This document shows, one piece after another, positions 1 to 64,000 of a stretch of DNA of 64,000 nt (its first letter is position 1; each line of letters begins with the position of its first letter). The position numbers and the translations under genes are program-made. Under the pieces are notes generated by a model. It saw only the letters and a program-made list of their open reading frames with translations, was not told where the DNA came from and ran no database searches. This stretch comes from Paenibacillus sp. FSL R7-0204 (GTDB lineage: Bacteria > Bacillota > Bacilli > Paenibacillales > Paenibacillaceae), in assembly GCF_038002225.1 (NCBI RefSeq), contig NZ_JBBOCA010000001.1, positions 7,068,001 to 7,132,000 of the forward strand, given 5' to 3'.

Positions 1-1
1 A

Positions 2-589
2 CTGAAGCTGGATCTGACGCAGATATCAACCTTTGCAGGCTTTATTCAAGAAGTGAAGGAGAGTCTCCAAAACATTTGGAACCGGACAACCTTTGATTAC
101 TTGGTGAATAATGGCGGTATCGGCGGACCCATGCTGTTCACTGAGATGAGTGAAGAATATTTCGACAAGATTCTGAATACAAACTTCAAAGGACCTGTTT
201 TTCTAACACAACAGCTTGCCGGATTCATGGAGGACGCCGGAGCTATTGTCAATACCACGAGTTCATCGAAAAATCAATCATTTCCGGGCTACTCCGTCTA
301 CGGCTCGTTAAAAGCAGCCTTCTCAACTTGGACCCGCTATATTGCCAAAGAGCTTGCACCGCGCCATATTCGGGTCAACGCCGTGTCGCCTGGTCCTACG
401 CACAGCAATTTCGGCGATGGAGTATTCGATAAACATCCCGAATTCATTAAGCCGCTGGCTGAGCAATCTGTATTTGGCAGAATCGGCCACCCCGAAGATA
501 TAGCGAAGGTTATTGTGAGCTTGTTGTCCGATGAGTTCGGGTGGGTTACAGCCCAGGACATTGAAGTGTCTGGCGGACATTTGCTTTAA
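2..589 (+). CDS. Short-chain dehydrogenase/reductase, C-terminal part
   Basis: This is the 3' part of an NAD(P)-dependent SDR oxidoreductase. The reading frame is open from base 2, so the start and the nucleotide-binding Gly motif lie outside the window. Visible family marks are the NNGG version of the NNAG motif, the serine cluster NTTSSS, the catalytic YGSLK (YxxxK) pair and the PGPTHSNF segment that follows the active site. The C-terminus TAQDIEVSGGHLL is typical of classical SDRs. The substrate cannot be told from sequence. The downstream gene is convergent and separated by a hairpin. Confidence 0.9.
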   Translation: MKLDLTQISTFAGFIQEVKESLQNIWNRTTFDYLVNNGGIGGPMLFTEMSEEYFDKILNTNFKGPVFLTQQLAGFMEDAGAIVNTTSSSKNQSFPGYSVYGSLKAAFSTWTRYIAKELAPRHIRVNAVSPGPTHSNFGDGVFDKHPEFIKPLAEQSVFGRIGHPEDIAKVIVSLLSDEFGWVTAQDIEVSGGHLL

Positions 590-596
590 TTCTGCT

Positions 597-633
597 CAAG
601 TGGAAACGGCTTAGCCGTCCTTTTAAGAAAAGG
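597..633. repeat. Degenerate copy of a dispersed palindromic repeat
   Basis: The block AAGTGGAAACGGCTTAGCCG, followed by TCCTTTTAAG, matches the left half of two longer elements at 59942-60001 and 61898-61958. Only the left half is clear here. It sits just after the SDR stop codon. Confidence 0.55.
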
Positions 634-650
634 TCACTGTCCCATATATG

Positions 651-691
651 CCAAAAGACCGTCCTCCCGGCAAAGAAGTACGGTCTTTTGG
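651..691. terminator. Bidirectional terminator-like hairpin
   Basis: CCAAAAGACCGT pairs perfectly with ACGGTCTTTTGG across a 17-nt loop. It lies between the convergent SDR and xylanase genes, so it can serve both. A 41-nt relative with compensatory stem changes is at 5045-5085. Confidence 0.7.
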
Positions 692-717
692 ACGTATTCT
701 GTTCCTATGCGAATCTC

Positions 718-3700
718 TTACTTATTGTACAATCTGTAGAGGAATACCGCCGCTTCTGCTTTGGTGGTATTGCCGGCCGGATTGATCTTGTTACCGCTGC
801 CTTGGATAAGCCCTTCCTTCACCATGGCGGCTACGCTGCTCATCGCATAGGAAGCCACCTTGGACTTGTCGGAGAATTTCTCCAGATCCGCAGTTGTACC
901 CTGGGTATTCAGCTTTTTCTCCAGCTTCAGGGCCCGTTCGGTCAACACCATCATGTCCTGCCTTGTAATCTTCTGATCGCTGCCGAAGCTGCCGTTGTCG
1001 AGGCCATTCGCAATTCCAAGCGCTTTGGCAATGACAAGTTCATTATAGTAGTAAGCATTCTTCTGTACATCGCTGAAATTGCCCTCTGCCTTCGCAGTCA
1101 ACCCAAGTGCTCTGACAAGGGAATACAGGAAATCCGCTCTGGTGATGTCCGTTGACGGATTGAATAACTGTCCTTCTGTCTTGAGAATATCCTTCGATGC
1201 AAGAACTTCGACCGCGTTCTTCGCCCATGTCACCTTTCCGAGATCTGTGAATGTCTTGGATGCGTAAGATACTGCGAAATCGCCGAAATGAGTAGTTGTG
1301 AAGGTGACCCTACCAGTCTTGGAAACATACCGTCCGCTTGGTACGGTCATCAACTTTCCACTTTCGTCCATGTACCGGATAACGATCATTTCAGGATTCT
1401 TCAATTCATCCGCAGTTGGCTGGTAAGGCACGGATACCGTTACAGGTGCACCGGGATTGCTCCAGGTTGTTTCTTTGCCATCCACCTTAAGGCTAAGCTG
1501 AATGAACGGTCTATCGCCTAGAGCCGCCTTTTCTTCCGCTGTGAGCCCCAACTTGTCGCCTTTTCCAATCTCCAGCGCTACTTCCTTGCCGCTGCTTTCA
1601 GGTGTGCCTGTCAATAGATTACCGGAAATGACAACCTGACCGAATTCGGTGGAAATAGTCAGTTTGTTATCCTTGGTTCCGCTGGTCAGTGCTGCGGCAG
1701 GCAAGCCTACCGAGTATGAATTCACTCCTTGCACGGCAGGAATGTCCAGCGTCACATTTTTCCCGATGAATTCCTTTGCTTGTGCCAGATCCGATACCTT
1801 AACTGATGCAGTCGTATTGTTCACTGTTGCCTGCATGGTTACTTTCTGGCCTTCTACAACGGGTGCTGCAGGTGTTGGAGAAACTGCTGGTGCAGACGTT
1901 GCATAGGTTCCAGGTGCAGACGTTGCAGGCGCAGGTGTTGCTGGTTCAGGTGTTGGTGATGGTGTTCCAGGCTTGGGAGTGGCCGGAGTCTCCGTCTTAC
2001 TGTTGGTTACTTTCAGGGTATAGGTCTTTACCCTTCCGTCTACCCCTGTAACCTCAACCTTTATATCTGTTTTGGTGCCCGGTGTCAGCATTATAGCTTC
2101 GGAAGCTGTACCGCTGGCAACCACCGTATCGTTGACTTTCAGGGTTGACCTGCTGTCTGCCGCCGCCGCTGTCACGGTAATGCTGCTGGCATCCTTCAGG
2201 GACACATCATACTCTGTGGTGGCCGCGTTGAACGCTGGCTCTAGTGTTCCTGCACTCAAGGACAAGCTGCTGAGGTCGGCGTTCACGCTATTAGGTGTAT
2301 AGACTCCAAGATCGCCAAGGTCGATGGCATTATTCCCGATGGCCTGATATTCGCCAGTAAAATAATCATCCAAATAAGAATGTCCCAGAATGAACCGGTC
2401 CGGCTTCATAGCGCCATAGTACCCGGCATTCGCATTACTTTGGCCGTCAAACAGGACATAGCTTCCCTGCCATCCGGAACCGGTTACGCCCCAGCTGATG
2501 ATGTGATCAATATACGGGGCGAACTTGTTAAACATTTTGTAGAGCAGTGCGTACTGATAACCAAGAGCGTCCGACTGTCTGACATTAAGCACTGCCGGAG
2601 CAGTTGCGCCTCCTCCAGGGGCATCGGTCGGCACCTTAAGATCCAGCTCTGAATAGGTAATACCCGACAGCAGGCCCCGGTCAACGAGAGAGGCATAGAG
2701 GGCCATCGCATATTGGTTGTCACTTGCAAGGGTCTTACCTACCGCATCATGTCCCTGGATTCCGATATCTTCGATCAGGGGTCTTCCGTCATACAGCGGA
2801 TCAGAACGCCATGCGGTGTTTAATTCGAGAACCATATTGTATACGGTTCTAGCTTTGCTGCGGGTGGCAAGCCCGTAATCGTTGTAAGTCAGCTTCGGAG
2901 GATTGTCAACGATGTAGCTGTCAATGCTGCCTTTGGTGTCGTGTCCATCCAGCTTCATATACTCTGGAAGGTTAGCGTAATTGGCTTTGTAAGCTTCCGC
3001 CATCTTGGCGTTGGGGGCCGCGATGTGCGCGTTTTTGAACAGCAGGTATACGTAATGATCGGTGATGTCGCCGCCAATCTGATCATCCGACATGGCAGCA
3101 AGCCAGTTAGTATGCTTCAGGCTCGTTCTCCAGCTGTTCGCATCCTTAGGGATAATCTCGCTGTGGCGGCTCTCGTGTACTTCTTCGTTCAGCACATCCC
3201 ACGAATTGAAAGGAATGACGCCCCGGGCTTCACTGGAGCCGTATTTCGTATCTGTGGTCAGGAAGTGCCGCATCACATACATCGTATGGTTAAACTGCAC
3301 TCTTCTCGCCATTTCTTTGTCTACCTTAACCGTAGTCGTAACGCCGTTGCCAAGTCCGTAGAACTCGGCACTGCCGTTATACCCGGAGGGCAGGCTTGCA
3401 GGGATCATCTGCGCCATCCAACCAGGGGCCTGGTTATACCATGCCAGAACATGACCGTGAGACTTGTACTGTCCAGGAGTTCCCGAATCCCGGATCGCCT
3501 GATAAGAGTTAGTCGGGAAGCTGTATTCCGCTAAGCCAGGGGCAGTGGTTGCGCCGTTCATAGCCTCGCCGTTCACGTTCTTCAGCCATTCCGGCCCACG
3601 GGGGTGCGTGCCTTCGGCCTTCAGATTGTTGCCGTCGACGAAGATCTCATAGTGATTGGCTCTGGTTCCGGTTACGGGCCCTGTGCCGATCGCGCCGACC

Positions 3701-4755
3701 ATGAACAAGCCATTCTTCTTATTGTACAGACTCTTTAGAGGCGCTACGACACTCTGGTTTTCCTTGTTGACTACGTTCGGAAGGGCCTCGCCATTCGGAT
3801 CTGGAGCAGTGATCTGGATGTTCGAGACCAGCAGCATACCGGTTTCTGCAGGACGGGAATTCTCTCCATGAAGCTCCAGAACGAAGTTTGAGGAAAGCCC
3901 CGTTGAGGCATTAATGCTATGATGCGCCTTCAACCAGGATTCTCCGTTGTAGCTGCCCACCCAGTCCGGATTGAGATTGTTGTATTGGTAATCTCTGAGG
4001 TAGCTGTCGCTGGGAGAAGGAGTGTTATTATTATTTCTGATTCTCCATCTCATGAATTTGCCTTGTGCGCTCTTGGGATAGTAGACATCGAATTCAATTG
4101 TTGAACCCTCTGTAACATTGACGGCCGGGGACAACGGGGATTCCAGACTTATGCCGCCGAAGGTGCTTTTCCCGTTGTGGGCGTAATTAATCTGGAGCAC
4201 TTCCGATTTACCTTGGGCATCTGCAAAAGGATACGCGATCGTCTTGAATGTGCCGCCGGCAAAGTCGGCAGGAACGCGGTTGTCCAGCGGAGTTCTAGCC
4301 GTCCAGCCGTTAGTGGCCGCAGTAACTTTTACAGAAACCTTACCGGGACCCGGATCAAGACGGAAATAAGGATCGGAGCCGTCTGATTTAATATTTTTGC
4401 TGAAATTCATTATTGCTTCTTTAAGTGTTGCAACAGCTTCGTCATTGGGAGTGTTCGCATTACGCGCGAGCTCAATCGCATCATTCAGAGCTTGGAGCTC
4501 GTCAACATGCACCCACGGCCAGGCCTGCTTCACATCAGAACCATAAACTGATCCATACACGGAATGGCTGACTTGGAGCGGGAACTCCGTATTGCCGGTT
4601 TTTAGAGCTTCGGCCTCTGCAATGAGACCGCTCAGTTCAACGGACGGTTCCTCTCCAGCCGCAGCCGCCGGGACCGGAGTATACGTGAAGATGGAGAACA
4701 ACATGATGATAACGAGAAGGCGGGAGATGCTGATTACATATTTTCTACTGTTCAT
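718..4755 (-). CDS. SLH-anchored multidomain GH10 xylanase
   Basis: A secreted endo-1,4-beta-xylanase held on the cell wall by SLH repeats, 1345 residues. A signal peptide (about 1-34) is followed by a short helical region, a CBM-like beta domain (about 135-325) and the GH10 barrel (about 330-830). The acid/base Glu is in SWDVLNEE near residue 523 and the nucleophile Glu in YSELDL near 703. Then come a cadherin-like beta-sandwich (about 835-925), a Pro/Thr linker, another beta domain and three SLH repeats (about 1167-1345). AAGGAG lies ten bases before the ATG. A cre-like site upstream suggests catabolite repression. The GH10 call is firm; the exact xylan substrate is not known. Confidence 0.93.
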   Translation of the reverse strand: MNSRKYVISISRLLVIIMLFSIFTYTPVPAAAAGEEPSVELSGLIAEAEALKTGNTEFPLQVSHSVYGSVYGSDVKQAWPWVHVDELQALNDAIELARNANTPNDEAVATLKEAIMNFSKNIKSDGSDPYFRLDPGPGKVSVKVTAATNGWTARTPLDNRVPADFAGGTFKTIAYPFADAQGKSEVLQINYAHNGKSTFGGISLESPLSPAVNVTEGSTIEFDVYYPKSAQGKFMRWRIRNNNNTPSPSDSYLRDYQYNNLNPDWVGSYNGESWLKAHHSINASTGLSSNFVLELHGENSRPAETGMLLVSNIQITAPDPNGEALPNVVNKENQSVVAPLKSLYNKKNGLFMVGAIGTGPVTGTRANHYEIFVDGNNLKAEGTHPRGPEWLKNVNGEAMNGATTAPGLAEYSFPTNSYQAIRDSGTPGQYKSHGHVLAWYNQAPGWMAQMIPASLPSGYNGSAEFYGLGNGVTTTVKVDKEMARRVQFNHTMYVMRHFLTTDTKYGSSEARGVIPFNSWDVLNEEVHESRHSEIIPKDANSWRTSLKHTNWLAAMSDDQIGGDITDHYVYLLFKNAHIAAPNAKMAEAYKANYANLPEYMKLDGHDTKGSIDSYIVDNPPKLTYNDYGLATRSKARTVYNMVLELNTAWRSDPLYDGRPLIEDIGIQGHDAVGKTLASDNQYAMALYASLVDRGLLSGITYSELDLKVPTDAPGGGATAPAVLNVRQSDALGYQYALLYKMFNKFAPYIDHIISWGVTGSGWQGSYVLFDGQSNANAGYYGAMKPDRFILGHSYLDDYFTGEYQAIGNNAIDLGDLGVYTPNSVNADLSSLSLSAGTLEPAFNAATTEYDVSLKDASSITVTAAAADSRSTLKVNDTVVASGTASEAIMLTPGTKTDIKVEVTGVDGRVKTYTLKVTNSKTETPATPKPGTPSPTPEPATPAPATSAPGTYATSAPAVSPTPAAPVVEGQKVTMQATVNNTTASVKVSDLAQAKEFIGKNVTLDIPAVQGVNSYSVGLPAAALTSGTKDNKLTISTEFGQVVISGNLLTGTPESSGKEVALEIGKGDKLGLTAEEKAALGDRPFIQLSLKVDGKETTWSNPGAPVTVSVPYQPTADELKNPEMIVIRYMDESGKLMTVPSGRYVSKTGRVTFTTTHFGDFAVSYASKTFTDLGKVTWAKNAVEVLASKDILKTEGQLFNPSTDITRADFLYSLVRALGLTAKAEGNFSDVQKNAYYYNELVIAKALGIANGLDNGSFGSDQKITRQDMMVLTERALKLEKKLNTQGTTADLEKFSDKSKVASYAMSSVAAMVKEGLIQGSGNKINPAGNTTKAEAAVFLYRLYNK

Positions 4756-4861
4756 CTAAGTTTGACTCCTTTTCTTATGAAGATTCTTACCCTTGGTTAC
4801 GCCAAGCCTGGCTTGACAGTCAATCCCGCACCTCCCTCTGAACCTAATGGCAGACAATGTT

Positions 4862-4875
4862 TGTAAACGCATTCA
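4862..4875. promoter_or_regulatory. cre-like site upstream of the xylanase
   Basis: TGTAAACGCATTCA fits the CcpA operator pattern TGNAANCGNWNNCA. It lies about 107 bases before the xylanase start codon, within a gene-free stretch (4756-5154) that otherwise holds only the hairpin at 5045. CcpA control is an inference; no clear promoter was found next to it. Confidence 0.45.
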
Positions 4876-5044
4876 CAAAAGCGGATGATTAGGCTGTAAC
4901 AGCTTTCATATTAGCAACTGGAAGGGAAAGTCTAAATACGGGAAATGCACGAATGATTTTAATATATTACGAAAATAGACACACTTCTCAGCCGAGTCTG
5001 ACAGTAAAAAGGAAATATGGTGCAGGAATGGGATTTGGTGAACG

Positions 5045-5085
5045 CAAATAGACCGCCCTCCCACCAAAGGTTTGCGGTCTATTTG
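5045..5085. terminator. Terminator-like hairpin after the vWA/lipase gene
   Basis: CAAATAGACCGC pairs with GCGGTCTATTTG. Length (41 nt) and the loop core CCTCCC..CAAAG match the hairpin at 651-691, and stem differences are compensated on both sides. It lies 70 bases downstream of the minus-strand stop codon at 5155. Confidence 0.7.
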
Positions 5086-5154
5086 TCGTGTCCTGTTTAT
5101 AACTCTGCGTATTCTATTCGAGCGCTTGTCAAGGTTCAATCCCCAGGTTCGGGG

Positions 5155-8100
5155 TTACTTATGATGGTAATTTTCCAGTTCGTGCAGAACCGTTGCGCTC
5201 TCTGCGCGTGTAAAGTAACCTTTCGGATCAAATAATTGATTTTCTTTGCCTTTGAGCACACCCGCATTTGACCAGTATGCCACCGCATCAATCGCCCAAG
5301 CCGAAATTTCTTTCTTGTCGGTATATGCAAGGGATAACCCTGTAACCGGCGGTTTTTTATGAATGTTATACAAAATAACAGCCACTTGCTCGCGCGACAG
5401 GTTATCATTAGCCCCAAATCTGCCGTTGCCATAACCAGTAACTATTCCATTCGCCGCTGCCCAGCCGATATATTTGCTGTACCACGCACTTTCGGACACG
5501 TCCGTGAACGAAACTTCGCCATAACTCTCCACATCAGCTCTATAGTATCGTGCCAGCATCGCTACAAATTCAGCCCTTGTAACTGGCTTAGCTGCAGCAA
5601 ATTCCCCGTTCCCTATACCGCTTACGATTCCATTCTTAACGGCCCACATAATGTGTTCATAGTACCATGCACCCTCAGCAACATCCGTGAATGTATTTAT
5701 AAATGCAGGTTCGTCTGATTTAATCAGGGAGTCTCCTTGTACTACAATTACACTCTTAGTAATGCTTGAGCCATTGTAGTTACCTTCACCCGGATAAGAT
5801 ATAACTATCGTGTGTTTGCCTACAGCCAAATTAGATAATGTGTATACTTCACCAGATTTTGCATCAGTGACGGCGACACCATTAACCGTTAACTTCAGTG
5901 CTTTCGATAACTTTATCGAGCCTGAATTCAGCACGGGTGTAAACGAATAAACCTCACCCCGTTTGATTGTATCTTTAGCATCCGGAAGCGACAGCGAAGT
6001 GGATTCCATACTAATGGATAGCTGCGGTGCAGGCGGATTATATCCTCCTCCTCCTCCAGATGCTTCTGCTCTTGTTACTGTTATCGTGTATGTCTTCTTT
6101 GACTTGTTATCCTTAGCAGTAACGGCTACGTTTATCGTATTTTCCCCAACACTCAGAGATTTCAAGCCTATTCCGCTAATGGTAGCGCCAGGATCACTGG
6201 AGGCCGCAGTTACTGTTATGCTTGAAATGCCATTACCAACACTTGCAGTATAACCGGTATGCTCCGGACTGAACGCAGGTGTAAAAGCGATATCCTTACC
6301 AAGCGAGAGCGTAGCCAGATTAGCATCACTTGAGACTGTACTTACAAATCTGGCGGTTATATTCGAATCACTATCCACGCGGAATCTATACGCTGCATCT
6401 TTAGATATAAGCACCTTATCATCCTTATACCAACCCAGGAACTGACTATCGTCATACGCAGTTGCTTCAACTTGGGCAAATGTTCCCAGCTGTCTCGTAC
6501 CAGAACCCTGCACCAATCCAAGCCTTTCATCATTCGTTGAAGCATTTATTGTAAAATAGGCAGAAGTAGCCTTTTCACCTGATAAGTCATCACTTGAGGT
6601 AATCTCAGTTCCTTTTGTTTCCAAGCGATATACAGTATCCGATGCTTCCTCAGCTGTGTTGTTTAAGGAAGAAGGATTGTACGCCGGCACTACGCCAGAA
6701 AGCTCTTGACCGGTTACAATCGGCACATCGTTGTAGTTAATGAGCCTGTTCACTTCACCAGCTTCAGGACTGTATTCATTTATAGAATAAGTCATCCGGT
6801 CATCACCAGTAGCCGTAATTACAACCGTATACTTTTCCGATGCAGGCAGGAAGACTAATTTCTCCCCATCCTCATTAAGTGCAGATATAATCGTGCTTAC
6901 TTCTTGAGGCACATCGTCAATAATCGAGGCGACCAGTTGGTTGTCATTGTTGAACACTTGCACATCAACCGGACAGTTGATCCGCACAATTCTGTACTTG
7001 CCGCTTGAGAATCCTACCGCACCGCCAGGTGTATAGTAAGAGTCCATAGATTGCATCCACGCAAGCGCCAGCTCCGGATGATGGGCTTGCCCAATGCCAC
7101 CGATGTTCTTAACCATTGTCGTTGCCAGGTTCGGATGGTTAGTCAGAACAGCTGCAACCAGGTCTAGCAGAGTAACTACTGCATTATCGAATTCAGTCTG
7201 TGAGTAAGCTGTAATTCCAGCCTCGTCCAGACTTTCTTTCAGATACTGGGCGACCTTTTCATAGGCATCCTTTTCATTGTTTCCCCAAGGATTTAGATTG
7301 GGCTTAAGCAGCTCATAGGCCAGCCAACCCCATTTACTGGAGAATTTCTCCGTTGCTGCAGCAATTAACTTCTCACTTTGCGATGAACTTGCTCCAAAGA
7401 ACAGGCCGCATATATCCCTAATTCCGTTTTGGAACTTACCCACAAAGTTCGACCGGCTCTTCAGGAAATCCTTAGTCAGCATTGTGATATACGCATTCAG
7501 GAAGGCATTCTGGGACTGGGCGTTCTTCGTATCGTCAATGATACTAATAAACGGATCGCCGCCGGGAAGTATTTTCCACCCGTCAATATTAATCTTCTTC
7601 ATCAAAAAATCATCTACGACATACGGTGCAGCTTCTTCTAAGGCATTGTAACGCGCAAGCATTTTCGATAAACTTTCGCTGTAGATTTTTTCCGAATCTG
7701 TCTCTGCACTTGGAAGCCACTTGTCAATACCATAGCGGGTAAAAGACCACACTGCAGGAGCTACCTTCGGTACTAAATCACTAGGATTAATAATATTAAA
7801 TATATTTCCGTACACATCACTATTCATGTCGGATAACAGTGCACCTGCTGGCGTTTCGAACGTATAGGCATACATATCTTGGAGTGCAAGTGTTGTTCCA
7901 GGGAAGGTTACTCCACCCTCATCAATTTTACCTGCAACCATATTTGCTGTTGCCGCACCACGGCTAAATCCCGTAATCCACAATTTAATGTCGCCTTGGA
8001 TCTCTTTGTCACTTATGTATTCTTGTAAAAAGGTGAGTACTTGGTCACGGGCCTCACTGAAGCCTTGATGTTGACCACTCTCACCGATAGTAAAGTTACT

Positions 8101-9465
8101 TGCCCACTCGCTTTCGTATCCGCCTCCGCGAACAGCTAAAGCGACGAGAGTATAATCTTTACCGTCTTCCGTAATTTTCTTGCGGGCTGCAACTGCACCG
8201 ATAGAGTCTTTTGTCGGCTTTATTTTGAACCAGTCATTCGATTCGAAGTCAGTAAACCCTATGTCGGTTAGAAGGTTATGTGCATTGTTACTTTTATTAT
8301 CATAGGAGTCACCCACATCTGCACTCGCCCAAGCCGAAAGTTCAAGATTGAGAGACATTGTAGCAAGATGTTCATTGTATAGATATGAGCTATTATAGAA
8401 GTAGGAGTCCTCGTAATAATAGGTCGCGCTGTAGTCCCGGCCAACCCCCAGATACTTAAATGTACCGGTTTTCTTGACAATGCTATTAGCCACTTCACCG
8501 AACACAAACTCTAAGTCATTTGGATCCTTCACATCATAAAAGTGCTGTGTTGATGTCGCCCAGTCCAGGGCACTCAGCTTGAAGAACTGCGCTACTTCCT
8601 TTCCTTCTTCCGGCATGCCCTCAAATGTCTGAAAAAGCCCGATGGTGTTTAGGGTTGCCTTTTTCTTAAGAGCTTCCGCCGCTTCATACGCTACGTTCGC
8701 ATACGCATATAATCGGATTTCCGTATCCATGCGCCGCCATTTGCTGCCAACCGTACTTTCATCATAGTGACCATTATAATTAGACTTTCCATCATTGGTC
8801 ATCCCGGTCGTAACAAGAACAACATTTTTCACTGCAGAAGGTTCAGATATGTCACTGATTAGCTTATCCGCAGCTTGAAGTCCGGCTGCAACATTCCGGT
8901 TATTTTTTGATGCATAAATACTATCAATTGCTCTCCCTAATGCCTTCACATCAGTTGAAAACGGAGAAACAACGGAAGCTTGGGAGCCTTTATAAGAAAC
9001 GATAGCCACGTAATTCGTTCCATCTGCAACTTGAGTGGCTTCAATAAATTTCTTCGCAGATGTCTTAACATAATCTATAGCTGTATCAGCAGTGTAAAAA
9101 ACATGGCCTTTCGAATCTACGAAATCAGAAGAAGCTGATGTATCCAGCACGAGAACAGAATAACGAAGCACTTCGTTCGTAGGCAATGGTAATACTTTTG
9201 CTGCTTGGAGCCTCTGATTGGATTGCAGCGGTTGAGCAGCCGTCATATGAACTTGTGGCGGATGAATAGGCAAATAAACCTCACTGGTCACTGTTTGACC
9301 TTCTGTAAGATCCTCACCAGAGGAAATTGCCTGCATCATACCAGACATGTTATCCGGTAACTCTTCTGCATAAACCGCTGCATTTAATAGAGGTAATGAA
9401 GCCCCTCCCGTTATAAGACAGACTGCAAGTAAAATAATCAATAAACGTTTAAACAACCTAATCAT
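5155..9465 (-). CDS. Surface protein with vWA, lipase-like and SLH domains
   Basis: A very large secreted protein (1436 residues from ATG 9465; a TTG two codons earlier is also possible). The order is signal peptide (about 1-35), von Willebrand A domain with the MIDAS motif DTSAS near residue 110, and an alpha/beta-hydrolase region with GFSRG (GxSxG; Ser near 503). An InlB/Flg_new-like repeat (about 990-1045), a cadherin-like domain (about 1047-1140), a Gly-rich linker, an Ig-like domain and three SLH repeats (about 1257-1436) follow. It follows the DUF6273 gene after 54 bases, so the two are probably co-transcribed. Lipase activity and a ligand for the vWA domain are inferences; the combination is unusual. 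Confidence 0.85.
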   Translation of the reverse strand: MIRLFKRLLIILLAVCLITGGASLPLLNAAVYAEELPDNMSGMMQAISSGEDLTEGQTVTSEVYLPIHPPQVHMTAAQPLQSNQRLQAAKVLPLPTNEVLRYSVLVLDTSASSDFVDSKGHVFYTADTAIDYVKTSAKKFIEATQVADGTNYVAIVSYKGSQASVVSPFSTDVKALGRAIDSIYASKNNRNVAAGLQAADKLISDISEPSAVKNVVLVTTGMTNDGKSNYNGHYDESTVGSKWRRMDTEIRLYAYANVAYEAAEALKKKATLNTIGLFQTFEGMPEEGKEVAQFFKLSALDWATSTQHFYDVKDPNDLEFVFGEVANSIVKKTGTFKYLGVGRDYSATYYYEDSYFYNSSYLYNEHLATMSLNLELSAWASADVGDSYDNKSNNAHNLLTDIGFTDFESNDWFKIKPTKDSIGAVAARKKITEDGKDYTLVALAVRGGGYESEWASNFTIGESGQHQGFSEARDQVLTFLQEYISDKEIQGDIKLWITGFSRGAATANMVAGKIDEGGVTFPGTTLALQDMYAYTFETPAGALLSDMNSDVYGNIFNIINPSDLVPKVAPAVWSFTRYGIDKWLPSAETDSEKIYSESLSKMLARYNALEEAAPYVVDDFLMKKINIDGWKILPGGDPFISIIDDTKNAQSQNAFLNAYITMLTKDFLKSRSNFVGKFQNGIRDICGLFFGASSSQSEKLIAAATEKFSSKWGWLAYELLKPNLNPWGNNEKDAYEKVAQYLKESLDEAGITAYSQTEFDNAVVTLLDLVAAVLTNHPNLATTMVKNIGGIGQAHHPELALAWMQSMDSYYTPGGAVGFSSGKYRIVRINCPVDVQVFNNDNQLVASIIDDVPQEVSTIISALNEDGEKLVFLPASEKYTVVITATGDDRMTYSINEYSPEAGEVNRLINYNDVPIVTGQELSGVVPAYNPSSLNNTAEEASDTVYRLETKGTEITSSDDLSGEKATSAYFTINASTNDERLGLVQGSGTRQLGTFAQVEATAYDDSQFLGWYKDDKVLISKDAAYRFRVDSDSNITARFVSTVSSDANLATLSLGKDIAFTPAFSPEHTGYTASVGNGISSITVTAASSDPGATISGIGLKSLSVGENTINVAVTAKDNKSKKTYTITVTRAEASGGGGGYNPPAPQLSISMESTSLSLPDAKDTIKRGEVYSFTPVLNSGSIKLSKALKLTVNGVAVTDAKSGEVYTLSNLAVGKHTIVISYPGEGNYNGSSITKSVIVVQGDSLIKSDEPAFINTFTDVAEGAWYYEHIMWAVKNGIVSGIGNGEFAAAKPVTRAEFVAMLARYYRADVESYGEVSFTDVSESAWYSKYIGWAAANGIVTGYGNGRFGANDNLSREQVAVILYNIHKKPPVTGLSLAYTDKKEISAWAIDAVAYWSNAGVLKGKENQLFDPKGYFTRAESATVLHELENYHHK

Positions 9466-9519
9466 CCTCAATTCTTCTTTATATGATAACGCATATAAGC
9501 GGTACCTTCTCTACGTGCA

Positions 9520-10332
9520 TCATTCAATAACAAAAACCTTCTGCCCGCTTATTATGTCTGAACGCTGCTTATACACAGTAGATCCTTCCAAACAAAAAGC
9601 CGGGCGGACCCCGCTGTGTATATCCGCACCCCCTGCACCTGTTGCCTTGGGGCCTATGGTAAAAACGATGGAGGTCTCCCAAGTTTCAGGAGTGCGTGTC
9701 CAGTATGGATTCGCTTCCTGATTGGGTAAATACGCTACTCTTCTCTTATAATCGTCGTCAAAGAACTTTAGCGTCTTGCCTTCGGCAACACTTGCCCTTG
9801 AGTCCGCACCATTCAATTCTTTCAACGACAACAAGAATACTTTACGCGAAATTTCAATCGTACTATTACCTGTAACCCCTATACTAGCTTTGTCCGTAAT
9901 AGTAATATCGCTACTAACCATAGCCTCTTGTGTTGCCTGACTGAATCTGCTGATAAATTCGCCATTCAGGTATTGATCTATGGAACTATCCTCGTAATAT
10001 GCTCCGTATTGACTCCGGGCCCACATATGCCTCTCATTCTTATTGAACGGCATCATCGTTTCTAGCAGTTCTCTTCTTAATAGCAGCACATTACCGCCAT
10101 AGTTCGATGAAACCACAAGGTAGGGTACATACCCGCTGTCTTCTTTGAGATACACCGTGTAGCCTTTCTTCGGATTACGATCATAAGCTAAATCCAGGAG
10201 CTGCTCTTTCTTATCTGCTGAGAATAGAAATGTACCTGCCTCCAAGGCAGAAAAAGCATCGCGGCCTTTAAATACAGCTATGCAAAGAAGGCACAGAATC
10301 AGAAAAAACCAAACTTTTTTGTTGGTTATCAT
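9520..10332 (-). CDS. DUF6273 domain protein with N-terminal membrane anchor
   Basis: A 270-residue exported or membrane-anchored protein. A hydrophobic segment (about 7-20) precedes a domain with the DUF6273 pattern: a YWTRTPE motif and a C-terminal GVRPAFCLEGS motif. Members of this family often sit in surface proteins of firmicutes; no biochemical role is established that I can name. AGGAGA lies nine bases before the ATG. It is the first gene of a likely two-gene unit with the vWA/lipase/SLH protein. Base composition is visibly more AT-rich than the flanking host genes. Confidence 0.75.
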   Translation of the reverse strand: MITNKKVWFFLILCLLCIAVFKGRDAFSALEAGTFLFSADKKEQLLDLAYDRNPKKGYTVYLKEDSGYVPYLVVSSNYGGNVLLLRRELLETMMPFNKNERHMWARSQYGAYYEDSSIDQYLNGEFISRFSQATQEAMVSSDITITDKASIGVTGNSTIEISRKVFLLSLKELNGADSRASVAEGKTLKFFDDDYKRRVAYLPNQEANPYWTRTPETWETSIVFTIGPKATGAGGADIHSGVRPAFCLEGSTVYKQRSDIISGQKVFVIE

Positions 10333-10457
10333 GGTTAAATTCTCCTAATTAAGAGTTTATCGTACCATCCTATCAAATTAATCCCAATTTGTCTTTGCTC
10401 TTATTTCCAGATACTTGTTACAAAAGTGTGCAGAAAAGAAGAAGCCCAAACGAAATT

Positions 10458-10493
10458 AAAAAACCTGAGTCCCTATGCATACGGACTCAGGTT
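10458..10493 (-). terminator. Rho-independent terminator of the S51 peptidase gene
   Basis: AACCTGAGTCC and GGACTCAGGTT form an 11-bp perfect stem with a 10-nt loop. On the minus strand it is followed by a run of six T. It lies 26 bases after the peptidase stop codon. Confidence 0.85.
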
Positions 10494-10518
10494 GCTTTGT
10501 TATTGGCCATTGAAATAC

Positions 10519-11100
10519 TTACAGTACTAAGCAGTTTCCATCTTCTATTCGAATAAGTTTATAAGGTTTATCGTCATACTTCTTTAAAATATCTTCTTGT
10601 TCTCTATACCGATTGCTATGTGGAAGAACACATCCACTCACTATGCCTATTCCTGTTAAGTCTTCTAGTTGAATTTCATTCCAATCAGGATGAAGTACAT
10701 AAGCGTGCTCCAGGGATTGCCCAAGTACTGCTGCTCCCGCACTTTGACCCACTATTAAATGTCCTCGATCTCTTAACTTATATATAATCTCGTCAGCCTT
10801 TGAACTTCTTAAGTGATACAATAAATAAAAGGGATTCCCTCCATTCAAATAGATCACTTTATACTCAGTTATGCGATTGGCATCCTCAAACTCTACGTCC
10901 AAATAATCGACTTGGACTCCCAAACTCTCCAGTAGGCTCTTCGTTCTTACAGCATGATAGTTTTTTTCCTTATAGTCTTTGTCAGCAGTTGTAATAATAC
11001 AAGCCTTCTTCTCAATTTTTTGCGTATGAATAATTTCATTAAAAAGGGCTACCCCACTTGTGTGGTACAAGCCATTAGAATTTAAGAGAATTGGCATCAT
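10519..11100 (-). CDS. Peptidase S51 family protein (peptidase E-like)
   Basis: A cytoplasmic serine peptidase of the S51 family, which includes aspartyl dipeptidase PepE and cyanophycinase. The nucleophile elbow is VGQSAGAAVLG; the preceding LNGGNPFYLL and the later PHSNR match the family. The ATG at 11100 was chosen because GGGGGA lies just upstream; an in-frame extension to 11199 has no ribosome site. The product is then 193 residues, short for cyanophycinase but near the single-domain PepE type. Substrate is unknown. The gene lies beside the phage left end but belongs to the host side. Confidence 0.85.
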   Translation of the reverse strand: MMPILLNSNGLYHTSGVALFNEIIHTQKIEKKACIITTADKDYKEKNYHAVRTKSLLESLGVQVDYLDVEFEDANRITEYKVIYLNGGNPFYLLYHLRSSKADEIIYKLRDRGHLIVGQSAGAAVLGQSLEHAYVLHPDWNEIQLEDLTGIGIVSGCVLPHSNRYREQEDILKKYDDKPYKLIRIEDGNCLVL

Positions 11101-11276
11101 TGATTCCCCCTCAATACATAAGGTTTCCGTAATTACGTATAACGTCTTATTTATAAACTTTGTAAATAACTCCATATGTAGAATATTCGCAAAAATCATT
11201 AGACTATCCTGCCCGTTAGCTTAATGATGAGGTGTAGTCTAAAACTTTGTTTGGGCTACACTAATCACTATTAATT

Positions 11277-11307
11277 AAAAAAGGAGACGCGATCCACTCG
11301 CGTCCCC
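11277..11307 (-). terminator. Original rlmD terminator, now left of the prophage
   Basis: GGAGACGCGA and TCGCGTCCCC form a 10-bp stem (one G-U pair on the minus strand) with a 5-nt loop, followed on the minus strand by six T. It lies 27 bases after the stop codon of the displaced rlmD end and was presumably its terminator before integration. Confidence 0.8.
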
Positions 11308-11333
11308 ATTCCGTCCCCGGGCATCCTCTATAT

Positions 11334-11400
11334 TCACTCAAACCCCTTATAGATCAAGGAGCAAACAGCCTCCACATGCACCGTATGCGGGAACTGCTTT
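11334..11400 (-). pseudogene. rlmD: Displaced 3' end of rlmD
   Basis: On the minus strand this encodes FPHTVHVEAVCSLIYKGFE and a TGA stop at 11334-11336. The functional gene on the far side of the prophage ends FPHTVHVESVCSLIYKGF. This is the original gene end, cut off when the phage integrated. It has no start and is not expected to be translated. Confidence 0.9.
11344..11394. other. Left attachment site (attL)
   Basis: A 24-base block starting CCCTTATAGATCAAGG, two mismatches, then a 25-base block ending GTATGCGGGAAC, repeated at 50159-50209. Both copies code for the end of RlmD on the minus strand. The exact crossover within the identical blocks cannot be told. Confidence 0.9.
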
Positions 11401-11428
11401 GCCTACTATAGATGCTTGTCAATTGCCT

Positions 11429-11454
11429 AGACCCTTAATCTATAAGGGTCTTTT
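11429..11454 (+). terminator. Terminator that carries an inverted core-like sequence
   Basis: AGACCCTTA and TAAGGGTCT form a perfect 9-bp stem with a 5-nt loop, followed by TTTT on the plus strand. In the excised circle it would lie just past attP, downstream of the integrase gene. Its complement contains ACCCTTATAGATTAAGG, one mismatch from the att core. Confidence 0.7.
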
Positions 11455-11506
11455 CATTTGTGTTCTGAGTGGTTTATGGTCAATTTGGGCGATTCAAAAA
11501 GCATTC

Positions 11507-11527
11507 TGCCCCCAACTTGCCCCCAAT
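11507..11527 (+). promoter_or_regulatory. Tandem TGCCCCCAA repeats, possible integrase arm sites
   Basis: TGCCCCCAACT is followed at once by TGCCCCCAAT, a period of 11 bases. A matching pair with the same period occurs at 50117-50137 on the other side of attP. Integrase arm binding is an inference. Confidence 0.4.
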
Positions 11528-11544
11528 AAAAGAGCCGCCCGGGA

Positions 11545-11751
11545 TCACTCCTGCTGCGGCTCTAAATTCTCACGCTTTATCTTCTCTTCAATTGCTTCCA
11601 GGATAAAGGCATTACGGCTCATACCCACCGCCTTAGCAGCAGCATCGATATGCTCCCTGTCGCCCTTCTTCACCCATAGTTTTACTTGATCGTAATTTGC
11701 GGCGTTGTACTTATCCTTTGCCCGGGTTGAAGCCTTTCCTTGCTGTTCCAT
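11545..11751 (-). CDS. Ribbon-helix-helix (Arc-like) DNA-binding protein
   Basis: A 68-residue protein with a basic N-terminus and a likely ribbon-helix-helix fold: a beta strand (YDQVKLWVKKG) followed by two helices with GMSRNAFILEAIEEK. Such proteins bind DNA as dimers and usually repress their own and neighbouring promoters. GAGGAGG lies about nine bases before the ATG. It is divergent from a plus-strand cassette of four small genes, and two operator-like repeats lie between. It may therefore control the cassette; antitoxin-like or Arc-like roles are both possible. Confidence 0.75.
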   Translation of the reverse strand: MEQQGKASTRAKDKYNAANYDQVKLWVKKGDREHIDAAAKAVGMSRNAFILEAIEEKIKRENLEPQQE

Positions 11752-11790
11752 ATGCTTGTCCCTCCTCTGCTAAAGGATATCACAAAAAAT

Positions 11791-11837
11791 ATACTGTTAC
11801 CAGTATAAAACCTTTGACTTTATGGTGGTACCAGTAT
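11791..11837. promoter_or_regulatory. Two operator-like repeats between divergent genes
   Basis: ATACTGTTACCAGTAT (11791-11806) is palindromic, and ATGGTGGTACCAGTAT (11822-11837) shares its right half. They are 31 bases apart, close to three helical turns. The second lies within the plus-strand promoter, so binding would block it. The binding protein is probably the adjacent RHH protein (inference). Confidence 0.55.
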
Positions 11838-11842
11838 ATAAT
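11814..11842 (+). promoter_or_regulatory. Near-consensus SigA promoter of the left-end cassette
   Basis: TTGACT and TATAAT are separated by exactly 17 bases. It points to the 43-codon gene that starts at 11873 and away from the RHH gene. The direction opposes the phage late genes, so expression in the lysogen is likely. Confidence 0.8.
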
Positions 11843-11872
11843 AAAGAAGAAGAGAGGAGGTGAACAAGGCAT

Positions 11873-12004
11873 ATGAAAGATTGGGCGAACTTAGCAGTCT
11901 CCGTAGTGAACTTAGCAACAGCATTAGTCCTTCTCAAGAAAGCGACTAAGGAGACAAACAAAAAAGGAACCACAAAACGCAGCCACCGCGGCAAACGTAA
12001 ATAG
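11873..12004 (+). CDS. 43-residue membrane peptide with strongly basic tail
   Basis: A small protein of unknown function. AGGAGGTGA, a full match to the 16S end, lies nine bases before the ATG, and the promoter at 11814 is about 30 bases further up. Residues 7-21 are hydrophobic (LAVSVVNLATALVLL) and could span the membrane; residues 22-43 hold about a dozen Lys or Arg. A hairpin follows the stop codon directly. The organisation resembles small prophage toxins or holin-like peptides, but no relative is recognised. It is shorter than typical holins and is on the opposite strand to the lysis genes. Confidence 0.7.
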   Translation: MKDWANLAVSVVNLATALVLLKKATKETNKKGTTKRSHRGKRK

Positions 12005-12010
12005 GTTCCC

Positions 12011-12040
12011 GGAGAGTAGGGGATAGGCCCCCTGCTCTCC
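12011..12040 (+). terminator. Hairpin after the 43-residue peptide gene
   Basis: GGAGAGTAGGGG pairs with CCCCTGCTCTCC, 12 bp with one G-U pair and a 6-nt loop. No T-run follows, so it may reduce rather than stop read-through into the next three genes, or protect the first message. Confidence 0.5.
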
Positions 12041-12105
12041 ACCCAATCATATCAAATTGGCAATTAAATAGCCAATCCCATAAGCGAGAAACGGGAGGGA
12101 TTATC

Positions 12106-12192
12106 ATGTTGAATGTAATCACATGGATCATTATCGGGGCCGCGCTGGTCGTATCTGTGGTCGCACTGATCAAGGCACAGGGGCGGCGCTAA
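12106..12192 (+). CDS. 28-residue single-span membrane peptide
   Basis: A tiny hydrophobic peptide: residues 5-23 (ITWIIIGAALVVSVVALIK) make one membrane helix and the end is AQGRR. GGGAGGG lies seven to eight bases before the ATG. Its TAA overlaps the ATG of the next gene (TAATG), which implies translational coupling. Function unknown; it could assist the downstream proteins at the membrane or simply act as a leader. Confidence 0.65.
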   Translation: MLNVITWIIIGAALVVSVVALIKAQGRR

Positions 12193-12434
12193 TGCTGCCC
12201 GCTCACGCAAGACTGGCGGAGCTGTACCACCTGCATAAAGCTGGTAAGCTCTCAGACGCTGAGGGGCCGGAGCTGCTGCAATGCCTGGCTATCAACGCCC
12301 GGTACTGCTGGGATGCGCTTAAGCTACGGCAGCTCTCCAATCAAGCCACGGCTACCCAGGATGCTGTATGGCTCACTGAGCTGCACATCCGCGAAGAGGC
12401 CCTACGCCTGACCGGGAGGGCACCGCTACTATGA
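12192..12434 (+). CDS. Small helical protein of unknown function
   Basis: An 80-residue, mostly helical soluble protein with an LAELYHLHKAGKL start and a LRLTGRAPLL end. The ATG at 12192 was chosen over an upstream in-frame start at 12123 because it overlaps the preceding stop. It in turn overlaps the next gene by ATGA, so the three genes are translationally coupled. I do not recognise the family with confidence. Confidence 0.7.
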   Translation: MLPAHARLAELYHLHKAGKLSDAEGPELLQCLAINARYCWDALKLRQLSNQATATQDAVWLTELHIREEALRLTGRAPLL

Positions 12435-12658
12435 AGCTGGAAGAGTTGCAGCCTGGGCTGACGGTGCAAATTACTGAAGGATACCATAAGGGCAAGACCG
12501 GCAAAGTGATTGCCGTGGGGACGTTTGAAGGCGGGCCCAAGCAGATTGGGGCCCTGGTGGATATTGCAGATCCAGTGTTGGTAATCGCCATGCCAGATGC
12601 GCTGGAGAAGTTGCCCGAGGAACCGGTGCCGCCAGGATGGGAAGAATTTGAGATATAA
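12431..12658 (+). CDS. Small KOW-like protein
   Basis: A 75-residue protein whose first half (VQITEGYHKGKTGKVIAVG) resembles the KOW/SH3-type barrel of ribosomal and NusG proteins. It ends with a Pro-rich PEEPVPPGWEEFEI tail. Start overlaps the preceding stop (ATGA). It is the last gene of the left-end cassette, followed by a strong hairpin at 12662. Nucleic-acid binding is an inference from the KOW-like pattern only. Confidence 0.7.
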   Translation: MKLEELQPGLTVQITEGYHKGKTGKVIAVGTFEGGPKQIGALVDIADPVLVIAMPDALEKLPEEPVPPGWEEFEI

Positions 12659-12661
12659 GCG

Positions 12662-12696
12662 TAACCCCTGCTGGCCAGTGTGGCTGTCAGGGGTTA
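12662..12696 (+). terminator. Terminator between convergent units
   Basis: TAACCCCTG and CAGGGGTTA form a perfect 9-bp outer stem with a partly paired interior. It closes the plus-strand cassette and overlaps the last codons of the minus-strand gene ending at 12687. Confidence 0.65.
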
Positions 12697-13091
12697 TCTA
12701 ATTGACCTCGCAATGCTTCGGCCAGCTCAGTGGTGTACCGAGTCAGCCGCAGGCTAATCTCTGTGCGCATGACATCACGGGTCAGTCCGAATCTTTCTTG
12801 GTAGCCACGGCAAAAGATCATATTGTGTGTAATAAAATCGTCTTGCATGTCCTCCACGACCTTTATATCCCGCCGCTTCAGCTCCTGGCGAAGATGGTAA
12901 GCTTCCTGAATGACACGCTTTTGAATATACCGCCCCGCTGTAAGGTAGGCCCGACTAAGCACATTATGGTGCAATTCCATCTCCTTCAGACTCTTGGCCA
13001 CCATGGTGTCTATGTAGGGGAGCAGGATAAGATCACGTACCATCTCCCTCTCCTCCACCGTAATCATTTTACTTCCACTGTTCACGCCCAT
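12687..13091 (-). CDS. Hypothetical phage protein, helical
   Basis: A 134-residue, charged, helix-rich protein with no signal peptide or membrane span. The start at 13091 follows a weak GGGGGCG; an internal ATG eight codons later is an alternative. It is the last minus-strand gene before attL, beyond the terminator at 13146, so it is not clearly part of the late operon. I do not recognise its family. Its position is where phages carry lysogenic genes. Confidence 0.6.
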   Translation of the reverse strand: MGVNSGSKMITVEEREMVRDLILLPYIDTMVAKSLKEMELHHNVLSRAYLTAGRYIQKRVIQEAYHLRQELKRRDIKVVEDMQDDFITHNMIFCRGYQERFGLTRDVMRTEISLRLTRYTTELAEALRGQLDNP

Positions 13092-13145
13092 GTTATCGCC
13101 CCCATGGATACAGTATATGCGAACTTATGTTCTTTTATCCACAAG

Positions 13146-13170
13146 AAAAAAGCCCCTGCTTTGGCAGAGG
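13146..13170 (-). terminator. Terminator of the membrane winged-helix gene
   Basis: CCCCTGC and GCAGAGG form a 7-bp stem with a 4-nt loop, followed by six T on the minus strand (A run at 13146-13151). It lies 13 bases beyond the stop codon at 13183. Confidence 0.75.
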
Positions 13171-13182
13171 TTAAACCAAATG

Positions 13183-13815
13183 TCAATTTATTTTTCCTCT
13201 TATTTCCAGTCTCTTCACTCCATCTTCAGAAATATAATATTTTGGATTATCGTTTTCCATACGACGAATCAACTGGCCTCTTTTCGTTAAACTTTGTACA
13301 ACAGTACTTATTAAACTTGGTTCAACATTCATTTCTTTTCCAATTTGGTAATAATTCCGTCCAGGAAAGGCTTTTACGAATTCTAAGACTTCTATAGCAG
13401 ATACTTGCCCTCTTGGCCTAATCTCTCCTTGAGTCACATAATCATTTAATGTATATTTTAACTCTTTCAGACTAGAAATAACTTCTTCTTTCACACTACT
13501 CTCAATGGAAGATTCATTTACTTTGTCAATTGCTTCTTCAACAATATGCTCTGTCTCTGCCTTCGCTATGCTTTTCATAAAGTTGTCTTCATTTGTATAA
13601 TCACTAGGAGCATATAAATTTTCCGGTTTAAACCACAAAACAATAAAAAACAACAACACTAAGAGTATTGGAAAACCTATTAGAAACCAAAGAAATGTTT
13701 CTTGAAGCTTTTCAGAGAGTGAATTTATTGCAACGGTAGCAGCCACCTCTGCCAACCCAGCAAATATTGCGATAATGGTTAGCGGATTACTAACTTTCTT
13801 TATCTTATCAACCAC
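13183..13815 (-). CDS. Two-span membrane protein with winged-helix domain
   Basis: A 210-residue protein from the GTG at 13815, which has GGAGGGG seven bases upstream; a longer frame to 13857 lacks a ribosome site and would run into a terminator. Two membrane helices (about 10-30 and 39-62) precede a charged, coiled-coil-like stretch. The C-terminal 70 residues look like a MarR-type winged helix: YYQIGKEMNVEPSLISTVV, then KRGQLIRRM and a YYISEDG wing. DNA binding from the membrane is an inference. The gene is AT-rich against GC-rich neighbours and has its own terminators on both sides, so it is probably a later acquisition. Confidence 0.75.
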   Translation of the reverse strand: MVDKIKKVSNPLTIIAIFAGLAEVAATVAINSLSEKLQETFLWFLIGFPILLVLLFFIVLWFKPENLYAPSDYTNEDNFMKSIAKAETEHIVEEAIDKVNESSIESSVKEEVISSLKELKYTLNDYVTQGEIRPRGQVSAIEVLEFVKAFPGRNYYQIGKEMNVEPSLISTVVQSLTKRGQLIRRMENDNPKYYISEDGVKRLEIRGKIN

Positions 13816-13835
13816 ACTTGGCCCCTCCAGACAAA

Positions 13836-13875
13836 TAAAAATAGCCCAGTCAATCAAAAACTGACAGGGCTATTT
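13836..13875 (-). terminator. Terminator of the phage late operon
   Basis: AAATAGCCC and GGGCTATTT pair, with an inner GTCA/TGAC extension, and a T-rich tail follows on the minus strand. It lies 80 bases after the holin stop codon and closes the lysis module. Confidence 0.75.
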
Positions 13876-13956
13876 GCCGATACTTTCGGACTGCACGCTC
13901 GGTGCTTCCGATCCGTGTAATCGGATAATATCACAAATGGGACAATCTGTAAATGA

Positions 13957-14235
13957 CTATTCCTTCGTAGTTCCTTCACGCTTGCTGAACGCCAGCTCGA
14001 ATAGTCCGGTAGCGGACAACCCAGCCAGTGCCCCGGACCAGAGCCGTAGGACCAGCTCCAGATCCGTAAAAGGATAAGCGGCCCAGCCGATCAGCAGGCC
14101 CACAATCAGACCCACAGCGGGCAGAGCATTGCGGCGCACATTAACGGTCCGTTTGATTCCTTCAACCGCCGCCAGCACAAAAACGGCAATCACGGTAGCG
14201 AAGGCAAGAACCGTATTCAGAGCTTCATTCTGCAT
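13957..14235 (-). CDS. Holin-like protein
   Basis: A 92-residue membrane protein with two or three spans (AFATVIAVFVLAAVEG; LPAVGLIVGLLIGWAAY; a weaker third) and a charged KREGTTKE tail, as in phage holins. ATG 14235 is preceded by GGGAGG; a longer frame has no ribosome site. It starts two bases after the amidase stop, so it is co-transcribed with the endolysin and should form the membrane lesion that lets the amidase reach the wall. Confidence 0.8.
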   Translation of the reverse strand: MQNEALNTVLAFATVIAVFVLAAVEGIKRTVNVRRNALPAVGLIVGLLIGWAAYPFTDLELVLRLWSGALAGLSATGLFELAFSKREGTTKE

Positions 14236-14236
14236 C

Positions 14237-14920
14237 TTACTTACCTCCCTTCGTGTTGATGGTCGCCGTCTTGGACACATTGTTCCACTCAACACTGGCC
14301 CCCAGCGCCTTGCCTACCTCGGCCAGAGGCACGTACACCCTACCATCAATCAGAACACTGTCCGCGCCCAAACGGTTACCATTGACTACGGTTGATGCCT
14401 TGTCTACCTTCATGTCCTTGTCCCCCTCGGATAATTTGAGCTGCACCAGCGCCTTGAACTGCGCCCAGCCTGTCCATTTGCCCCCATCGTACATCAGGCG
14501 CGGGCATATCTTGCCGGACCAGTCATAATGCCGCCGGAGCCGATCCACGCCCCAACCGCGCTCCTGGAGCATCCCCGCTACCAGTTTCACTGCATTATCC
14601 AGCGTCTGCGCATAGTTGCCGCTCTCACAGATCTCGATACCGATACTTGTCCGGTTGCCGGACTTGCTGCCGCTGCCATCCCCAGAGTGCCAAGCGGACT
14701 CGGTAAACGGCAGGCACTCTACCGCCTCCCGCTCATCCACAACAATGTGAAACGATGCTTGCCGGGTATTTGACGGGTTGGTGAGCCAGGAGCGCTCCCC
14801 TGCTGCGCTGCTAGACGGGTTGCCGGTGTTGTGTATGGTCAACGTAGTCGCGGCCATGGCGTAACCTGGGCGGCGCTTGCAGGGCGTATTGCGCGGTATG
14901 TGATCCTTGCGATATTGCAT
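14237..14920 (-). CDS. Endolysin: N-acetylmuramoyl-L-alanine amidase
   Basis: A type 2 (PGRP-like) zinc amidase that cuts the bond between MurNAc and L-Ala. Zinc ligands are predicted as His 30 (LTIHNTGN), His 131 (RRHYDW) and Cys 139 (KICPRL); Glu 97 lies in IGIEICES. The C-terminal 45 residues resemble the copper-amine-oxidase-N-like domain (VLIDGRVYVPLAEVGKAL), used in Paenibacillus as a wall-associated module. The ATG at 14920 overlaps the preceding stop (TGATG) and has a G-rich ribosome site. The length, 227 residues, is usual for a phage lysin. Confidence 0.93.
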   Translation of the reverse strand: MQYRKDHIPRNTPCKRRPGYAMAATTLTIHNTGNPSSSAAGERSWLTNPSNTRQASFHIVVDEREAVECLPFTESAWHSGDGSGSKSGNRTSIGIEICESGNYAQTLDNAVKLVAGMLQERGWGVDRLRRHYDWSGKICPRLMYDGGKWTGWAQFKALVQLKLSEGDKDMKVDKASTVVNGNRLGADSVLIDGRVYVPLAEVGKALGASVEWNNVSKTATINTKGGK

Positions 14921-15324
14921 CAAAATCCCCCCTTGAATAGTGCGGCTACGATAACACCGATGGTCGCCGCGATAACGTATTTAGTGAAGTCCATCCATGA
15001 TTTATTGGCCGCCTTGCTGTCGGATTGTGATTGCTGCAGCAGCTCAAACATGCGGGCGTCCAGGGTGTCCCAGCGCCTCATGATCTCGTTAAACTGAACT
15101 TCCATCTTCGTGGCTGAGTCTTTGATGTGCTTCACGTCGTCTTCCTGCCGCAACTGCCGTTCCTTAAGCAAGCGAAGCTCCACACTAAACGTGGCGTGTT
15201 CTGCCCCGAAGCGCATCAGCTCATCTGACATTCCGCTGAGCCGGTTCTCTACATCTTCCATACGATTCTCCAATGTCGCTACACCTCCAGCCCCTCCTTG
15301 TTGATCTCCCCCTGCTGCCGTCAT
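14920..15324 (-). CDS. XhlA-like hemolysin/holin accessory protein
   Basis: A 134-residue protein with a long central coiled coil (about 17-105) and one C-terminal membrane helix (YVIAATIGVIVAALFK), the plan of XhlA proteins that work with a holin in cell lysis. It overlaps the amidase start by one base. A Gly/Ala-rich N-terminus precedes the coil. A terminator upstream at 15355 separates it from XkdX. Confidence 0.75.
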   Translation of the reverse strand: MTAAGGDQQGGAGGVATLENRMEDVENRLSGMSDELMRFGAEHATFSVELRLLKERQLRQEDDVKHIKDSATKMEVQFNEIMRRWDTLDARMFELLQQSQSDSKAANKSWMDFTKYVIAATIGVIVAALFKGGF

Positions 15325-15354
15325 TGAAAGACTCCCCCTCTGTCTATGTGGTCA

Positions 15355-15382
15355 GAAAAATAGCCCCCGGGGATCCGAGGGC
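15355..15382 (-). terminator. Terminator between tail and lysis genes
   Basis: GCCCCCGG and CCGAGGGC form an 8-bp stem with a 4-nt loop and a TATTTTT tail on the minus strand. It follows the xkdX-like gene by 18 bases, so lysis genes may be partly uncoupled from tail genes. Confidence 0.65.
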
Positions 15383-15399
15383 AAAATAAAAACGCCTGA

Positions 15400-15531
15400 C
15401 TATTCGGCGTCTGCTGTGATTTCCGTAGCCTGTTCGGCTGTAATCTTCTTGGCTGTGACAAATACCTGCACCTGAACCGCTGAGTAAAGCCCCGCAGCGT
15501 AGTAGCGCTTAACCAATGCGTACCAGTCCAT
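15400..15531 (-). CDS. XkdX-like small tail-region protein
   Basis: A 43-residue protein of the XkdX family: MDWYALVKRYYAAGLYS at the start, then VQVFVTAKKITAEQATEI. Such genes lie between tail fibres and lysis genes in Bacillales phages; their role is not established. Its ATG overlaps the stop codon of the XkdW-like gene (TAATG). Confidence 0.85.
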   Translation of the reverse strand: MDWYALVKRYYAAGLYSAVQVQVFVTAKKITAEQATEITADAE

Positions 15532-16016
15532 TATAGTACACCCCCCATCACCAGGCTGAGGAGTAAGGATGCTTGATCCTGTTCGGCCTGCTCTTGCCTT
15601 GCCTGCGTCTGGGCCAGCTCCAGGAGTATACCAGCATTGTCCATTTGCAGCTGCTCGACATCCGTCAGCTCCGGCGGCTTGTTCGCCTCGGCCTCCTGGT
15701 ACGCTTCCCAGGCTGCTTGTAGTTCAGCTTCCGTAGGCTGCGAAGAATCCAGGTTCCAGACGGCGATATGCGGCCCGCGCTCTATCAGGTCGTAATCCTC
15801 GCCCTCGGTCAGTAGGTTATAGTCGATGCCGTAACGGTAGTGTACGCCTTCCTGCGGCTCTTCGTTGTCTTCCGGCGGCTTGATTTCGTACCGGACACGG
15901 CCCTTCTCTTCGGCACCGGGTCGCAGCTCCGGCTCCGGGCCGTTGTCTTGAACAACAAAATCCCGCATCGGGTCAGCGCCCGGATGCAGGTACATGATTG
16001 CTAGTGCTATATTCAT
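15531..16016 (-). CDS. XkdW-like protein
   Basis: A 161-residue acidic protein. The first 25 residues (ALAIMYLHPGADPMRDFVV) match the XkdW family start found after tail fibre genes in PBSX-like phages. The C-terminal half is Gln/Glu-rich and coiled. Probable role: tail fibre assembly or accessory tail protein (inference from position). It is translationally coupled to xkdX downstream. Confidence 0.75.
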   Translation of the reverse strand: MNIALAIMYLHPGADPMRDFVVQDNGPEPELRPGAEEKGRVRYEIKPPEDNEEPQEGVHYRYGIDYNLLTEGEDYDLIERGPHIAVWNLDSSQPTEAELQAAWEAYQEAEANKPPELTDVEQLQMDNAGILLELAQTQARQEQAEQDQASLLLSLVMGGVL

Positions 16017-16028
16017 TCTGATTCCCCC

Positions 16029-17276
16029 TTATGAAATTCTAGAAACTGCAAAAGCACCTTCCCACCCAGTGGATAAAGTGTTCGCCGTTGATGATCTAAC
16101 ATATATCTCCAGATAATCTCCCGCAGACAATTCTACACATGCCGATCCCTTTAATTCGTAGGAAAACCCCGAAGTAACATAACAATAATCCAATCTTTGG
16201 TAAAACGACCCATTCGCGTACAAAACCATTTCCGCCGCTGTGCCACCGTTATTAAGTAAAGCAGTTGCATTTATTTGATAAACGCCAGATTGTTTCGCAA
16301 CGAAACGACTCAATCCTGTATCATACTCATTAAGGTGATCATTATTCTCGCTAGGATATTGCGCTTTAGTCCAAGTATTAGCCGCCAAATTTTGGACGCT
16401 GACCCCCGATGTCGCCCGACTAAACGATCTACTAGCTGTTGTATTATCTCCCCATGGGTTAATAACACCATTTCCAAAGGTAGTAACAATCCCCCCCTCG
16501 GTGGCATATGTGAAGGTTATCCCGCTTATGGTCGGATTACCCGAAACATGAATCTTACCGCCAAATGCTGCATAATGAGCAGTATCATTTCCTTGTCCAG
16601 TACAGTCCTGTAACAAAATTTCAGCATTAACGTGCGCGCGTATAGCACTGGCCTTGTTACTGATGTTGCAACTATAGAGAAACGTTTTTCCGTTCTCAAC
16701 AAAGACGCCCATTTGCCTTGGAGATGTATCTGTAACGGTTGAGCAAAATTGAAAAAACGTCTCCATTGAGTTAGTAACGACAATCGGGGCGTCCGTTCCT
16801 GCGTAAGATGTTCTAAATCCACCGAACGCAATTCGGCATGAATTTCGCTGAGAATATAGTCTCCCAGTTACCACGTATGAAGACGATTGAGTCAAGTTGC
16901 TTCCACCACTTATATTCACTACTCCCGCTCCCGAAAGACCACTAATACCGATCCCTTCATTGTACGTTCCCGGCCCGATGAAGATATTGACAGCGTGATT
17001 AACAACCTGCGGAATCATACCGATGGCCCTGCCAATCGTCTTAAACGCCCCGCCTGCCGTATTCGCCAGCCCCGTATTGGTGTCATTGCCGTCTGTACGG
17101 ACATAGTAGGTAATGTCAGCAGATGTGGCCGTGACTACTGGCGTATTAGCTCCAGTACCGTTACCTATGACCAGCTCGCGGGTATCCAAAGCGTAGACCG
17201 GCTCACCTGCCGCAAATGGTCCTGCTGCTGTGATTTGCGCCTTGGTGCCGCGCCGTACTTGTATCTTATTTGCCAT
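16029..17276 (-). CDS. Tail fibre / receptor-binding protein with beta-helix
   Basis: A 415-residue fibre protein. The N-terminal 45 residues (QVRRGTKAQI, AGEPVYALDTRELVIGNG) match the particle-attachment module also found in major tropism determinants. A right-handed beta-helix of pectin-lyase type (about 55-280) starts with YVRTDGNDTNTGL. The last 120 residues look like a C1q/TNF-type jelly roll, a common trimeric receptor-binding tip. It is likely the most distal host-recognition protein. The binding ligand is unknown. Confidence 0.85.
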   Translation of the reverse strand: MANKIQVRRGTKAQITAAGPFAAGEPVYALDTRELVIGNGTGANTPVVTATSADITYYVRTDGNDTNTGLANTAGGAFKTIGRAIGMIPQVVNHAVNIFIGPGTYNEGIGISGLSGAGVVNISGGSNLTQSSSYVVTGRLYSQRNSCRIAFGGFRTSYAGTDAPIVVTNSMETFFQFCSTVTDTSPRQMGVFVENGKTFLYSCNISNKASAIRAHVNAEILLQDCTGQGNDTAHYAAFGGKIHVSGNPTISGITFTYATEGGIVTTFGNGVINPWGDNTTASRSFSRATSGVSVQNLAANTWTKAQYPSENNDHLNEYDTGLSRFVAKQSGVYQINATALLNNGGTAAEMVLYANGSFYQRLDYCYVTSGFSYELKGSACVELSAGDYLEIYVRSSTANTLSTGWEGAFAVSRIS

Positions 17277-17291
17277 GTCGCACCTCCCTGA

Positions 17292-18155
17292 TTAAAATGT
17301 GCCGCCGTCAATGACGGCTGTCTGTGCTGTGATCGCCTGCGCCACCCGCTGCGGAGTCATGTACTTCACTGCACTGGTCCCGGCCTCGGCTTCAGCCTGC
17401 GTAGCCAGCCCGAAGTTCTCCACGCTTCCCAGCCCAACATCACCTTTAGCAAGGGTAACGGCTCCGGTCCGCCCGGCAACGCTTGTAACCGCTGCGGCCG
17501 GCACCAAAAACTCTAGCCAGTTGGCAAGAGTGGAGGCAGGTTCTGCTTGAAGGATGTAGTTTTTGGCCACATCGGACCGAATCGCCACATCCCCGATCTG
17601 AGCATCCAAGGCAAGCATTGCCGCCTGGGATGTAACGGGGAACGGCTGTGTGATGGCCAGCGCAGGCAGGACTCCTGTATCCAGCTTTCCGCCAGATCCT
17701 AATATAGGCACGTTGCCTGCTGCGGTACCGGTATTTTTACTGGCCGCTGTCCCGGCATCCGTGATCTTGGATAAGGTCAGGTTAGGGATATCCGCTGCTG
17801 TCTGCTGTGCTGCACTGAGCACCCGGCCCTTAGCATCAATGGTCAACTTGGTATATGTCCCTGCCGCAACGCCGGTATTAGCCAGCACCACGGTGATAGG
17901 GGCATTGGCGGAGCCGTCAAAGGAGACAGAGCCGGTAGCATCCCCTGTGAGTGAGATTGTACGGGCCGTAGCCAGTTTGGCCGCCGTATCTGCTGCTGCC
18001 GCAGCTGGGTTGAGCAACACGACATTACCTTCGCCATCCCCGCTATAGAGCTTGCCGGTATCCAGCGCTATTGCAAGCTCCCCCGCATCAAGGACTAGCT
18101 GCGGAACCTTAGAAGATAGTCCCCGCTTTATCTGTATCTTTTTAATATCTGCCAT
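17292..18155 (-). CDS. Tail fibre protein
   Basis: A 287-residue fibre protein with the same attachment module at the N-terminus (IQIKRGLSSKVPQLVLDAGE). It continues with phage tail repeats (ATGSVSFDGSANAPITVVL) and a collar segment (SVAGRTGAVTLAKGDVGL). It ends in IDGGTF, nearly the same tail as the fibre protein upstream. Part of the adsorption apparatus. Confidence 0.85.
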   Translation of the reverse strand: MADIKKIQIKRGLSSKVPQLVLDAGELAIALDTGKLYSGDGEGNVVLLNPAAAAADTAAKLATARTISLTGDATGSVSFDGSANAPITVVLANTGVAAGTYTKLTIDAKGRVLSAAQQTAADIPNLTLSKITDAGTAASKNTGTAAGNVPILGSGGKLDTGVLPALAITQPFPVTSQAAMLALDAQIGDVAIRSDVAKNYILQAEPASTLANWLEFLVPAAAVTSVAGRTGAVTLAKGDVGLGSVENFGLATQAEAEAGTSAVKYMTPQRVAQAITAQTAVIDGGTF

Positions 18156-18169
18156 GAATGAACCCCCTT

Positions 18170-18994
18170 TTAATATGTGCCGCCGTCAATGCCTGGCCCA
18201 GACGTTGTACCGTCAAAGGTCCCGCCATCAATCGGCATGTATCCCAAAAAATCCTCTAATGCCGTCACTTTCGTCTTAACATTTGTCAGATCCACTTTAT
18301 CCGCAGCAGCCATCAACCCCGCCGCTGAAGATGTAGCAAGCGCAATCGGATCACTGCCGCCGGGCAAGTGGGACGAGGCGTGTGCCCCTGGAGTGGCCGT
18401 GCCGGTTGCTGTCCAAGTCACCTTTTTAGTGGCGGTATTGACTGAGATTGTGATCCCTGTCCCGCCCTCGAACGTGACAGTGTCTGACTTCGCTGAGGCT
18501 ATAAGGGTGTTAATAACGGCAAAGGCGTTTTGGTTGACTTCTGCCTTTGCCTCGATTTCAGACAGCTTCGTCTTTTCCGCTGCCGTGGTATGCAGGTTAC
18601 CATTATCGACATGTGTCCTTGTAGCCTCCAGGGTTATGGCCGGAGCCGTAAGGGCGCTGGACTTTCCTGTGATCCCCTTAATCAACGTGAACAGACTGGA
18701 GAACAACGCAGTGATGGTCCCGGTCAGGCTGGGCGTCACATTGTCGGTTGCCGTCCGGTTGCCTATTACGCTGTCTGTGGCGCTGTTGGCTGTCCCGGCT
18801 GCGGTTGCTATACCGGACAGCTTCGTCTTTTCCGCTGCTGTGGTATGCAGGTTTCCGTTACCGATATGGCCGTCCATTGTGGCCTTGTTCGTATCAGACT
18901 CGGCAGCCACATTGTTAAATGCAACATTGATATTTTCAAAGTCCTCACTTATCTTTCGATTGCCCGTCACTCCGCCGTATCGGCTGATTGGCAT
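18170..18994 (-). CDS. Tail fibre protein with repeated LHTTAAEKTKLS motif
   Basis: A 274-residue fibre protein from ATG 18994, chosen for AAGGAG nine bases upstream; the longer in-frame start lies inside the preceding gene without a ribosome site. NGNLHTTAAEKTKLS occurs twice, about 88 residues apart, as in many phage fibres. It ends with IDGGTF and IDGGTY in close succession. Its start overlaps the 79-residue gene upstream by about 50 bases. Confidence 0.8.
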   Translation of the reverse strand: MPISRYGGVTGNRKISEDFENINVAFNNVAAESDTNKATMDGHIGNGNLHTTAAEKTKLSGIATAAGTANSATDSVIGNRTATDNVTPSLTGTITALFSSLFTLIKGITGKSSALTAPAITLEATRTHVDNGNLHTTAAEKTKLSEIEAKAEVNQNAFAVINTLIASAKSDTVTFEGGTGITISVNTATKKVTWTATGTATPGAHASSHLPGGSDPIALATSSAAGLMAAADKVDLTNVKTKVTALEDFLGYMPIDGGTFDGTTSGPGIDGGTY

Positions 18995-19184
18995 CAGGTT
19001 CAGCTCCTTTCCGTGCTTTGGCCAGCTCCGCCCTGCGGTCTTCAATGGCTTTGCCTATGCCGAGAAGGATTGCCTCTTCCTGCTCCGGCTGGTAGGCAAT
19101 GACCGCCATCATAACGGCGCAGATCTCCGGCACCGGCTGGAGCGGGTCAAGCACGATACTTAATTCCGGCTTCATTATCGCCAA
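18945..19184 (-). CDS. Small tail-region protein of unknown function
   Basis: A 79-residue protein. The TTG at 19184 is favoured by AAGGAGGT eight bases upstream; an ATG three codons later is the alternative. The first half is hydrophobic-amphipathic (SIVLDPLQPVPEICAVMM) and the C-terminus is charged and hydrophilic. It could be a chaperone for the fibre gene it overlaps, by analogy with other phages, but no family is recognised. Confidence 0.6.
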   Translation of the reverse strand: MAIMKPELSIVLDPLQPVPEICAVMMAVIAYQPEQEEAILLGIGKAIEDRRAELAKARKGAEPDANQPIRRSDGQSKDK

Positions 19185-19207
19185 GGGAATAACCTCCTTC
19201 TCTCCAA

Positions 19208-19233
19208 CACAAAAAGCCCCGCCAGTTTGGCGA
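19208..19233 (-). terminator. Terminator within the tail region
   Basis: GCCCCGCC and GGCGAGAC form an 8-bp stem (two G-U pairs on the minus strand) with a 5-nt loop and a TTTTT tail on the minus strand. It follows the stop at 19254 by 21 bases. Confidence 0.65.
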
Positions 19234-19253
19234 GACTCTGAATGTGGAATCTA

Positions 19254-19775
19254 TTATTTTTGTAGAGCGGCTATCTGGGCGTTCAGATCACTAATTTCAT
19301 TTTTGGATTTATCAATTATCTGCTGCTCCCCTGCAATTTTAGATTCAAGTTGGTCTAACTTTTCTCTATGGGCAATCGCATCATATCCAGGAGCATTTTT
19401 TATCATGTTAATCATCGATTCATACCCATTTATTCCGCCTGTCGCTCTATCAATTTCAGCTTGCAGAACAGTAATTTTGTTATTTAAAGTACTTATTTTT
19501 ACAGAATCCGGCAAAAGATTATCTGCATCTGAGCTGACTGACATAATTATCTTTTTCCCCTCCACACTCAGCGTAGCCCCCGTAGCCGCAGATACAGCGC
19601 GTATAGGTGCATAAGCTGAACCGTTTATAATAACCGCATCAGCAACCTTTGCCCCGCCTTTTTCGATGCTGTAAAGTCCCTCGACCTTTTGTCCAATAAG
19701 GCCGGAAGCGGCGAAGACAGAAACTCCTCCGAACAATAATGCACCTGCGACAAATCCAGATATAAACTTTTTCAA
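19254..19775 (-). CDS. Exported protein with copper-amine-oxidase-N-like domain
   Basis: A 173-residue protein starting at TTG 19775 (AAAGGGG upstream), giving a signal-like start LKKFISGFVAGALLFGG. A domain like that in the phage lysin and in many Paenibacillus wall proteins follows (ADAVIINGSAYAPIRAVSAA). The last 85 residues form a coiled coil. Its place between tail tip and fibre genes suggests a phage gene, but the signal peptide means it would be exported from the host. It may be a lysogenic conversion gene. Confidence 0.7.
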   Translation of the reverse strand: MKKFISGFVAGALLFGGVSVFAASGLIGQKVEGLYSIEKGGAKVADAVIINGSAYAPIRAVSAATGATLSVEGKKIIMSVSSDADNLLPDSVKISTLNNKITVLQAEIDRATGGINGYESMINMIKNAPGYDAIAHREKLDQLESKIAGEQQIIDKSKNEISDLNAQIAALQK

Positions 19776-19839
19776 GGTAACAGCCCCTTTGGAATATGTT
19801 ACCTCTATTATCGTCATAAAGCGGAAAAAGTTTCAATCT

Positions 19840-22023
19840 TTACTTAGGAATGTTAACCTGTGCAAGAAGAGCGCCTCCCGAACTCCAAAGCTTAAGGTTA
19901 CGGGAAGTGGTATCGAATGTCATATTAACAGCCTTGGAATCCAGAATACTTTGCAAGCCGGAAACGCTTGAAATCTGTAGTCCATAAACGTTTATAGCTC
20001 CTGAGAAATCCACGTTCCCCCCGAAAAACACTCTATCATAAAATGATAAAATTTGAAGGGGACCATCAGCATAAACAAAGGAAAATCCATCGTTAGCATA
20101 CATTCCAGCTACCTCAACGCCACTCGAATTCCAGAATCCCACCCCACCGTACTTACCTAGACCATCATTGGCGATAGAAACCCGCCTCGTCCCAGTACTG
20201 TCAAATGATCGTAAACCAGTAGGTGTAACTTCGATTCGTTCGCCGTTTTGCGCTGTACGAATGAGCGCCCCTGTGATGGTCCCGCCACTTATCGAAGACG
20301 CTGTAATTTCCCCGCTGAAAGAGCCGCTTGCGGCTTGTAATGCTCCAGTGAATGTTCCTCCGGCAGCAGACAGGTTACCGCGAAACGTCCCGCCTGCTGC
20401 ATCCAGATTTCCAGTGAAGGACCCGCTGGCAGCCTGCAAAGCCCCTCGGAACGTCCCGCCAGCTGCGCTCAGGTCACCGGAGAATGTACCTCCTGCTGCG
20501 GATAAGTTACCCGTAAAGGTGCCCCCTGCTGCCTGCAAGTCCCCAGCAAATGTACCGGACGCAGCCTGAAGCGCCCCGCGAAACGTACCACCCGCTGCGG
20601 AGAGGTCGCCCGCAAAGGTCCCCGTAGCCGCCGACAGTGAACCGCTGAACACACCGTCTGTAGCCTCCAGCGTCCCGTTAAACTTATACCGGCCAGACAC
20701 TGGGTCAAAATATATCTTGTCTTGGCCACCAGCTCGGAAGGCAAATTTATCAGAGTTGAGAACCACATCACTACCATGGTCCTCCCGCTCGATGTACAGC
20801 CCCGCCTCCCGCGTCACCGTCATGCCGTAATAGTCCCGGCCCTCTTTCAGCGCGGTCTTGTTCAAAGCATTTATCGCAGCGCTGATTGATCCACGCACCG
20901 GGAACTCACTTTGCTGCTCCGAAGTAGACGGGGCCTCTATGGTCATTCGGAGGCCGCCGCCAAAACTGAACACCTGGTGCATGATGAGCGTCTGATATTC
21001 GACAATTCCATTCCACGGAATGTCTGTGCCCTGCCAGGTGCTTACGGTCTCCATCCATGAGCCGCCTTCCAGCCGCTCGAAGCCGATCACATCCCCGTGG
21101 TCAAGCTGAGGGAAGCCCATCCCCTCAATATACACAGGGAGATAGGCGAAGCCGGACAGCGCCGCATGGATGCCGTTAACCATGGCCTGAGTCGCAAAGG
21201 GGTTGACCAGGGATAAGGTATGATTCCCGTCCCCGCTCCCCGCTTCATAACTCAGCTCGTCCTCTGTGTTGTATGTGACCACTACCCGGGTGTAGGTCTT
21301 GACGGGATTCGTCATTTTGACCCGGGTGTAGCTGCTGGCCGTCATTTCAAACACCGGGGTCGCGCCGGTCAGGAACCGCTTGAACTTGATGATGCCCTCT
21401 TTGCCTGCGAACACACTGGCGCTGTTGGCTGAGGCAATATGCCCCATCATCTGCCGGTAAGTGTAACCCGCTGGCCCTACCTGGATCATATGCGCCGGGT
21501 TAATGACCACACTGCTGTCAGAGGTCCACCCAAGCCGCCCCATCATTTCATTCCACACAGCCTGCATACTGGCCGGGAATGTCAGACTGGATACATACAA
21601 CTGATCCGCTTGCCGCAGCTTGTCGTAACACACGAACGTCCACACGCCGTTGACCTTTTCGCGGGTGTCCACGTAAAACTCACCCAGGGGCATCCAGTCC
21701 GTGCTGGTGCCGGTCCAAGACACATTCGTGTCCAACCATGGGTAAGTCGCCTGCAGCCAGGTCAGCGCCGCTACAGACAGGGAGAGCGCCGGAGCAATCC
21801 GGGCATTCGCCGGAATCACATCATTTGTCCGCAGCTTAATGGTCAACTTAGACGGGATCACATTACCAATCTCAAAGCCCTCTGATAGGCTCAGGCTGTT
21901 CTCGATCTGGAAATCTACGATTGTTGACATATCATAGACTTCACTGCCCACCGTAGCCTGAGCAATGAACTGCCGGTCCAGCCGCTTAAGGTAATCCGCA
22001 TATAGCGGTGACAATGGATACAT
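19840..22023 (-). CDS. Tail tip / tail-associated protein with 11-residue repeats
   Basis: A 727-residue structural protein. The first 370 residues resemble the hub-type domain of siphovirus tail-tip proteins (early ADYLKRLDRQF, later YTYRQMMGHIASANS). Residues 453-573 are eleven copies of an 11-residue repeat of the form AAGGTFxGxL, probably a fibrous beta structure. The C-terminal 130 residues form a distinct domain with GKYGGVGFWNSSG. It follows DUF6711 and tape measure genes, the usual place for the Tal/antireceptor protein. Confidence 0.8.
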   Translation of the reverse strand: MYPLSPLYADYLKRLDRQFIAQATVGSEVYDMSTIVDFQIENSLSLSEGFEIGNVIPSKLTIKLRTNDVIPANARIAPALSLSVAALTWLQATYPWLDTNVSWTGTSTDWMPLGEFYVDTREKVNGVWTFVCYDKLRQADQLYVSSLTFPASMQAVWNEMMGRLGWTSDSSVVINPAHMIQVGPAGYTYRQMMGHIASANSASVFAGKEGIIKFKRFLTGATPVFEMTASSYTRVKMTNPVKTYTRVVVTYNTEDELSYEAGSGDGNHTLSLVNPFATQAMVNGIHAALSGFAYLPVYIEGMGFPQLDHGDVIGFERLEGGSWMETVSTWQGTDIPWNGIVEYQTLIMHQVFSFGGGLRMTIEAPSTSEQQSEFPVRGSISAAINALNKTALKEGRDYYGMTVTREAGLYIEREDHGSDVVLNSDKFAFRAGGQDKIYFDPVSGRYKFNGTLEATDGVFSGSLSAATGTFAGDLSAAGGTFRGALQAASGTFAGDLQAAGGTFTGNLSAAGGTFSGDLSAAGGTFRGALQAASGSFTGNLDAAGGTFRGNLSAAGGTFTGALQAASGSFSGEITASSISGGTITGALIRTAQNGERIEVTPTGLRSFDSTGTRRVSIANDGLGKYGGVGFWNSSGVEVAGMYANDGFSFVYADGPLQILSFYDRVFFGGNVDFSGAINVYGLQISSVSGLQSILDSKAVNMTFDTTSRNLKLWSSGGALLAQVNIPK
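20305..20667 (-). repeat. Eleven 33-bp coding repeats in the tail-tip gene
   Basis: The protein pattern [SQ]AA[GS]G[TS]Fx[G][ANDE][LI] recurs eleven times without gaps. Copies alternate between SAAGGTF and QAASGTF types, suggesting duplications of pairs. These are coding repeats, not a CRISPR. Confidence 0.9.
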
Positions 22024-22026
22024 GGC

Positions 22027-22386
22027 CTAATACTCCGTCAGGGTGAGCTTCAGGCCGGACCACAAGATTTCTGCCCCCTTGGATAGCGCCACGGCCGCCG
22101 TCCGGTTGCCCACGTAAAAGAGCTTTGTCACATATATGCCCTCCTGGGGATCTGGATACGTGACGGTAAACGATGCATCCGCCATAGACTTTAGTAGCGC
22201 CGATATCTCCGGCCAGCGCAGAACTCCCCAGGACATGTCTAACTGCCGCTTCACGGCGACTCTATCCCGGTGCAGCAGAGCATCCGCCGTCCGAATGGAG
22301 GAATCCGCATCGTCAATGTCCATGATGCCCGGGCTAAATTTATCCGGGTAGGCTGCAATCTCCGTTCCGTTGATCTTAATTTCCAT
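22027..22386 (-). CDS. DUF6711-like tail protein
   Basis: A 119-residue protein matching the DUF6711 pattern: MEIKINGTEIAAYPDKFSPG, then GIMDIDDADS and DRVAVKRQLDMSW. Proteins of this type lie between tape measure and tail-tip genes in firmicute siphoviruses and probably act as distal tail or adaptor protein. It ends three bases before the tail-tip start, so the genes are tightly coupled. Confidence 0.75.
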   Translation of the reverse strand: MEIKINGTEIAAYPDKFSPGIMDIDDADSSIRTADALLHRDRVAVKRQLDMSWGVLRWPEISALLKSMADASFTVTYPDPQEGIYVTKLFYVGNRTAAVALSKGAEILWSGLKLTLTEY

Positions 22387-22399
22387 GGTATCCTCCCTT

Positions 22400-25300
22400 C
22401 TACATGTTCAGCAGCGTCTGTCCTGCCTGCTGCTGCACGGTGTTGATCGACTTAATAGCCGCCCGGCCTAGCTCCGTCTCATTCAGCTTTATGACGGCCG
22501 TCTGATTGGTATTTTGCAGGGCGGCAAGGATCTGCAGCAGCACGGTCACCATCTGCTGATTGCTGCTATCCAGCATCCCTTGCAGTGTGGACAAGGGGCT
22601 GACAACCTCTGGATCTGCTGCAGCTCCCTTGTTATCCCCGACCATGGCCAGCGTAGGCCCGTAGGCCAAGCCACCTTTTGCCAGGCGCGGGATAGAAGGG
22701 ATGTGAGGCAGCCCAATACTGCCGCCGCCAATTTTTTTCCCGAAGACATCAATCTCTGGAATATTGACGCTGATGCTATTTAAGCCTTCAATAATCTTGT
22801 TTACTGCATCAATAATCAGATTTAGGGGCAGCTTGACGATACCGTACAAAGAGTCAAACACTCCCTTGAATATCATCTTGACGCCATCCCAGGCCTTGGT
22901 CCAATTTCCCGTAAACACGCCCGTAACAAAGGTGATTATTCCGTTTAAGATCGTCATAACGCCCTTTAGGACCGTGCCCATAGATTCAATCACCCGGGTC
23001 ACTACATCCAGGATGATCTTAAAGCCGGTGACAAACGCCGGGGCCAGTACATCAATAATTTTATTGATTAACGGCGATATGAATTTATTGAAGATAGTCG
23101 TCCCTAGCTCGATCAGGTTTAGCACAAACTCTGCCATCTGGACGGCTATGCCCTTGAAGGTGCCTTCCCACAACTCCTTGAGCTTATCGAGGAACGGGAT
23201 GATAATCGGCTTCAGCACATCATCCCAGAGCCGCTGTATTATCTTCTTGATGTTGTCCAGAACCCCGCTGAGGCCGTCCAGTATGCCCTTGCCGTGCTTA
23301 TCCCAGGCATCCTTGATAATCTTCAACGTATCCAGCACAATCTGCTTCACAAGATCAAATACCGGCTTAAATACAGTTTTGTAGATATCATTGATCAGGC
23401 CCACAGCCCACTTGAAGGCGCTGGCCACTTCCTTGATTGCCCATACCACCGTGTCACTAAGGATAGGGACCAGCGTATCCAGCAGCGCCGCACTGATCGG
23501 GATGATAAAGTCATTCAGGACGTAATCCACAAACGGCTTAATACTTTCATCCAGCAGGCTCTGCCACGCTCCCCCGATCTCGGGTATAACATCCAGGAAC
23601 GCATCCCGGATATCCGTCAATGCCGGAAGGAACGTCCCGCTCCAGAGATCTACAATCTCCGCTACGGCGTTTTGTGAAGTCTTAGCAAACTCCAGGACTG
23701 CCCAGGCTAGTGTACCGCTAAACAGAGGCACCAGCGTCTCTGTGAGAGAGGATGAGATAGGAATTGCGAAGCCGTTAAGCATGAAATCCACGAACGGATT
23801 AATTGCCCCAGTCAGTAGCCCATCCAGCGCCCCTGCAATGACCGGCATAGCAATCAAGAAGGCGTTCTTCACCTTATCCAGGTTAGGCAACCATACCGTG
23901 GTCCAGAGCCGCGCCGCTTCATCTGTTGAATATCGGAACGTCTTATCAAACTCAGCAAACGCCCAGGTTATCTGCTTGGCAATCACCGGCGCGAATGACT
24001 TCGTGAAGCCGGTCACCAGCTGCGGGATGAAGTTGCCTAGCGTGTACTTGGCCAGAGGCACCAGCACCTTGTCCTTCAGGTCCTGGAAGGTTGCCCCGAT
24101 GTTCTTCACCGATTTACTGATCGGCACCAACATATCCACGAACGGCTGAAGCGCAGGCCGCATCCCTGCCCAACCAGCAGCGATATAGGACCAAGCTCCT
24201 TTAAAACTGGACTTGATTCCGTCGATTAAATCCGCTACCCGCTGCTTGATCGGGTCCACATTGATTTCTGGAGTACCCAGGTCAAGGTCCCCGAACCCCG
24301 CGCCAAGGCCCGCACCCAAACCCGCAGCAGCTCCACCAGCTCCTGCCGCTGCATCGTCCAGGGAGTCCGCCGTGGACTTGGCCAGCGTGTTGAGCTGGTC
24401 AAACCCGGCCAGGCTCCCCTTAACGTCCTTGCCTGCCTTCTTCGCCTTCTTGCCTGTCTTGTCGGCTGCTGTGCCCATATCTCCCAAAGAGCCACCAGCA
24501 CCCGCAGCAGCGTCACCAACATCGGTGATAGCCCCTGTGGCTGCCGCTGTGCCGCCTCCTACAGCATTACCAAAGATCAGTTCCGTGAAGGCTTTAAAAT
24601 ACGCCGCAGCCACCTGTAGCTTGGCTATGAGCCAGTTAAGCCCCCGCAGCACCGGCGTCAGCACATTGATAAAGCCCGCGCCCATGGTGCCCTGGAAGAT
24701 TCTCCATTGCTCACCCATGATTTTGACCTGGTTGGCCCAGGAATTGCTTGTACGGGCAAAGTCGCCCTGTGCATCCTTAGTAACGGACATTAGGTAGTTA
24801 TACCGCAGCAGCGACTGACTGGCTTGGTCCATTTTCTGATAGGATGTGGTAACCCCTTGAGATAGCGCGTAGGCTTCCATATTTGCAACGGACATGTTAA
24901 TGCCCAGCGCCTTAAGTGGCTCAGTCTCTCCGGTCATACCGGAAAAGACTTTTTGATAAGCTTCATCATTGCCCAGATTGTAAAAGGAGGCCATATCTGC
25001 CGAAAGCTCGGTAAGCTGCTTGGACATTTGCTCCATTTGCAGCCCCGCCAGCCCAGAGGACTTAAGCATAGCCCCCATGGTGGATGCGTATTTCTTCCCG
25101 GACAGCTCAGACAGCCCGAAATCATTTATCAAGCCCTTGGACCAGTTATTGATATCCTGCGACATAGACTTGAACGTCACATCGACAACGTTCTGGACCT
25201 CCTGCAGATCGGATGCCAGGTTAATAGCCTCTTTACCAAATGCCACAAGCCCACCCACAGCAAAGGCCCCAGCGATTACCCCGCCGAGACCCTTAAACGC

Positions 25301-25411
25301 ACCGCCTACTAAACCGTTTGCCATACCCGCAATGCCGTTGAGTTGGCGCTGGAATGGCCTGGAGTTAAGCTCTAGGTCTAAATCAACCCGCCCTGCACTG
25401 CTTCCTGCCAT
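22400..25411 (-). CDS. Tail tape measure protein
   Basis: A 1003-residue tape measure protein that sets tail length and is released at DNA entry. A Gly/Ala-rich hydrophobic segment (about 32-57) is followed by a phage-tail core domain (about 60-270). A long region rich in Trp-, Ile- and Lys-containing amphipathic repeats comes next (WDKHGKGILDGL, TKAWDGVKMIFKG). The length is typical of a tail about 150 nm long by the usual rule. It starts one base after the chaperone frame stop. Confidence 0.9.
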   Translation of the reverse strand: MAGSSAGRVDLDLELNSRPFQRQLNGIAGMANGLVGGAFKGLGGVIAGAFAVGGLVAFGKEAINLASDLQEVQNVVDVTFKSMSQDINNWSKGLINDFGLSELSGKKYASTMGAMLKSSGLAGLQMEQMSKQLTELSADMASFYNLGNDEAYQKVFSGMTGETEPLKALGINMSVANMEAYALSQGVTTSYQKMDQASQSLLRYNYLMSVTKDAQGDFARTSNSWANQVKIMGEQWRIFQGTMGAGFINVLTPVLRGLNWLIAKLQVAAAYFKAFTELIFGNAVGGGTAAATGAITDVGDAAAGAGGSLGDMGTAADKTGKKAKKAGKDVKGSLAGFDQLNTLAKSTADSLDDAAAGAGGAAAGLGAGLGAGFGDLDLGTPEINVDPIKQRVADLIDGIKSSFKGAWSYIAAGWAGMRPALQPFVDMLVPISKSVKNIGATFQDLKDKVLVPLAKYTLGNFIPQLVTGFTKSFAPVIAKQITWAFAEFDKTFRYSTDEAARLWTTVWLPNLDKVKNAFLIAMPVIAGALDGLLTGAINPFVDFMLNGFAIPISSSLTETLVPLFSGTLAWAVLEFAKTSQNAVAEIVDLWSGTFLPALTDIRDAFLDVIPEIGGAWQSLLDESIKPFVDYVLNDFIIPISAALLDTLVPILSDTVVWAIKEVASAFKWAVGLINDIYKTVFKPVFDLVKQIVLDTLKIIKDAWDKHGKGILDGLSGVLDNIKKIIQRLWDDVLKPIIIPFLDKLKELWEGTFKGIAVQMAEFVLNLIELGTTIFNKFISPLINKIIDVLAPAFVTGFKIILDVVTRVIESMGTVLKGVMTILNGIITFVTGVFTGNWTKAWDGVKMIFKGVFDSLYGIVKLPLNLIIDAVNKIIEGLNSISVNIPEIDVFGKKIGGGSIGLPHIPSIPRLAKGGLAYGPTLAMVGDNKGAAADPEVVSPLSTLQGMLDSSNQQMVTVLLQILAALQNTNQTAVIKLNETELGRAAIKSINTVQQQAGQTLLNM

Positions 25412-25775
25412 TTACGCGCCACCTCCAAACATACGGGCCAGCATATCCTCTATGCCCCGTGTCGATTGTTCCAGCGTCTCAGGATCAGCCAGCTTCCGCG
25501 CAGCTTGACTCTGCCGCCATTCGTTGTATATCCGGCGTTGATCCGAGTTGAATCCTCGCCGGACCTTGGGGTCTTTCTCGCTGCGGATCGTGACTATGCT
25601 GCCCAGCGGCGTATCCGGCATGAGTCCAGCCACAAGGGTGCAGAACTCCGACCATGGCATGTCACCGTGCTGCCGGATACGTATGCTGTACTGCTTATTC
25701 AGGCTGGCTTCAATCAGCGCCCAATCCTCACGTAGGTCATACCATTGTTCCCCGGAGGAATCAGAGCTGAAATCG
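25412..25775 (-). CDS. Tail assembly chaperone, frameshifted extension (Gp15-like)
   Basis: This reading frame is +1 to the chaperone gene upstream and is open from about 25818 to 25412. It encodes EQWYDLREDWALIEASLNKQ before the only internal ATG (25660), then MPWSEFCTLVAGLMPDTPLG and RSEKDPKVRRGF, a Gp15-type sequence. Conserved coding before the ATG shows the protein is made by fusion with the upstream gene, as in other siphovirus G/GT pairs. The shift must occur between about 25763 and 25818; TTTC near 25773 is a candidate slip. Confidence 0.75.
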
Positions 25776-26066
25776 CTGGGTAGCCTCTTCGTAGGTGATA
25801 TCCTGCATGACGGCCATCAGGCCAGCCACCAGTACCTTGGTATTAGTAAGCCCGAGCTTCTTTGCACCGATCTCCTCACACGCTTCAGCACCCAGCGCCC
25901 CCTCGATAGCAGCAAGCAAGGATTTCACACTGCCAGCTTCTGCAACTTCTTCAAAACGCATAACCGCTTCTACAGATTTTTCAACCTCATAGACTTTACC
26001 TTTAATTTTGATCTGACCTTTTTCCTCAACCGCGAATTTATCTGAAATATTGATTACTTTTGACAT
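25761..26066 (-). CDS. Tail assembly chaperone (G-type)
   Basis: A 101-residue small chaperone that coats the tape measure during tail assembly. It lies between tail tube and tape measure genes, the expected position, and has the frequent KGKVYEVEKSVEAVMRFEE start. Some ribosomes are expected to shift into the +1 frame near its end and make a fusion of roughly 215 residues with the sequence at 25412-25775. Confidence 0.8.
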   Translation of the reverse strand: MSKVINISDKFAVEEKGQIKIKGKVYEVEKSVEAVMRFEEVAEAGSVKSLLAAIEGALGAEACEEIGAKKLGLTNTKVLVAGLMAVMQDITYEEATQRFQL

Positions 26067-26524
26067 TATTGTCCTCCTCCGCCCGGTGCCGCTGTAAAGG
26101 TCGGCTTACCGTCTGATAATAGTTCAAACTCCAATGCATCAATGTTTGTAGAGTCGCCGCCTGCTGGGGCGGTCAGGTTGATTACACAGTTCATGGACAG
26201 CTTGGCCCCGCTCGGCAGTGTCCACTCGAATTTAGTCTCTACATCCTGACCGGTGCCCAGCATCAGGCCCGCAATATAATCATTCCCGGGGTCGCCGTAG
26301 TGGCGCTTACCGGTGAAGCTGATTGTCATGCCCTTGCCGGTTACAGCCCGGCGCGTCCAGCCTGCCTGGTCCATCGGGGACCACTCTTCTGTATTACCAT
26401 CAATGGAGATGCTGAAGTTCTCCAGATCTTTGATCTCGATCATCTGCAAGGCTGTGGAAGCCCGGCCCATGGAACCGACCTTGAATACATTGTTATGCAC
26501 CGGGAAAACGCCTGTTGTCGCCAA
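26066..26524 (-). CDS. Major tail tube protein
   Basis: A 152-residue tail tube protein with a beta-rich sequence (NFSISIDGNTEEWSPMDQAG, TISFTGKRHYGDPGND) and a Gly-rich end. It starts with TTG behind AGGTAGGGG. The gene order terminator protein - tube - chaperone - tape measure supports the role. Its stop abuts the chaperone start at 26066. Confidence 0.85.
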   Translation of the reverse strand: MATTGVFPVHNNVFKVGSMGRASTALQMIEIKDLENFSISIDGNTEEWSPMDQAGWTRRAVTGKGMTISFTGKRHYGDPGNDYIAGLMLGTGQDVETKFEWTLPSGAKLSMNCVINLTAPAGGDSTNIDALEFELLSDGKPTFTAAPGGGGQ

Positions 26525-26533
26525 ATCAATCCC

Positions 26534-26923
26534 CTACCTCTCGTAATAAATGGTTGTCTCAATCACATATTCAAATATGTTGTTATCGTCTGTACCCACG
26601 CTGACAGGCTCTGCGGTACGCATCTGGAAGCTAATCACCCGCTTGCCTGCAATCACCGCAGGCTGCCCAAATAGCGCAGCATAGACCTCCTGGGCCTTAC
26701 GCTCCGCTGTGTCAGCATTCTTCGACCAATGCACCAGGATGGATATTGCCTTGACTGCATAGCTGGTGTTATCCAGCCCGCCTATAGCCAGCACCGGAGT
26801 ACCACTATTCAGATTGTACAGGCCGATACACTCCGGCTTGCTGCCGTCTATCTTGCCGATATACCAATTCGGGGAGCTCACCTGAGTCTTGAGCCAATCA
26901 CGCACTTCAGACAGCAGCATCAT
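26534..26923 (-). CDS. Tail terminator / minor capsid protein
   Basis: A 129-residue protein with the pattern of the minor-capsid-3/tail terminator group: LLSEVRDWLKTQ start, YIGKIDG and a C-terminal VIETTIYYER. It likely caps the tail tube before joining to the head. It overlaps the previous gene by four bases. Confidence 0.75.
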   Translation of the reverse strand: MMLLSEVRDWLKTQVSSPNWYIGKIDGSKPECIGLYNLNSGTPVLAIGGLDNTSYAVKAISILVHWSKNADTAERKAQEVYAALFGQPAVIAGKRVISFQMRTAEPVSVGTDDNNIFEYVIETTIYYER

Positions 26924-27312
26924 TTGATAAATCCCCCTGCCAGCTTCTTCAGCAAGCGCTTGAAGGTATCCCTGACGCTTTTGGTCTTTTTACCTTCTGC
27001 CCAGGCTTCCAGCCACTTTCCCTGCGCATTACGGTTCTTATCTTTGCGGAAGTTGTACTCTGGATGCCAATACAAGCGCCGGGCATATGGCGTGTCATAT
27101 GATATAGTCACCTTACCGCGTTTCACCTTAGTTGTAATGATATTCGCGCTGATCTCAAGGTGCCCTGTCTGCTTCGGCACGACTTCAGCAGCCATGATAT
27201 CGCCCAGAATGCTGTCCTTTGCACCCTCTACGGTAAGTTCCAGTGCCTCTGCTGGCGCACCGGACAACCGCCGCATAGCCTTCGGGTCCATAGTCGTCTT
27301 GACCTTGACCAT
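26920..27312 (-). CDS. Minor capsid / gp10-like head-tail protein
   Basis: A 130-residue protein similar in plan to minor-capsid-2 and HK97 gp10-type proteins. The centre has VPKQTGHLEISANI and YDTPYARRLYWHPEYNFR, a recognisable family signature, and the C-terminus is basic. It acts at the head-tail joint. Confidence 0.75.
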   Translation of the reverse strand: MVKVKTTMDPKAMRRLSGAPAEALELTVEGAKDSILGDIMAAEVVPKQTGHLEISANIITTKVKRGKVTISYDTPYARRLYWHPEYNFRKDKNRNAQGKWLEAWAEGKKTKSVRDTFKRLLKKLAGGFIK

Positions 27313-27639
27313 TTACATCAGCTCCAGTTCCGTGCTGAACACGCTGCCGTCAGGATTCGGCGGCCGCAAAGCGCTAAAAATGCTCCGTTCGGCCCCATCA
27401 ATCCGCACCAGGCCCTCTATCAGCTCTCCCGGGAGGATATCCCCCTGAATGATCACCTTGCCTGCCAGCGTCACCAGGCGGCGCTCTTTGTCCAGCTTCT
27501 GCTTGGATTTGGCATCATAAGAACAAAGCCCATCGAAGATTAGATCCTCGACAGGCTCCCCGTCTTCGCTGGTATGTGTCCGGTAGACCTGGACCGGCGT
27601 CTTCAATATCCAGCGCGGGAATGGTAGTTTCCCCTTCAT
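27313..27639 (-). CDS. Head closure / minor capsid protein 1
   Basis: A 108-residue protein with the minor-capsid-1 pattern (FPRWILKTPVQVYR, then FDGLCSYDAKSK). It lies between the connector and gp10-like genes, as in other A118-type head-joining clusters. It shares one base with the connector gene stop. Confidence 0.7.
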   Translation of the reverse strand: MKGKLPFPRWILKTPVQVYRTHTSEDGEPVEDLIFDGLCSYDAKSKQKLDKERRLVTLAGKVIIQGDILPGELIEGLVRIDGAERSIFSALRPPNPDGSVFSTELELM

Positions 27640-28004
27640 CAGATCAGCCTCCTACTCGTCAGCCCTGTAGCGGCCAGGAGGCTTGTCACGGCTTCCGTGG
27701 TTTGGATGCCTCCCGCTCCCTCCACCGCCTTGAACGACAGTGACACGCTGCCCGCAGAGTAGCCAGCCAGCGGGAAGGTCAAGTAATCGCCATAGGCGTT
27801 GAAGAAATCCGCCTGCTGACATACGGCCTTCGCCACCTTGAGCCGCTGGAACGGCGTCAGCCCGGCCACACCGCGCGCAGCAATACGGTTATAGGTTAAG
27901 GCGTCAATCTGATCGCTGGCCCGCTCCAGGGCGACAGGTAGCTGCTCAGGCGGTATGCTGCCATCACCGTACTGCTGATACTCCTCTACCGTAGCGTAAG
28001 CCAT
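27639..28004 (-). CDS. Head-tail connector protein
   Basis: A 121-residue protein of gp6-like connector type: MAYATVEEYQQYGDGSIP start, helix bundle with ALERASDQIDALTYNRI, and a LTPFQRLKVAKAVCQQADF core. It attaches to the portal after packaging. Confidence 0.8.
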   Translation of the reverse strand: MAYATVEEYQQYGDGSIPPEQLPVALERASDQIDALTYNRIAARGVAGLTPFQRLKVAKAVCQQADFFNAYGDYLTFPLAGYSAGSVSLSFKAVEGAGGIQTTEAVTSLLAATGLTSRRLI

Positions 28005-28012
28005 ATTGTCAC

Positions 28013-28270
28013 CTACTTGTCCGTTTTGGCCGCTGGCTTCTTGGCTTCGGCCAACTCCGCTTTCAATTTGGCGTTTTCGCCTTCCAAAACGGTCAGTTGA
28101 GCCTTCAGCGCCTCATAGTCCTTATACGGTACAGTTTTTGCTGGAGAAGTCTCTACTGTAGTAAGGGCATCCCCGTCTACCTCCGCGATATCGTACCCCA
28201 GCTTCAAGTAGTCGAACCGCTCCGCTTCATCAATCTTGACCTGAGCATTCCCTTTCACTGCATACAACAT
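28013..28270 (-). CDS. Small protein with C-terminal coiled coil
   Basis: An 85-residue protein: a short beta-like N-terminal domain (MLYAVKGNAQVKIDEAERFD) and a Lys/Ala/Glu-rich coiled coil at the end. It lies between capsid and connector genes. Possible roles are capsid decoration or head completion; neither is shown. Confidence 0.65.
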   Translation of the reverse strand: MLYAVKGNAQVKIDEAERFDYLKLGYDIAEVDGDALTTVETSPAKTVPYKDYEALKAQLTVLEGENAKLKAELAEAKKPAAKTDK

Positions 28271-28289
28271 ATAATTTACCCCTCTCTAT

Positions 28290-29171
28290 TTAGCTCGCCG
28301 GTTCGGCGTTGATTTGGATACCATCAGCTTTCCGGTTAATCAGGAACAGGTCCGTATATCGGCGGTTCTGGTACAGATATCCATCGCCGCCGGTGTGGCT
28401 GCCGGGTTCCCACAGGTAAATAGCGGTGTGCTTAATCGGCGCAAGCACACACTGCGGATGAATCAGGATCATATGGATTTGCTTGGCTCCAACGCCCGGT
28501 ACTGCGCCACTGGTGAAGTCATATACGGTCTTCATGCGGCTGGAAGGCACCTGAATGAGTGTCACATCATCCAACTGCCGCACGGCCCGGTCAATCACTC
28601 CGTTATTATTCTGAACCTGAATGACGCGCTTCATTTCTTCCGCCTGCTTGAGCAGTGTGAAAGTTGTTGGTGTGACGTAAAGGATACGACCTTCCAGTGG
28701 CACCTCCGCCTCATCCATGTTTTGCATGAGTTTATCAAAGACTTGGAGCGCATTGGCTACAGTGAGTGTCGTGGTGTCCGGCGCCTTGCCCAATGCAACA
28801 TAATCCGCATAAATCTTGCTGTAACGGTATTTATCCAGCTCAGGGATCGCCTGTTCTGCCTCAAATACCGTGGTTAGGTTGGCCGCAGACACGATCTGGT
28901 TCGTTTCATCCACGTCCATCGTGTCCACGTAGAATTCGACATCCCGGTCAAAGGTCAGCACCTTCAGCTCGAAGTCATTGCTGATCCCCTGGCGATTCCA
29001 CCCGCCATTACGGCTATGGTTCTTATACCCCGCTACATCCAAGCGCGGAACCTTAATTGTCTTCGCATTCAAGAAATTCGCATTTTGCGTGGTCAAGCCG
29101 CTGGAAGTCAATTCCTTCGTATACTTCTGCTGAAGAACCGTCAGGAAGCTGTCTACATAGTTATAAGGCAT
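28290..29171 (-). CDS. Major capsid protein
   Basis: A 293-residue coat protein. Supporting segments are VPRLDVAGYKNHSR, LTFDRDVEFYVDTMDVDETN and LIQVPSSRMKT, seen in capsids of phages with GP20-type scaffolds, and it directly follows the scaffold gene. The expected fold is HK97. No prohead protease gene is present nearby, so maturation is probably scaffold-driven without an encoded protease. Confidence 0.88.
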   Translation of the reverse strand: MPYNYVDSFLTVLQQKYTKELTSSGLTTQNANFLNAKTIKVPRLDVAGYKNHSRNGGWNRQGISNDFELKVLTFDRDVEFYVDTMDVDETNQIVSAANLTTVFEAEQAIPELDKYRYSKIYADYVALGKAPDTTTLTVANALQVFDKLMQNMDEAEVPLEGRILYVTPTTFTLLKQAEEMKRVIQVQNNNGVIDRAVRQLDDVTLIQVPSSRMKTVYDFTSGAVPGVGAKQIHMILIHPQCVLAPIKHTAIYLWEPGSHTGGDGYLYQNRRYTDLFLINRKADGIQINAEPAS

Positions 29172-29198
29172 TTGTACATCTCTCCTTGTTAATTAAAA

Positions 29199-29783
29199 TT
29201 ACTTGCTATCCGCGACACCGAAGATACTTGCAAGCTGCTCATTGGTTGCAGCGCCCGCTCCACCTGCGCTGCCCCCGCCGCCAACACGGAAACCGCCAGT
29301 GCCTCCACCCTTCTCCTCGGGCTTAAATAAGTAGGCATCGGATGTTTGCAACCCTTTGAGCTGCTCATCCAAGCCGACCACCTTGCCGTCATCTCCAATC
29401 ACCAGCTTGTTCTTGTCAATCATGCCGGTGACAACCTTCTCGTTATGAACCTTGCCATTCAGTGCCGCCGTAATGGCGTTTGTCAACGTCATGTCCTTCA
29501 AATCGGCTGCGTATTTCTCAGCTGCCGTCTTATTCTCACCCTGAAGCCGTGCAATCTCAGCTTTAAGGCCCTCTGAAGCACCTGCGTCCTTACTGAGCGT
29601 TTCAAGCTGCGTATCACGGTCCGCAACGTCCTTCTCCAGCTTCTTTCGGGTATCGGACAGCTCGTTATACTGCGACTTCGGAACAAAATGCTTCGGAAGT
29701 TCCTTGTTCACATCACCCATCAGCGCGTCAGCCTTTGTATCATCCACGCCTGCTGCTTTCAAAATCGCTTTCAACCATTCCAT
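29199..29783 (-). CDS. Scaffold protein (GP20-like)
   Basis: A 194-residue scaffolding protein of the phage minor structural GP20 type: MEWLKAILKAAGVDD start, a long coiled coil (about 45-110) and a Gly-rich C-terminus ending ASIFGVADSK. ATG 29783 is used because GGAGG lies nine bases upstream; the TTG at 29792 overlaps that site. It directs capsid assembly. Confidence 0.85.
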   Translation of the reverse strand: MEWLKAILKAAGVDDTKADALMGDVNKELPKHFVPKSQYNELSDTRKKLEKDVADRDTQLETLSKDAGASEGLKAEIARLQGENKTAAEKYAADLKDMTLTNAITAALNGKVHNEKVVTGMIDKNKLVIGDDGKVVGLDEQLKGLQTSDAYLFKPEEKGGGTGGFRVGGGGSAGGAGAATNEQLASIFGVADSK

Positions 29784-29860
29784 CAATATCAACCTCCATA
29801 GATTTTTATAGCTGCTCTCCAGCTACGGGAGTGTGCCGCTATGCTCCGGCCCTGAGCAAA

Positions 29861-29889
29861 TAGGCCACGGCAGTCTCAACCGTGGCCTA
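29861..29889. terminator. Hairpin before the scaffold gene
   Basis: TAGGCCACGG and CCGTGGCCTA form a perfect 10-bp stem with a 9-nt loop. No strong T-run follows on either strand. It could reduce read-through and help set the high ratio of capsid and scaffold to upstream proteins, or act as an RNA processing site. Confidence 0.6.
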
Positions 29890-29893
29890 ACGA

Positions 29894-30193
29894 TTACAGA
29901 ATAGGAAAATACAAACCATCATCAATGAAGGCGCGTATCAAATCCAAGTAAACCTGAGTCTCGCTATTCCCTACGAATGTGAAACCGCTTGGCGTTTCGC
30001 TGCCACGCTCTTTGGCCCGGAGATAGCCTCGATGTGTATATCTCTGGCCGTGCCGTTCAAAATCGCCTTTTTCGATATCAAGGCGCTGATCGTAACGGAT
30101 GAACGCCTGTGCAATCACCTGCACATCGTCCCGAACCTTTTCCTTTAAGGCTCTGTCCAAATAAACTCTTCCTGCATATCGGTAATTTTTCAT
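29894..30193 (-). CDS. Hypothetical phage head-region protein
   Basis: A 99-residue soluble protein. ATG 30193 follows GGAGG seven bases upstream; an in-frame start at 30217 lacks one. It has DDVQVIAQAFIRYDQRLD and an aromatic RGYLRAKERGSETPSGFTF centre. It lies between the minor capsid and scaffold genes. No family is recognised. Confidence 0.65.
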   Translation of the reverse strand: MKNYRYAGRVYLDRALKEKVRDDVQVIAQAFIRYDQRLDIEKGDFERHGQRYTHRGYLRAKERGSETPSGFTFVGNSETQVYLDLIRAFIDDGLYFPIL

Positions 30194-30245
30194 CTCAGAT
30201 CCTCCATAATCTCCCATAATATAAGCACCCTCGTAATGAGAGTGC

Positions 30246-31361
30246 TTAGGTAGGTGGTATTCGTACCTTCTCGCGGCTATAGTCCCGTCTCAGCTGCGGG
30301 TTAGCCTTCATGTGGCTTCGTAGGGCATTCTGCCATTGCTTGACCTTAGATTCTGCACGGGCCTTGTTGGCCTCGTCCAGGCTGCCTGCTGCACGGCGCT
30401 TATATTTGCGCACCTGACGCTCAAAGTACCGCTGACGCTGCTCCTGCTGGTAATTCAGGCGCGTTGTCGCTTCATCTACCGGCTCAGGCATCCGGCTGAT
30501 ACCCGGGATGAACGTTGTCATGTTGTGGCGGCAGTTCGGATGATACAACCCGGCTGCCATAGCCGTACTCAGCAGCGGATACGGCCCGTCTGATGCCTTG
30601 CCACCGCTGTACACATCATCAATGTATACCTTGCCCTGCCAGGGCAGGCAGAGGTCAGAGCAGTTGCTGTGATTAGACACCACGACAAAGGGATTTCCTA
30701 TCTGCTGCCGCTTGGCTCCTTCTCCAGCGAACACTGCCCGCTGGGAAGAGGTCCGCAGGGACATTTCGGCATAACTGGCCACGTTGACACGGCGGCCGTC
30801 ACGATAAGTGATGCAATCAAGCCCTTTATCCAAAAAATCCTTAGTGGCCATGTCAATAGCCTGGTCCAGTGAAGCAGCTCCACTGTTCAAGTAGACCTGA
30901 CTTTTGAAAATGGTCTGCCGGAACACATCATCTGTCTGCCGTAGAATCGCCTGATTGGCCGCCCGCAGCTCCTGCTGAGCAGCAGAAGCCAGCGCATTGA
31001 TCCGGCGCTCGTTCTGTTTGAAGAAATTACTGTCGTCTATGGCGTCCTGCTTGGTGGGGATCACCTTGTTCCAGATCTTCTTGAACAGCCCGCCCACCTT
31101 ATCAGCACCGCGCCGGAATGCTCCTTTAACCTCCCGCTCTACGGTTGCGTCAATCTCCGGTATCGCCTTATTGACGATCCGGGAGGCTTCTATGCGGTAA
31201 GCCTTCAGGTCCTCTAATTTCCGGCTCTGCCATTGCTCCCACTCGAAGCCTTCCTTCTTCTCCTCATTCTCATGACGGGTCAGGTTCCGCTTCATACTGG
31301 CGGTCAAGTCAATCTCCATCTGTGCATAGATGCCTCGCAGGTCATAGGCTTTCTTACTCAT
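30246..31361 (-). CDS. Minor capsid protein (phage_min_cap2 type)
   Basis: A 371-residue minor head protein. The central part with VVVSNHSNCSDLCLPWQGK and LYHPNCRHNMTTFIPG is the hallmark of the phage minor capsid 2 family, with conserved Cys and His that may bind metal. It overlaps the portal gene by eight bases. It is thought to sit near the portal and be injected or act in head morphogenesis. Confidence 0.88.
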   Translation of the reverse strand: MSKKAYDLRGIYAQMEIDLTASMKRNLTRHENEEKKEGFEWEQWQSRKLEDLKAYRIEASRIVNKAIPEIDATVEREVKGAFRRGADKVGGLFKKIWNKVIPTKQDAIDDSNFFKQNERRINALASAAQQELRAANQAILRQTDDVFRQTIFKSQVYLNSGAASLDQAIDMATKDFLDKGLDCITYRDGRRVNVASYAEMSLRTSSQRAVFAGEGAKRQQIGNPFVVVSNHSNCSDLCLPWQGKVYIDDVYSGGKASDGPYPLLSTAMAAGLYHPNCRHNMTTFIPGISRMPEPVDEATTRLNYQQEQRQRYFERQVRKYKRRAAGSLDEANKARAESKVKQWQNALRSHMKANPQLRRDYSREKVRIPPT

Positions 31362-32847
31362 CCGGCATCAGCTCATCATCATCTGGAGGCTTATCACGGT
31401 TATCAGGCTCGTCAAAAGTCGGCGGGGCCTGCTCTGCCTTCAAGCGGGCAACCTCTTCCGCCTTCTCCTCCTTGGTCCAGGTGTCCCCGTACAGCTCCTC
31501 CACGGATCGCTCCAGACTCATGATCTGATATGTGCGGGCCTTACCCACCGTCTCCACTACAGCGTCAAAAGAAGGAGAAGCATACTCCCCAAAGGTTACA
31601 CTTGCCTCATACTCACCGGCAGAGCGGCCCTGCATGGTGTCATAGACCTTCAGTACCGTCTGTACTAGCTCCGGGATCACCTCGTTCAGCCGCTCCACAA
31701 TCTTACCGCGCGTGTACAGCGTGGCCTTCTCCTTCTCGCGCTGCGCCTCGGCATTATCCGTCTTTTTGAGGTCAATGCCCAGCGTTGCCGGTGACATGAT
31801 ACCTTGAAGGCACATGTCTATGGCTGAAGCATAGGAAGCCACGAACGCCTCATACAGAATCTGGGGCTGCACCAGGTTAATCTGCCCCTTGGCATCCTCG
31901 GCCATGACGCTGCTGATCCGAATGAACTGATTATCAAACGGATTCGGCCGCATCAGTGCCCCGGTTTCAGGATTCTTCGGAATCATGTCCTCTGGAATGT
32001 ATTTCTGCACCCGCCCGCTGCGGATCGCGTCCATCCACTGGCTGATTACCTCGTCCAGCGCATCAAAGGAATCCGCTTTACTGTCGAACAGGCTCTTGCC
32101 GCGCCCTGGCCACTTGGTAGACTTGAAGACCATAAGCGGCACGGCCATAATGAAATCGCCGTCATACTCGATATCCTTCAAATCCGCAATTTCCGGCACA
32201 AGGGAGAGCGGCACCTGCTTGCCATAGGCATCCAGCAGCTGATACCGGATATATTTCCGGCCAAATGTCTCTATAAGCCGGTAATCCCGTTTATCCACGC
32301 TGTAGTCGCTGTAGAATATGACCTCCTGGAGCCTCCCACGGGTTCGCTTGTACTCCACCTGGTCACCACTGTAGAACTCTATCAGCGGATACTTGCTGAC
32401 TGCGGGGTCCAGCGTGACCTTGAACGCCCCGTCTCCTGTCGCCAGTGTCTCCGTGATGGCCCCGCCCAGCAGCTCCGGGAAGTCGTTGTCCTCGCTGATC
32501 TCCTCCCACACGGCCGTTTCAGCCTCTGCCTTGAGCGTGATGGCGTCCATATCGGCAACTACAATATCAGAGAGCCTGTCCGCCACCATGGCCGGTAGCC
32601 CGCTGTGTATCTTCCTAATCCCCAGACCATGACTTGGTACAGCCGCCCAGAAGCGGGAGCGGCCCACACTGTCCGTGATGGACTGCTTATAGAACTGGTC
32701 CAGCTCAGACGGATCACCGCGATACCATAGCCGGTTGCGCAGCACGTTAGCCCCGTAACTATACGGCTCCTGAATTGTGATAACCTGGCTTTCCGGTGCC
32801 GGTGTGATTTTCATTATCTTCATGACCATATTTCTAAACCACCCCAC
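31354..32847 (-). CDS. Portal protein (A118/SPP1-like)
   Basis: A 497-residue portal that forms the ring through which DNA enters and leaves the capsid. It matches the A118-type portal: RNRLWYRGDPSELDQFYKQS near the start, IEFYSGDQVEYKRTRG and MSPATLGIDLKKTDNAEAQ. The acidic tail overlaps the minor capsid gene. It starts four bases after the terminase stop. Confidence 0.92.
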   Translation of the reverse strand: MGWFRNMVMKIMKITPAPESQVITIQEPYSYGANVLRNRLWYRGDPSELDQFYKQSITDSVGRSRFWAAVPSHGLGIRKIHSGLPAMVADRLSDIVVADMDAITLKAEAETAVWEEISEDNDFPELLGGAITETLATGDGAFKVTLDPAVSKYPLIEFYSGDQVEYKRTRGRLQEVIFYSDYSVDKRDYRLIETFGRKYIRYQLLDAYGKQVPLSLVPEIADLKDIEYDGDFIMAVPLMVFKSTKWPGRGKSLFDSKADSFDALDEVISQWMDAIRSGRVQKYIPEDMIPKNPETGALMRPNPFDNQFIRISSVMAEDAKGQINLVQPQILYEAFVASYASAIDMCLQGIMSPATLGIDLKKTDNAEAQREKEKATLYTRGKIVERLNEVIPELVQTVLKVYDTMQGRSAGEYEASVTFGEYASPSFDAVVETVGKARTYQIMSLERSVEELYGDTWTKEEKAEEVARLKAEQAPPTFDEPDNRDKPPDDDELMPDE

Positions 32848-32851
32848 TCTC

Positions 32852-34249
32852 TTAACCCCCTAACAGAAACATTGTCTCGGCTACGCCCGTTGTGGCGTCT
32901 GGCGCATCATCATGGGTATTCTTGCCCTCGCGCTGATAGCTCGTCATAGCCTTGTAGTAGTCCGGCCAGCGGTCCCGCCAGTTCACCGGGAAGTAGACAT
33001 GCTGCATGACCCAGGTCGCGTTGCTGACGATTCTGGCCGTCTTATTCTTGCTCTGGTGGAACCAGCTCACATCCGTGCGATTACTCTTCAGCTCCGTCTC
33101 CAGAATCCGCTTGATGTTCCGGGCGAACGCCTTACCGCCGTTGTTGGACTCAATACGGGCCTTGTTCACCTTGAACGCAAAAAGAGCCTGCGCTGTGGCC
33201 GGCTCTGTAATCTCCATGGGTTGCTTGGTATATATGACATCCAGGATGTACGCCTCTTTCTGATACGTGCCCCAGATGATATTGCACAGGTAATCCGCGC
33301 CATCATCGGCACTGTCACAGTAAGCGTAGACGCCTGTAAACAACGGCTCGTCGTGGCTATCCACAGGCAGCTGCGTATAGGTCTTAAAGCTGCTGTACAG
33401 CTTACCCTTGATGTCTATCGGGATCTGCTGATAGTTGGCGCTGGCGATATCTGCGCCCATGGCCCGCACCTTCATGTCGTAGCTCTCACGAGACAGGACA
33501 TCCGGGCACAGCATCGTACCATCATCCTGAAGGGCCTTCATGGTCAGGTGACGGACGCGCTTCTTCTCCTCACGGAAATGCTCCAGCGCCCGCCCTGCCA
33601 GGTCTCCTGTGGCCCAGCGGGTCATGATGATAATGATCTTGCCGCCTTCCTCCAAGCGGCTCAGCATGGTATTGGTGAACCACTCCCAGTGCTTCTCCAG
33701 CGTGTTCTCGTTGCTGGCCTCCTCGGCGTTCTTGATTAAGTCGTCTATGATCAGCAGCGTGGCCCCGAAGCCTGTGGCCGTGCCCGTAGGTGATGTGGCA
33801 AGGTAGCTGTTATAGCCGCCTTCCAGGCTCCACAGGTTCATAGCCCCGTCCCCCCGTTGAATGCGGACCTGGGGGAAGATGTCGCTGTATACGATCACGT
33901 TCGGATCAGCCTTAACGGTACCGATGCCGTTACGGACGGCCTTGGAGAACGTGGTGGACAGAGTTTCGTTGTAACTGCCCGTCATGACCTTCTCGCGTGG
34001 GTTCTGCCCGAATACCCACTGTGCCAGCATGGAGGCGGTGCGGCTCTTACCGTGCCGGGGCGGCTCGTTGACGATCAGGATATCATCGTCTGACTCGTAG
34101 AAATCCTGCATCTCGCCGCACAGCTCCACCAGGTACTGCCGATCGGAGCGGTAGAAGTCTGGAGCCATCGTCTGGCAGAAGCTGAAGAACTCCCGCCGGG
34201 CCAGCTCCATACGGGCACCTCGGCGAATAGCAGCAAGGTCAACCATCAC
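32852..34249 (-). CDS. Terminase large subunit
   Basis: The 465-residue packaging motor. The ATPase domain has Walker A IVNEPPRHGKSRTAS near residue 60 and Walker B TLLIIDDLIKN near 165. The RNase H-like nuclease domain follows, with VYAYCDSADDGADYL near 310 and an acidic THDDAPDATTG at the end. It overlaps the small subunit gene by 11 bases. Whether packaging is pac or cos cannot be decided from sequence alone. Confidence 0.95.
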   Translation of the reverse strand: MMVDLAAIRRGARMELARREFFSFCQTMAPDFYRSDRQYLVELCGEMQDFYESDDDILIVNEPPRHGKSRTASMLAQWVFGQNPREKVMTGSYNETLSTTFSKAVRNGIGTVKADPNVIVYSDIFPQVRIQRGDGAMNLWSLEGGYNSYLATSPTGTATGFGATLLIIDDLIKNAEEASNENTLEKHWEWFTNTMLSRLEEGGKIIIIMTRWATGDLAGRALEHFREEKKRVRHLTMKALQDDGTMLCPDVLSRESYDMKVRAMGADIASANYQQIPIDIKGKLYSSFKTYTQLPVDSHDEPLFTGVYAYCDSADDGADYLCNIIWGTYQKEAYILDVIYTKQPMEITEPATAQALFAFKVNKARIESNNGGKAFARNIKRILETELKSNRTDVSWFHQSKNKTARIVSNATWVMQHVYFPVNWRDRWPDYYKAMTSYQREGKNTHDDAPDATTGVAETMFLLGG

Positions 34250-34733
34250 GAATCAGCTTCCTCAGCTCGTCTGTGGTCAAGTCCTTATACGGGTTGTTCA
34301 CATCCACGCTGCCGCTATGCTGCACATCCTGCTTGTCCCGCCACTTATCCGGCCGGCGATTCTTCAGCCAGAAGATCTGCGCCGTGGTGTCGCCCTGGAC
34401 TTCCTTCGTGACGCGCTTGGTCTCCGCTATGACCGTGACCCACTCGCCGCTCTCTTCATCCTGCTGCTTCACAGCTTCCTTGGTCACCTCGTCGTATTGA
34501 TATCCTAGCGCCCGTTTCAGCAGCGCGTTCTCGACAGCACGGTCCACAACCTCCTTGCCCTTTTTTAAGGCGTCTGAAATGTCAGGGAACTTATTCTTCC
34601 AGTCATATAGCGTTTGACGCTTCACGCCCATATTCAGGGCTATCTGCTCGTCTATCAGCCCATCGCGCGCCCAACCTTCCAGCTTCAGCAGCCCTTCAGG
34701 CGTGAGCCAATCGTGATATTTACCTTTTGCCAT
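34239..34733 (-). CDS. Terminase small subunit
   Basis: A 164-residue DNA-recognition subunit. The N-terminal helix-turn-helix (LIDEQIALNMGVKRQTLYDW) is followed by an oligomerisation segment and a RVTKEVQGDTTAQIFWLKN motif typical of this group. It precedes and overlaps the large subunit. Confidence 0.9.
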   Translation of the reverse strand: MAKGKYHDWLTPEGLLKLEGWARDGLIDEQIALNMGVKRQTLYDWKNKFPDISDALKKGKEVVDRAVENALLKRALGYQYDEVTKEAVKQQDEESGEWVTVIAETKRVTKEVQGDTTAQIFWLKNRRPDKWRDKQDVQHSGSVDVNNPYKDLTTDELRKLIRDG

Positions 34734-34758
34734 CGAGGCTGCCTCCTTTTGCCCAAAA

Positions 34759-34780
34759 TAAAAAGCACCCGAAGGTGCTT
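34759..34780 (-). terminator. Terminator before the terminase genes
   Basis: AAGCACC and GGTGCTT form a 7-bp stem; on the minus strand the loop is TTCG and a TTTTATTTT tail follows. It separates the AT-rich gene ending at 34795 from the late operon. Confidence 0.8.
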
Positions 34781-34794
34781 AAGTTACTAGACTC

Positions 34795-35253
34795 TTAGTT
34801 ACCATATTTCCGAATCAAACGAATTAATTCTTCTTCGGGAACATGTTCTTCTTCGTAATCAAAATCTGCGTTTTCTCTTGCAATATCGAACAGTTGCCTA
34901 GCCTCTTCATAATAGTCCACATGCAACCTTTTTGTTATTTCAAGAAACTCATCAATATTGAGATTTGGTCTCTTTAACATTTCAAGCGATTTGTGAAGCC
35001 CGTCTGATCCCGTATACCAGTGCAAATGACCATCCGCTAATTTATCAGTTGGTCTATTTTTACTACACCCCTGCATCCATCTTCCGTGAACAATACGGAA
35101 ATTCTCACGGACAATTTTATCGTCTTCGATAAAGTAACTGTCCCACTCCAGCATACCGTCTTTATCTGATTCTATAACACGACTGCATAAATCACACACC
35201 CACTGACTTTTTATGCCTAATTTCAATGTTAACGGCGGTTGACCGTTGGGCAT
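34795..35253 (-). CDS. Hypothetical protein with CxxC pair
   Basis: A 152-residue acidic protein. SQWVCDLCSRVIESDKDG near the start suggests a metal-binding knuckle, with a later HGRWMQGCSKN. The C-terminus is Glu-rich. It is AT-rich compared with terminase genes and is flanked by terminators, which points to a separately acquired gene. No function is recognised. Confidence 0.65.
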   Translation of the reverse strand: MPNGQPPLTLKLGIKSQWVCDLCSRVIESDKDGMLEWDSYFIEDDKIVRENFRIVHGRWMQGCSKNRPTDKLADGHLHWYTGSDGLHKSLEMLKRPNLNIDEFLEITKRLHVDYYEEARQLFDIARENADFDYEEEHVPEEELIRLIRKYGN

Positions 35254-35277
35254 ATGATTCAGCTCCTTTGATTTACT

Positions 35278-35475
35278 TTATTTATCATCATTTGTATATT
35301 TCTTGTAAGTAATTAAGGCTGAATATAATGCTAACGGCAGCGCCTCATGAGATATGGCGGCTACAGAATACTTAATATCCGTCACATTGACCATGGATAC
35401 CGTTTCTAGAAACTCATTTATATCTAATTCCAAGTCTTCCTCTGTACTTCTGCTAAATATTTTTACCTGTAACAT
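35278..35475 (-). CDS. Cse60-like small protein
   Basis: A 65-residue protein that resembles the Cse60 sporulation-associated family: LQVKIFSRSTEEDLELDINE, then VTDIKYSVAAIS and a C-terminal YSALITYKK. The family is named from a sigma-E-controlled Bacillus gene; its biochemical role is unknown. The phage copy may be a homing of a host gene or a true phage gene. Confidence 0.7.
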   Translation of the reverse strand: MLQVKIFSRSTEEDLELDINEFLETVSMVNVTDIKYSVAAISHEALPLALYSALITYKKYTNDDK

Positions 35476-35540
35476 ACTAACACCCCCTTTTGCCTAATCA
35501 TTTCGACAAAAGGAATCAATTTCCTCTAACATTCGAGTAC

Positions 35541-35569
35541 AAAAAAGAGCCCTCCGCAATGGAGGACTC
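35541..35569 (-). terminator. Terminator after the late regulator gene
   Basis: GAGCCCTCC and GGAGGACTC pair with one internal mismatch and a 5-nt loop; six T follow on the minus strand. It ends the early transcript about 57 bases after the regulator stop codon. Confidence 0.8.
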
Positions 35570-35625
35570 GTGATAGACAGACTTATAGCACTGCATGAGT
35601 TACTACACAAATTACTACAAGATTA

Positions 35626-36096
35626 CTACAAGGGCTTTGGAAAATGCGTTTTAAGCTTATCTTTGGCCCGTGTTACGTACATATACACAGTGCTTGGTGC
35701 TATTCCAAGCTTATCAGAAATATCTTGACACAGCAAGCCCTGAGCCACATAAAGCAGAAAACATGTTCGCTCTCTGTCGGACAGGAGAAGTAGCGCATCG
35801 ACCATCTGCAACTTCTCCTCGTTGTTCATTTCATCCCCTGCCAGCTTAACCAACAGCTCGCGCTGCCGGTAAACATCCGTCCGCTCGGCCCCTCTGCGGC
35901 TCCCTGGCCGTCTGCCGCGCCGCATCCAGGTTAAGGCGTAACGCATATCTGCCAGCATCCCTGAGACCGTCTCCGCCTCCTCTGCTGCTGCTGGGTCCTT
36001 CAGGTCCAGGGTATCCCGGTACCGCTCCAGCACATGCGTCTCGGCAGCATACTGCCCGATCAGCGTTTCGATCCATGTCGCCTTAATAATACTCAT
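35626..36096 (-). CDS. Sigma-region-4-like late transcription regulator
   Basis: A 156-residue protein. The C-terminal part (LSDRERTCFLLYVAQGLLCQ, then DKLGIAPSTVYMYVTRAKDK) is a sigma-70 region 4-like helix-turn-helix, as in ArpU/RinA-type activators of phage late genes. It is the last gene of the early block and is followed by a terminator, so it probably turns on the terminase operon downstream. The N-terminal half is helical without known motif. Confidence 0.8.
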   Translation of the reverse strand: MSIIKATWIETLIGQYAAETHVLERYRDTLDLKDPAAAEEAETVSGMLADMRYALTWMRRGRRPGSRRGAERTDVYRQRELLVKLAGDEMNNEEKLQMVDALLLLSDRERTCFLLYVAQGLLCQDISDKLGIAPSTVYMYVTRAKDKLKTHFPKPL

Positions 36097-37478
36097 GCTG
36101 CTTCCTCCTTCGCTATTTTATCTATTCGGGCTTTGACCGCAGCCATTAATGCGTTTTGGCCTGCGGCCTTACGCTCCAGGGCTTCCACGGCCTCGCCGTC
36201 AATCGTGTCCTCGGCCACCAGACGAATGACCACAATGTTATGTTTAACGCCCTGCCGGTGAACCCGGGCATTGGCCTGCTGGTCTTCCTCCAGGCTCCAG
36301 ATCTGGTCAAACCACACTACTGTCCGGCAGCTCGACTCCTGGAGGTTCAGGCCGTGACCGGCACTCTTGGGGTGAAGCAGCAGCAGCTGAATCTCGTCAT
36401 TGTTCCAGGCGGCTATGTCCTCATTGCCTGCTGCACCCTTCCGCAGGATCTGCGCCTGCGGGAAACGCTCCTGAATCCGGCTCAGGCTGTGCTTAAAGTT
36501 GTAAAACACCATGACTGGCTTCCCGTTAGCCGCCTCGATGATGTCTTCCAGCGCGTCCAGCTTCGCATCATGAATGTGCTTGACTCCCTTATCCTCGTCA
36601 TACACAGCGCCGGAGGCCATCTGAAGAAGCTTACCAGACAGCACTGCCGCCGTTGTGGCCACCACATCTGAATCCATGAAGGGCAGCAGCAGCTCCCGCT
36701 CCAGTTTCTTGTACTGCTCCCTAGCCTTCGGTGACAGCGGAATCGAAACCGTCCGATCAATCCGCTCCGGTAGCTCCAGCCAATCCTCAGCCTTCATGCT
36801 GACAGCAATATCTCCAATCGCCTTGTATATATTCTCCTCGGCTTCTTTTTTCACCCGCCAGTCATGAACCACATGACCGCTACGGCCTCCGGCGTTGAAA
36901 TATCGGTCCCGATACCCTGTAATTGTCTTGCCAAGCCGCTCCCCTTGGTCCAGCAGGTATACAGGTGCCCAAAGGTCCATCAGACTATTGGGGGCTGGGG
37001 TGCCGGTCAGGCCAATAAGTCGCTTGATCATAGGCCGCACCCTCCGAAGCGCCTTGAAGCGCTTGGACTGGTGATTTTTAAAGCTGCTTAACTCATCAAT
37101 AACCACAGTGTCAAACGGCCACTTGCTGCCGTACTCGCTGACCAGCCATTCCACATTCTCCCGGTTAATGACCCACAGGTCCGCATCTGTCTTAAGCGCC
37201 TTCCTGCGGGCGTCTGCACTACCCAGCACCTTACTGATGCGCAAATGCTGCAAGTGGTCCCACTTGGCCGTCTCCCGCGCCCAGGTGTCTTGTGCCACCC
37301 GAAGCGGCGCAATCACCAGCACCCGGGAAGCATCGAACAGGTCATACAGCAACCGGTCAATCGCCGTTAAGGTACTAACGGTTTTGCCTAAGCCCATCTC
37401 TAGCAGCAGCGCAATGAAATTAGTGTCAAGAATCCTAAGAGTCGCATAATCCTGATATGTGTGGGGGATGTACTTCAT
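36093..37478 (-). CDS. SNF2-family DEAD-like helicase
   Basis: A 461-residue SF2 ATPase. Motif I is LEMGLGKTVS near residue 30, motif II VVIDELSSFKNH near 127, motif III GLTGTPAPNS, and motifs V-VI HPKSAGHGLNLQ and QANARVHRQG. It is small for SNF2 and matches the phage-borne version that travels with VRR-NUC, VirE and PolA genes. Likely role: replication or recombination of phage DNA. It overlaps both neighbours by four bases. Confidence 0.92.
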   Translation of the reverse strand: MKYIPHTYQDYATLRILDTNFIALLLEMGLGKTVSTLTAIDRLLYDLFDASRVLVIAPLRVAQDTWARETAKWDHLQHLRISKVLGSADARRKALKTDADLWVINRENVEWLVSEYGSKWPFDTVVIDELSSFKNHQSKRFKALRRVRPMIKRLIGLTGTPAPNSLMDLWAPVYLLDQGERLGKTITGYRDRYFNAGGRSGHVVHDWRVKKEAEENIYKAIGDIAVSMKAEDWLELPERIDRTVSIPLSPKAREQYKKLERELLLPFMDSDVVATTAAVLSGKLLQMASGAVYDEDKGVKHIHDAKLDALEDIIEAANGKPVMVFYNFKHSLSRIQERFPQAQILRKGAAGNEDIAAWNNDEIQLLLLHPKSAGHGLNLQESSCRTVVWFDQIWSLEEDQQANARVHRQGVKHNIVVIRLVAEDTIDGEAVEALERKAAGQNALMAAVKARIDKIAKEEAA

Positions 37479-37756
37479 TTCGGCATCACCTCCCGTATGA
37501 AACTCGTGACATCCTCCAGCGAATCTATCTTGTAATGCCGCTGTCCCAATTTCAGCAGCTTCCGCTTCCAGTGTTCTTGAAGTGGCTCCAGTTGCTTACC
37601 TGGGGCCTTCATCTCGACATACACCGTCAATCCATTCGGCAAAATGACCAGGCGGTCCGGCACCCCGCGATTCCCGGGACTGACCCACTTCGGAGCCAGG
37701 CCACCGATCCGCTTTACCTCTCGGACTAGTTGGCGCTCCAGCGCTGACTCTCTCAT
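37475..37756 (-). CDS. VRR-NUC domain nuclease
   Basis: A 93-residue stand-alone VRR-NUC protein, a PD-(D/E)xK nuclease related to the FAN1 and phage families. GVPDRLVILPNG carries the Asp and VYVEMKAPGKQ the ExK. ATG 37756 follows GGGGG eight bases upstream; the extension to 37831 is GC-skewed repeat and lacks a ribosome site. It overlaps the SNF2 gene by four bases. It likely processes branched replication intermediates. Confidence 0.88.
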   Translation of the reverse strand: MRESALERQLVREVKRIGGLAPKWVSPGNRGVPDRLVILPNGLTVYVEMKAPGKQLEPLQEHWKRKLLKLGQRHYKIDSLEDVTSFIREVMPK

Positions 37757-37865
37757 ACTCTCAACCCCCTTGTTGTTGTCGCGCACACGCACGCGTATGT
37801 GCACTATTACGTGTAGCATACGGGCGCCCACTTACATAATTTACCTACTCCTATGCTACTTACAT

Positions 37866-38009
37866 TTAACCGTTACAGTAGAGTTTCACGGCAACATCAG
37901 CAACAATGTGGCCTGAATCCTTGCCCGGCTTACGCTTGGCGTGTTTCCGTGAAACTGTTTTTTCTGGCAACGTCTTCGCAACGTTAGCAACTTTGCTTTG
38001 TTGCAGCAT
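37866..38009 (-). CDS. Possible 47-residue basic protein
   Basis: A short open frame in the 280-base gap between VirE and VRR-NUC genes. The product is Lys/Arg-rich in the middle (SRKHAKRKPGKDSG) and the frame ends in YCNG. The ribosome site is weak (GACGG). The DNA repeats GTTGC several times. Coding is possible but not established. Confidence 0.35.
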   Translation of the reverse strand: MLQQSKVANVAKTLPEKTVSRKHAKRKPGKDSGHIVADVAVKLYCNG

Positions 38010-38039
38010 ATCCGTCAAGTTGCTGCGAATTTCGTATAT

Positions 38040-40391
38040 CTACAACGGGGGTAGGCAACGTTCAAAAACCAATTGAACACCGTAACCGGGTATCCTAGCC
38101 TTACCTTTACGCTCTTCCCAACCAGGCATTTTACGCATGATGTCCGCAATTTCTCTGGCTTCCCAGGGACGGATAGACCCCGCTCTATTAAACAGGCATT
38201 CCGTCCAGATCTGAGATGCACACACTCGCGTCCTGTAATTGGCCGTAACCTGACCTAGCTCATCCTCGACCGGCTTCTCCAGCCACTCCTGAATGTTGCC
38301 TGTTCGTGGGTCAACTTCAAGATGCTCCTGCTGCATGAACGCAGCGGCTGCTTTCGCCACGTTATCCAAAGCTAGAATTTCCCCTTCATTATAAGCATGT
38401 AGCGCCTCAGCCCAGATCTGCCCCACATGCCAGTCCGTCAGGTGATCCCAATGGCTAAACTTAGCCTTCACCGGAAATACCTCCACGGGCCAAAAGCGCC
38501 GGTTCCCTGTGGCATCTCGCAGGAAGTCCCGTGTATTCGTCGTGCCAAAGAAAACGCACTTCCGTGGAAACTCCGATACCTGCCGATCATAAGCCACCCG
38601 ATACCGGTCCTCCGTCTTGCTAAGAAACGCCTTCACCTCATCGACTTCAGACTTCTTCATTGCACTCAGCTCACCGATCTCGAAGATCCAGCCCGACTGC
38701 AAATGCTCCCCAGCTTCCTTATTTTCAAATGTCCGCAGCGAATCGCTGAACCACTTGCGCCCCAGCTTCGCCAGCAGGCTGCTCTTACCTGCACCCTGCG
38801 GACCCACCAGCACCAGCATTTCATCAAACTTGCACCCAGGCATATACAACCGAGCCACGGCCGCCAGCAGCGCCTTGCGTGTCACCTGCCGGATATAGTG
38901 GGTATCCTCAGCACCCAGATAATCAATAAAGACCGTGTCCAAGCGCGGCACCCCATCCCAGGTCTGAGCCTCAATATACTCTTTAATCGGGTGGAACTTG
39001 TTCGCATGGGCTACCTCCGTAAAGGCGTTCTGAATCATAGCCGCTCCGCGCAGCTTGTGCGCCTTGGCGAACCAATGCTGCAGCCGCTTATCATCGGCAC
39101 CCAGCCACGGCTCATAATCCGCTTGCGGGCGCTCACGGCCCCGCCAGGGCAAGGGCTTACGGATGACCTCCGTATTACCAAAAGCGTCATAGCCCAGCAC
39201 ACCGCCCCACTCCTCATGCGACAGCAGCAGCTCTATATTGCCCGCCGTAGGCAGCAGGTCGCCCGTCTTACTGTGCAGTTCCAGCTGCTCCTTCCAGGCA
39301 TCGTCACCCTCTGCCGTGTCTTCCTCCGGGTCATCGTCCAGATCACCATAGGACTCTGATATCTCGGACATACGCTCCCGCTTGACCTCCGGGAGCTGAA
39401 TGGCCCATGCCTCCATTGCCGCGACACTCGGCAGCTTAGAGACATTGGTCTTCTCGCTCACCCGCTCATCCAGGTGGCCAAACTTATGAATGCGCACCAG
39501 GTCGAATAGGTTATAGCTGCGGCCGTCTGCTGCTGGGTCACTGTCCTGGTGCGAATACGCCAGCTCCTGGTCTGGAAAGACCTCCAGGCCATTCCCAGAC
39601 GTTCCCTTGTTGTAGGTGTAGCGGTTCTCCATGGAGCCGGGGCTATACTCCTCCTGAAGGAAGCGGTCAATACCTTCTTCTAAAGTGAACGAACGGCAGA
39701 ACAGCCCAATGGTGCCGGTCTTCTCCCGGGGGTCTTGGGGCTTCTTATTAGAGAGAATCGGGTCAGCAGCGTGCGGATGCCGGGGCCACTGCATGACGTC
39801 CGTCCAGTCCTTGTAATGACCCAGGATGGCGTCAACATCCAGCGCATCGCCCTCCAGCACCTCCAGCACCGGCTCTGCGTCCTTGGAACAGGACGGCAGA
39901 TACATAAGCCGATGAACATCAAAGGTCGTCTTGTCAAAGTAGTCCATGCCGATCAGCTCCGCCAGCTTGCGGCTGACGGCGGCGTACTCGTCTGGACTCA
40001 TGGCACGACTTGCCGGGATAATAAGCCGGTACTTCGGACGGGCGTCCCTGTGGCTGTGCGTGGAGTAGATCACATAAGCGGTGCCGCCGATCATCAGGTC
40101 CACGGTGAGCAAAAAGTCCTCGTCCCCGCTGTCTACGTCCAGCGTGATCAGCCAGCGGCTGTCGATGTTCTCCTTCTTGCGCCGGCCGCCCCGGACAAGC
40201 CCGCCGACAAACGCCGGGCCATCCTTCACCTTCCCCCGCCGGATATTATCCCAGCGGTCATATTCGGCCATTGTCTCCGCGCTCCGGCGCACCTTGCGCA
40301 GCCGGTCCACGAATTCATCCCATGACAAGTATTCTGTTTTCCAGTTGGTGTCGCTCCGGTTCTTCCCGAAGCTAATATCAAGCTCTTGCAT
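38040..40391 (-). CDS. VirE-type primase/helicase
   Basis: A 783-residue replication protein. The N-terminal part has an archaeo-eukaryotic-primase-like LITLDVDSGDED near residue 83 and conserved HSHRDARPKYRLIIP. The C-terminal half is the virulence-associated E ATPase with Walker A VGPQGAGKSSLLA near 527. A C-terminal winged-type segment ends the protein. This family replaces separate primase and helicase in many firmicute prophages, so it is probably the replisome's initiator and helicase. Confidence 0.9.
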   Translation of the reverse strand: MQELDISFGKNRSDTNWKTEYLSWDEFVDRLRKVRRSAETMAEYDRWDNIRRGKVKDGPAFVGGLVRGGRRKKENIDSRWLITLDVDSGDEDFLLTVDLMIGGTAYVIYSTHSHRDARPKYRLIIPASRAMSPDEYAAVSRKLAELIGMDYFDKTTFDVHRLMYLPSCSKDAEPVLEVLEGDALDVDAILGHYKDWTDVMQWPRHPHAADPILSNKKPQDPREKTGTIGLFCRSFTLEEGIDRFLQEEYSPGSMENRYTYNKGTSGNGLEVFPDQELAYSHQDSDPAADGRSYNLFDLVRIHKFGHLDERVSEKTNVSKLPSVAAMEAWAIQLPEVKRERMSEISESYGDLDDDPEEDTAEGDDAWKEQLELHSKTGDLLPTAGNIELLLSHEEWGGVLGYDAFGNTEVIRKPLPWRGRERPQADYEPWLGADDKRLQHWFAKAHKLRGAAMIQNAFTEVAHANKFHPIKEYIEAQTWDGVPRLDTVFIDYLGAEDTHYIRQVTRKALLAAVARLYMPGCKFDEMLVLVGPQGAGKSSLLAKLGRKWFSDSLRTFENKEAGEHLQSGWIFEIGELSAMKKSEVDEVKAFLSKTEDRYRVAYDRQVSEFPRKCVFFGTTNTRDFLRDATGNRRFWPVEVFPVKAKFSHWDHLTDWHVGQIWAEALHAYNEGEILALDNVAKAAAAFMQQEHLEVDPRTGNIQEWLEKPVEDELGQVTANYRTRVCASQIWTECLFNRAGSIRPWEAREIADIMRKMPGWEERKGKARIPGYGVQLVFERCLPPL

Positions 40392-40424
40392 GGTGCCACC
40401 TCAATCTTTGTATAAACTTCTGAA

Positions 40425-40646
40425 TCACGGCTTATCCGTCCAGCGCTGCCGCCAGGCTTCCGCAGCGAGTTTCTCCGGCTTAAATTGCTTAAAGCGACCA
40501 GCGTATGTCAGGGAGACCACGCCGCGGCTATTCACCTTCACCGGGAGAAACTCTCTTGACCTACTCCGAGAGCTGAACACCTGGCCGTCCCGGGATACAT
40601 GGTAACCGGGCCAATTCAGCACCGGCCTAACTTCTAGCTGTGTCAT
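40425..40646 (-). CDS. Small NUMOD4-like protein
   Basis: A 73-residue protein with WPGYHVSRDGQVFSSRSR and a following VVSLTYAGRFKQF, like the NUMOD4/DNA-binding module next to HNH endonucleases. No HNH motif follows, so it may be a relic or a stand-alone DNA-binding protein. It lies 33 bases upstream of the VirE start. Confidence 0.6.
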   Translation of the reverse strand: MTQLEVRPVLNWPGYHVSRDGQVFSSRSRSREFLPVKVNSRGVVSLTYAGRFKQFKPEKLAAEAWRQRWTDKP

Positions 40647-40751
40647 ATCCGCTTACCTCCTTCGATTTACCTTCTTGCAATTCGATAGAGATATAACATT
40701 GTAAAAAATTTATAAATGCTGTAAACTTCTAATCTAGAAGGAGTTGATGGT

Positions 40752-40805
40752 ATGTTAATCAAAATGTTGAACATGCCCTCGTCTTGGTGGCGGCGGCCAC
40801 ATTAA
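40752..40805 (+). CDS. 17-residue ORF with strong ribosome site
   Basis: A very short plus-strand frame in a 320-base gap between minus-strand genes. AGAAGGAG lies eight to nine bases before the ATG. The product ends WWRRPH and starts MLIKMLNM. A weak promoter match (TTGTAA, 17 bases, TAAACT, 40710-40738) precedes it, and a structured region with a terminator follows. It could be a leader peptide, a signal peptide or a small toxin. Confidence 0.45.
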   Translation: MLIKMLNMPSSWWRRPH

Positions 40806-40817
40806 TAGTCAAGCGAC

Positions 40818-40877
40818 CTATCTTCGGATAGAAGACGATTGTCAGCAAACCTTCTGACCGCCTACGGGCGGTTTTTT
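40818..40877 (+). ncRNA. Structured RNA 3' part with terminator
   Basis: Three stem-loops in a row: CTATC-TTCG-GATAG (40818-40831), GTCAG/CTGAC (40841-40858) and ACCGCC-TACG-GGCGGT followed by six T (40857-40877). The second and third share three bases, so they may be alternative folds. The strand is opposite to the phage early genes. No gene follows on this strand, so it is the end of a short transcript that starts near 40745 or before. Confidence 0.6.
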
Positions 40878-40969
40878 CTATTCCTTTGTAGCGTGCACTA
40901 ATCAATTTTGATGCCTAAATGATCCTCTAGGCTTATATCTTGTATCTATTATGAATTTTTCACTATGTG

Positions 40970-42934
40970 CTAATCTTTCATGTAGAAATCACACTCAAAG
41001 CCTGCTGCCTTCAGGGGCAGCCCTGGCGCCCAGTCAATCGAACGCCCCATGATCTCCGTCATCTCATCCACAGAACCGAAGTCCTCCGGGCAATCCGCCA
41101 CAATCTCGTCATGCACATGCAGTACAATCGGATACTGTGCCTCATGCAGCCGGACCAGGCTTTCCGCCAGACAGTCCCGCGCTATGGCCTGCACCAGGTT
41201 CTCGACCAGCGTCCCGCCCCAGGTGCGCTGTTGCACCCATTGGCTGCGGTCATCCAGCGCATAGAACACAAGGCCGTCCTTGTTGAACTTCGTATCAGGC
41301 TTAATCTCCGGCTGCGGGTACGCCAGACTGTGCCCGCTAGGCAGATCAGCAAATAATATTCCGCCTTCATACCGGTACTGCACACCGTGGGCAAGCTTAA
41401 CGGTTGTCTTCTCCCGTACCGCCTTCATGGCCGCATCCTCCGCGCGGTACCAGAGCTTACGGATATTAGGGTTAGCTTCGCGCCACTGCCGGACCAGCGG
41501 ATCATACTGTTCCGGTGCAATCTCCTTCTTCTTGTCCATCTTCTCCATAGCCGCCGCGCCACCGCCGAAGCCACAGGCCAGAGTGGCCACTTTGCCAGAA
41601 GCACGGTATTTGTAATTCTCATGGCCTTTGGTGATAGATTCAAAGGGAACACCGAACATACGAGATGCTGTGGCTTCATAGATTTTGCCGTGATCTGAGA
41701 AGACGGCCAGCACCCATAGCTCATCAGCCAGCCAAGCAATGACCCGGGCCTCGATGGCGGCGAAGTCAGCCACCCTGAATTTATTGCCCTTCGAGGGAAT
41801 AAGCGCGGTGCGCACAAGCTGAGACAGCACGAACGGAGGCGCTCCATAGATCATCTCCAGCAGGTCATAGTCGCCACTGCGCAGCGTACCCCGGGCCAGC
41901 TCCAGGTCTTTCAGATCCTCCAGATGGTTCTGTGGTAGATTGTGCATCTGGACGTTACGTCCGGCCCAGCGCCAGGTGCGATTCGCCCCGCAAAACTGCA
42001 AGATCCCCCGCACCCGGTCATCTGCGCACAGCGCCCGGTCCATGGCGTCATATTTGGAGTTACTGGTCTTGCCCATCTCCTGCCGAAGCTCAAGCATTCG
42101 CTTCGTTTCTTCATTAGGAGCTGCATCCAGTAGAATAGGCATGAACTCCTTGCCAAGGCCGTCCGGCGTCTCCAGGCCGTTCTCAGCCAGCCACGCCTTG
42201 ACTTGCGCCAGGCTGTTCGGGTTATCCAGTCCTGTCAGCTCCTTGGCCTCAGCGACCAGCCAGGCGGTGTACTGCTCCGCGCAGGCAATGGCGTGACCGA
42301 TGAACACCGGATCAAGCCGGACACCCCGGTCATTAATAATCTGATCAAGTGCCCACAGCCGCCACTCCTTCGCCGGTACGGGAAACCGCTCCAGCTTCCG
42401 CCGCACTTCCCGCTCCACCACAACGTCCTGAACGTTGTAGGCTTTGTACTGCTCCCACTTCTCGGTGTCGTGGTATGGATGGTTACGGGTCCGTTGCCCA
42501 TTGACCTTGGTCGGCTTGCAGGGGACACTGAAATATTTAATCAAGGCTTTACCCTTGGCATCCTTCAGGGCGTCCAGCTTCAGCACCTTGGCTGCCTTGT
42601 CCAGAGACCCAGGCAGGCCAAGCGCATAGGCCCAAACCATCGTGCAGCGCCACTGGTAAGGATTACATTCAATCCCGAAGTGCCGGGCGATAGCTGCCCG
42701 CTCAAATGCTGCATTGAACGCCGACTTAGTAACGAACGGGTCCATCAGATCCTGCCTCACCCGCTCTGGCAACTCCTCTAAATCGGTCAGGTCAATGATC
42801 GTCACGGGATCATCGTCATAGGCATAGGAAAAGAGTAGAATCTCAAAATCGGGAGACTCAACATACTTATGAAGCCCGCTCTTGCTCAGATCTACGCTGC
42901 TGTAAGTCTCAACATCTATTTGTAAGATTGGCAT
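40970..42934 (-). CDS. Phage family A DNA polymerase
   Basis: A 654-residue DNA polymerase I-type enzyme with a 3'-5' exonuclease domain (IDVETYSSVDL at the start) and the polymerase domain. Motif A is ADFAAIEARVIAWLA near residue 393 and motif C is LHVHDEIVAD near 610. It lacks a 5' nuclease domain, as usual for phage versions. ATG 42934 follows GGAAAGGAG. An upstream terminator and a 400-base gap suggest it has its own promoter or needs antitermination. Confidence 0.94.
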   Translation of the reverse strand: MPILQIDVETYSSVDLSKSGLHKYVESPDFEILLFSYAYDDDPVTIIDLTDLEELPERVRQDLMDPFVTKSAFNAAFERAAIARHFGIECNPYQWRCTMVWAYALGLPGSLDKAAKVLKLDALKDAKGKALIKYFSVPCKPTKVNGQRTRNHPYHDTEKWEQYKAYNVQDVVVEREVRRKLERFPVPAKEWRLWALDQIINDRGVRLDPVFIGHAIACAEQYTAWLVAEAKELTGLDNPNSLAQVKAWLAENGLETPDGLGKEFMPILLDAAPNEETKRMLELRQEMGKTSNSKYDAMDRALCADDRVRGILQFCGANRTWRWAGRNVQMHNLPQNHLEDLKDLELARGTLRSGDYDLLEMIYGAPPFVLSQLVRTALIPSKGNKFRVADFAAIEARVIAWLADELWVLAVFSDHGKIYEATASRMFGVPFESITKGHENYKYRASGKVATLACGFGGGAAAMEKMDKKKEIAPEQYDPLVRQWREANPNIRKLWYRAEDAAMKAVREKTTVKLAHGVQYRYEGGILFADLPSGHSLAYPQPEIKPDTKFNKDGLVFYALDDRSQWVQQRTWGGTLVENLVQAIARDCLAESLVRLHEAQYPIVLHVHDEIVADCPEDFGSVDEMTEIMGRSIDWAPGLPLKAAGFECDFYMKD

Positions 42935-43158
42935 AGGCTCTCCTTTCCATTAATTTGTTATCTATCAAACAAACGTTCCGAATTTCTAAGTAAGGTAAAT
43001 TGTGGTATATTTAATCCGCAATACACATAGCTTTACTCCTTTTCTGAATCTATAGCTTTATTGTTTTACTATGTCCAATACATAGGGGCGGGCTGAGTAT
43101 TTCCGCTCATATGTGCACGGCGAAAGCCCTGCATGTACATAGAAAAGGAGCTGAGAAA

Positions 43159-43269
43159 ATGGAACTCAAATGGGGTAATTTTGAGTTGATCATCAAGCAG
43201 CCTGTGCTTCTTGCGATAATTACTATTATCGCGAATCTACTAGGCATTGGTGCCTCCCTATTACAATAG
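43159..43269 (+). CDS. 36-residue membrane peptide, antisense to early operon
   Basis: A plus-strand gene in the gap between the DUF2815 and polymerase genes. AAAAGGAG lies nine bases before the ATG. The first 13 residues are charged and the rest (PVLLAIITIIANLLGIGASL) is a membrane helix. A 5' hairpin with a GAAA tetraloop (43110-43137) precedes the ribosome site, and the terminator at 43253 folds over the stop codon. The minus-strand early message would be antisense to it. This plan resembles type I toxins and small prophage membrane peptides; function is not known. Confidence 0.65.
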   Translation: MELKWGNFELIIKQPVLLAIITIIANLLGIGASLLQ

Positions 43270-43282
43270 GGAGGTTTCTCTT
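43253..43282 (+). terminator. Terminator overlapping the peptide's stop codon
   Basis: CCTCCCTA and TAGGGAGG form a perfect 8-bp stem with a 6-nt loop, then TTTCTCTTTT. The TAG stop is the first half of the right arm, so translating ribosomes would interfere with folding. Confidence 0.8.
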
Positions 43283-43293
43283 TTATTCGGTTA

Positions 43294-43320
43294 AGAAAAG
43301 GGGACCCTTGCGGAATCCCC
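43294..43320 (-). terminator. Minus-strand terminator after DUF2815
   Basis: GGGGA and TCCCC close a hairpin with inner CC/GG pairing; on the minus strand TTTTCTT follows. It lies 13 bases past the DUF2815 stop codon, ahead of the polymerase gene. Confidence 0.65.
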
Positions 43321-43332
43321 CATAACACGGCT

Positions 43333-43926
43333 TTAATTCAAGAAATCATCGTCATCGTCCTGACCCAGGTCTTCATCAGCGAAGGCTTCACGGGTATCCC
43401 CGCCACCGCCGCCGAATGACTCACCGTTCTGAGTCTTCACAACCCCATCCAGTATGGCATTGATGCCTTTATTTCCGGCTTCATCGAACGGCCACAAGGT
43501 AATGCGCGCCCGGCCATAGCAGCCGCTCCAGAACTCTGTGGTGTCCGTAATGTCCACCAGGATGTTCCGTCCGTCCTTGTCTTTACCGTTTGGCTTGAGC
43601 ACATCCGGTGCGGAGGTACTCTTCGCATTGATATACCAATGGTCTTCATGCTCTGGATATTTCTCCAGATCCACCTCGTCGCCATCCTTCAGCGGCAGGT
43701 CAAGCTTGGTCGGCACCTTACCGCCCCACTTCTTGGTCTTGCCCAGCTCCTTAGCCACCGCCAGAGCCTGCTTATAGCGCTCAAGGAATTCGGTGTCTGA
43801 CTTCGGAATGAGTAAGCGCACCGAATATTTTTCTGGTCCACCGGCGAATGATTCCGGCTCAAATACCCGGGCGAAGGCAAAACGTACTTTATTCGTAGTC
43901 AGCTTACTGGTTGGTTCGGTTGTCAT
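43333..43926 (-). CDS. DUF2815 SSB-like protein
   Basis: A 197-residue protein of the DUF2815 family, considered a phage single-stranded DNA-binding protein. Family marks are VRFAFARVFEPES, YSVRLLIPKSD and SGCYGRARITLWPFD. The acidic end DDDDDFLN resembles the SSB tail that recruits replication proteins. It stands between DUF2800 and PolA, its usual partners. Confidence 0.88.
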   Translation of the reverse strand: MTTEPTSKLTTNKVRFAFARVFEPESFAGGPEKYSVRLLIPKSDTEFLERYKQALAVAKELGKTKKWGGKVPTKLDLPLKDGDEVDLEKYPEHEDHWYINAKSTSAPDVLKPNGKDKDGRNILVDITDTTEFWSGCYGRARITLWPFDEAGNKGINAILDGVVKTQNGESFGGGGGDTREAFADEDLGQDDDDDFLN

Positions 43927-43931
43927 AGGTA

Positions 43932-45128
43932 TCAGTCCTCCAGGTTAATGTCCGCGAATGCATCACGGGTATTGTTTAATGTTGATCTTGGGTCACTCTC
44001 AGGAACAAGTACCGGCTTGCCTTCGGGCTTGATAATGAGATCACCCAATATCTTAGCCAGCTCCTTCTTGCCGATCTTCTCCAGCTCTCCAATGCCTTGC
44101 AGGTCTTGCGGCTTAAGGTATTTCGTTTCAGGCACTCCTGCGGCAGCGAGAGCTGCCATAGCCGCCGATTTATCACGGATCACACGGTCGCTGCGCCCTT
44201 CAACCAGCTTCCAGCTCGGAATCTTTGCACCGTGCTTGGTCGCTTGCTCAAAGGCATAACCCGCCAGCTCCTTCGCCCACTTCTGCAATTCTGGCGCTAC
44301 ATACAGCACCGCGCTTATGTCCTCCAGCGTCATGAGTGCAGGGTCCTTGAACTCGTACTGTGTCGCAGCCATATAGAAGTCAGTCCGGGCCTTGCAGGTG
44401 AAGCGGGCCTTACAGAAGCCGCTGGAGCAATGAGGCCCAGGAACAAATTCTCCCTCACCCGCCCACGCCTTAGCCGCTGCGGGCTTAATACTCTCGCCCC
44501 ACTCCCGCAGCGCCTCTACGTCCATGACATCCTCAGAAATACTGTCCAGCCGGATCTGCACAATGGTCATGCGCACAGACTGGATGTCATAAAGGAAATC
44601 GTAGCCTTCGACAGCTCCCAACGCGTATAGCCGCATCTGGCTGTTATTCACTGCGGACACAGGGACACCCTTGCCATACTTCAGGTCGATAATCTCCAGG
44701 CAGCCGTCAGCAATGATCACGACATCGCCAGTCCCTCTACCCTCCGGGGCATATGCTGAATAATCCAAACGCTCCTCCAGCAGCACAATGACATCCGTAG
44801 ACTTCGCCCTGGCCGTGTTGACTCTCTCCAGGACAAGGCCCACATACTCATGCACATAGTCCTCCATCTCACGGGAGTAGTACGGCCCTTTTTGGGCTTC
44901 TTTCCAGCGCTCTCCATGTTCCCAAGGCTTCAGCTGCCCCAGATGGTAAGCGAGGTGTATCTCGGAAAGCTCATGCGCGGCTGAGCCTTCATCTGAATAC
45001 GTAGAACGGCTCTCCGGCAGCTTCTCCTCCAGCCGGGCGCTTGGCGTACAGGTCAGCCATTTCTTGGAGCCGGACGCAGAGAGGATGGCGTGATCCCGCT
45101 CTGCGTGTGCCCCTACTTCTTTGCTCAC
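43932..45128 (-). CDS. DUF2800 PD-(D/E)xK nuclease
   Basis: A 398-residue protein of the DUF2800 family, related to RecB/Cas4-type nucleases. SASGSKKWLTCTPSAR and SDEGSAAHELSEI form the start, LEIIDLKYGKG carries the D...(D/E)xK active site, and HCSSGFCKARFTCKAR is a Cys cluster that could hold an iron-sulphur centre. It probably acts with the DUF2815 protein in recombination or end processing. It overlaps the preceding gene by four bases. Confidence 0.88.
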   Translation of the reverse strand: MSKEVGAHAERDHAILSASGSKKWLTCTPSARLEEKLPESRSTYSDEGSAAHELSEIHLAYHLGQLKPWEHGERWKEAQKGPYYSREMEDYVHEYVGLVLERVNTARAKSTDVIVLLEERLDYSAYAPEGRGTGDVVIIADGCLEIIDLKYGKGVPVSAVNNSQMRLYALGAVEGYDFLYDIQSVRMTIVQIRLDSISEDVMDVEALREWGESIKPAAAKAWAGEGEFVPGPHCSSGFCKARFTCKARTDFYMAATQYEFKDPALMTLEDISAVLYVAPELQKWAKELAGYAFEQATKHGAKIPSWKLVEGRSDRVIRDKSAAMAALAAAGVPETKYLKPQDLQGIGELEKIGKKELAKILGDLIIKPEGKPVLVPESDPRSTLNNTRDAFADINLED

Positions 45129-45511
45129 AGCTGTTCCAGACGTTCCATGAAGACTGCACGGTCCGCTTCGGCTACGTCACTTAACGCCTTATAGCCAAAC
45201 TCCGTAAGCAAGGCTTTAACCTCTTCACGTTTCCCTGACTTGGTCACTTCAGTAGCCTTAGCCTTCAAGTCAGCAGCAGAGGGGTTATCCCCTCCCCCTG
45301 AACCATCATCTTGCTTAGTTTGCGGTTTCGTTTCGGCTTGGGCCCTCTCTGGCTCTTCCTGCTTCGATTCAGCAGGTTTCGTTGTTGCTTGGGCCTTGGC
45401 CTTCTGCTTATCGGTTACAGGCGCAGCGCCTACCAGAGCGGCAGCCAGTCCCCCAATCTCCTGTAAAGCTTCCTTTGCGTTCTCACCAGTAATCGTAATT
45501 TGAACGGGCAT
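45125..45511 (-). CDS. Hypothetical protein, linker-rich
   Basis: A 128-residue protein with a short N-terminal hydrophobic-Ala segment, a central Lys/Gln/Glu-rich linker (35-75) and a C-terminal helical domain of about 45 residues (VKALLTEFGYKALSDV). Its gene overlaps DUF2800 and both are probably made together. The C-terminal domain might bind DNA or a partner; this is not shown. Confidence 0.65.
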   Translation of the reverse strand: MPVQITITGENAKEALQEIGGLAAALVGAAPVTDKQKAKAQATTKPAESKQEEPERAQAETKPQTKQDDGSGGGDNPSAADLKAKATEVTKSGKREEVKALLTEFGYKALSDVAEADRAVFMERLEQL

Positions 45512-45528
45512 TGTATAAATCCTCCTAT

Positions 45529-46425
45529 TTAATTAGAATAATTGCGTTCAATCGTTGGCCAATCTCGAGCCACGGCTTTTAAAGTGTCCTTGGCCGTCTC
45601 TTCTCGGTCCCGGGCCTCTTGCAGCAGTTCCAAGTCACAAAGGTCTGTCACAGCGTCACGGATCAGCCCGTCAATTACATCAGGACGCAGCGCATCCAGC
45701 TCCCAGCATTCATGCCCAAACTCTGCAATGTAGCCCGAAGCCCGGCTATCGGTCAGCTTAGTAGGATTGGGAGGCGGACCGTACTCCTCGATCTGGTCAT
45801 AGTTCAAGGCGATTCGTTGGAATTCAATGGACACCCCGAACAGTTCAAGCCGGTCCACGATATCACGGCTCATATCTTTCCCGCTTGGGTCGTGATCACC
45901 TAAATGAACAATGTGAATAGACTTCTGAGCAGAGAACTGTTCCAGACGTTGAGCTGCCGCCCACATTTCAGATTGGGAAACATAGCCTCTGCACGAGAAG
46001 TATGGGATGTCCAGCTCTTCACAGACTTGACCTACGATACCGACCAAGGCGTCTTTCTCCACCCATACCTCTACATAGCTGTCCTGGTCTTCCCATTTGT
46101 CGTAGGCAAAGGAATAGGCCGCAGAGTGAATAATAGAGCCAGGTGAAGTCCAATGGCTGTTTTTGCGAAGGTTCCGGGTGCGGTCTTCGATGGCATTCCA
46201 ATCAATAAGACCGGACATACGGCCATCGGAAATGAGATTTCCAAGGTTTTTATAGCTGCGTTCATTGTTGGGGATGACATCCCGTGAAACGAGCTGGTAA
46301 TATACCTGCCGAAGCGTCAAAGAGTAACCCATATCTTGATATTCATGAATGATGGCATTAACCTGTTCAATCAGGCGAAGACTCTCCGAACGGAAGTTAA
46401 TTTCCCGATAGCAGATTTTTGACAT
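45529..46425 (-). CDS. Spo11/Topo VI-A-like protein (Mini-A type)
   Basis: A 298-residue protein with the two parts of topoisomerase VI subunit A. A winged-helix/5Y-CAP-like region has LTLRQVYYQLVSRD (candidate catalytic Tyr 42 or 43, as in the RxxYY motif), and a Toprim domain has EVWVEKDALVG (Glu 123) and HLGDHDPSGKD (Asp 177, Asp 179). No B subunit with a GHKL ATPase is present. Such stand-alone A proteins are known as Mini-A from phages and plasmids. It may cut or nick DNA at the start of replication or recombination (inference). Confidence 0.8.
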   Translation of the reverse strand: MSKICYREINFRSESLRLIEQVNAIIHEYQDMGYSLTLRQVYYQLVSRDVIPNNERSYKNLGNLISDGRMSGLIDWNAIEDRTRNLRKNSHWTSPGSIIHSAAYSFAYDKWEDQDSYVEVWVEKDALVGIVGQVCEELDIPYFSCRGYVSQSEMWAAAQRLEQFSAQKSIHIVHLGDHDPSGKDMSRDIVDRLELFGVSIEFQRIALNYDQIEEYGPPPNPTKLTDSRASGYIAEFGHECWELDALRPDVIDGLIRDAVTDLCDLELLQEARDREETAKDTLKAVARDWPTIERNYSN

Positions 46426-46492
46426 TGCTTCTCCCTTCAGTCAGTGATAAACTGACCTCATATTGTGATGTATTGCTATGACCTGACGGCTC

Positions 46493-46711
46493 CTACCCCG
46501 TTAGGTCATTTTCATGTTCTGTTGCACCACCCCCTTCGCGGCTATCGTCGGCCTCTATCACCACAGCGCCGATACCTTCACACAGGCAGTGATTACCGCA
46601 ATAAAGATCCTTTCCGTGCTTGATTGCCTTCTGTCCAAAATAGATATCACCTTGACACTTCGGATTAGCACAGTAGTCTATCACTTCAAGTGGCCCCGTT
46701 ACTTTGCTCAT
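46493..46711 (-). CDS. Small zinc-ribbon-like protein
   Basis: A 72-residue protein with Cys pairs CANPKCQGD and LYCGNHCLCEG, a likely zinc knuckle. ATG 46711 follows GGGTGGTGA; GTG starts four and three codons earlier are alternatives. It overlaps the gene upstream. Function unknown. Confidence 0.65.
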   Translation of the reverse strand: MSKVTGPLEVIDYCANPKCQGDIYFGQKAIKHGKDLYCGNHCLCEGIGAVVIEADDSREGGGATEHENDLTG

Positions 46712-46874
46712 TTTTCTCACCACCCTTCATAAAGTGCTGATCTGTTCCGCGATACTTGATAGCGCAACTCGCATGTTGCAGCCGCCATCCACCCCGGTAT
46801 CGCTCAAAATGCCCCCTGCCTGCTTCTACCGGTTTGTCGCAACGGTAACAGCTCCCGGGATACTTGTTTCTCAA
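46686..46874 (-). CDS. Small zinc-finger-like protein
   Basis: A 62-residue protein with GSCYRCDKPVEAGRG and RLQHASCAIKY, a CxxC...HxxC pattern as in small zinc fingers. The TTG start has AAGGAGG seven bases upstream. It overlaps the next small zinc protein by 26 bases. Function unknown. Confidence 0.7.
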   Translation of the reverse strand: MRNKYPGSCYRCDKPVEAGRGHFERYRGGWRLQHASCAIKYRGTDQHFMKGGEKNEQSNGAT

Positions 46875-46935
46875 GAGCTAACCTCCTTATCTACGGCTAC
46901 GCCAGGCATATCCTGACTAATACTGAACTTAATTG

Positions 46936-47241
46936 CTACTTCACGACTCCGTTCCTGACGAAATTCCGTTCCTCTTCTTCTCGCTTCCACCGATCAAGAC
47001 TAACGGTACTGAATAGATAGCGGGGATTCTTGCTGCCCTCCGCGCCAACGGTACGGTGTGGTATCCGCTTCGTTTTGCAAAGTTGCCGAAGGGTATAGTC
47101 GCTCATAGAGAGGTATTCACATGCTTCTGGGATGGTCATTGTTCGGTTATCTGAAATAGAAAGGCTTTCCATGATACGCTTTTCTGCTTCGGCAACATGC
47201 ACGGCCACAATGTCTGCGATTGCCTTTTCAAGAGCTGTCAT
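46936..47241 (-). CDS. Excisionase-like helix-turn-helix protein
   Basis: A 101-residue protein. Residues 34-85 form a MerR/excisionase-type winged helix (MTIPEACEYLSMSDYTLRQL, then RIPHRTVG). It may be the Xis that drives excision or an early regulator; its position next to the Cro-like gene fits both. It starts two bases after the Cro-like stop. Confidence 0.75.
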   Translation of the reverse strand: MTALEKAIADIVAVHVAEAEKRIMESLSISDNRTMTIPEACEYLSMSDYTLRQLCKTKRIPHRTVGAEGSKNPRYLFSTVSLDRWKREEEERNFVRNGVVK

Positions 47242-47243
47242 GC

Positions 47244-47435
47244 TTACACCTCACATTTCAGCCCGAGCATCTCAGCGATACGCGGCTTTTGTTTCTCTCC
47301 AGGACGCGTTCCTTTCAAAATCTCTGATACATAAGTAACAGAAACGCCAAGTTCGTGGGCCACATCTTTCATCTTGATCTTCTTCTGAAGCATGACCTTC
47401 CGCGCTTCTGCTCCAAATTCGGTATAATTCTGCAT
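47244..47435 (-). CDS. Cro-like XRE-family regulator
   Basis: A 63-residue single-domain helix-turn-helix protein (KMKDVAHELGVSVTYVSEIL). ATG 47435 follows AAGGAGG at ten bases. It is divergent from the CI-like gene and first in the early operon, the place of Cro. Its promoter is predicted at 47624-47652, giving a leader of about 180 bases. Confidence 0.8.
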   Translation of the reverse strand: MQNYTEFGAEARKVMLQKKIKMKDVAHELGVSVTYVSEILKGTRPGEKQKPRIAEMLGLKCEV

Positions 47436-47483
47436 TTTGCAAACCTCCTTTTGTAAAGAGTTGTAAATAATACAGCTAAATCG

Positions 47484-47512
47484 TTGACAGGTATCTGAAA
47501 ATATTCTATTAT
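47484..47512 (+). promoter_or_regulatory. Plus-strand promoter toward the CI-like gene
   Basis: TTGACA, 17 bases, TATTAT. It points to the repressor gene, whose GTG is 190 bases further on. An operator-like repeat lies in the spacer. It faces the minus-strand promoter at 47624. Confidence 0.65.
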
Positions 47513-47674
47513 CAGAAAGAAGGAACACAAAATAAACGTCGTTGGGGAACGATTTTAGATGGGACAACTGGTCCCACAGTTATTTTTGTTTCCTTTTTTG
47601 CCAGCGATTAAGCTGTTGACTGTAGTTTATCTGAATATATTCAGAGTGTCAACGCTTATTCTGATTATTTTCTA
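47494..47674. promoter_or_regulatory. Three operator-like repeats of the immunity region
   Basis: TCTGAAAATATTCTA (47494-47508), TCTGAATATATTCAG (47630-47644, a nearly perfect palindrome) and TCTGATTATTTTCTA (47660-47674) share one pattern. The first two lie in promoter spacers, so the CI-like or Cro-like protein can switch both promoters. Confidence 0.65.
47624..47652 (-). promoter_or_regulatory. Minus-strand early promoter
   Basis: On the minus strand TTGACA, 17 bases, TAAACT. The palindromic operator fills its spacer. It drives the Cro-like gene and the early operon. Confidence 0.65.
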
Positions 47675-47700
47675 AATAAACTACATTCGGAGGTTATTTT

Positions 47701-48399
47701 GTGTTAGATATTATTCAGAAACTCTGTAAGGAGAAAGGCATTTCCATATTCAAGCTCGAAAAAGAATTAGGATTTGGGAATGGTACTATCTACAAATGGG
47801 ATAAAAGTTCCCCTGCTGTCGATAAACTGAAAAGAGTTGCAGAGTATCTCGGTGTATCTACTGATTTTCTACTCTATGGATTTAATAAAGGTGAATTTAC
47901 TTCAATCGTGAATCTGGTCAGACACAATAGATCCGTAAAGAAATTTGCCTCAGACACAGGGCTGGATGAATATTACCTAACTAGACTTTGTTCAGGAATG
48001 GAATATAAACAACCCTCTATTGATACTGTTTTAAAAATTGCAATCGAAAATGAGCATTGGCTGGTTGACGCTAAAACAATTTTTAACGCAGCCGGCTACG
48101 ACCTTGAGGAAGTAAGCGGAGATTTATTAGAAGATATTCCATTAGAGCTGCTACACCACTACCAAGAGAAGGGCATGAGTGGAGCAGAAATGGCCATAGC
48201 TTACGCTGAATTTAGGGAAGCTGAATATAAAGACGCTATGAGCGATCCCGGCTACGAGGAGTATTTAAAGGAGCATAGTGAAACAGAAACTATTGCGGCC
48301 CACCATGATGGAGAAGAGTGGACTGAGGAAGAATTGGAAGAAATAGAGCGTTTCAAGGAGTTTGTCAGAATGAAGAGAGGACCTCGCGCCGGGGAGTGA
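47701..48399 (+). CDS. CI-like phage repressor (ImmR type)
   Basis: A 232-residue repressor starting at GTG behind CGGAGG. An XRE helix-turn-helix lies at residues 1-60 (FKLEKELGFGNGTIYKW) and a second helix-turn-helix-like stretch at about 75-125. The C-terminus is acidic. There is no S24 peptidase domain with Ser-Lys, so RecA-driven self-cleavage is not expected. The adjacent ImmA-like protease probably removes the repressor, as in ICEBs1 and phi105-type elements. Confidence 0.85.
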   Translation: MLDIIQKLCKEKGISIFKLEKELGFGNGTIYKWDKSSPAVDKLKRVAEYLGVSTDFLLYGFNKGEFTSIVNLVRHNRSVKKFASDTGLDEYYLTRLCSGMEYKQPSIDTVLKIAIENEHWLVDAKTIFNAAGYDLEEVSGDLLEDIPLELLHHYQEKGMSGAEMAIAYAEFREAEYKDAMSDPGYEEYLKEHSETETIAAHHDGEEWTEEELEEIERFKEFVRMKRGPRAGE

Positions 48400-48406
48400 T
48401 GCCGCC

Positions 48407-48865
48407 TTGACCTATGAAAGTCTACTTAGAGAAACATCTAAAAAGGATATTGAGGTATATGAAGTAACCCTACGTGGTAATCTGAAGGGACTGTATAAAG
48501 ATCAGATCATTTGGCTGGACAAGTCTATTTCTGACATAGAAAAGCATTGCATCCTTGCGGAGGAAATGGGTCATTACGAGACGACAACCGGAAACATTCT
48601 TGATCAGAATGACATCAGGAATCGTAAACAGGAGTTAAGAGCACGGCAATGGGCCTATCAGAAAATTATCCCACTGTCAGCCATTGTACAAGCTCATCAT
48701 TCTGGAGCTAAAGGTCGTTTTGAGATCGCTGAATTTATCAATGTGACTGAAGATTTTTTACAATCAGCCCTTGATCGATTTAAAGAAAAATTCGGCGTTC
48801 TCATTACGATTGATAATTACATCATATATTTGGACCCGCTCAATGTTGTTGAAGTCCACCTATAA
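48407..48865 (+). CDS. ImmA/IrrE-family metalloprotease
   Basis: A 152-residue protease likely to cleave the upstream repressor and so start induction. The active-site helix reads ILAEEMGHYE (residues 49-58): in place of HExxH there is EExxH, a variant seen in phage members. Translation starts at TTG after GGGGAG, seven bases beyond the repressor stop, so the two genes form one unit. Confidence 0.85.
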   Translation: MTYESLLRETSKKDIEVYEVTLRGNLKGLYKDQIIWLDKSISDIEKHCILAEEMGHYETTTGNILDQNDIRNRKQELRARQWAYQKIIPLSAIVQAHHSGAKGRFEIAEFINVTEDFLQSALDRFKEKFGVLITIDNYIIYLDPLNVVEVHL

Positions 48866-48911
48866 CCTTCGTGCTTCCCGGCCGCAAGGCTGTTTAAATA
48901 TACCAAAAATA

Positions 48912-48923
48912 GAACATACGTTC
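48912..48923. promoter_or_regulatory. LexA (DinR)-type box before the integrase
   Basis: GAACATACGTTC fits the Bacillales SOS box core GAAC-N4-GTTC exactly, including the R/N/R/Y positions. It lies two bases before the integrase ribosome site, so LexA binding would block its transcription. The function is an inference. Confidence 0.6.
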
Positions 48924-48940
48924 TAAGGAGAGTGGAAAAT

Positions 48941-50167
48941 ATGCCCTATTATGAAAAGCGCGGAGAAGCTTCATGGCGTCTCGTAGTTGAAATAGGGGAC
49001 AAACTAGATGGATCTCGCGACCGCCGTTATAAAACTGTGCGGGTATCAGACAAGGCATTGCTGAAATCTTCCCGAAAGCTTGAAGCCTATTTGAATGAGG
49101 AATTAGTTAAATTTAAAATCGAAGTGGAGGCCGGAGAGTACATTGCGCCAGAGAAGATGAATTTCAGCGCATTTGTAGGGGAATGGAGAGATAAATATGC
49201 AAAAGAACATCTGGAAGAAAAAACGATTTATACCTATGAAGTCAATTTGAGAAAACATATCATCCCAGTCTTTGGCCACCAGCGCCTTGATCAGATCAAA
49301 CCTTTGCACATCGTGACTTTTTTAAAGAAGCTTGCTGAGCCGGGAAGCCGTAAAGATGGCAAAGCTCTCTCATCGGGTAGCATTCAGATTAATCATCGGG
49401 TGCTGAAGAACATCTTTAAACGTGCTGTTGAGTGGAAAGTAATAAAGGAGAATCCAGCCGCTGCCGTACAAAAGCCAAAAGTCACAAGCAAGCAGAATAC
49501 CCCCTACAATGAGCAGGAGGTAGGGCAGCTTCTTCAGGCGCTTCAAAAGGAACCTTTTCATTGGCGTATGATGATAACGTTGGCTATCACCACTGGCCTT
49601 AGACGCGGGGAACTACTAGGACTGGAATGGAAACATATTGACTTTAAAACAGGCATTATTAGCGTAGAGCAAAGTGTTGCTCTCTCACCAAAGGGGAACG
49701 CTCATGTAAAGGCCCCAAAGACTAAAGGATCTCGGCGTAAAGTATCTTTGCCTGCTGTCGTTCTGGAAGAGCTAAAAGAGTATTCAAAGTACCAGGCTAA
49801 AGAACGTGATCGGAATGAAGTCATTTGGGAGGGCGGAGAACGGAAGTTTCTCTTCTGTCATCTGAACGGAAAAGCCTATCATCAGGAGCGGCCATATCTT
49901 TGGTTCCGTCAATTCCTCCAAAAGAATGGCTTCCGTTATATTCGCTTCCATGATCTTCGACATACCTCGGCCACGCTGCTGATCAACCAGGGCGTTCATG
50001 CCAAGATCATTTCGGAACGACTGGGACACGGTAACATCTCCACCACTATGAACGTTTATGGCCATGCCCTTCAAAGTGCAGACCAAGCTGCCGCAGACAA
50101 ATTCGATTCTTTACTTCGCCCCCAGTCTGCCCCCAATACCGTTTCCGGTACTCAAAAACCCTTATAG
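48941..50167 (+). CDS. int: Tyrosine recombinase (phage integrase)
   Basis: A 408-residue integrase. The N-terminus is an AP2-like arm-binding domain, followed by a SAM-like core-binding domain (about 65-165) and the catalytic domain. Catalytic residues: Arg in TTGLRRGELLG, HDLRH with His and Arg, a later GHGN, and Tyr in MNVYGHAL. ATG 48941 is preferred to GTG 48932 because AAGGAG overlaps the latter. The stop codon lies inside the attachment core, and the last codons overlap the end of rlmD on the other strand. Confidence 0.93.
   Translation: MPYYEKRGEASWRLVVEIGDKLDGSRDRRYKTVRVSDKALLKSSRKLEAYLNEELVKFKIEVEAGEYIAPEKMNFSAFVGEWRDKYAKEHLEEKTIYTYEVNLRKHIIPVFGHQRLDQIKPLHIVTFLKKLAEPGSRKDGKALSSGSIQINHRVLKNIFKRAVEWKVIKENPAAAVQKPKVTSKQNTPYNEQEVGQLLQALQKEPFHWRMMITLAITTGLRRGELLGLEWKHIDFKTGIISVEQSVALSPKGNAHVKAPKTKGSRRKVSLPAVVLEELKEYSKYQAKERDRNEVIWEGGERKFLFCHLNGKAYHQERPYLWFRQFLQKNGFRYIRFHDLRHTSATLLINQGVHAKIISERLGHGNISTTMNVYGHALQSADQAAADKFDSLLRPQSAPNTVSGTQKPL
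50117..50137 (+). promoter_or_regulatory. Tandem repeats beside attR, possible integrase arm sites
   Basis: CGCCCCCAGTC then TGCCCCCAAT with an 11-base period, inside the integrase coding end. They match the pair at 11507-11527. In attP they flank the core on opposite sides in the same orientation. Confidence 0.4.
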
Positions 50168-51687
50168 ATCAAGGAGCAAACACTCTCCACATGCACCGTA
50201 TGCGGGAACATATCCACCGGCGTAACCTCCACCGCCCGGTATCCCCCATCCTCCAGCACCCGCAAATCGCGGGCAAGGGTGGATGGATTGCATGACACGT
50301 ACACGACACGCTCCGGCTGCATCAGCAGGATGGTCTCCAGCAGGCGCGGGTCGCAGCCCTTGCGCGGCGGATCGACGACGATGACGTCCGGGGTGATGCC
50401 CTGCTCTTTCCAAGCGGGGATGACATCCTCCGAAGCGCCGACTTCGAATTTCACGTTATTCATTCCGTTCAGCTTCGCATTAGCGCGGGCGTCCTCAATG
50501 GCTTCGGGCACGATCTCAACACCATACACCTGATCCGCATGCTGAGCCAGGAAAAGTGAGATGGTGCCGATGCCGCAGTAGGCATCAATCACGGTTTCCT
50601 TGCCGGTGAGTGCAGCGTATTCCAGCGTTCTTCCATACAGCACCTCGGTCTGCGCCGGGTTCACCTGGTAGAAGGAACGCGCAGAGATGGCGAACTGTAC
50701 ATCTCCAATGTAGTCATAGATCACCTCGCTGCCCCAGAGGACACGGGTATCGTTGCCGAAGATGACATTGGTCCGCTGCGTGTTGATATTCTGGCAGATG
50801 CTGACCACTGCCGGAAGCTGCTCACGGATACTGCCGATCCAAGCATCCAGATGCGGGATATCCCTGCCGTTCGTGACCAGCACCAGCATCATCTGGCCGG
50901 TGCGGAACGCCTTCTTCACCACAACGTGGCGGAGCAGGCCACGGCCGGTCTCTTCGTTGTAGGCGGTGATACCCAGCTCGCGGCCGAGGCTCTTGACGGC
51001 GGCAACAACCTTGTCGTTGTCCTCATGCTGGATCAGACAGGTCTCCATGTCGATGATCCGGTGACTGCCCCGTGCATAAAAGCCGCCGACCAACCCGCCT
51101 TCGGTCACCCCGATAGGCACCTGGGCCTTGTTGCGGTAACGCCAGGGCTCGTCCATGCCGAGCGTAGGCAGCACGCGGATGCCTTCGCCTTGAGTCCCTG
51201 ATGTACCCACTACACCTCTGCTAACCGCACCGGCCACCTCCAGCTTCCCGATCCGCAGCAGGTTGTCCACCACCAGCTGCCGCTTCCACGCGAGCTGCGC
51301 GGTGTAATCCATATGCTGCAGCTGACAGCCGCCGCATTGATCATAAATAGGGCAGGGCGGCGCGATGCGGTCGGGGCTGGCCTGCACCAGCTCCAGCAGC
51401 TTGGCGTAGCCATACTGCTTCTTGGTCTTCAATACTCTGGCCCGGACCTTCTCACCGGGGAGTGCGCCCTGCACAAAAAGGGTAAAGCCTTCGACGCGGC
51501 CTACCCCTTCTCCTTCATGGGTCATGCCGATAATATCGAGCAGGACCTCATCGTTCTTATTCACCGGCAGTCCGGCGACAGGGGCCGCCCCTTGTTCCCG
51601 GCGGCTTGCGCTGCGCCTGCTGCGTTGTTTATTCATGTGTATAGGTTCACTTCTTTCATGTTCTTCACTATTCATCTCATTAATCAT
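50152..51687 (-). CDS. rlmD: 23S rRNA (uracil-C5)-methyltransferase, RlmD/RlmCD type
   Basis: A 511-residue SAM-dependent rRNA methyltransferase. A basic N-terminus is followed by a TRAM domain (about 43-102) and Cys 112, 118 and 121 for a 4Fe-4S cluster (CPIYDQCGGC). The Rossmann domain has DAYCGIGTISLFLA and VDPPRKGC, and the catalytic Cys 466 is in VSCNPSTLARD. The prophage supplies the last codons, ending KGF instead of the native KGFE, so the enzyme should be intact. The true start may be Met 18. Beside dagK, as in other Bacillales. Confidence 0.93.
   Translation of the reverse strand: MINEMNSEEHERSEPIHMNKQRSRRSASRREQGAAPVAGLPVNKNDEVLLDIIGMTHEGEGVGRVEGFTLFVQGALPGEKVRARVLKTKKQYGYAKLLELVQASPDRIAPPCPIYDQCGGCQLQHMDYTAQLAWKRQLVVDNLLRIGKLEVAGAVSRGVVGTSGTQGEGIRVLPTLGMDEPWRYRNKAQVPIGVTEGGLVGGFYARGSHRIIDMETCLIQHEDNDKVVAAVKSLGRELGITAYNEETGRGLLRHVVVKKAFRTGQMMLVLVTNGRDIPHLDAWIGSIREQLPAVVSICQNINTQRTNVIFGNDTRVLWGSEVIYDYIGDVQFAISARSFYQVNPAQTEVLYGRTLEYAALTGKETVIDAYCGIGTISLFLAQHADQVYGVEIVPEAIEDARANAKLNGMNNVKFEVGASEDVIPAWKEQGITPDVIVVDPPRKGCDPRLLETILLMQPERVVYVSCNPSTLARDLRVLEDGGYRAVEVTPVDMFPHTVHVESVCSLIYKGF
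50159..50209. other. Right attachment site (attR)
   Basis: Second copy of the 51-bp near-repeat described for attL, with only two mismatches. It holds the integrase TAG and the coding sequence for the last residues of RlmD, including the HVE motif with the likely catalytic Glu. Confidence 0.9.
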
Positions 51688-51717
51688 TAGGGTGCTGACA
51701 GAACAAACTCCTCTTCC

Positions 51718-51915
51718 TTACGGACCGTACGGACGTTAATTACCATAAAACTTATATTTCAGCCGTGCTAACGGACCGTACAGCGCTTATCTCCTCTCCC
51801 ATAGGCATTTTAGAGGCCAAAGCGGGCAACTAAAGGCGCTGGAGTCCGTTAGCATACGTAAAGTGCAATTTTGGGCGAAATAAGAGCTGCCCAGTCCGTT
51901 AGCGCAAAGATTTCG
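51718..51915. repeat. Cluster of TAACGGAC/GTCCGTTA repeats
   Basis: In the gap between rlmD and dagK, TACGGACCGTACGG and CTAACGGACCGTACAGCGC are followed by inverted GAGTCCGTTAGC and CAGTCCGTTAGCGC. The inverted units can form hairpins of various size. No gene is seen here. It looks like a repetitive intergenic family. Confidence 0.6.
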
Positions 51916-51955
51916 AACTTCTAACGATTCTGCGCGTTCCATTCCCGCCAACCCA

Positions 51956-52849
51956 CTAACTATTCTGCGCGAAAATCCGCAGATGCTGCGGCAGGATGCT
52001 GAAGTTGCCCGGCAGGGTGCCGCCCAGCTCGCCGTCCAGGTTCAGCTGCACGTGGCCGGGAGAGGTTACCTCCATGGCATCGGTACGGAAATGGATAACC
52101 TTCTTGTCACTCAGGTGCTCTCCGCGGATGGTCAGACGCACCAGCCGGATGAACTCGGCCAGGTTGCATTTCTTAACGGCAATAACATCGAGCAGGCCGT
52201 CATCGATACGCGCCCCCGGGGCCAGCTTCTCAAAGCCGCCGACCGAATTCGTGTTGGCGATCAGGAAGAGCATGAACTCGTCATGGATCATCTCCTGGCC
52301 GTTCGCGCGGATATACAGCTCTTGCGGAGCAAGGCTGGCCATCTTCTCGATCCCCTTCAGGTAATAGGCAAGCTGACCCATCATGGTCTTCAGCTTGCTG
52401 GGGACCTCATAGGTCAGCTCTGTCAGCTGTCCGCCGCCTGCTATATTAATGAAGTAACGGTCATTGGCTTTGCCGAGATCAATCAGGCGCGCTTCCTGAC
52501 GCAGAATCAGGTCGCAGGCTTCCTCCCAATTCTTCGGAATGCCCATGGCCCGCGCGAAATCATTCGTCGTTCCCAGCGGCAATATACCGAGCGGGGGAAG
52601 GTTGGGCTTCTCTGCCATCCCGTTAATCACTTCATTGAGCGTACCATCGCCTCCGGCAGCTATGATCAGATCATAAGTACCGCGTTCCACAGCCTGGGCT
52701 GCAGCCGCAGTAGCATCGCCCTCTCCCGTTGTTGCATGGCAGGTAGCTTCGATACCGCCCATATCCAGCCGGTCTAGAATATCGGCGAGTCGTCTTTTCA
52801 TTTCTTCCCGACCAGAAGTGGGATTATAAATCAATCTCGCAGTTTTCAT
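51956..52849 (-). CDS. dagK: Diacylglycerol kinase
   Basis: A 297-residue soluble lipid kinase of the DagK/YegS family that phosphorylates diacylglycerol for return to the phospholipid pool. The nucleotide motif is IIAAGGDGTLNEVINGM near residue 63, with LPLGTTNDFARAMG near 95, and DGLLDVIAVKKCN near 218. It is upstream of rlmD on the same strand with a repeat-filled gap of about 270 bases. Confidence 0.93.
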   Translation of the reverse strand: MKTARLIYNPTSGREEMKRRLADILDRLDMGGIEATCHATTGEGDATAAAAQAVERGTYDLIIAAGGDGTLNEVINGMAEKPNLPPLGILPLGTTNDFARAMGIPKNWEEACDLILRQEARLIDLGKANDRYFINIAGGGQLTELTYEVPSKLKTMMGQLAYYLKGIEKMASLAPQELYIRANGQEMIHDEFMLFLIANTNSVGGFEKLAPGARIDDGLLDVIAVKKCNLAEFIRLVRLTIRGEHLSDKKVIHFRTDAMEVTSPGHVQLNLDGELGGTLPGNFSILPQHLRIFAQNS

Positions 52850-53091
52850 TACCGGAACGCCACCTGTTTATATAATGGATAACTTTACTGATTATACCCA
52901 ATTCTGTACCCCACAAGCAATGTCAGGGGGACGGAGAAGGGATATATTTATACCCGCCGCCCGGGCTTCAAGCCTAGAAGAACGGCACAAAGTATAGATA
53001 TATGTATGCAGCAGTGGCAGCCATGGCTACATGGAACACTGGGTGCATCCTATAATCAGCTCCATTACCGCGTACGAATTAACGTTGACCC

Positions 53092-53856
53092 TCAAGCCTC
53101 CAGGCGCTGGAGCGCTGCTTCCACCTGCCGCTGAATCCAGCGCGGCAGCAGCGGATGCGGCAGCAGTGTCTGGCCGGAATAGGCATACTCTAGCCCCTCA
53201 AGCCGCTGCGGAATGACCACTTTGGTGAAATACCCCTCACTCAAAAAAAGCGGTGCTACCAGCACATCATAGCCCTGCTCCTGCCAATGCTCCACCCGGC
53301 TTCTTACACTGTCCGGGTTCAGCAGCCCGTAATCAGCTGCAGCCAGCCCGCTAACCTCCCGTACCCGTGCAGCAAGAGAAGAGATGCCCTGCTCCCAGCG
53401 CTGCCGGAAGCCGTCATGCCTGCTGCCGTGTCCGACCAGCAGCACCATCTCCCGCCCGGGATGCTGCGACAGTTCCCGGAGCTTATCCCACAGCATCTGT
53501 GCAATATCGGGATCGTCATCGACCGGATAGCCGTAGTGGACCTTCGCGGCAACCCTGAACGGCGCAAGGTCGGTCTCCCGCTCAGGAACCGGCTTAGCAC
53601 CCAGCGCATACTCTATCTCATCGACATGCGTGCTGCCGGAAGAAACAAACAAGGGGATCACAATAATATCTGTGACCCCTGCATGTTCCAGCTTATCAAT
53701 TCCATCCTGTATCAATCGTCCTTCTACCAGCTCTAAGAAAGCAACCGCCATAGGCAACTCCTCCCGGAGCCTGAGATGACTCACTGCCTCGTCCACCATT
53801 GACACCCAGGCCTGGTCACGGGAGCCGTGACTGATTAACAATACGCCCGGAACCAT
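53092..53856 (-). CDS. CbiX-like sirohydrochlorin chelatase
   Basis: A 254-residue protein with two CbiX-type halves. The first begins LLISHGSRDQAW and the second LLVGHGSRHDGF; each His could hold the metal. Family members insert cobalt or ferrous iron into sirohydrochlorin. The metal cannot be told here, and no cobalamin or sirohaem genes lie nearby. The start is four bases from the yerC stop. The 240 bases downstream, toward dagK, hold nothing clear. Confidence 0.85.
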   Translation of the reverse strand: MVPGVLLISHGSRDQAWVSMVDEAVSHLRLREELPMAVAFLELVEGRLIQDGIDKLEHAGVTDIIVIPLFVSSGSTHVDEIEYALGAKPVPERETDLAPFRVAAKVHYGYPVDDDPDIAQMLWDKLRELSQHPGREMVLLVGHGSRHDGFRQRWEQGISSLAARVREVSGLAAADYGLLNPDSVRSRVEHWQEQGYDVLVAPLFLSEGYFTKVVIPQRLEGLEYAYSGQTLLPHPLLPRWIQRQVEAALQRLEA

Positions 53857-53859
53857 AGA

Positions 53860-54150
53860 TTATCGGCCCAAACGTTCCAGTGTAAGCTTATAACCGTCAT
53901 TGCCGTAGTTCAGGCAGCGCTTCACGCGGGAGATAGTTGCTGTACTGGCTCCCGTCTCGGCTTCAATCTGATTATATGTAGACCCCTTGCCCAGCATCCG
54001 CGCAACCTCAAGGCGCTGTGAGAGCGATTGAATTTCGTTCACTGTGCACAGGTCATCAAAGAATACATAACATTCTTCCATATTTTTCAATGTTAAAATA
54101 GCCTCAAATAATTGATCGATACTTTTATCGTTTAGCTTCTTTAGCTGCAT
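53860..54150 (-). CDS. yerC: YerC/YecD-type TrpR-like regulator
   Basis: A 96-residue DNA-binding protein of the YerC/YecD branch of the TrpR superfamily. The helix-turn-helix is YNQIEAETGASTATISRV, preceded by EIQSLSQRLEVARML. The ligand and targets are not known. It has its own promoter just upstream and is probably co-transcribed with the chelatase gene that starts four bases after its stop. Confidence 0.92.
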   Translation of the reverse strand: MQLKKLNDKSIDQLFEAILTLKNMEECYVFFDDLCTVNEIQSLSQRLEVARMLGKGSTYNQIEAETGASTATISRVKRCLNYGNDGYKLTLERLGR

Positions 54151-54198
54151 CGCCCTATCATCCCCTAAACATTAACTTAATGTGACTATCTTGCCTCT

Positions 54199-54227
54199 AC
54201 TATATTGTACTGGAGCACATTTTTCAA
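54199..54227 (-). promoter_or_regulatory. SigA-type promoter of yerC
   Basis: On the minus strand TTGAAA, 17 bases, TATAGT. It lies about 45 bases before the yerC start codon, so the hairpin-rich stretch further upstream is not in the yerC leader. Confidence 0.7.
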
Positions 54228-54237
54228 GCATTAACGG

Positions 54238-54470
54238 TTTCACGCTGTAAAGAGTGAAATCGACGGACAAACGTCCACCCCAGGCGTACAACATAACCGG
54301 AGCTCATTCTATTCTACTTCCGGCTTCCAGGTTAGACCGCCTTACTCATAGTACTACAAAACCGTGCGAAATCAAGCATGGACACGGTTTCTTCACTTCC
54401 GCCTGCCGCTCTATAGGCATCCGCCCTTTTCCGCTGGTATCCCGGTTACCCGGGCATTCGTCTATACCGT
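54238..54470. other. Hairpin-rich intergenic region of unknown role
   Basis: Between the divergent yerC and 54525 genes lie several stems: TTCAC/GTGAA (54238-54257), GGAC-AAAC-GTCC (54265-54276), CCGGA/TCCGG (54297-54323) and AAACCGTG/CACGGTTT (54359-54390). A further nested pair has GGTAT/ATACC (54436-54468) around CCCGG/CCGGG. No credible protein frame is seen. It may be a structured RNA on either strand. I do not recognise a known riboswitch class. Confidence 0.45.
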
Positions 54471-54524
54471 CTGTTCGCCCATGACATACAGTATAGCAAA
54501 CCACTAACGAAGGAATGTGATCCT

Positions 54525-55073
54525 ATGCCTCAGCATTACTATAATCATTCCCGCCAGCAAGGCCGTTCCCTGGCTGAACCCTACAATCCGTCACCTTACC
54601 CGGGACTATCTGCTTATACACCTGCCCCGCTTCCCGGAGAACCTGAGCTGCTGCCTGCTTATGGCGCTGAAGTCACCGATACGGCACTCGCGCTCCCTGC
54701 GGCAGAAGCTTCTACCGCGAAGGCCGGAGGCCTCCTGGGTGGACTCGGCAATCTTGGAAGTCTGGCGAATATGGAACAGCTCAAGGGAATTGTTGACCGG
54801 ATGGGCGGTATTGACGGAATCGTCAACACCATGGGCAAGGTGCAGAAGGTGATGCAGGGCTTTTCACAGATGGCTCCGATGGTGAAGCTTGTGATGGGCG
54901 GGTTCGGCAAAGGCAAGGGGAGCGGAGCGGGAGAGCTCGCCGCCGAAGAGGATGCAGCCCTCTATAGCCCCAAACGGCGCAAAAAAAGACGCCCCGTCCC
55001 GAAGCGCCGCAATACCACCTCCAAAAAGCGTAAATCCGGTGGGTCTTCCTCCGTTAAGCGCCGCCGTTCCTAA
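54525..55073 (+). CDS. VrrA/YqfQ-like basic protein
   Basis: A 182-residue protein with a Pro/Tyr-rich N-terminus and a Gly/Met amphipathic core (LLGGLGNLGSLANMEQLKG, MQGFSQMAPMVKLVMGGFG). The C-terminus is strongly basic (SPKRRKKRRPVPKRR). The plan resembles VrrA/YqfQ proteins, some of which are spore-associated in Bacillales. It is the only plus-strand host gene in the right flank. The role is not known. Confidence 0.65.
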   Translation: MPQHYYNHSRQQGRSLAEPYNPSPYPGLSAYTPAPLPGEPELLPAYGAEVTDTALALPAAEASTAKAGGLLGGLGNLGSLANMEQLKGIVDRMGGIDGIVNTMGKVQKVMQGFSQMAPMVKLVMGGFGKGKGSGAGELAAEEDAALYSPKRRKKRRPVPKRRNTTSKKRKSGGSSSVKRRRS

Positions 55074-55099
55074 GCGGCGGCGCTTAACGCGCTTTTCTT

Positions 55100-56059
55100 T
55101 TACTTAAACCAGCCGCTCCGCCGGAACCAGCCGAACATTCCGATTCCCAGCACCAGCATAAGCAGCAGCACCGCAAAATAGCTGTATTTCCATTCCAGCT
55201 CCGGCATCACCCTGAAGTTCATTCCATAGATTCCTGCAATCAGCGTCAGCGGCATAAATACCGTGGTAATCACCGTGAGTGTCTTCATAATGGAGTTCAT
55301 CCGGTTGGAGTTGAGCGAGATATAGCTGTCACGCAGGTCGGCGGTCATTTCCCGGTCAACTTCAATCATGTCGGTCAGCTTCAGCAGATGATCATAGATA
55401 TCGCCGAAATAGACCCGCTCCTCCCCATTGCTCTGCACATGCTGCGAATTGACGATCCGGTACATCAGATCACGCATTGGCACAATCGTCCGCCGCAGCT
55501 TCAGCAGCCTTCCGCGCACATTGAAGACCTGGCTCATCAGCTCCTCCACCGATTCGTTGCCGCCCTGGCTCTCCAGATCCGCGAGTTCATCCTCCAGCGT
55601 ATACAGGGACGGGAAATATCTGTCCACCAGCTTGTCCATCACCGTGTAAGCAGCGGCCATCGGCCCGCCCGACCAGCCCTTGCGGCTATGAATCTCAGCT
55701 TTGACCATCTGCCACGCTTCCTCCATCTCCGGCTTGTCCTGATGATGGTAGGAGACGAGGAATTTCGGGCTGAGGAACAGGTCGATCTCTTCGGCCTCCA
55801 GCGTCCGCTCATTCAGCGAATGCAGCACGAAGAATTGCACGTCCTCGTAATAATCCAGCTTCGGCCGCTGCAAGACATGCATACAGTCTTCAATGGCCAG
55901 CGGGTGAAAATGAAAATAAGTATCCAGCTTCAAGGTTTCTTCCTCCGTCGGCATAGCGAAATCCGCCCAGATCCAGGCATAATCATCCAGGACAATATCC
56001 TGAAGCAGCAGATCGGTCAGTATCTCGCCCGTATGCGTTACGGCAAGTGTTCGTATCAT
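55100..56059 (-). CDS. corA: CorA-type magnesium transporter
   Basis: A 319-residue CorA family channel for Mg2+ (or Co2+/Ni2+). The long cytoplasmic domain is followed by two C-terminal membrane helices with the selectivity motif YGMNF at the end of the first. No signal of specialisation is visible. It is convergent with the basic-protein gene at 54525. Confidence 0.92.
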   Translation of the reverse strand: MIRTLAVTHTGEILTDLLLQDIVLDDYAWIWADFAMPTEEETLKLDTYFHFHPLAIEDCMHVLQRPKLDYYEDVQFFVLHSLNERTLEAEEIDLFLSPKFLVSYHHQDKPEMEEAWQMVKAEIHSRKGWSGGPMAAAYTVMDKLVDRYFPSLYTLEDELADLESQGGNESVEELMSQVFNVRGRLLKLRRTIVPMRDLMYRIVNSQHVQSNGEERVYFGDIYDHLLKLTDMIEVDREMTADLRDSYISLNSNRMNSIMKTLTVITTVFMPLTLIAGIYGMNFRVMPELEWKYSYFAVLLLMLVLGIGMFGWFRRSGWFK

Positions 56060-56261
56060 AATATAAGTCCTCCGCCCTATGTAGGCAATTCGCAGCAGAG
56101 CCGCGCTGTTCTAATTGCTTCCTCCCATTGTACAGCATGTCTACGCAAAAAAATAACCGCCAGCCCGCTGACCAGCGGCTCCGGAGGTTTCTTGGTCTTG
56201 CCTCTGTAGTTGACGATGCCATTTGCAGCAAAAGGCCCGGACCCATGGTCCCGTATCCGGC

Positions 56262-57164
56262 TTAGCGCCCCAAGCCTTCCAGCACCTCCAGATGCAGCAC
56301 CTGCAGGAATTTCTTAATGTTCACCTTCACCTTGCCGCTATCCCGGCCCTGTTCGATCTCCTTCATCTTCAGACGCACCTCTTCAAAGTCGAAATATAGC
56401 GGCGCATAGTGCTCGAACTTCGGATTTCCGTAATCCGTCAGACCGATGGACGCGAGACTTGTCAGACCCGCCGCCAAGGCGCGGCGCAGACGCTGCTCAA
56501 TAGCCTTGACCTCTTTGGCTGCCTCTGCAGGCACCGGTCTGTACTTGGCAGCAGTCAGCTCATACAGCTCCTTCAGAGACGGAAGACTTCCACTATTCCC
56601 TTCGGCTACCGCCAGTTCCATGATCGTGATAATATCACGGCTGCCATTCTCCGAAATCATGCCCATATTCATCAGAATCGGCTGGACAATCTCCTTGACG
56701 GTCCGTTTGCCCGGCGGCAGCTGCGGCAGTCCGAACTGCAGGCCCTCCAGCTTGCCCAGCGTCAGTTTGATCTCATCGAGGTAACGGCCCATGGCGTAAC
56801 GTTCATTCACTTTATATAGAACAGATTCGACTTCAATCTTGTTGATCGGCTTGCGGATGAAGAATTCAATCCCGCTCCTGTAGGCGCGGCTGACCATATC
56901 CCCGTTCTCAATCTGCGAGATCATGACGAATTTGGAGCGGCAGCCCTGTGCCTGAAGAGAGAGGATGGTCTCAATCCCGTCCTGGTCCGGCATCAGCAGA
57001 TCCATCAGCACAATGTCCGGGGTCTCGCTCAGGATCAGAGCGATCCCCTCCTGTCCGCTCGCTGCAGTACCCGTCACCTCACCAAGCCCGCTATCCTCAA
57101 TAATATGCTGCAGCATTCTTCTCGCCGACGCGTCGTCATCTACAATACAGAATGATAGCGGCAT
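56262..57164 (-). CDS. GlnL (YcbB)-type response regulator
   Basis: A 300-residue response regulator. The receiver domain has the acidic pocket IVDDDAS, the phospho-acceptor Asp 55 (IVLMDLLMPD) and a later RKPINK. The C-terminal 170 residues match the YcbB DNA-binding domain of Bacillus GlnL (LPPGKRTVKEIVQPILMNMG). In Bacillus this regulator senses glutamine. Here it follows its kinase by three bases and the glutamine importer, which supports the same role. Confidence 0.85.
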   Translation of the reverse strand: MPLSFCIVDDDASARRMLQHIIEDSGLGEVTGTAASGQEGIALILSETPDIVLMDLLMPDQDGIETILSLQAQGCRSKFVMISQIENGDMVSRAYRSGIEFFIRKPINKIEVESVLYKVNERYAMGRYLDEIKLTLGKLEGLQFGLPQLPPGKRTVKEIVQPILMNMGMISENGSRDIITIMELAVAEGNSGSLPSLKELYELTAAKYRPVPAEAAKEVKAIEQRLRRALAAGLTSLASIGLTDYGNPKFEHYAPLYFDFEEVRLKMKEIEQGRDSGKVKVNIKKFLQVLHLEVLEGLGR

Positions 57165-57167
57165 CCT

Positions 57168-58457
57168 CTATTCCTCCTTCCGCAGCTTCATGCTCGGCAC
57201 TGTAATCTGGAACATAGCCCCTCCGGTATGTGATACCGGCTGAACCGTAATGCTTCCCTCGAACATATTCACTATATCCCGTACATGAGAGAGCCCGATC
57301 CCCGTGGCAGCGATGCCCTCTTCATCGAATTTCGTTGTGAAGCCCGGCTCGAACAGCAGGCCCAGATCACGCTTCCCAATGCCCGTCCCGCTATCTGTCA
57401 CTGTCAGAATCGTCATACCGTCCTGCTCATAAGCGTTCAGATGGATGCTGCCTGTCCCTTGGATGACTTCCACCGCATTGGCAGTGAGATTGTTAAGCAG
57501 GGTCAATAGAGGAATGTAGCTGTCGGTTGTGTAATCGGAGGTGATGTGAATATGGAATTTAATCTCTTTACCCAGCATTTCCGCATATTTGGCATTGCTC
57601 TTGACCGCGAACTGCAGAATACCTGATAACGGCATGTCCCCGTTCACCTCACGCTCCACCAGCTTCACCAGCCCTGCCAGAATCCGCTGCGAATCCTTCT
57701 TCACCTCATGGAGCTGCTGGGTGATGTCGAGCACCTGCCGGCTGTAAGGTCCTGTGCCTTCTCCGTCCTTCAGCTTGCTGTACAGCTCGAAGCTGTTCAG
57801 CGTTACCTGCTCCAGGGTGCCTATGGACTTCTTCAGATAGAACACTTCCCCGTACAGGCCGGAGCCGAATCCGAGCATCTGCTGGGTCCGTTCATGCTGC
57901 TCCCGCTCCCGGATACGCAGCTGGCTGACAGAGATGCTGCTGTATACCCCGGTGGTGAAATACGTACGCAGGACCGCAATCGCCATCAGGTACGTCCACT
58001 CGTTCAGCCGGAAGGTAGCCGAATCCAGCACAATCAGCCGGGTCAGCAGCTCCATTTCATTTGAAAGGAGATCAATCACTGCGGCAACCGCGCCAAGTAC
58101 CAGCGGATGGAAGGTATCAATCCGGCTCTTGATGACATGCATCAGTGCGCCGAACACGATGTAATAGATCATTGCCGAGAAGTGGCTGCTAAGGCTCTGC
58201 TCTACCGTCAGTCCGCTTCCCTCCACCATATCCATGGCAGTCCGGAACAGCAGCACAACCACCCCGGTAGCACAGCCTGTGCGGATATACGGCAGTTGTC
58301 TCATTAACAGCAGGAAGAGGAGAAAGGCGCTGCTGCCCATGGCAATGCGGAAGATATCTCCGTCAAACGGGTTGATCTTGAATTCTCCGGCTACCGCAGT
58401 AACGGCGGCCACCAGCAGAATCTGTACCGCCTTCATTCTCAGAATCGATTGTCCCAT
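57168..58457 (-). CDS. Membrane sensor histidine kinase (GlnJ/YcbA-like)
   Basis: A 429-residue kinase with about six membrane helices in the first 175 residues. The phospho-acceptor is probably His 250 in ITQQLHEVKKDSQRI. The ATPase domain has NNLTANAVEVI and DSGTGIGKRDLGLLFEPG. ATG 58457 fits the AGGAG site; a GTG two codons earlier is possible. With the regulator downstream it forms a two-component system likely to control glutamine uptake or use. Confidence 0.85.
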   Translation of the reverse strand: MGQSILRMKAVQILLVAAVTAVAGEFKINPFDGDIFRIAMGSSAFLLFLLLMRQLPYIRTGCATGVVVLLFRTAMDMVEGSGLTVEQSLSSHFSAMIYYIVFGALMHVIKSRIDTFHPLVLGAVAAVIDLLSNEMELLTRLIVLDSATFRLNEWTYLMAIAVLRTYFTTGVYSSISVSQLRIREREQHERTQQMLGFGSGLYGEVFYLKKSIGTLEQVTLNSFELYSKLKDGEGTGPYSRQVLDITQQLHEVKKDSQRILAGLVKLVEREVNGDMPLSGILQFAVKSNAKYAEMLGKEIKFHIHITSDYTTDSYIPLLTLLNNLTANAVEVIQGTGSIHLNAYEQDGMTILTVTDSGTGIGKRDLGLLFEPGFTTKFDEEGIAATGIGLSHVRDIVNMFEGSITVQPVSHTGGAMFQITVPSMKLRKEE

Positions 58458-58544
58458 CGCCACTGCTCCTGCCTAGAGAGGTTGACAACTATAGTATCAT
58501 AGCCGCAATGGATTGAATATGGCTTAATCCTCATCCGGCTAAGG

Positions 58545-59195
58545 TTATACCGCTCTGTGCTCAAGCCTTCTGGACAGCAGCGACAGCAGGTAATTGACGA
58601 CAAAATAAATCAAGGCAACCAGCGCCAGCGTAGGGATGGCATAGCTGTAGCTGTGGCCGATGACAATGTTGGCATTATGCATCAGCTCCGGCAGGGAAAT
58701 CACAACAGCGAGCGAGGTATCCTTCAGCAGGGAGATGAACTGGCTGACCAGTGGCGGAACCATGCGCCGCAGCCCCTGGGGAAGCACGATATGCCATAAG
58801 GTCTGCACAGTGCTGAGACCGGAGGAACGCGCCGCTTCAATCTGCCCCTTGTCGATCGACATTAAGCCGCCGCGGACAATCTCGGCAATCATCGCCGCCT
58901 CGAAGATGGTTAATGCTGCAATGGCCGCAGTAATCAGTCCGAGCTTGATCCCGACCTCCGGCAAGGCGAAGCGGATGAAGAAGATAATCAGCAGCAGCGG
59001 CAGATTACGGATCAGCTCCACCAGATAGAACATGACCGGAGACAGCACCGGCACCTCCGAGTAGCGGATGACGCCAATCATACAGCCGATGATAAAGCTC
59101 AGGAAGATCGATACAAAAGCAACGATCAGCGTCACATACAATCCGTCCAGCAGAAACTTCAGATTATCGGCAGAGTACGCACCTATGAAATCCAT
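58545..59195 (-). CDS. glnP: Amino-acid (glutamine) ABC transporter permease
   Basis: A 216-residue permease of the polar amino acid type with about five membrane helices and the EAA loop (EAARSSGLSTVQTLWHIVLP). It is the second permease of the set, 29 bases after the first. Specificity for glutamine is inferred from the gene order and the adjacent GlnL-type regulator. Confidence 0.88.
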   Translation of the reverse strand: MDFIGAYSADNLKFLLDGLYVTLIVAFVSIFLSFIIGCMIGVIRYSEVPVLSPVMFYLVELIRNLPLLLIIFFIRFALPEVGIKLGLITAAIAALTIFEAAMIAEIVRGGLMSIDKGQIEAARSSGLSTVQTLWHIVLPQGLRRMVPPLVSQFISLLKDTSLAVVISLPELMHNANIVIGHSYSYAIPTLALVALIYFVVNYLLSLLSRRLEHRAV

Positions 59196-59224
59196 AATAT
59201 CCCTCCTTTATCTCAAGCATTCTC

Positions 59225-59878
59225 TTAATATTTGCGCTGCAGCCGGCGCTCCCAGATCCGCACGCCGTAGCTGAGCGGAAGCGTAAGCACCAGATAGAAT
59301 ACCGCTACGAAAATGTAGGTGTCAAAGGTACGGTAAGTCTCTGTAGAGATCCCGTCGGCGAAGTACATCAGATCAAGACCGGCAACCAGAGTCAGTACGG
59401 AAGAGTTCTTAATCAGGTTAATGAACTGGTTGCCGAGCGGCGGAATGACCAGCTTGATCGCCTGCGGCAGAATGATATGCAGCATCGTCTGTATGTAGCT
59501 GAGACCGGAGGAACGTGCCGCCTCCATCTGTCCCTTGGGCACGGCCATAATTCCGGCACGGATCGCTTCGGCGATGAAGGCCGAGGTATATACGGCGAGT
59601 CCGATGGTTCCTGCCTTGAAGCCGTCCAGTGTGAAGCCCAGAGCGGAAGGCCCGTAATAGAAAATATACACGACCAGCAGCAGCGGAATGTTGCGGATGA
59701 ACTCCACATACACCGCACCGAACCAGCGCAGACCCTTGACTGAAGTCATGCGGAAGACGGCAACGACCGCGCCGATCAGGAAGCTGCCGATCAGGGCCAG
59801 CACACTGGACAGCAGCGTACCGTAGAAGCCTTCCATATACAGTCCGAAGTAGTTCGTTAATATTGAGAAATCCATCAA
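59225..59878 (-). CDS. glnM: Amino-acid (glutamine) ABC transporter permease
   Basis: A 217-residue permease related to its neighbour (EAARSSGLSYIQTMLHIILP in the EAA loop). The two make the membrane heterodimer. It is 180 bases after the binding-protein gene; that gap carries a palindromic repeat rather than a promoter. Confidence 0.88.
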   Translation of the reverse strand: MMDFSILTNYFGLYMEGFYGTLLSSVLALIGSFLIGAVVAVFRMTSVKGLRWFGAVYVEFIRNIPLLLVVYIFYYGPSALGFTLDGFKAGTIGLAVYTSAFIAEAIRAGIMAVPKGQMEAARSSGLSYIQTMLHIILPQAIKLVIPPLGNQFINLIKNSSVLTLVAGLDLMYFADGISTETYRTFDTYIFVAVFYLVLTLPLSYGVRIWERRLQRKY

Positions 59879-59941
59879 TGTTCACCTGCCTTTACCTACG
59901 GATGAGTTCGTTCCTGCCCGGCATGGCCGCCGTTCCTACAA

Positions 59942-60001
59942 ACAAGTAGAAACGGCGTTGCCCTCCTTGGAAAAGGCGGTACCGTTTCTACGAGAAATTC
60001 G
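59942..60001. repeat. Dispersed palindromic repeat within the gln operon
   Basis: GTAGAAACGGCGTTGCC and GGCGGTACCGTTTCTAC can pair into a long imperfect hairpin. It matches the element at 61898-61958 and half of one at 597-633. Inside an operon it could adjust message stability between the binding protein and permeases. Confidence 0.65.
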
Positions 60002-60060
60002 TGTGAAACCCGTTTATTCGTTCTTACCTTGATTGAAGCAAGTTCTTGCTTGGAGCAGGC

Positions 60061-60915
60061 TTATTTAGCCGGGGCTTTACCAATCCACTTGGTATAGATG
60101 GCATCATACTCCCCGTTCGCCTTCAGTTCAGCCAGTGTATCATTAATCGCCTTAACTACATCCGCGTTGCCTTTCTGTACTGCAATGCCGTAAGGCTCAT
60201 CGGTAAACGGCTTCCCTACCACCTCGAAGCCGGGGTCCTGGGAGGCCATTCCGTACAGAATCGCATCATCCGTAGTGAGCGCGTCACCCTGACCCGCCTT
60301 GAGCGCGCTGAAGGCATCCTGGTAGTTATCGAATTCAAGCACGGTTACGCCCGGCACCTTCTCTTTGATATTCTTGATTGAGGTTGCCCCCTTGGAGCCG
60401 AGAATCTTCGTATCCTTCGTAACGCTCTCCAGGCCTGTAATCGGGCTGCCCTTCTTCACCAGCAGGGACTGGCCGGCCTGGAAATAGACGTCGGAGAAAT
60501 CGACTTCCTTCTTGCGGTCCTCCGTAATGGTCATGGTAGCCACCACCATATCGATCTCGCCGTTATTCAGCATCGGAATGCGCGTCTTGGAGGTGACCTC
60601 CTTCAGCTCGATGGCATTCTCATCACCGAGAATTGTCTTAGCGATGGCCTTGGAGATATCGATGTCGAAGCCTTCCACGTTACCGGAGGCCGGGTCCTTC
60701 AGACCGAACAGGCGGGTATCGAACTTCACGCCGACGAGCAGCTTGCCGCGCTCCTTGATCTTGGCAATGGCCGCAGAGTCAGCGGCTGCTCCTCCGGCAG
60801 CGTTGCCGCCTGCCGCATTGTCGTTCTTGCCCTTGTTGTTGCCGCACCCGGCAATGACCAGCATGGCCGCAATCATCAGCACACTTAACACCTTGAAGCT
60901 CTTGGACATTTTCAT
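60061..60915 (-). CDS. glnH: Glutamine-type ABC transporter binding lipoprotein
   Basis: A 284-residue lipoprotein with lipobox VIAGC (Cys 24) and a short linker, then the family 3 solute-binding fold. Signature segments are VGVKFDTRLFGLKDP, GFDIDISKAIAKTILG and TKDTKILGSKGATSIKNI. It binds a polar amino acid, probably glutamine, outside the membrane. Confidence 0.92.
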   Translation of the reverse strand: MKMSKSFKVLSVLMIAAMLVIAGCGNNKGKNDNAAGGNAAGGAAADSAAIAKIKERGKLLVGVKFDTRLFGLKDPASGNVEGFDIDISKAIAKTILGDENAIELKEVTSKTRIPMLNNGEIDMVVATMTITEDRKKEVDFSDVYFQAGQSLLVKKGSPITGLESVTKDTKILGSKGATSIKNIKEKVPGVTVLEFDNYQDAFSALKAGQGDALTTDDAILYGMASQDPGFEVVGKPFTDEPYGIAVQKGNADVVKAINDTLAELKANGEYDAIYTKWIGKAPAK

Positions 60916-60948
60916 TTCGTTTCCTCCCCGGATTCCTATATTTTTAGT

Positions 60949-61677
60949 TTAGTGGCTTAATACACGGCTGAGAAAAGTACGCGTCCGCTCTTCCTTCGGG
61001 CTGGCGAAGAAGGCTTCCGGCTCCGCCTCTTCCACGATCTGCCCCTGATCCATGAAGATGACCCGGTCCGCTACCTCACGGGCGAAACCCATCTCATGGG
61101 TCACAACGACCATCGTCATACCTTCGCGGGCCAGGGCGCGCATGACATCGAGCACCTCCCCGACCATCTCCGGGTCCAGCGCCGAGGTCGGCTCGTCGAA
61201 CAGCATAATCTTGGGCTTCATCGCCAGCCCCCGGGCAATCGCCACCCGCTGCTGCTGCCCGCCGGATAGCTGGGAAGGATAGGTCTCCGCCTTGTCGGCA
61301 ATGCCGACCTTCTCCAGATAATACATTGCGGTCTTCTCCGCTTCCGCTTTGCTTAAGCCCAGCACCTTCACCGGGGCCAGCGTGATATTATCAATGACCT
61401 TTTTGTGCGGGTACAGGTTGAAGTGCTGGAAGACCATTCCGATCTCTTTGCGTAAGGTATTGATATCTGTCTTACGTTCATTTACAGTTATACCGTCCAC
61501 GGTTAATCCGCCGCTCGTGATCGTCTCCAGACGGTTAATGCAGCGCAGCATCGTGCTCTTGCCGGAGCCGGAAGGACCGACTACAACTACTACTTCCCCT
61601 TCCTGAACATGCAGGTCAATGCCCTTCAGTACATGGAATTGTCCGTAATGTTTGTCTACCTGATGAAAGTCGATCAA
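60949..61677 (-). CDS. glnQ: Glutamine-type ABC transporter ATPase
   Basis: A 242-residue ATPase with Walker [11 protein letters not shown], signature [14 protein letters not shown], Walker [15 protein letters not shown] and the H-loop VTHEMGFA. Translation starts at TTG 61677 with AAAGGAGG eight bases upstream; no ATG is near. It is the first gene of the operon (Q-H-M-P order, as in Bacillus). Confidence 0.94.
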
Positions 61678-62038
61678 TGGCTAGGCCTCCTTTGTCTATT
61701 CGGGTGTTTGTCAGCAATGATAACACTTAAAACAAACCTTACTCCAGAGACTACCAAATCCTACATAATACTACGCAAAATCCATTTCCCATATGTTATT
61801 TTCTTTTAATTATGTGATGTATTTCATTTTCTTTGTATGCCTATTAACATTTTTTATCAGTTTGGTGTAGCCTTTTGTGACATTCTTCTCTTGAAAAACA
61901 AGTGGAAACGGCTTTACTGTCCTTTTAAAGGACGGTACCGTTTCAGCGAGAAATAGAAGGATAATTTATCGTGTGCAACATATAAATTCTTATATTTTCA
62001 AATAACCCCCGCTTACGCCGAGGTTTACCGCTGAACGC
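61678..62038. other. Gene-free region upstream of the transporter operon
   Basis: This AT-rich stretch must hold the glnQ promoter, but I see no match good enough to name. It contains the palindromic repeat listed separately. Short open frames here lack ribosome sites. Confidence 0.6.
61898..61958. repeat. Dispersed palindromic repeat
   Basis: GTGGAAACGGCTTTACTGTCC and its partner GGACGGTACCGTTTC form an imperfect hairpin with TTTTAAA at the tip, followed by AGCGAGAAAT. Same family as at 59942. Confidence 0.7.
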
Positions 62039-62083
62039 AAAAAAAGATGTCCTAAAGCCATCCATGGCTTCTGCGACATCTTG
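62039..62083 (-). terminator. Terminator of the phosphate transporter genes
   Basis: AAGATGTC and GACATCTT close a stem that contains a second stem AAGCCAT/ATGGCTT. A run of seven T follows on the minus strand. It lies 25 bases after the pit stop. Confidence 0.85.
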
Positions 62084-62108
62084 TCCAGGCAATCTATTCT
62101 GTTCAGTC

Positions 62109-63098
62109 CTAGAAGAAGAGCTTGAAGATCACTCCAGACAGCAAGGCGCTGATCGGAATGGTAATGAACCAGGTAACCACGATCCGTCCGGCCACTCCCC
62201 ATTTGACAGCGGAGAAGCGCTTGGCTGAACCTACACCCAGAATCGATGAGGTGATCGCGTGGGTTGTACTTACCGGCAGATGCAGCAGCGTAGCCGTGAA
62301 AATAACAGAGGCCGCCGAAATATCCGCCGCGAAGCCGTTGATCGGCTCGATTTTAAAAATCTTCGTGCCCATTGTCTTAATGATCTTCCAGCCGCCGATA
62401 GACGTTCCGAGTGCCATGGATGTAGCCGCTGCAATCTTAACCCAGAGCGGAACCTCCATTGTCTCAAGCCGTCCCGAGGTAACGAGGGCAAAGGTAATGA
62501 TCCCCATCGCCTTCTGTGCGTCATTCGTACCATGGGTGAAGGATTGCAGTGCGGCCGTTACGATCTGCATCGAACGGAAGCCCTTGTTGACCGTATGCGG
62601 ACTGCGCTTCGCGAAGATCCACTTCAGGATCGTCATCACAATATACCCGATTACAAAAGCGATCAGCGGGGAGAAAATCAGCCCCTCTACGATCTCAATG
62701 AACCCGCTCCATTTGATATGCTCTGTACCTGCCCCGACATACACCGCACCGGCTAACGCACCGATAAGCGCATGGGAGGAGGACGAAGGAATACCCAGCC
62801 ACCAGGTCACGAGATTCCAGATAATTGCCGCAATGAGCGTCGCTGTGACAATGTCTATCCCGTTGTCCAGCAAGGTCGGATCGGTAATGCTGCCCCCGAT
62901 CTTCTTCGCCACGCCGGTGAACATCAATGCGCCGATAAAGTTCATCGAGGCGGCCAGCATGATGGCTGTACGCGGCTTCAGCGCACGGGTCGAGACAGAG
63001 GTAGCAATCGCATTGGCGGTATCATGGAAGCCGTTGATGAAGTCGAACGCCAGCGCAAGAAAGATAACAAAAGCTAGTACATATATAGATGTATCCAT
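62109..63098 (-). CDS. pit: Pit-family inorganic phosphate transporter
   Basis: A 329-residue membrane protein of the PiT family that takes up phosphate or metal phosphate with protons. Both inverted signature repeats are present: FDFINGFHDTANAIATSV near the start and FTHGTNDAQKAMGII in the second half. It starts 11 bases after the DUF47 stop and forms an operon with it. Confidence 0.94.
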   Translation of the reverse strand: MDTSIYVLAFVIFLALAFDFINGFHDTANAIATSVSTRALKPRTAIMLAASMNFIGALMFTGVAKKIGGSITDPTLLDNGIDIVTATLIAAIIWNLVTWWLGIPSSSSHALIGALAGAVYVGAGTEHIKWSGFIEIVEGLIFSPLIAFVIGYIVMTILKWIFAKRSPHTVNKGFRSMQIVTAALQSFTHGTNDAQKAMGIITFALVTSGRLETMEVPLWVKIAAATSMALGTSIGGWKIIKTMGTKIFKIEPINGFAADISAASVIFTATLLHLPVSTTHAITSSILGVGSAKRFSAVKWGVAGRIVVTWFITIPISALLSGVIFKLFF

Positions 63099-63109
63099 AT
63101 TGAGGCCCC

Positions 63110-63727
63110 TTATGAGTTACGCATGATGATCGATTCCAGCATGTTGGCTACGTCTTCACATTTATCCGTGGTGGTCTCGAGCCGCTCATACAATTCTTTG
63201 CGCTTAATCAGCTCAATCGGGTCCTTCACAGTCTCGAACAGGGCCTTGGTGCAGATACGCAGGACTTCGTCGCCCTGGTTCTCCAGATCATTCAGACGGA
63301 TGGTGTATTCGCGGATCGCCAGCAGCTTCTTCTGGGAGAGCAAATGAACCGCCTTCTGGATCTCGTATGCACTCTGGCGGAGAATCTCTGCGAACTGGAC
63401 AATATACTCATCCGCATCCAGCAGGTTATACATATAGAAACGCGAGGCAGAAGCCTCCAGCCCATCAATGACATCGTCCATGCTTGTAATCAGATCCATG
63501 ATGTCGTCCCGTTCCAGCGGCGTAATGAACGTCTTGTTCAATTCCTTGATGACAGTGTGTGTGTAGGTATCGCACTGGGATTCGTATTTCTTCATCTCCG
63601 CGGCGAAGTTCTCCACATTGCCCTGGAGAGTCGAGATATTCTGAGCGAAATAATCCGCCGCCTGAACAATGGTGTCAGCCATGTTTTCCAGCGTCTCAAA
63701 GAATATATCCTTTTTTCTGAGCCTCAT
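63110..63727 (-). CDS. DUF47/PhoU-like Pit accessory protein
   Basis: A 205-residue helical protein of the DUF47 family, commonly encoded next to Pit transporters and thought to regulate them. Typical segments are FFETLENMADTIVQAADYFA, ERDDIMDLITSMDDVIDG and a C-terminal TTDKCEDVANMLESIIM. It is the first gene of the operon. Confidence 0.92.
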   Translation of the reverse strand: MRLRKKDIFFETLENMADTIVQAADYFAQNISTLQGNVENFAAEMKKYESQCDTYTHTVIKELNKTFITPLERDDIMDLITSMDDVIDGLEASASRFYMYNLLDADEYIVQFAEILRQSAYEIQKAVHLLSQKKLLAIREYTIRLNDLENQGDEVLRICTKALFETVKDPIELIKRKELYERLETTTDKCEDVANMLESIIMRNS

Positions 63728-63931
63728 TAGCTTTATACCCCTTTACATGAAATTGCCGTAAAAAAATGCAGCCATCCAAATGTAAATGCATGAAAATGAA
63801 TGACAACCCTTGTTATCTTATCATATCGACAGAAGGGATAGAAGACAAAAAACCGAACTTTTTTACACTATAATAACAATTCCCTGCAACTTACGAAAAT
63901 AATCATCCGAACATTCAATCTCCAGCCGGAA

Positions 63932-64000
63932 TTAGGGGGATGCAGGCGCCTGCGCGTATTCGAGATGACTGCTGAACGAAGGGCTGTTCGGAACGATCAG
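63932..64000 (-). CDS. Possible C-terminal end of a gene cut by the window
   Basis: On the minus strand a frame enters at 64000 and ends at TAA 63932, coding 22 residues including SPSFSSHLEYAQAPASP. The gap to the DUF47 gene carries no other frame. It is too short to identify. Confidence 0.3.
   Translation of the reverse strand: MIVPNSPSFSSHLEYAQAPASP

Follow-up and report, generated by a model that had tools for sequence, protein, structure and literature searches.

The closest described systems to the locus analyzed here are small toxin-antitoxin loci of Bacillus subtilis, above all yonT-yoyJ/SR6 of SPbeta. SR6 is a 100-nt RNA expressed from a promoter with an extended -10 element; it overlaps the 3' end of yonT by approximately 65 nt and yoyJ by 30-40 nt, its 5' end was mapped experimentally, and it promotes the decay of yonT mRNA by RNase III (PMC5848175). 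Very complementary Shine-Dalgarno (SD) sequences were described for B. subtilis yonT and txpA, and txpA/bsrG-like systems were mentioned for a Paenibacillus species (PMC6562991). In a comparison of 48 Paenibacillus larvae phages, a putative holin-like toxin adjoins an Arc-like DNA-binding protein in a table column, and the word antisense does not occur in that article (PMC6070908). Single genes of this kind were therefore noticed before. Among the papers listed by a full-text literature search, no title or abstract described such a system in Paenibacillus phages.

In the present study, we analyzed a window of 64,000 nucleotides from Paenibacillus sp. FSL R7-0204. The window contains a prophage between approximately 11.35 and 50.2 kb, whose integrase is encoded at the far end. 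From its layout, we consider it likely that a module at the near end is a prophage-borne type I toxin-antitoxin system of the yonT/SR6 kind that forms a new family, in which the membrane peptide P43 is the putative toxin. The features are summarized in Table 1. The first-pass annotation had described four small plus-strand genes behind a TTGACT-17-TATAAT promoter and a full SD sequence, located next to attL and beside a divergent ribbon-helix-helix (RHH) gene with two operator-like repeats. The present analysis recovered all of these elements, namely P43, P28, and proteins of 80 and 75 residues, together with the promoter, the SD sequence, and the repeats, one of which overlaps the -10 element. 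The position next to attL, which lies approximately 420 bp upstream of the operon promoter, was borne out by the exact 25-bp repeat and the integrase beside attR. However, a predicted antisense RNA gene nested within the P43 mRNA had been overlooked.

Table 1. Features of the module and its prophage (positions in the window).
Feature	Positions	Strand	Basis or remark
attL / attR, near-identical repeat	~11345-11394 and 50160-50209		identical across 25 bp
Divergent RHH (Arc-like) regulator, 68 aa	11545-11751	-	PHROG 13890, E 2.9e-18
Operator-like palindrome TATACTG-TTAC-CAGTATA	11790-11807		sequence
Operator-like 10-mer TACCAGTATA	11798-11807 and 11829-11838		second copy overlaps -10
Predicted sigma-A promoter of the P43 operon, TTGACT-17-TATAAT	11814-11842	+	11/12 consensus matches
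Shine-Dalgarno AGGAGGTGA	11855-11863	+	precedes ATG 11873
P43, 43 residues, one membrane helix and basic tail	11873-12004	+	ORF, conservation
Predicted antisense RNA gene, start ~12039, end ~11958	11956-12039	-	sequence, hairpins, conservation
U-tract	11965-11956	-	complement of P43 lysine AAA codons
Terminator hairpin	12009-11966	-	5-nt hypervariable loop; covariation
SL1, GC-rich stem-loop	~12039-12010	-	folding
Predicted antisense promoter, TTGGCT (12075-12070), 18 nt, TATGAT (12051-12046)	12046-12075	-	TG extension 12054-12053
P28, second single-helix membrane peptide, basic end	12106-12192	+	conservation
Cargo DUF7667 protein, 80 aa	12192-12434	+	PF24704, E 5.2e-24
Cargo KOW-like protein, 75 aa	12431-12658	+	KOW, E 0.011, below cut-off
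GC hairpin behind the operon	~12663-12696		sequence reading; absent from the list of the terminator scan
Tyrosine integrase	48932-50167		adjoins attR

DNA similarity searches with this region gave matches in 22/100 genomes of the genus, and the most widely shared stretch is not a gene; it covers approximately 100 bp around the end of P43 and stands before differing cargo genes. Its minus strand carries the predicted antisense RNA gene, in which a variable GC-rich stem-loop (SL1) is followed by GGAACC...GGTTCC with an inner hairpin and a U-tract. Collapsing 66 finds on identical element sequence gave 43 distinct copies, which had been picked by a pattern and a regular expression with hairpin parts, and their invariant pairs are partly built in. 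The minus-strand extended -10 TGnTAn(G/A)AT was present in 43/43 copies, with T-R ahead of the TG in 41 (the window copy is one of the two without it), and the -35 was poorly conserved. The predicted RNA is 72-88 nt long across copies if it starts 5-6 nt after the -10, as was assumed. SL1 beat dinucleotide shuffles in all 43 copies (each z below -1.5, mean -3.9). A search of Rfam 15 gave no family at gathering score in the window and two chance-level matches in the cassette.

Covariation supported the terminator hairpin. A covariance model built from these copies found 41 matches in 45 loci, some of which fail the search expressions; in these related, model-aligned sequences, both-sided changes occurred in 7/12 pairs with 97.7% of cells paired, and 0/500 shuffles reached the observed values. 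The first alignment (A2) was informative for the third inner pair alone, which showed 13 both-sided changes, as the search expressions had fixed the outer stem and most of the inner one. Without its outermost pair, the hairpin contained 20 G-U wobbles on the minus strand (A-C on the plus strand) versus 3 unpaired cells, as expected if it was selected as a minus-strand RNA. The wobbles of SL1 leaned to the plus strand (45 versus 25 read as minus), and, thus, SL1 does not identify the minus strand as the selected one. The sequence is accordingly read as an antisense gene that has its own promoter and terminator and is complementary to the putative toxin mRNA, as in type I systems.

P43 has the properties of a small hydrophobic toxin with a membrane helix in 35/43 copies, which have a start with an SD sequence and a hydrophobic window >1.2 in frame with the KGT codons. 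In the alignment of these 35 proteins (32-46 aa), the membrane part showed a pS of 0.675 versus a pN of 0.261 and is under protein selection. The corresponding values for P28 were 0.724 and 0.348 (35 copies). Conservation of the small frames as coding sequence, which the first-pass annotation had set as a test, was thus found for both peptides. The tail codons of P43 differed, with a pS of only 0.186. This value is partly built in because the expressions used to choose the copies contain GGA, ACC, and the end of CGT from the tail. In 16 further copies that fail the expression and were found by a model trained on the other copies, GGA was present in 14, ACC in 13, and CGT, as the final arginine codon of the motif, in 15. 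It is thus probable that the peptide tail and the antisense RNA use the same bases. A P43 profile search revealed 108 homologues; most of the named ones are called "hypothetical", three have holin in the source name, and the named sources are Paenibacillus or its phages, with one cluster also listing Bacillus cereus. No Pfam family fits P43 in the window copy or six other members scanned. A similarity of P43 to PSMbeta (E 0.046) was dropped because it was absent in the six other members.

The antisense RNA gene was searched for in genomes with a model of it (R1). R1 matched 54/394 genomes of the same family (Paenibacillaceae), in 8/19 genera, and 6/398 genomes drawn from the class. Two of the latter were outside the family (L125 and L126), with E-values of 1.8e-5 and 8.6e-4 in one genome each; by number, the second match could be due to chance. 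Both contain a frame with a hydrophobic stretch and a basic tail as well as a minus-strand extended -10. The pattern occurred in 29 stretches of named genome records, of which 19 were from Paenibacillus; the other 10 lacked the rest of the element, and their number is close to that expected by chance. A search of phage records with the cassette DNA and a tblastn search of phages with the P43 of the window gave no match. However, a relative of P43 as the query matched 17 P. larvae phage records. In Lily (L157), the module is located between DNA-binding genes and the holin-endolysin side and adjoins an Xre-like gene; in Yyerffej (L158), its neighbor is a Cro/C1 gene and the integrase is close by. 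LILY_36 and YERFFEJ_30, which are annotated as hypothetical, encode homologues of P43, and each is accompanied by the complete antisense element and followed by a P28-like frame. With these results, Paenibacillus phages, those of P. larvae among them, gain a large family of probable type I toxin-antitoxin loci.

In 15/22 IMG/VR contigs with the pattern, the latter was within 2.5 kb of an end, against 3.0 expected if its position was uniform, and transcription would run inward in 12 of these 15. Opposite-strand proteins behind the module (88 of 115 listed frames were scanned) most often matched two holin PHROG families, with 5 members each; several endolysin families had up to 4 members each, and many proteins were unmatched. 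In the window, a 224-residue protein with a membrane-like N-terminus and weak MarR-like C-terminal matches is encoded between the cassette and the holin (13183-13857).

We also noted two sets of sequence-unrelated loci with a layout similar to that of the P43 module. In L011, L016, and L017 (and L015 by eye), a membrane peptide with a basic N-terminus is followed by a minus-strand TGTTATAAT and hairpins, and a different P28-like peptide is present in L011, L016, and L017; in L016 and L017, the minus terminator has only a weak T-tail. The third set, read by eye at 1350-1900 of L174, consists of a short membrane peptide, a minus-strand promoter-like TTTACA-17-TATGAT, hairpins, and a P28-like frame downstream.

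P28-like peptides were found in 36/43 copies, comprising 33 of the 35 in which the P43 frame is continuous and 3 of the 8 in which it is not. An interrupted P43 and an absent P28 are linked (Fisher p 0.001, with relatedness ignored). In contrast, the two soluble genes are not part of the core. DUF7667 was dropped as a core component because it is far more common in the 100 genus genomes than the RNA gene (95 listed matches in 60 genomes versus 22 places in 18). No paper on DUF7667 was found in the literature search. The KOW-like protein had 27 further homologues, with no function attached; those with a named organism were all from Paenibacillus. PADLOC on 60 cargo proteins (58 of 72 listed frames and two from the window) yielded three families, each matched by a single protein at best E-values of 2.4e-4 to 7.3e-4, none of which was convincing. 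Of the four-gene unit proposed previously, P43 and P28 recur together with the antisense RNA, whereas the two soluble genes represent one cargo set among many.

The regulatory region is similarly modular. Counts of promoter-like sites in the region were at chance level (2 versus 1.1 in shuffles), and the promoter-terminator scan was dropped as stand-alone proof. The longest complement to the anti-SD had a median of 8 nt over 40 copies and reached 13 nt in six; therefore, strong SD complementarity is a variable trait among copies. In four copies with a shorter SD (L014, L018, L022, and L025), a GGAAG...CTTCC inverted repeat is located just 5' of the SD, upstream of P43, and may be a second translational control. 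The RHH protein is a probable repressor of the P43 promoter. Its Arc-like PHROG matches were weaker than that listed in Table 1, and Pfam RHH, TacA, and NikA appeared below the cut-off only. Similar repeats were read by eye in the same position in L007, L015, and L023. Small DNA-binding genes adjoin most of the other copies examined. However, of 30 upstream neighbor proteins scanned (29 of 97 frames and that of the window, picked by position and orientation), 18 matched Pfam HTH_26 and 3 RHH_1; the RHH type of the window is common to five other copies by alignment. Control of the promoter by RHH is supported at the level of sequence in the window, but the divergent repressor is exchangeable, being more often of the Cro/C1 HTH type elsewhere. 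The closing terminator was the weakest point of the first-pass annotation: the GC hairpin was seen and is a possible operon terminator, but the terminator scan did not list it. The convergent lysis-side genes lie beyond it.

In 8/43 copies, P43 is interrupted, frame-shifted, or non-hydrophobic, and the RNA promoter and hairpins are retained. Draft-assembly errors may underlie single broken frames, and a shifted tail need not equal a loss of function. Since the 43 copies were found via the RNA gene, the reverse case of P43 without the RNA was sought separately. A search of the 100 genus genomes with a P43 profile, which includes the RNA-overlapping tail and is not independent of the RNA gene, gave 21 places, 19 of which overlapped an R1 match; two of the 19 (L108 and L109) have a truncated RNA without a promoter. 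L174 has an unrelated minus promoter, hairpin, and terminator of its own, which were recognized by eye and missed by the promoter expression of the script, and the match in L176 looks like chance. Three R1 places in these genomes had no P43 match. In four copies (L003, L019, L020, and L031), P28 is absent, one cargo gene is common, and the RNA gene persists; the flanking DNA is common to three of them, with L031 as the exception. P43 fails in three of the four, and the frame is continuous in L003, which is a second copy within the genome of the window. We regard these four as probably grounded remnants.

The first-pass annotation suggested an exclusion, defense, or toxin-type module, and the toxin branch is best supported by the layout, the nested antisense RNA, and the pattern of decay. 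We consider it unlikely that the membrane peptides are instead an exclusion or lysis-timing device, acting through membrane occupancy or depolarization against a second phage or as a holin modulator, with the antisense RNA merely tuning the dose and killing not being the point. Lysis genes and the attachment site are nearby, three homologues have holin in their source names, and the promoter and SD sequence of the window are strong, all of which is consistent with such a device. However, the module is convergent to the late operon and not part of it, and a broken P43 with a retained RNA better fits relief from a toxin.

The two remaining explanations concern control of the cargo. An attenuator or riboswitch-like leader on the sense strand, for which P43 is a leader peptide, would account for the location of the element between the promoter and cargo, the good folding of the plus strand (z -4.41), and the plus-leaning wobbles of SL1; nevertheless, we rejected it as very improbable because the U-tract and the conserved promoter are both on the minus strand, the wobbles of the terminator hairpin are biased to that strand, and protein selection runs along the P43 membrane helix. 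We give slightly less credence still to an antisense RNA that chiefly controls the cargo operon by message cleavage or early termination, with P43 being non-toxic. The RNA is upstream of variable cargo, but this explanation does not account for the protein selection on P43, for its interruption with the RNA retained, or for the concurrent lack of P28.

For the type I system that we favor, the following mechanism may be envisioned. The P43 mRNA would start at approximately 11849, from a promoter repressed by the divergent RHH protein, and P43 would be a small toxin that inserts into the membrane. The opposite-strand promoter would produce an antisense RNA of approximately 80 nt that terminates inside the P43 gene and is complementary to approximately the last 15 codons of P43 and 35 nt beyond. 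Pairing may begin at the loops of SL1 and of the terminator hairpin (5 nt), and RNase III would then cut the duplex, silencing P43 and perhaps also the polycistronic message behind it. P28, whose conservation accompanies that of P43, probably acts as a partner or as a second weak toxin, and the soluble genes between or after P43 and P28 would be interchangeable cargo.

The 5-nt terminator loop is hypervariable, with 29 distinct versions in 42 copies, and its rate of change exceeds that of synonymous sites. Among 9 pairs with a 5-10% DNA difference in the membrane part, the loop differed by 0.58 per site; the sampled hairpin scaffold was unchanged in these pairs, although the search expression determines most of it. 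The pooled membrane part of 12 non-overlapping sister pairs had a pS of 0.338 and pN of 0.060, whereas the two loop codons had a pN of 0.566 and pS of 0.756 (loop pN versus membrane pS, one-sided Fisher p 0.004). Since collapsing copies on an identical element may favor differing loops, we recounted without collapse: 36/55 loop sites differed in 11 sister pairs, against a membrane pS of 0.312, and the loop was identical in 1/11 pairs. That pN and pS are both high suggests that selection or mutation acts on the nucleic acid, and recombination or a hidden constraint on synonymous sites may also have produced the signal. The loops of coexisting copies were compared in 9 genomes, in which several elements were missed by the search expression; one pair was identical. 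We tentatively speculate, with more doubt than confidence, that diversifying selection acts on the loop as an identity tag of the RNA, such that the antitoxin best recognizes the toxin mRNA of its own prophage. If so, a differently tagged phage would escape the resident RNA, and the module would serve to tell self from non-self when phages compete, instead of being a simple addiction module. The hypervariable loop makes discrimination between related phages by a type I antitoxin directly testable.

The module resembles several known systems. txpA/RatA, bsrG/SR4, and bsrE/SR5 are also prophage type I loci with small membrane toxins and antisense RNAs that bind the 3' end of the toxin mRNA; however, their antitoxins are longer, at 163-222 nt (PMC6562991). 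The putative holin-like toxins of Hol_Tox (PF16935) are similar in size, single hydrophobic helix, and basic end. Neither P43 nor P28 of the window matched this family, and the curated cut-off was reached by 0/19 P28 members, one of which matched weakly (E 0.0014, 18.9 bits versus a cut-off of 23.3).

The similarity to yonT-yoyJ/SR6 is one of architecture. P43 and YonT showed no sequence similarity (hhalign probability 1.3%, BLASTP E 0.56) and are not alignable; therefore, we do not claim membership of one family, only that the module would work like yonT/SR6. R1 matched SR6 in the right place, but with chance-level E-values (1.1 in SPBc2 and 0.68 in phi3T). A possible bridge between YonT and P43 is L125 (~1417-1620), from another family of the class, which encodes a YonT-like toxin (BLASTP E 0.001 in a single comparison), an antisense element (R1, 37.8 bits), and a downstream frame with hydrophobic stretches. 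When SPBc2 was read in the same manner as the present copies, a minus-strand TGTTATAAT and a first hairpin were followed by a terminator whose U-tract is complementary to lysine codons of YonT; phi3T showed a minus-strand extended -10, a first hairpin, and a terminator. This reading agrees with SR6, the 5' end of which was mapped experimentally. Compared with SPBc2, yonT of phi3T (L181, 15921-16130) is frame-shifted and lacks the basic tail, and the SR6 region is kept.

Both systems are prophage-borne and appear to combine a polycistronic toxin mRNA, a second membrane protein downstream, and an antisense RNA that has an extended -10, is nested at the 3' end of the toxin gene, and has its terminator inside the basic-tail codons, as a side-by-side reading with SPBc2 and phi3T revealed. 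SR6 extends over 30-40 nt at the 5' end of yoyJ, whereas the RNA of the present module has its predicted start upstream of the following gene. Moreover, P28 has 28 aa and one helix, whereas YoyJ has 83 aa and two helices (PMC6562991). The divergent, exchangeable, promoter-overlapping repressor, the cargo slot, and the position at attL are features of the present module relative to yonT/SR6. An antitoxin terminator that doubles as toxin codons in such dissimilar loci suggests the convergence or deep divergence of one design.
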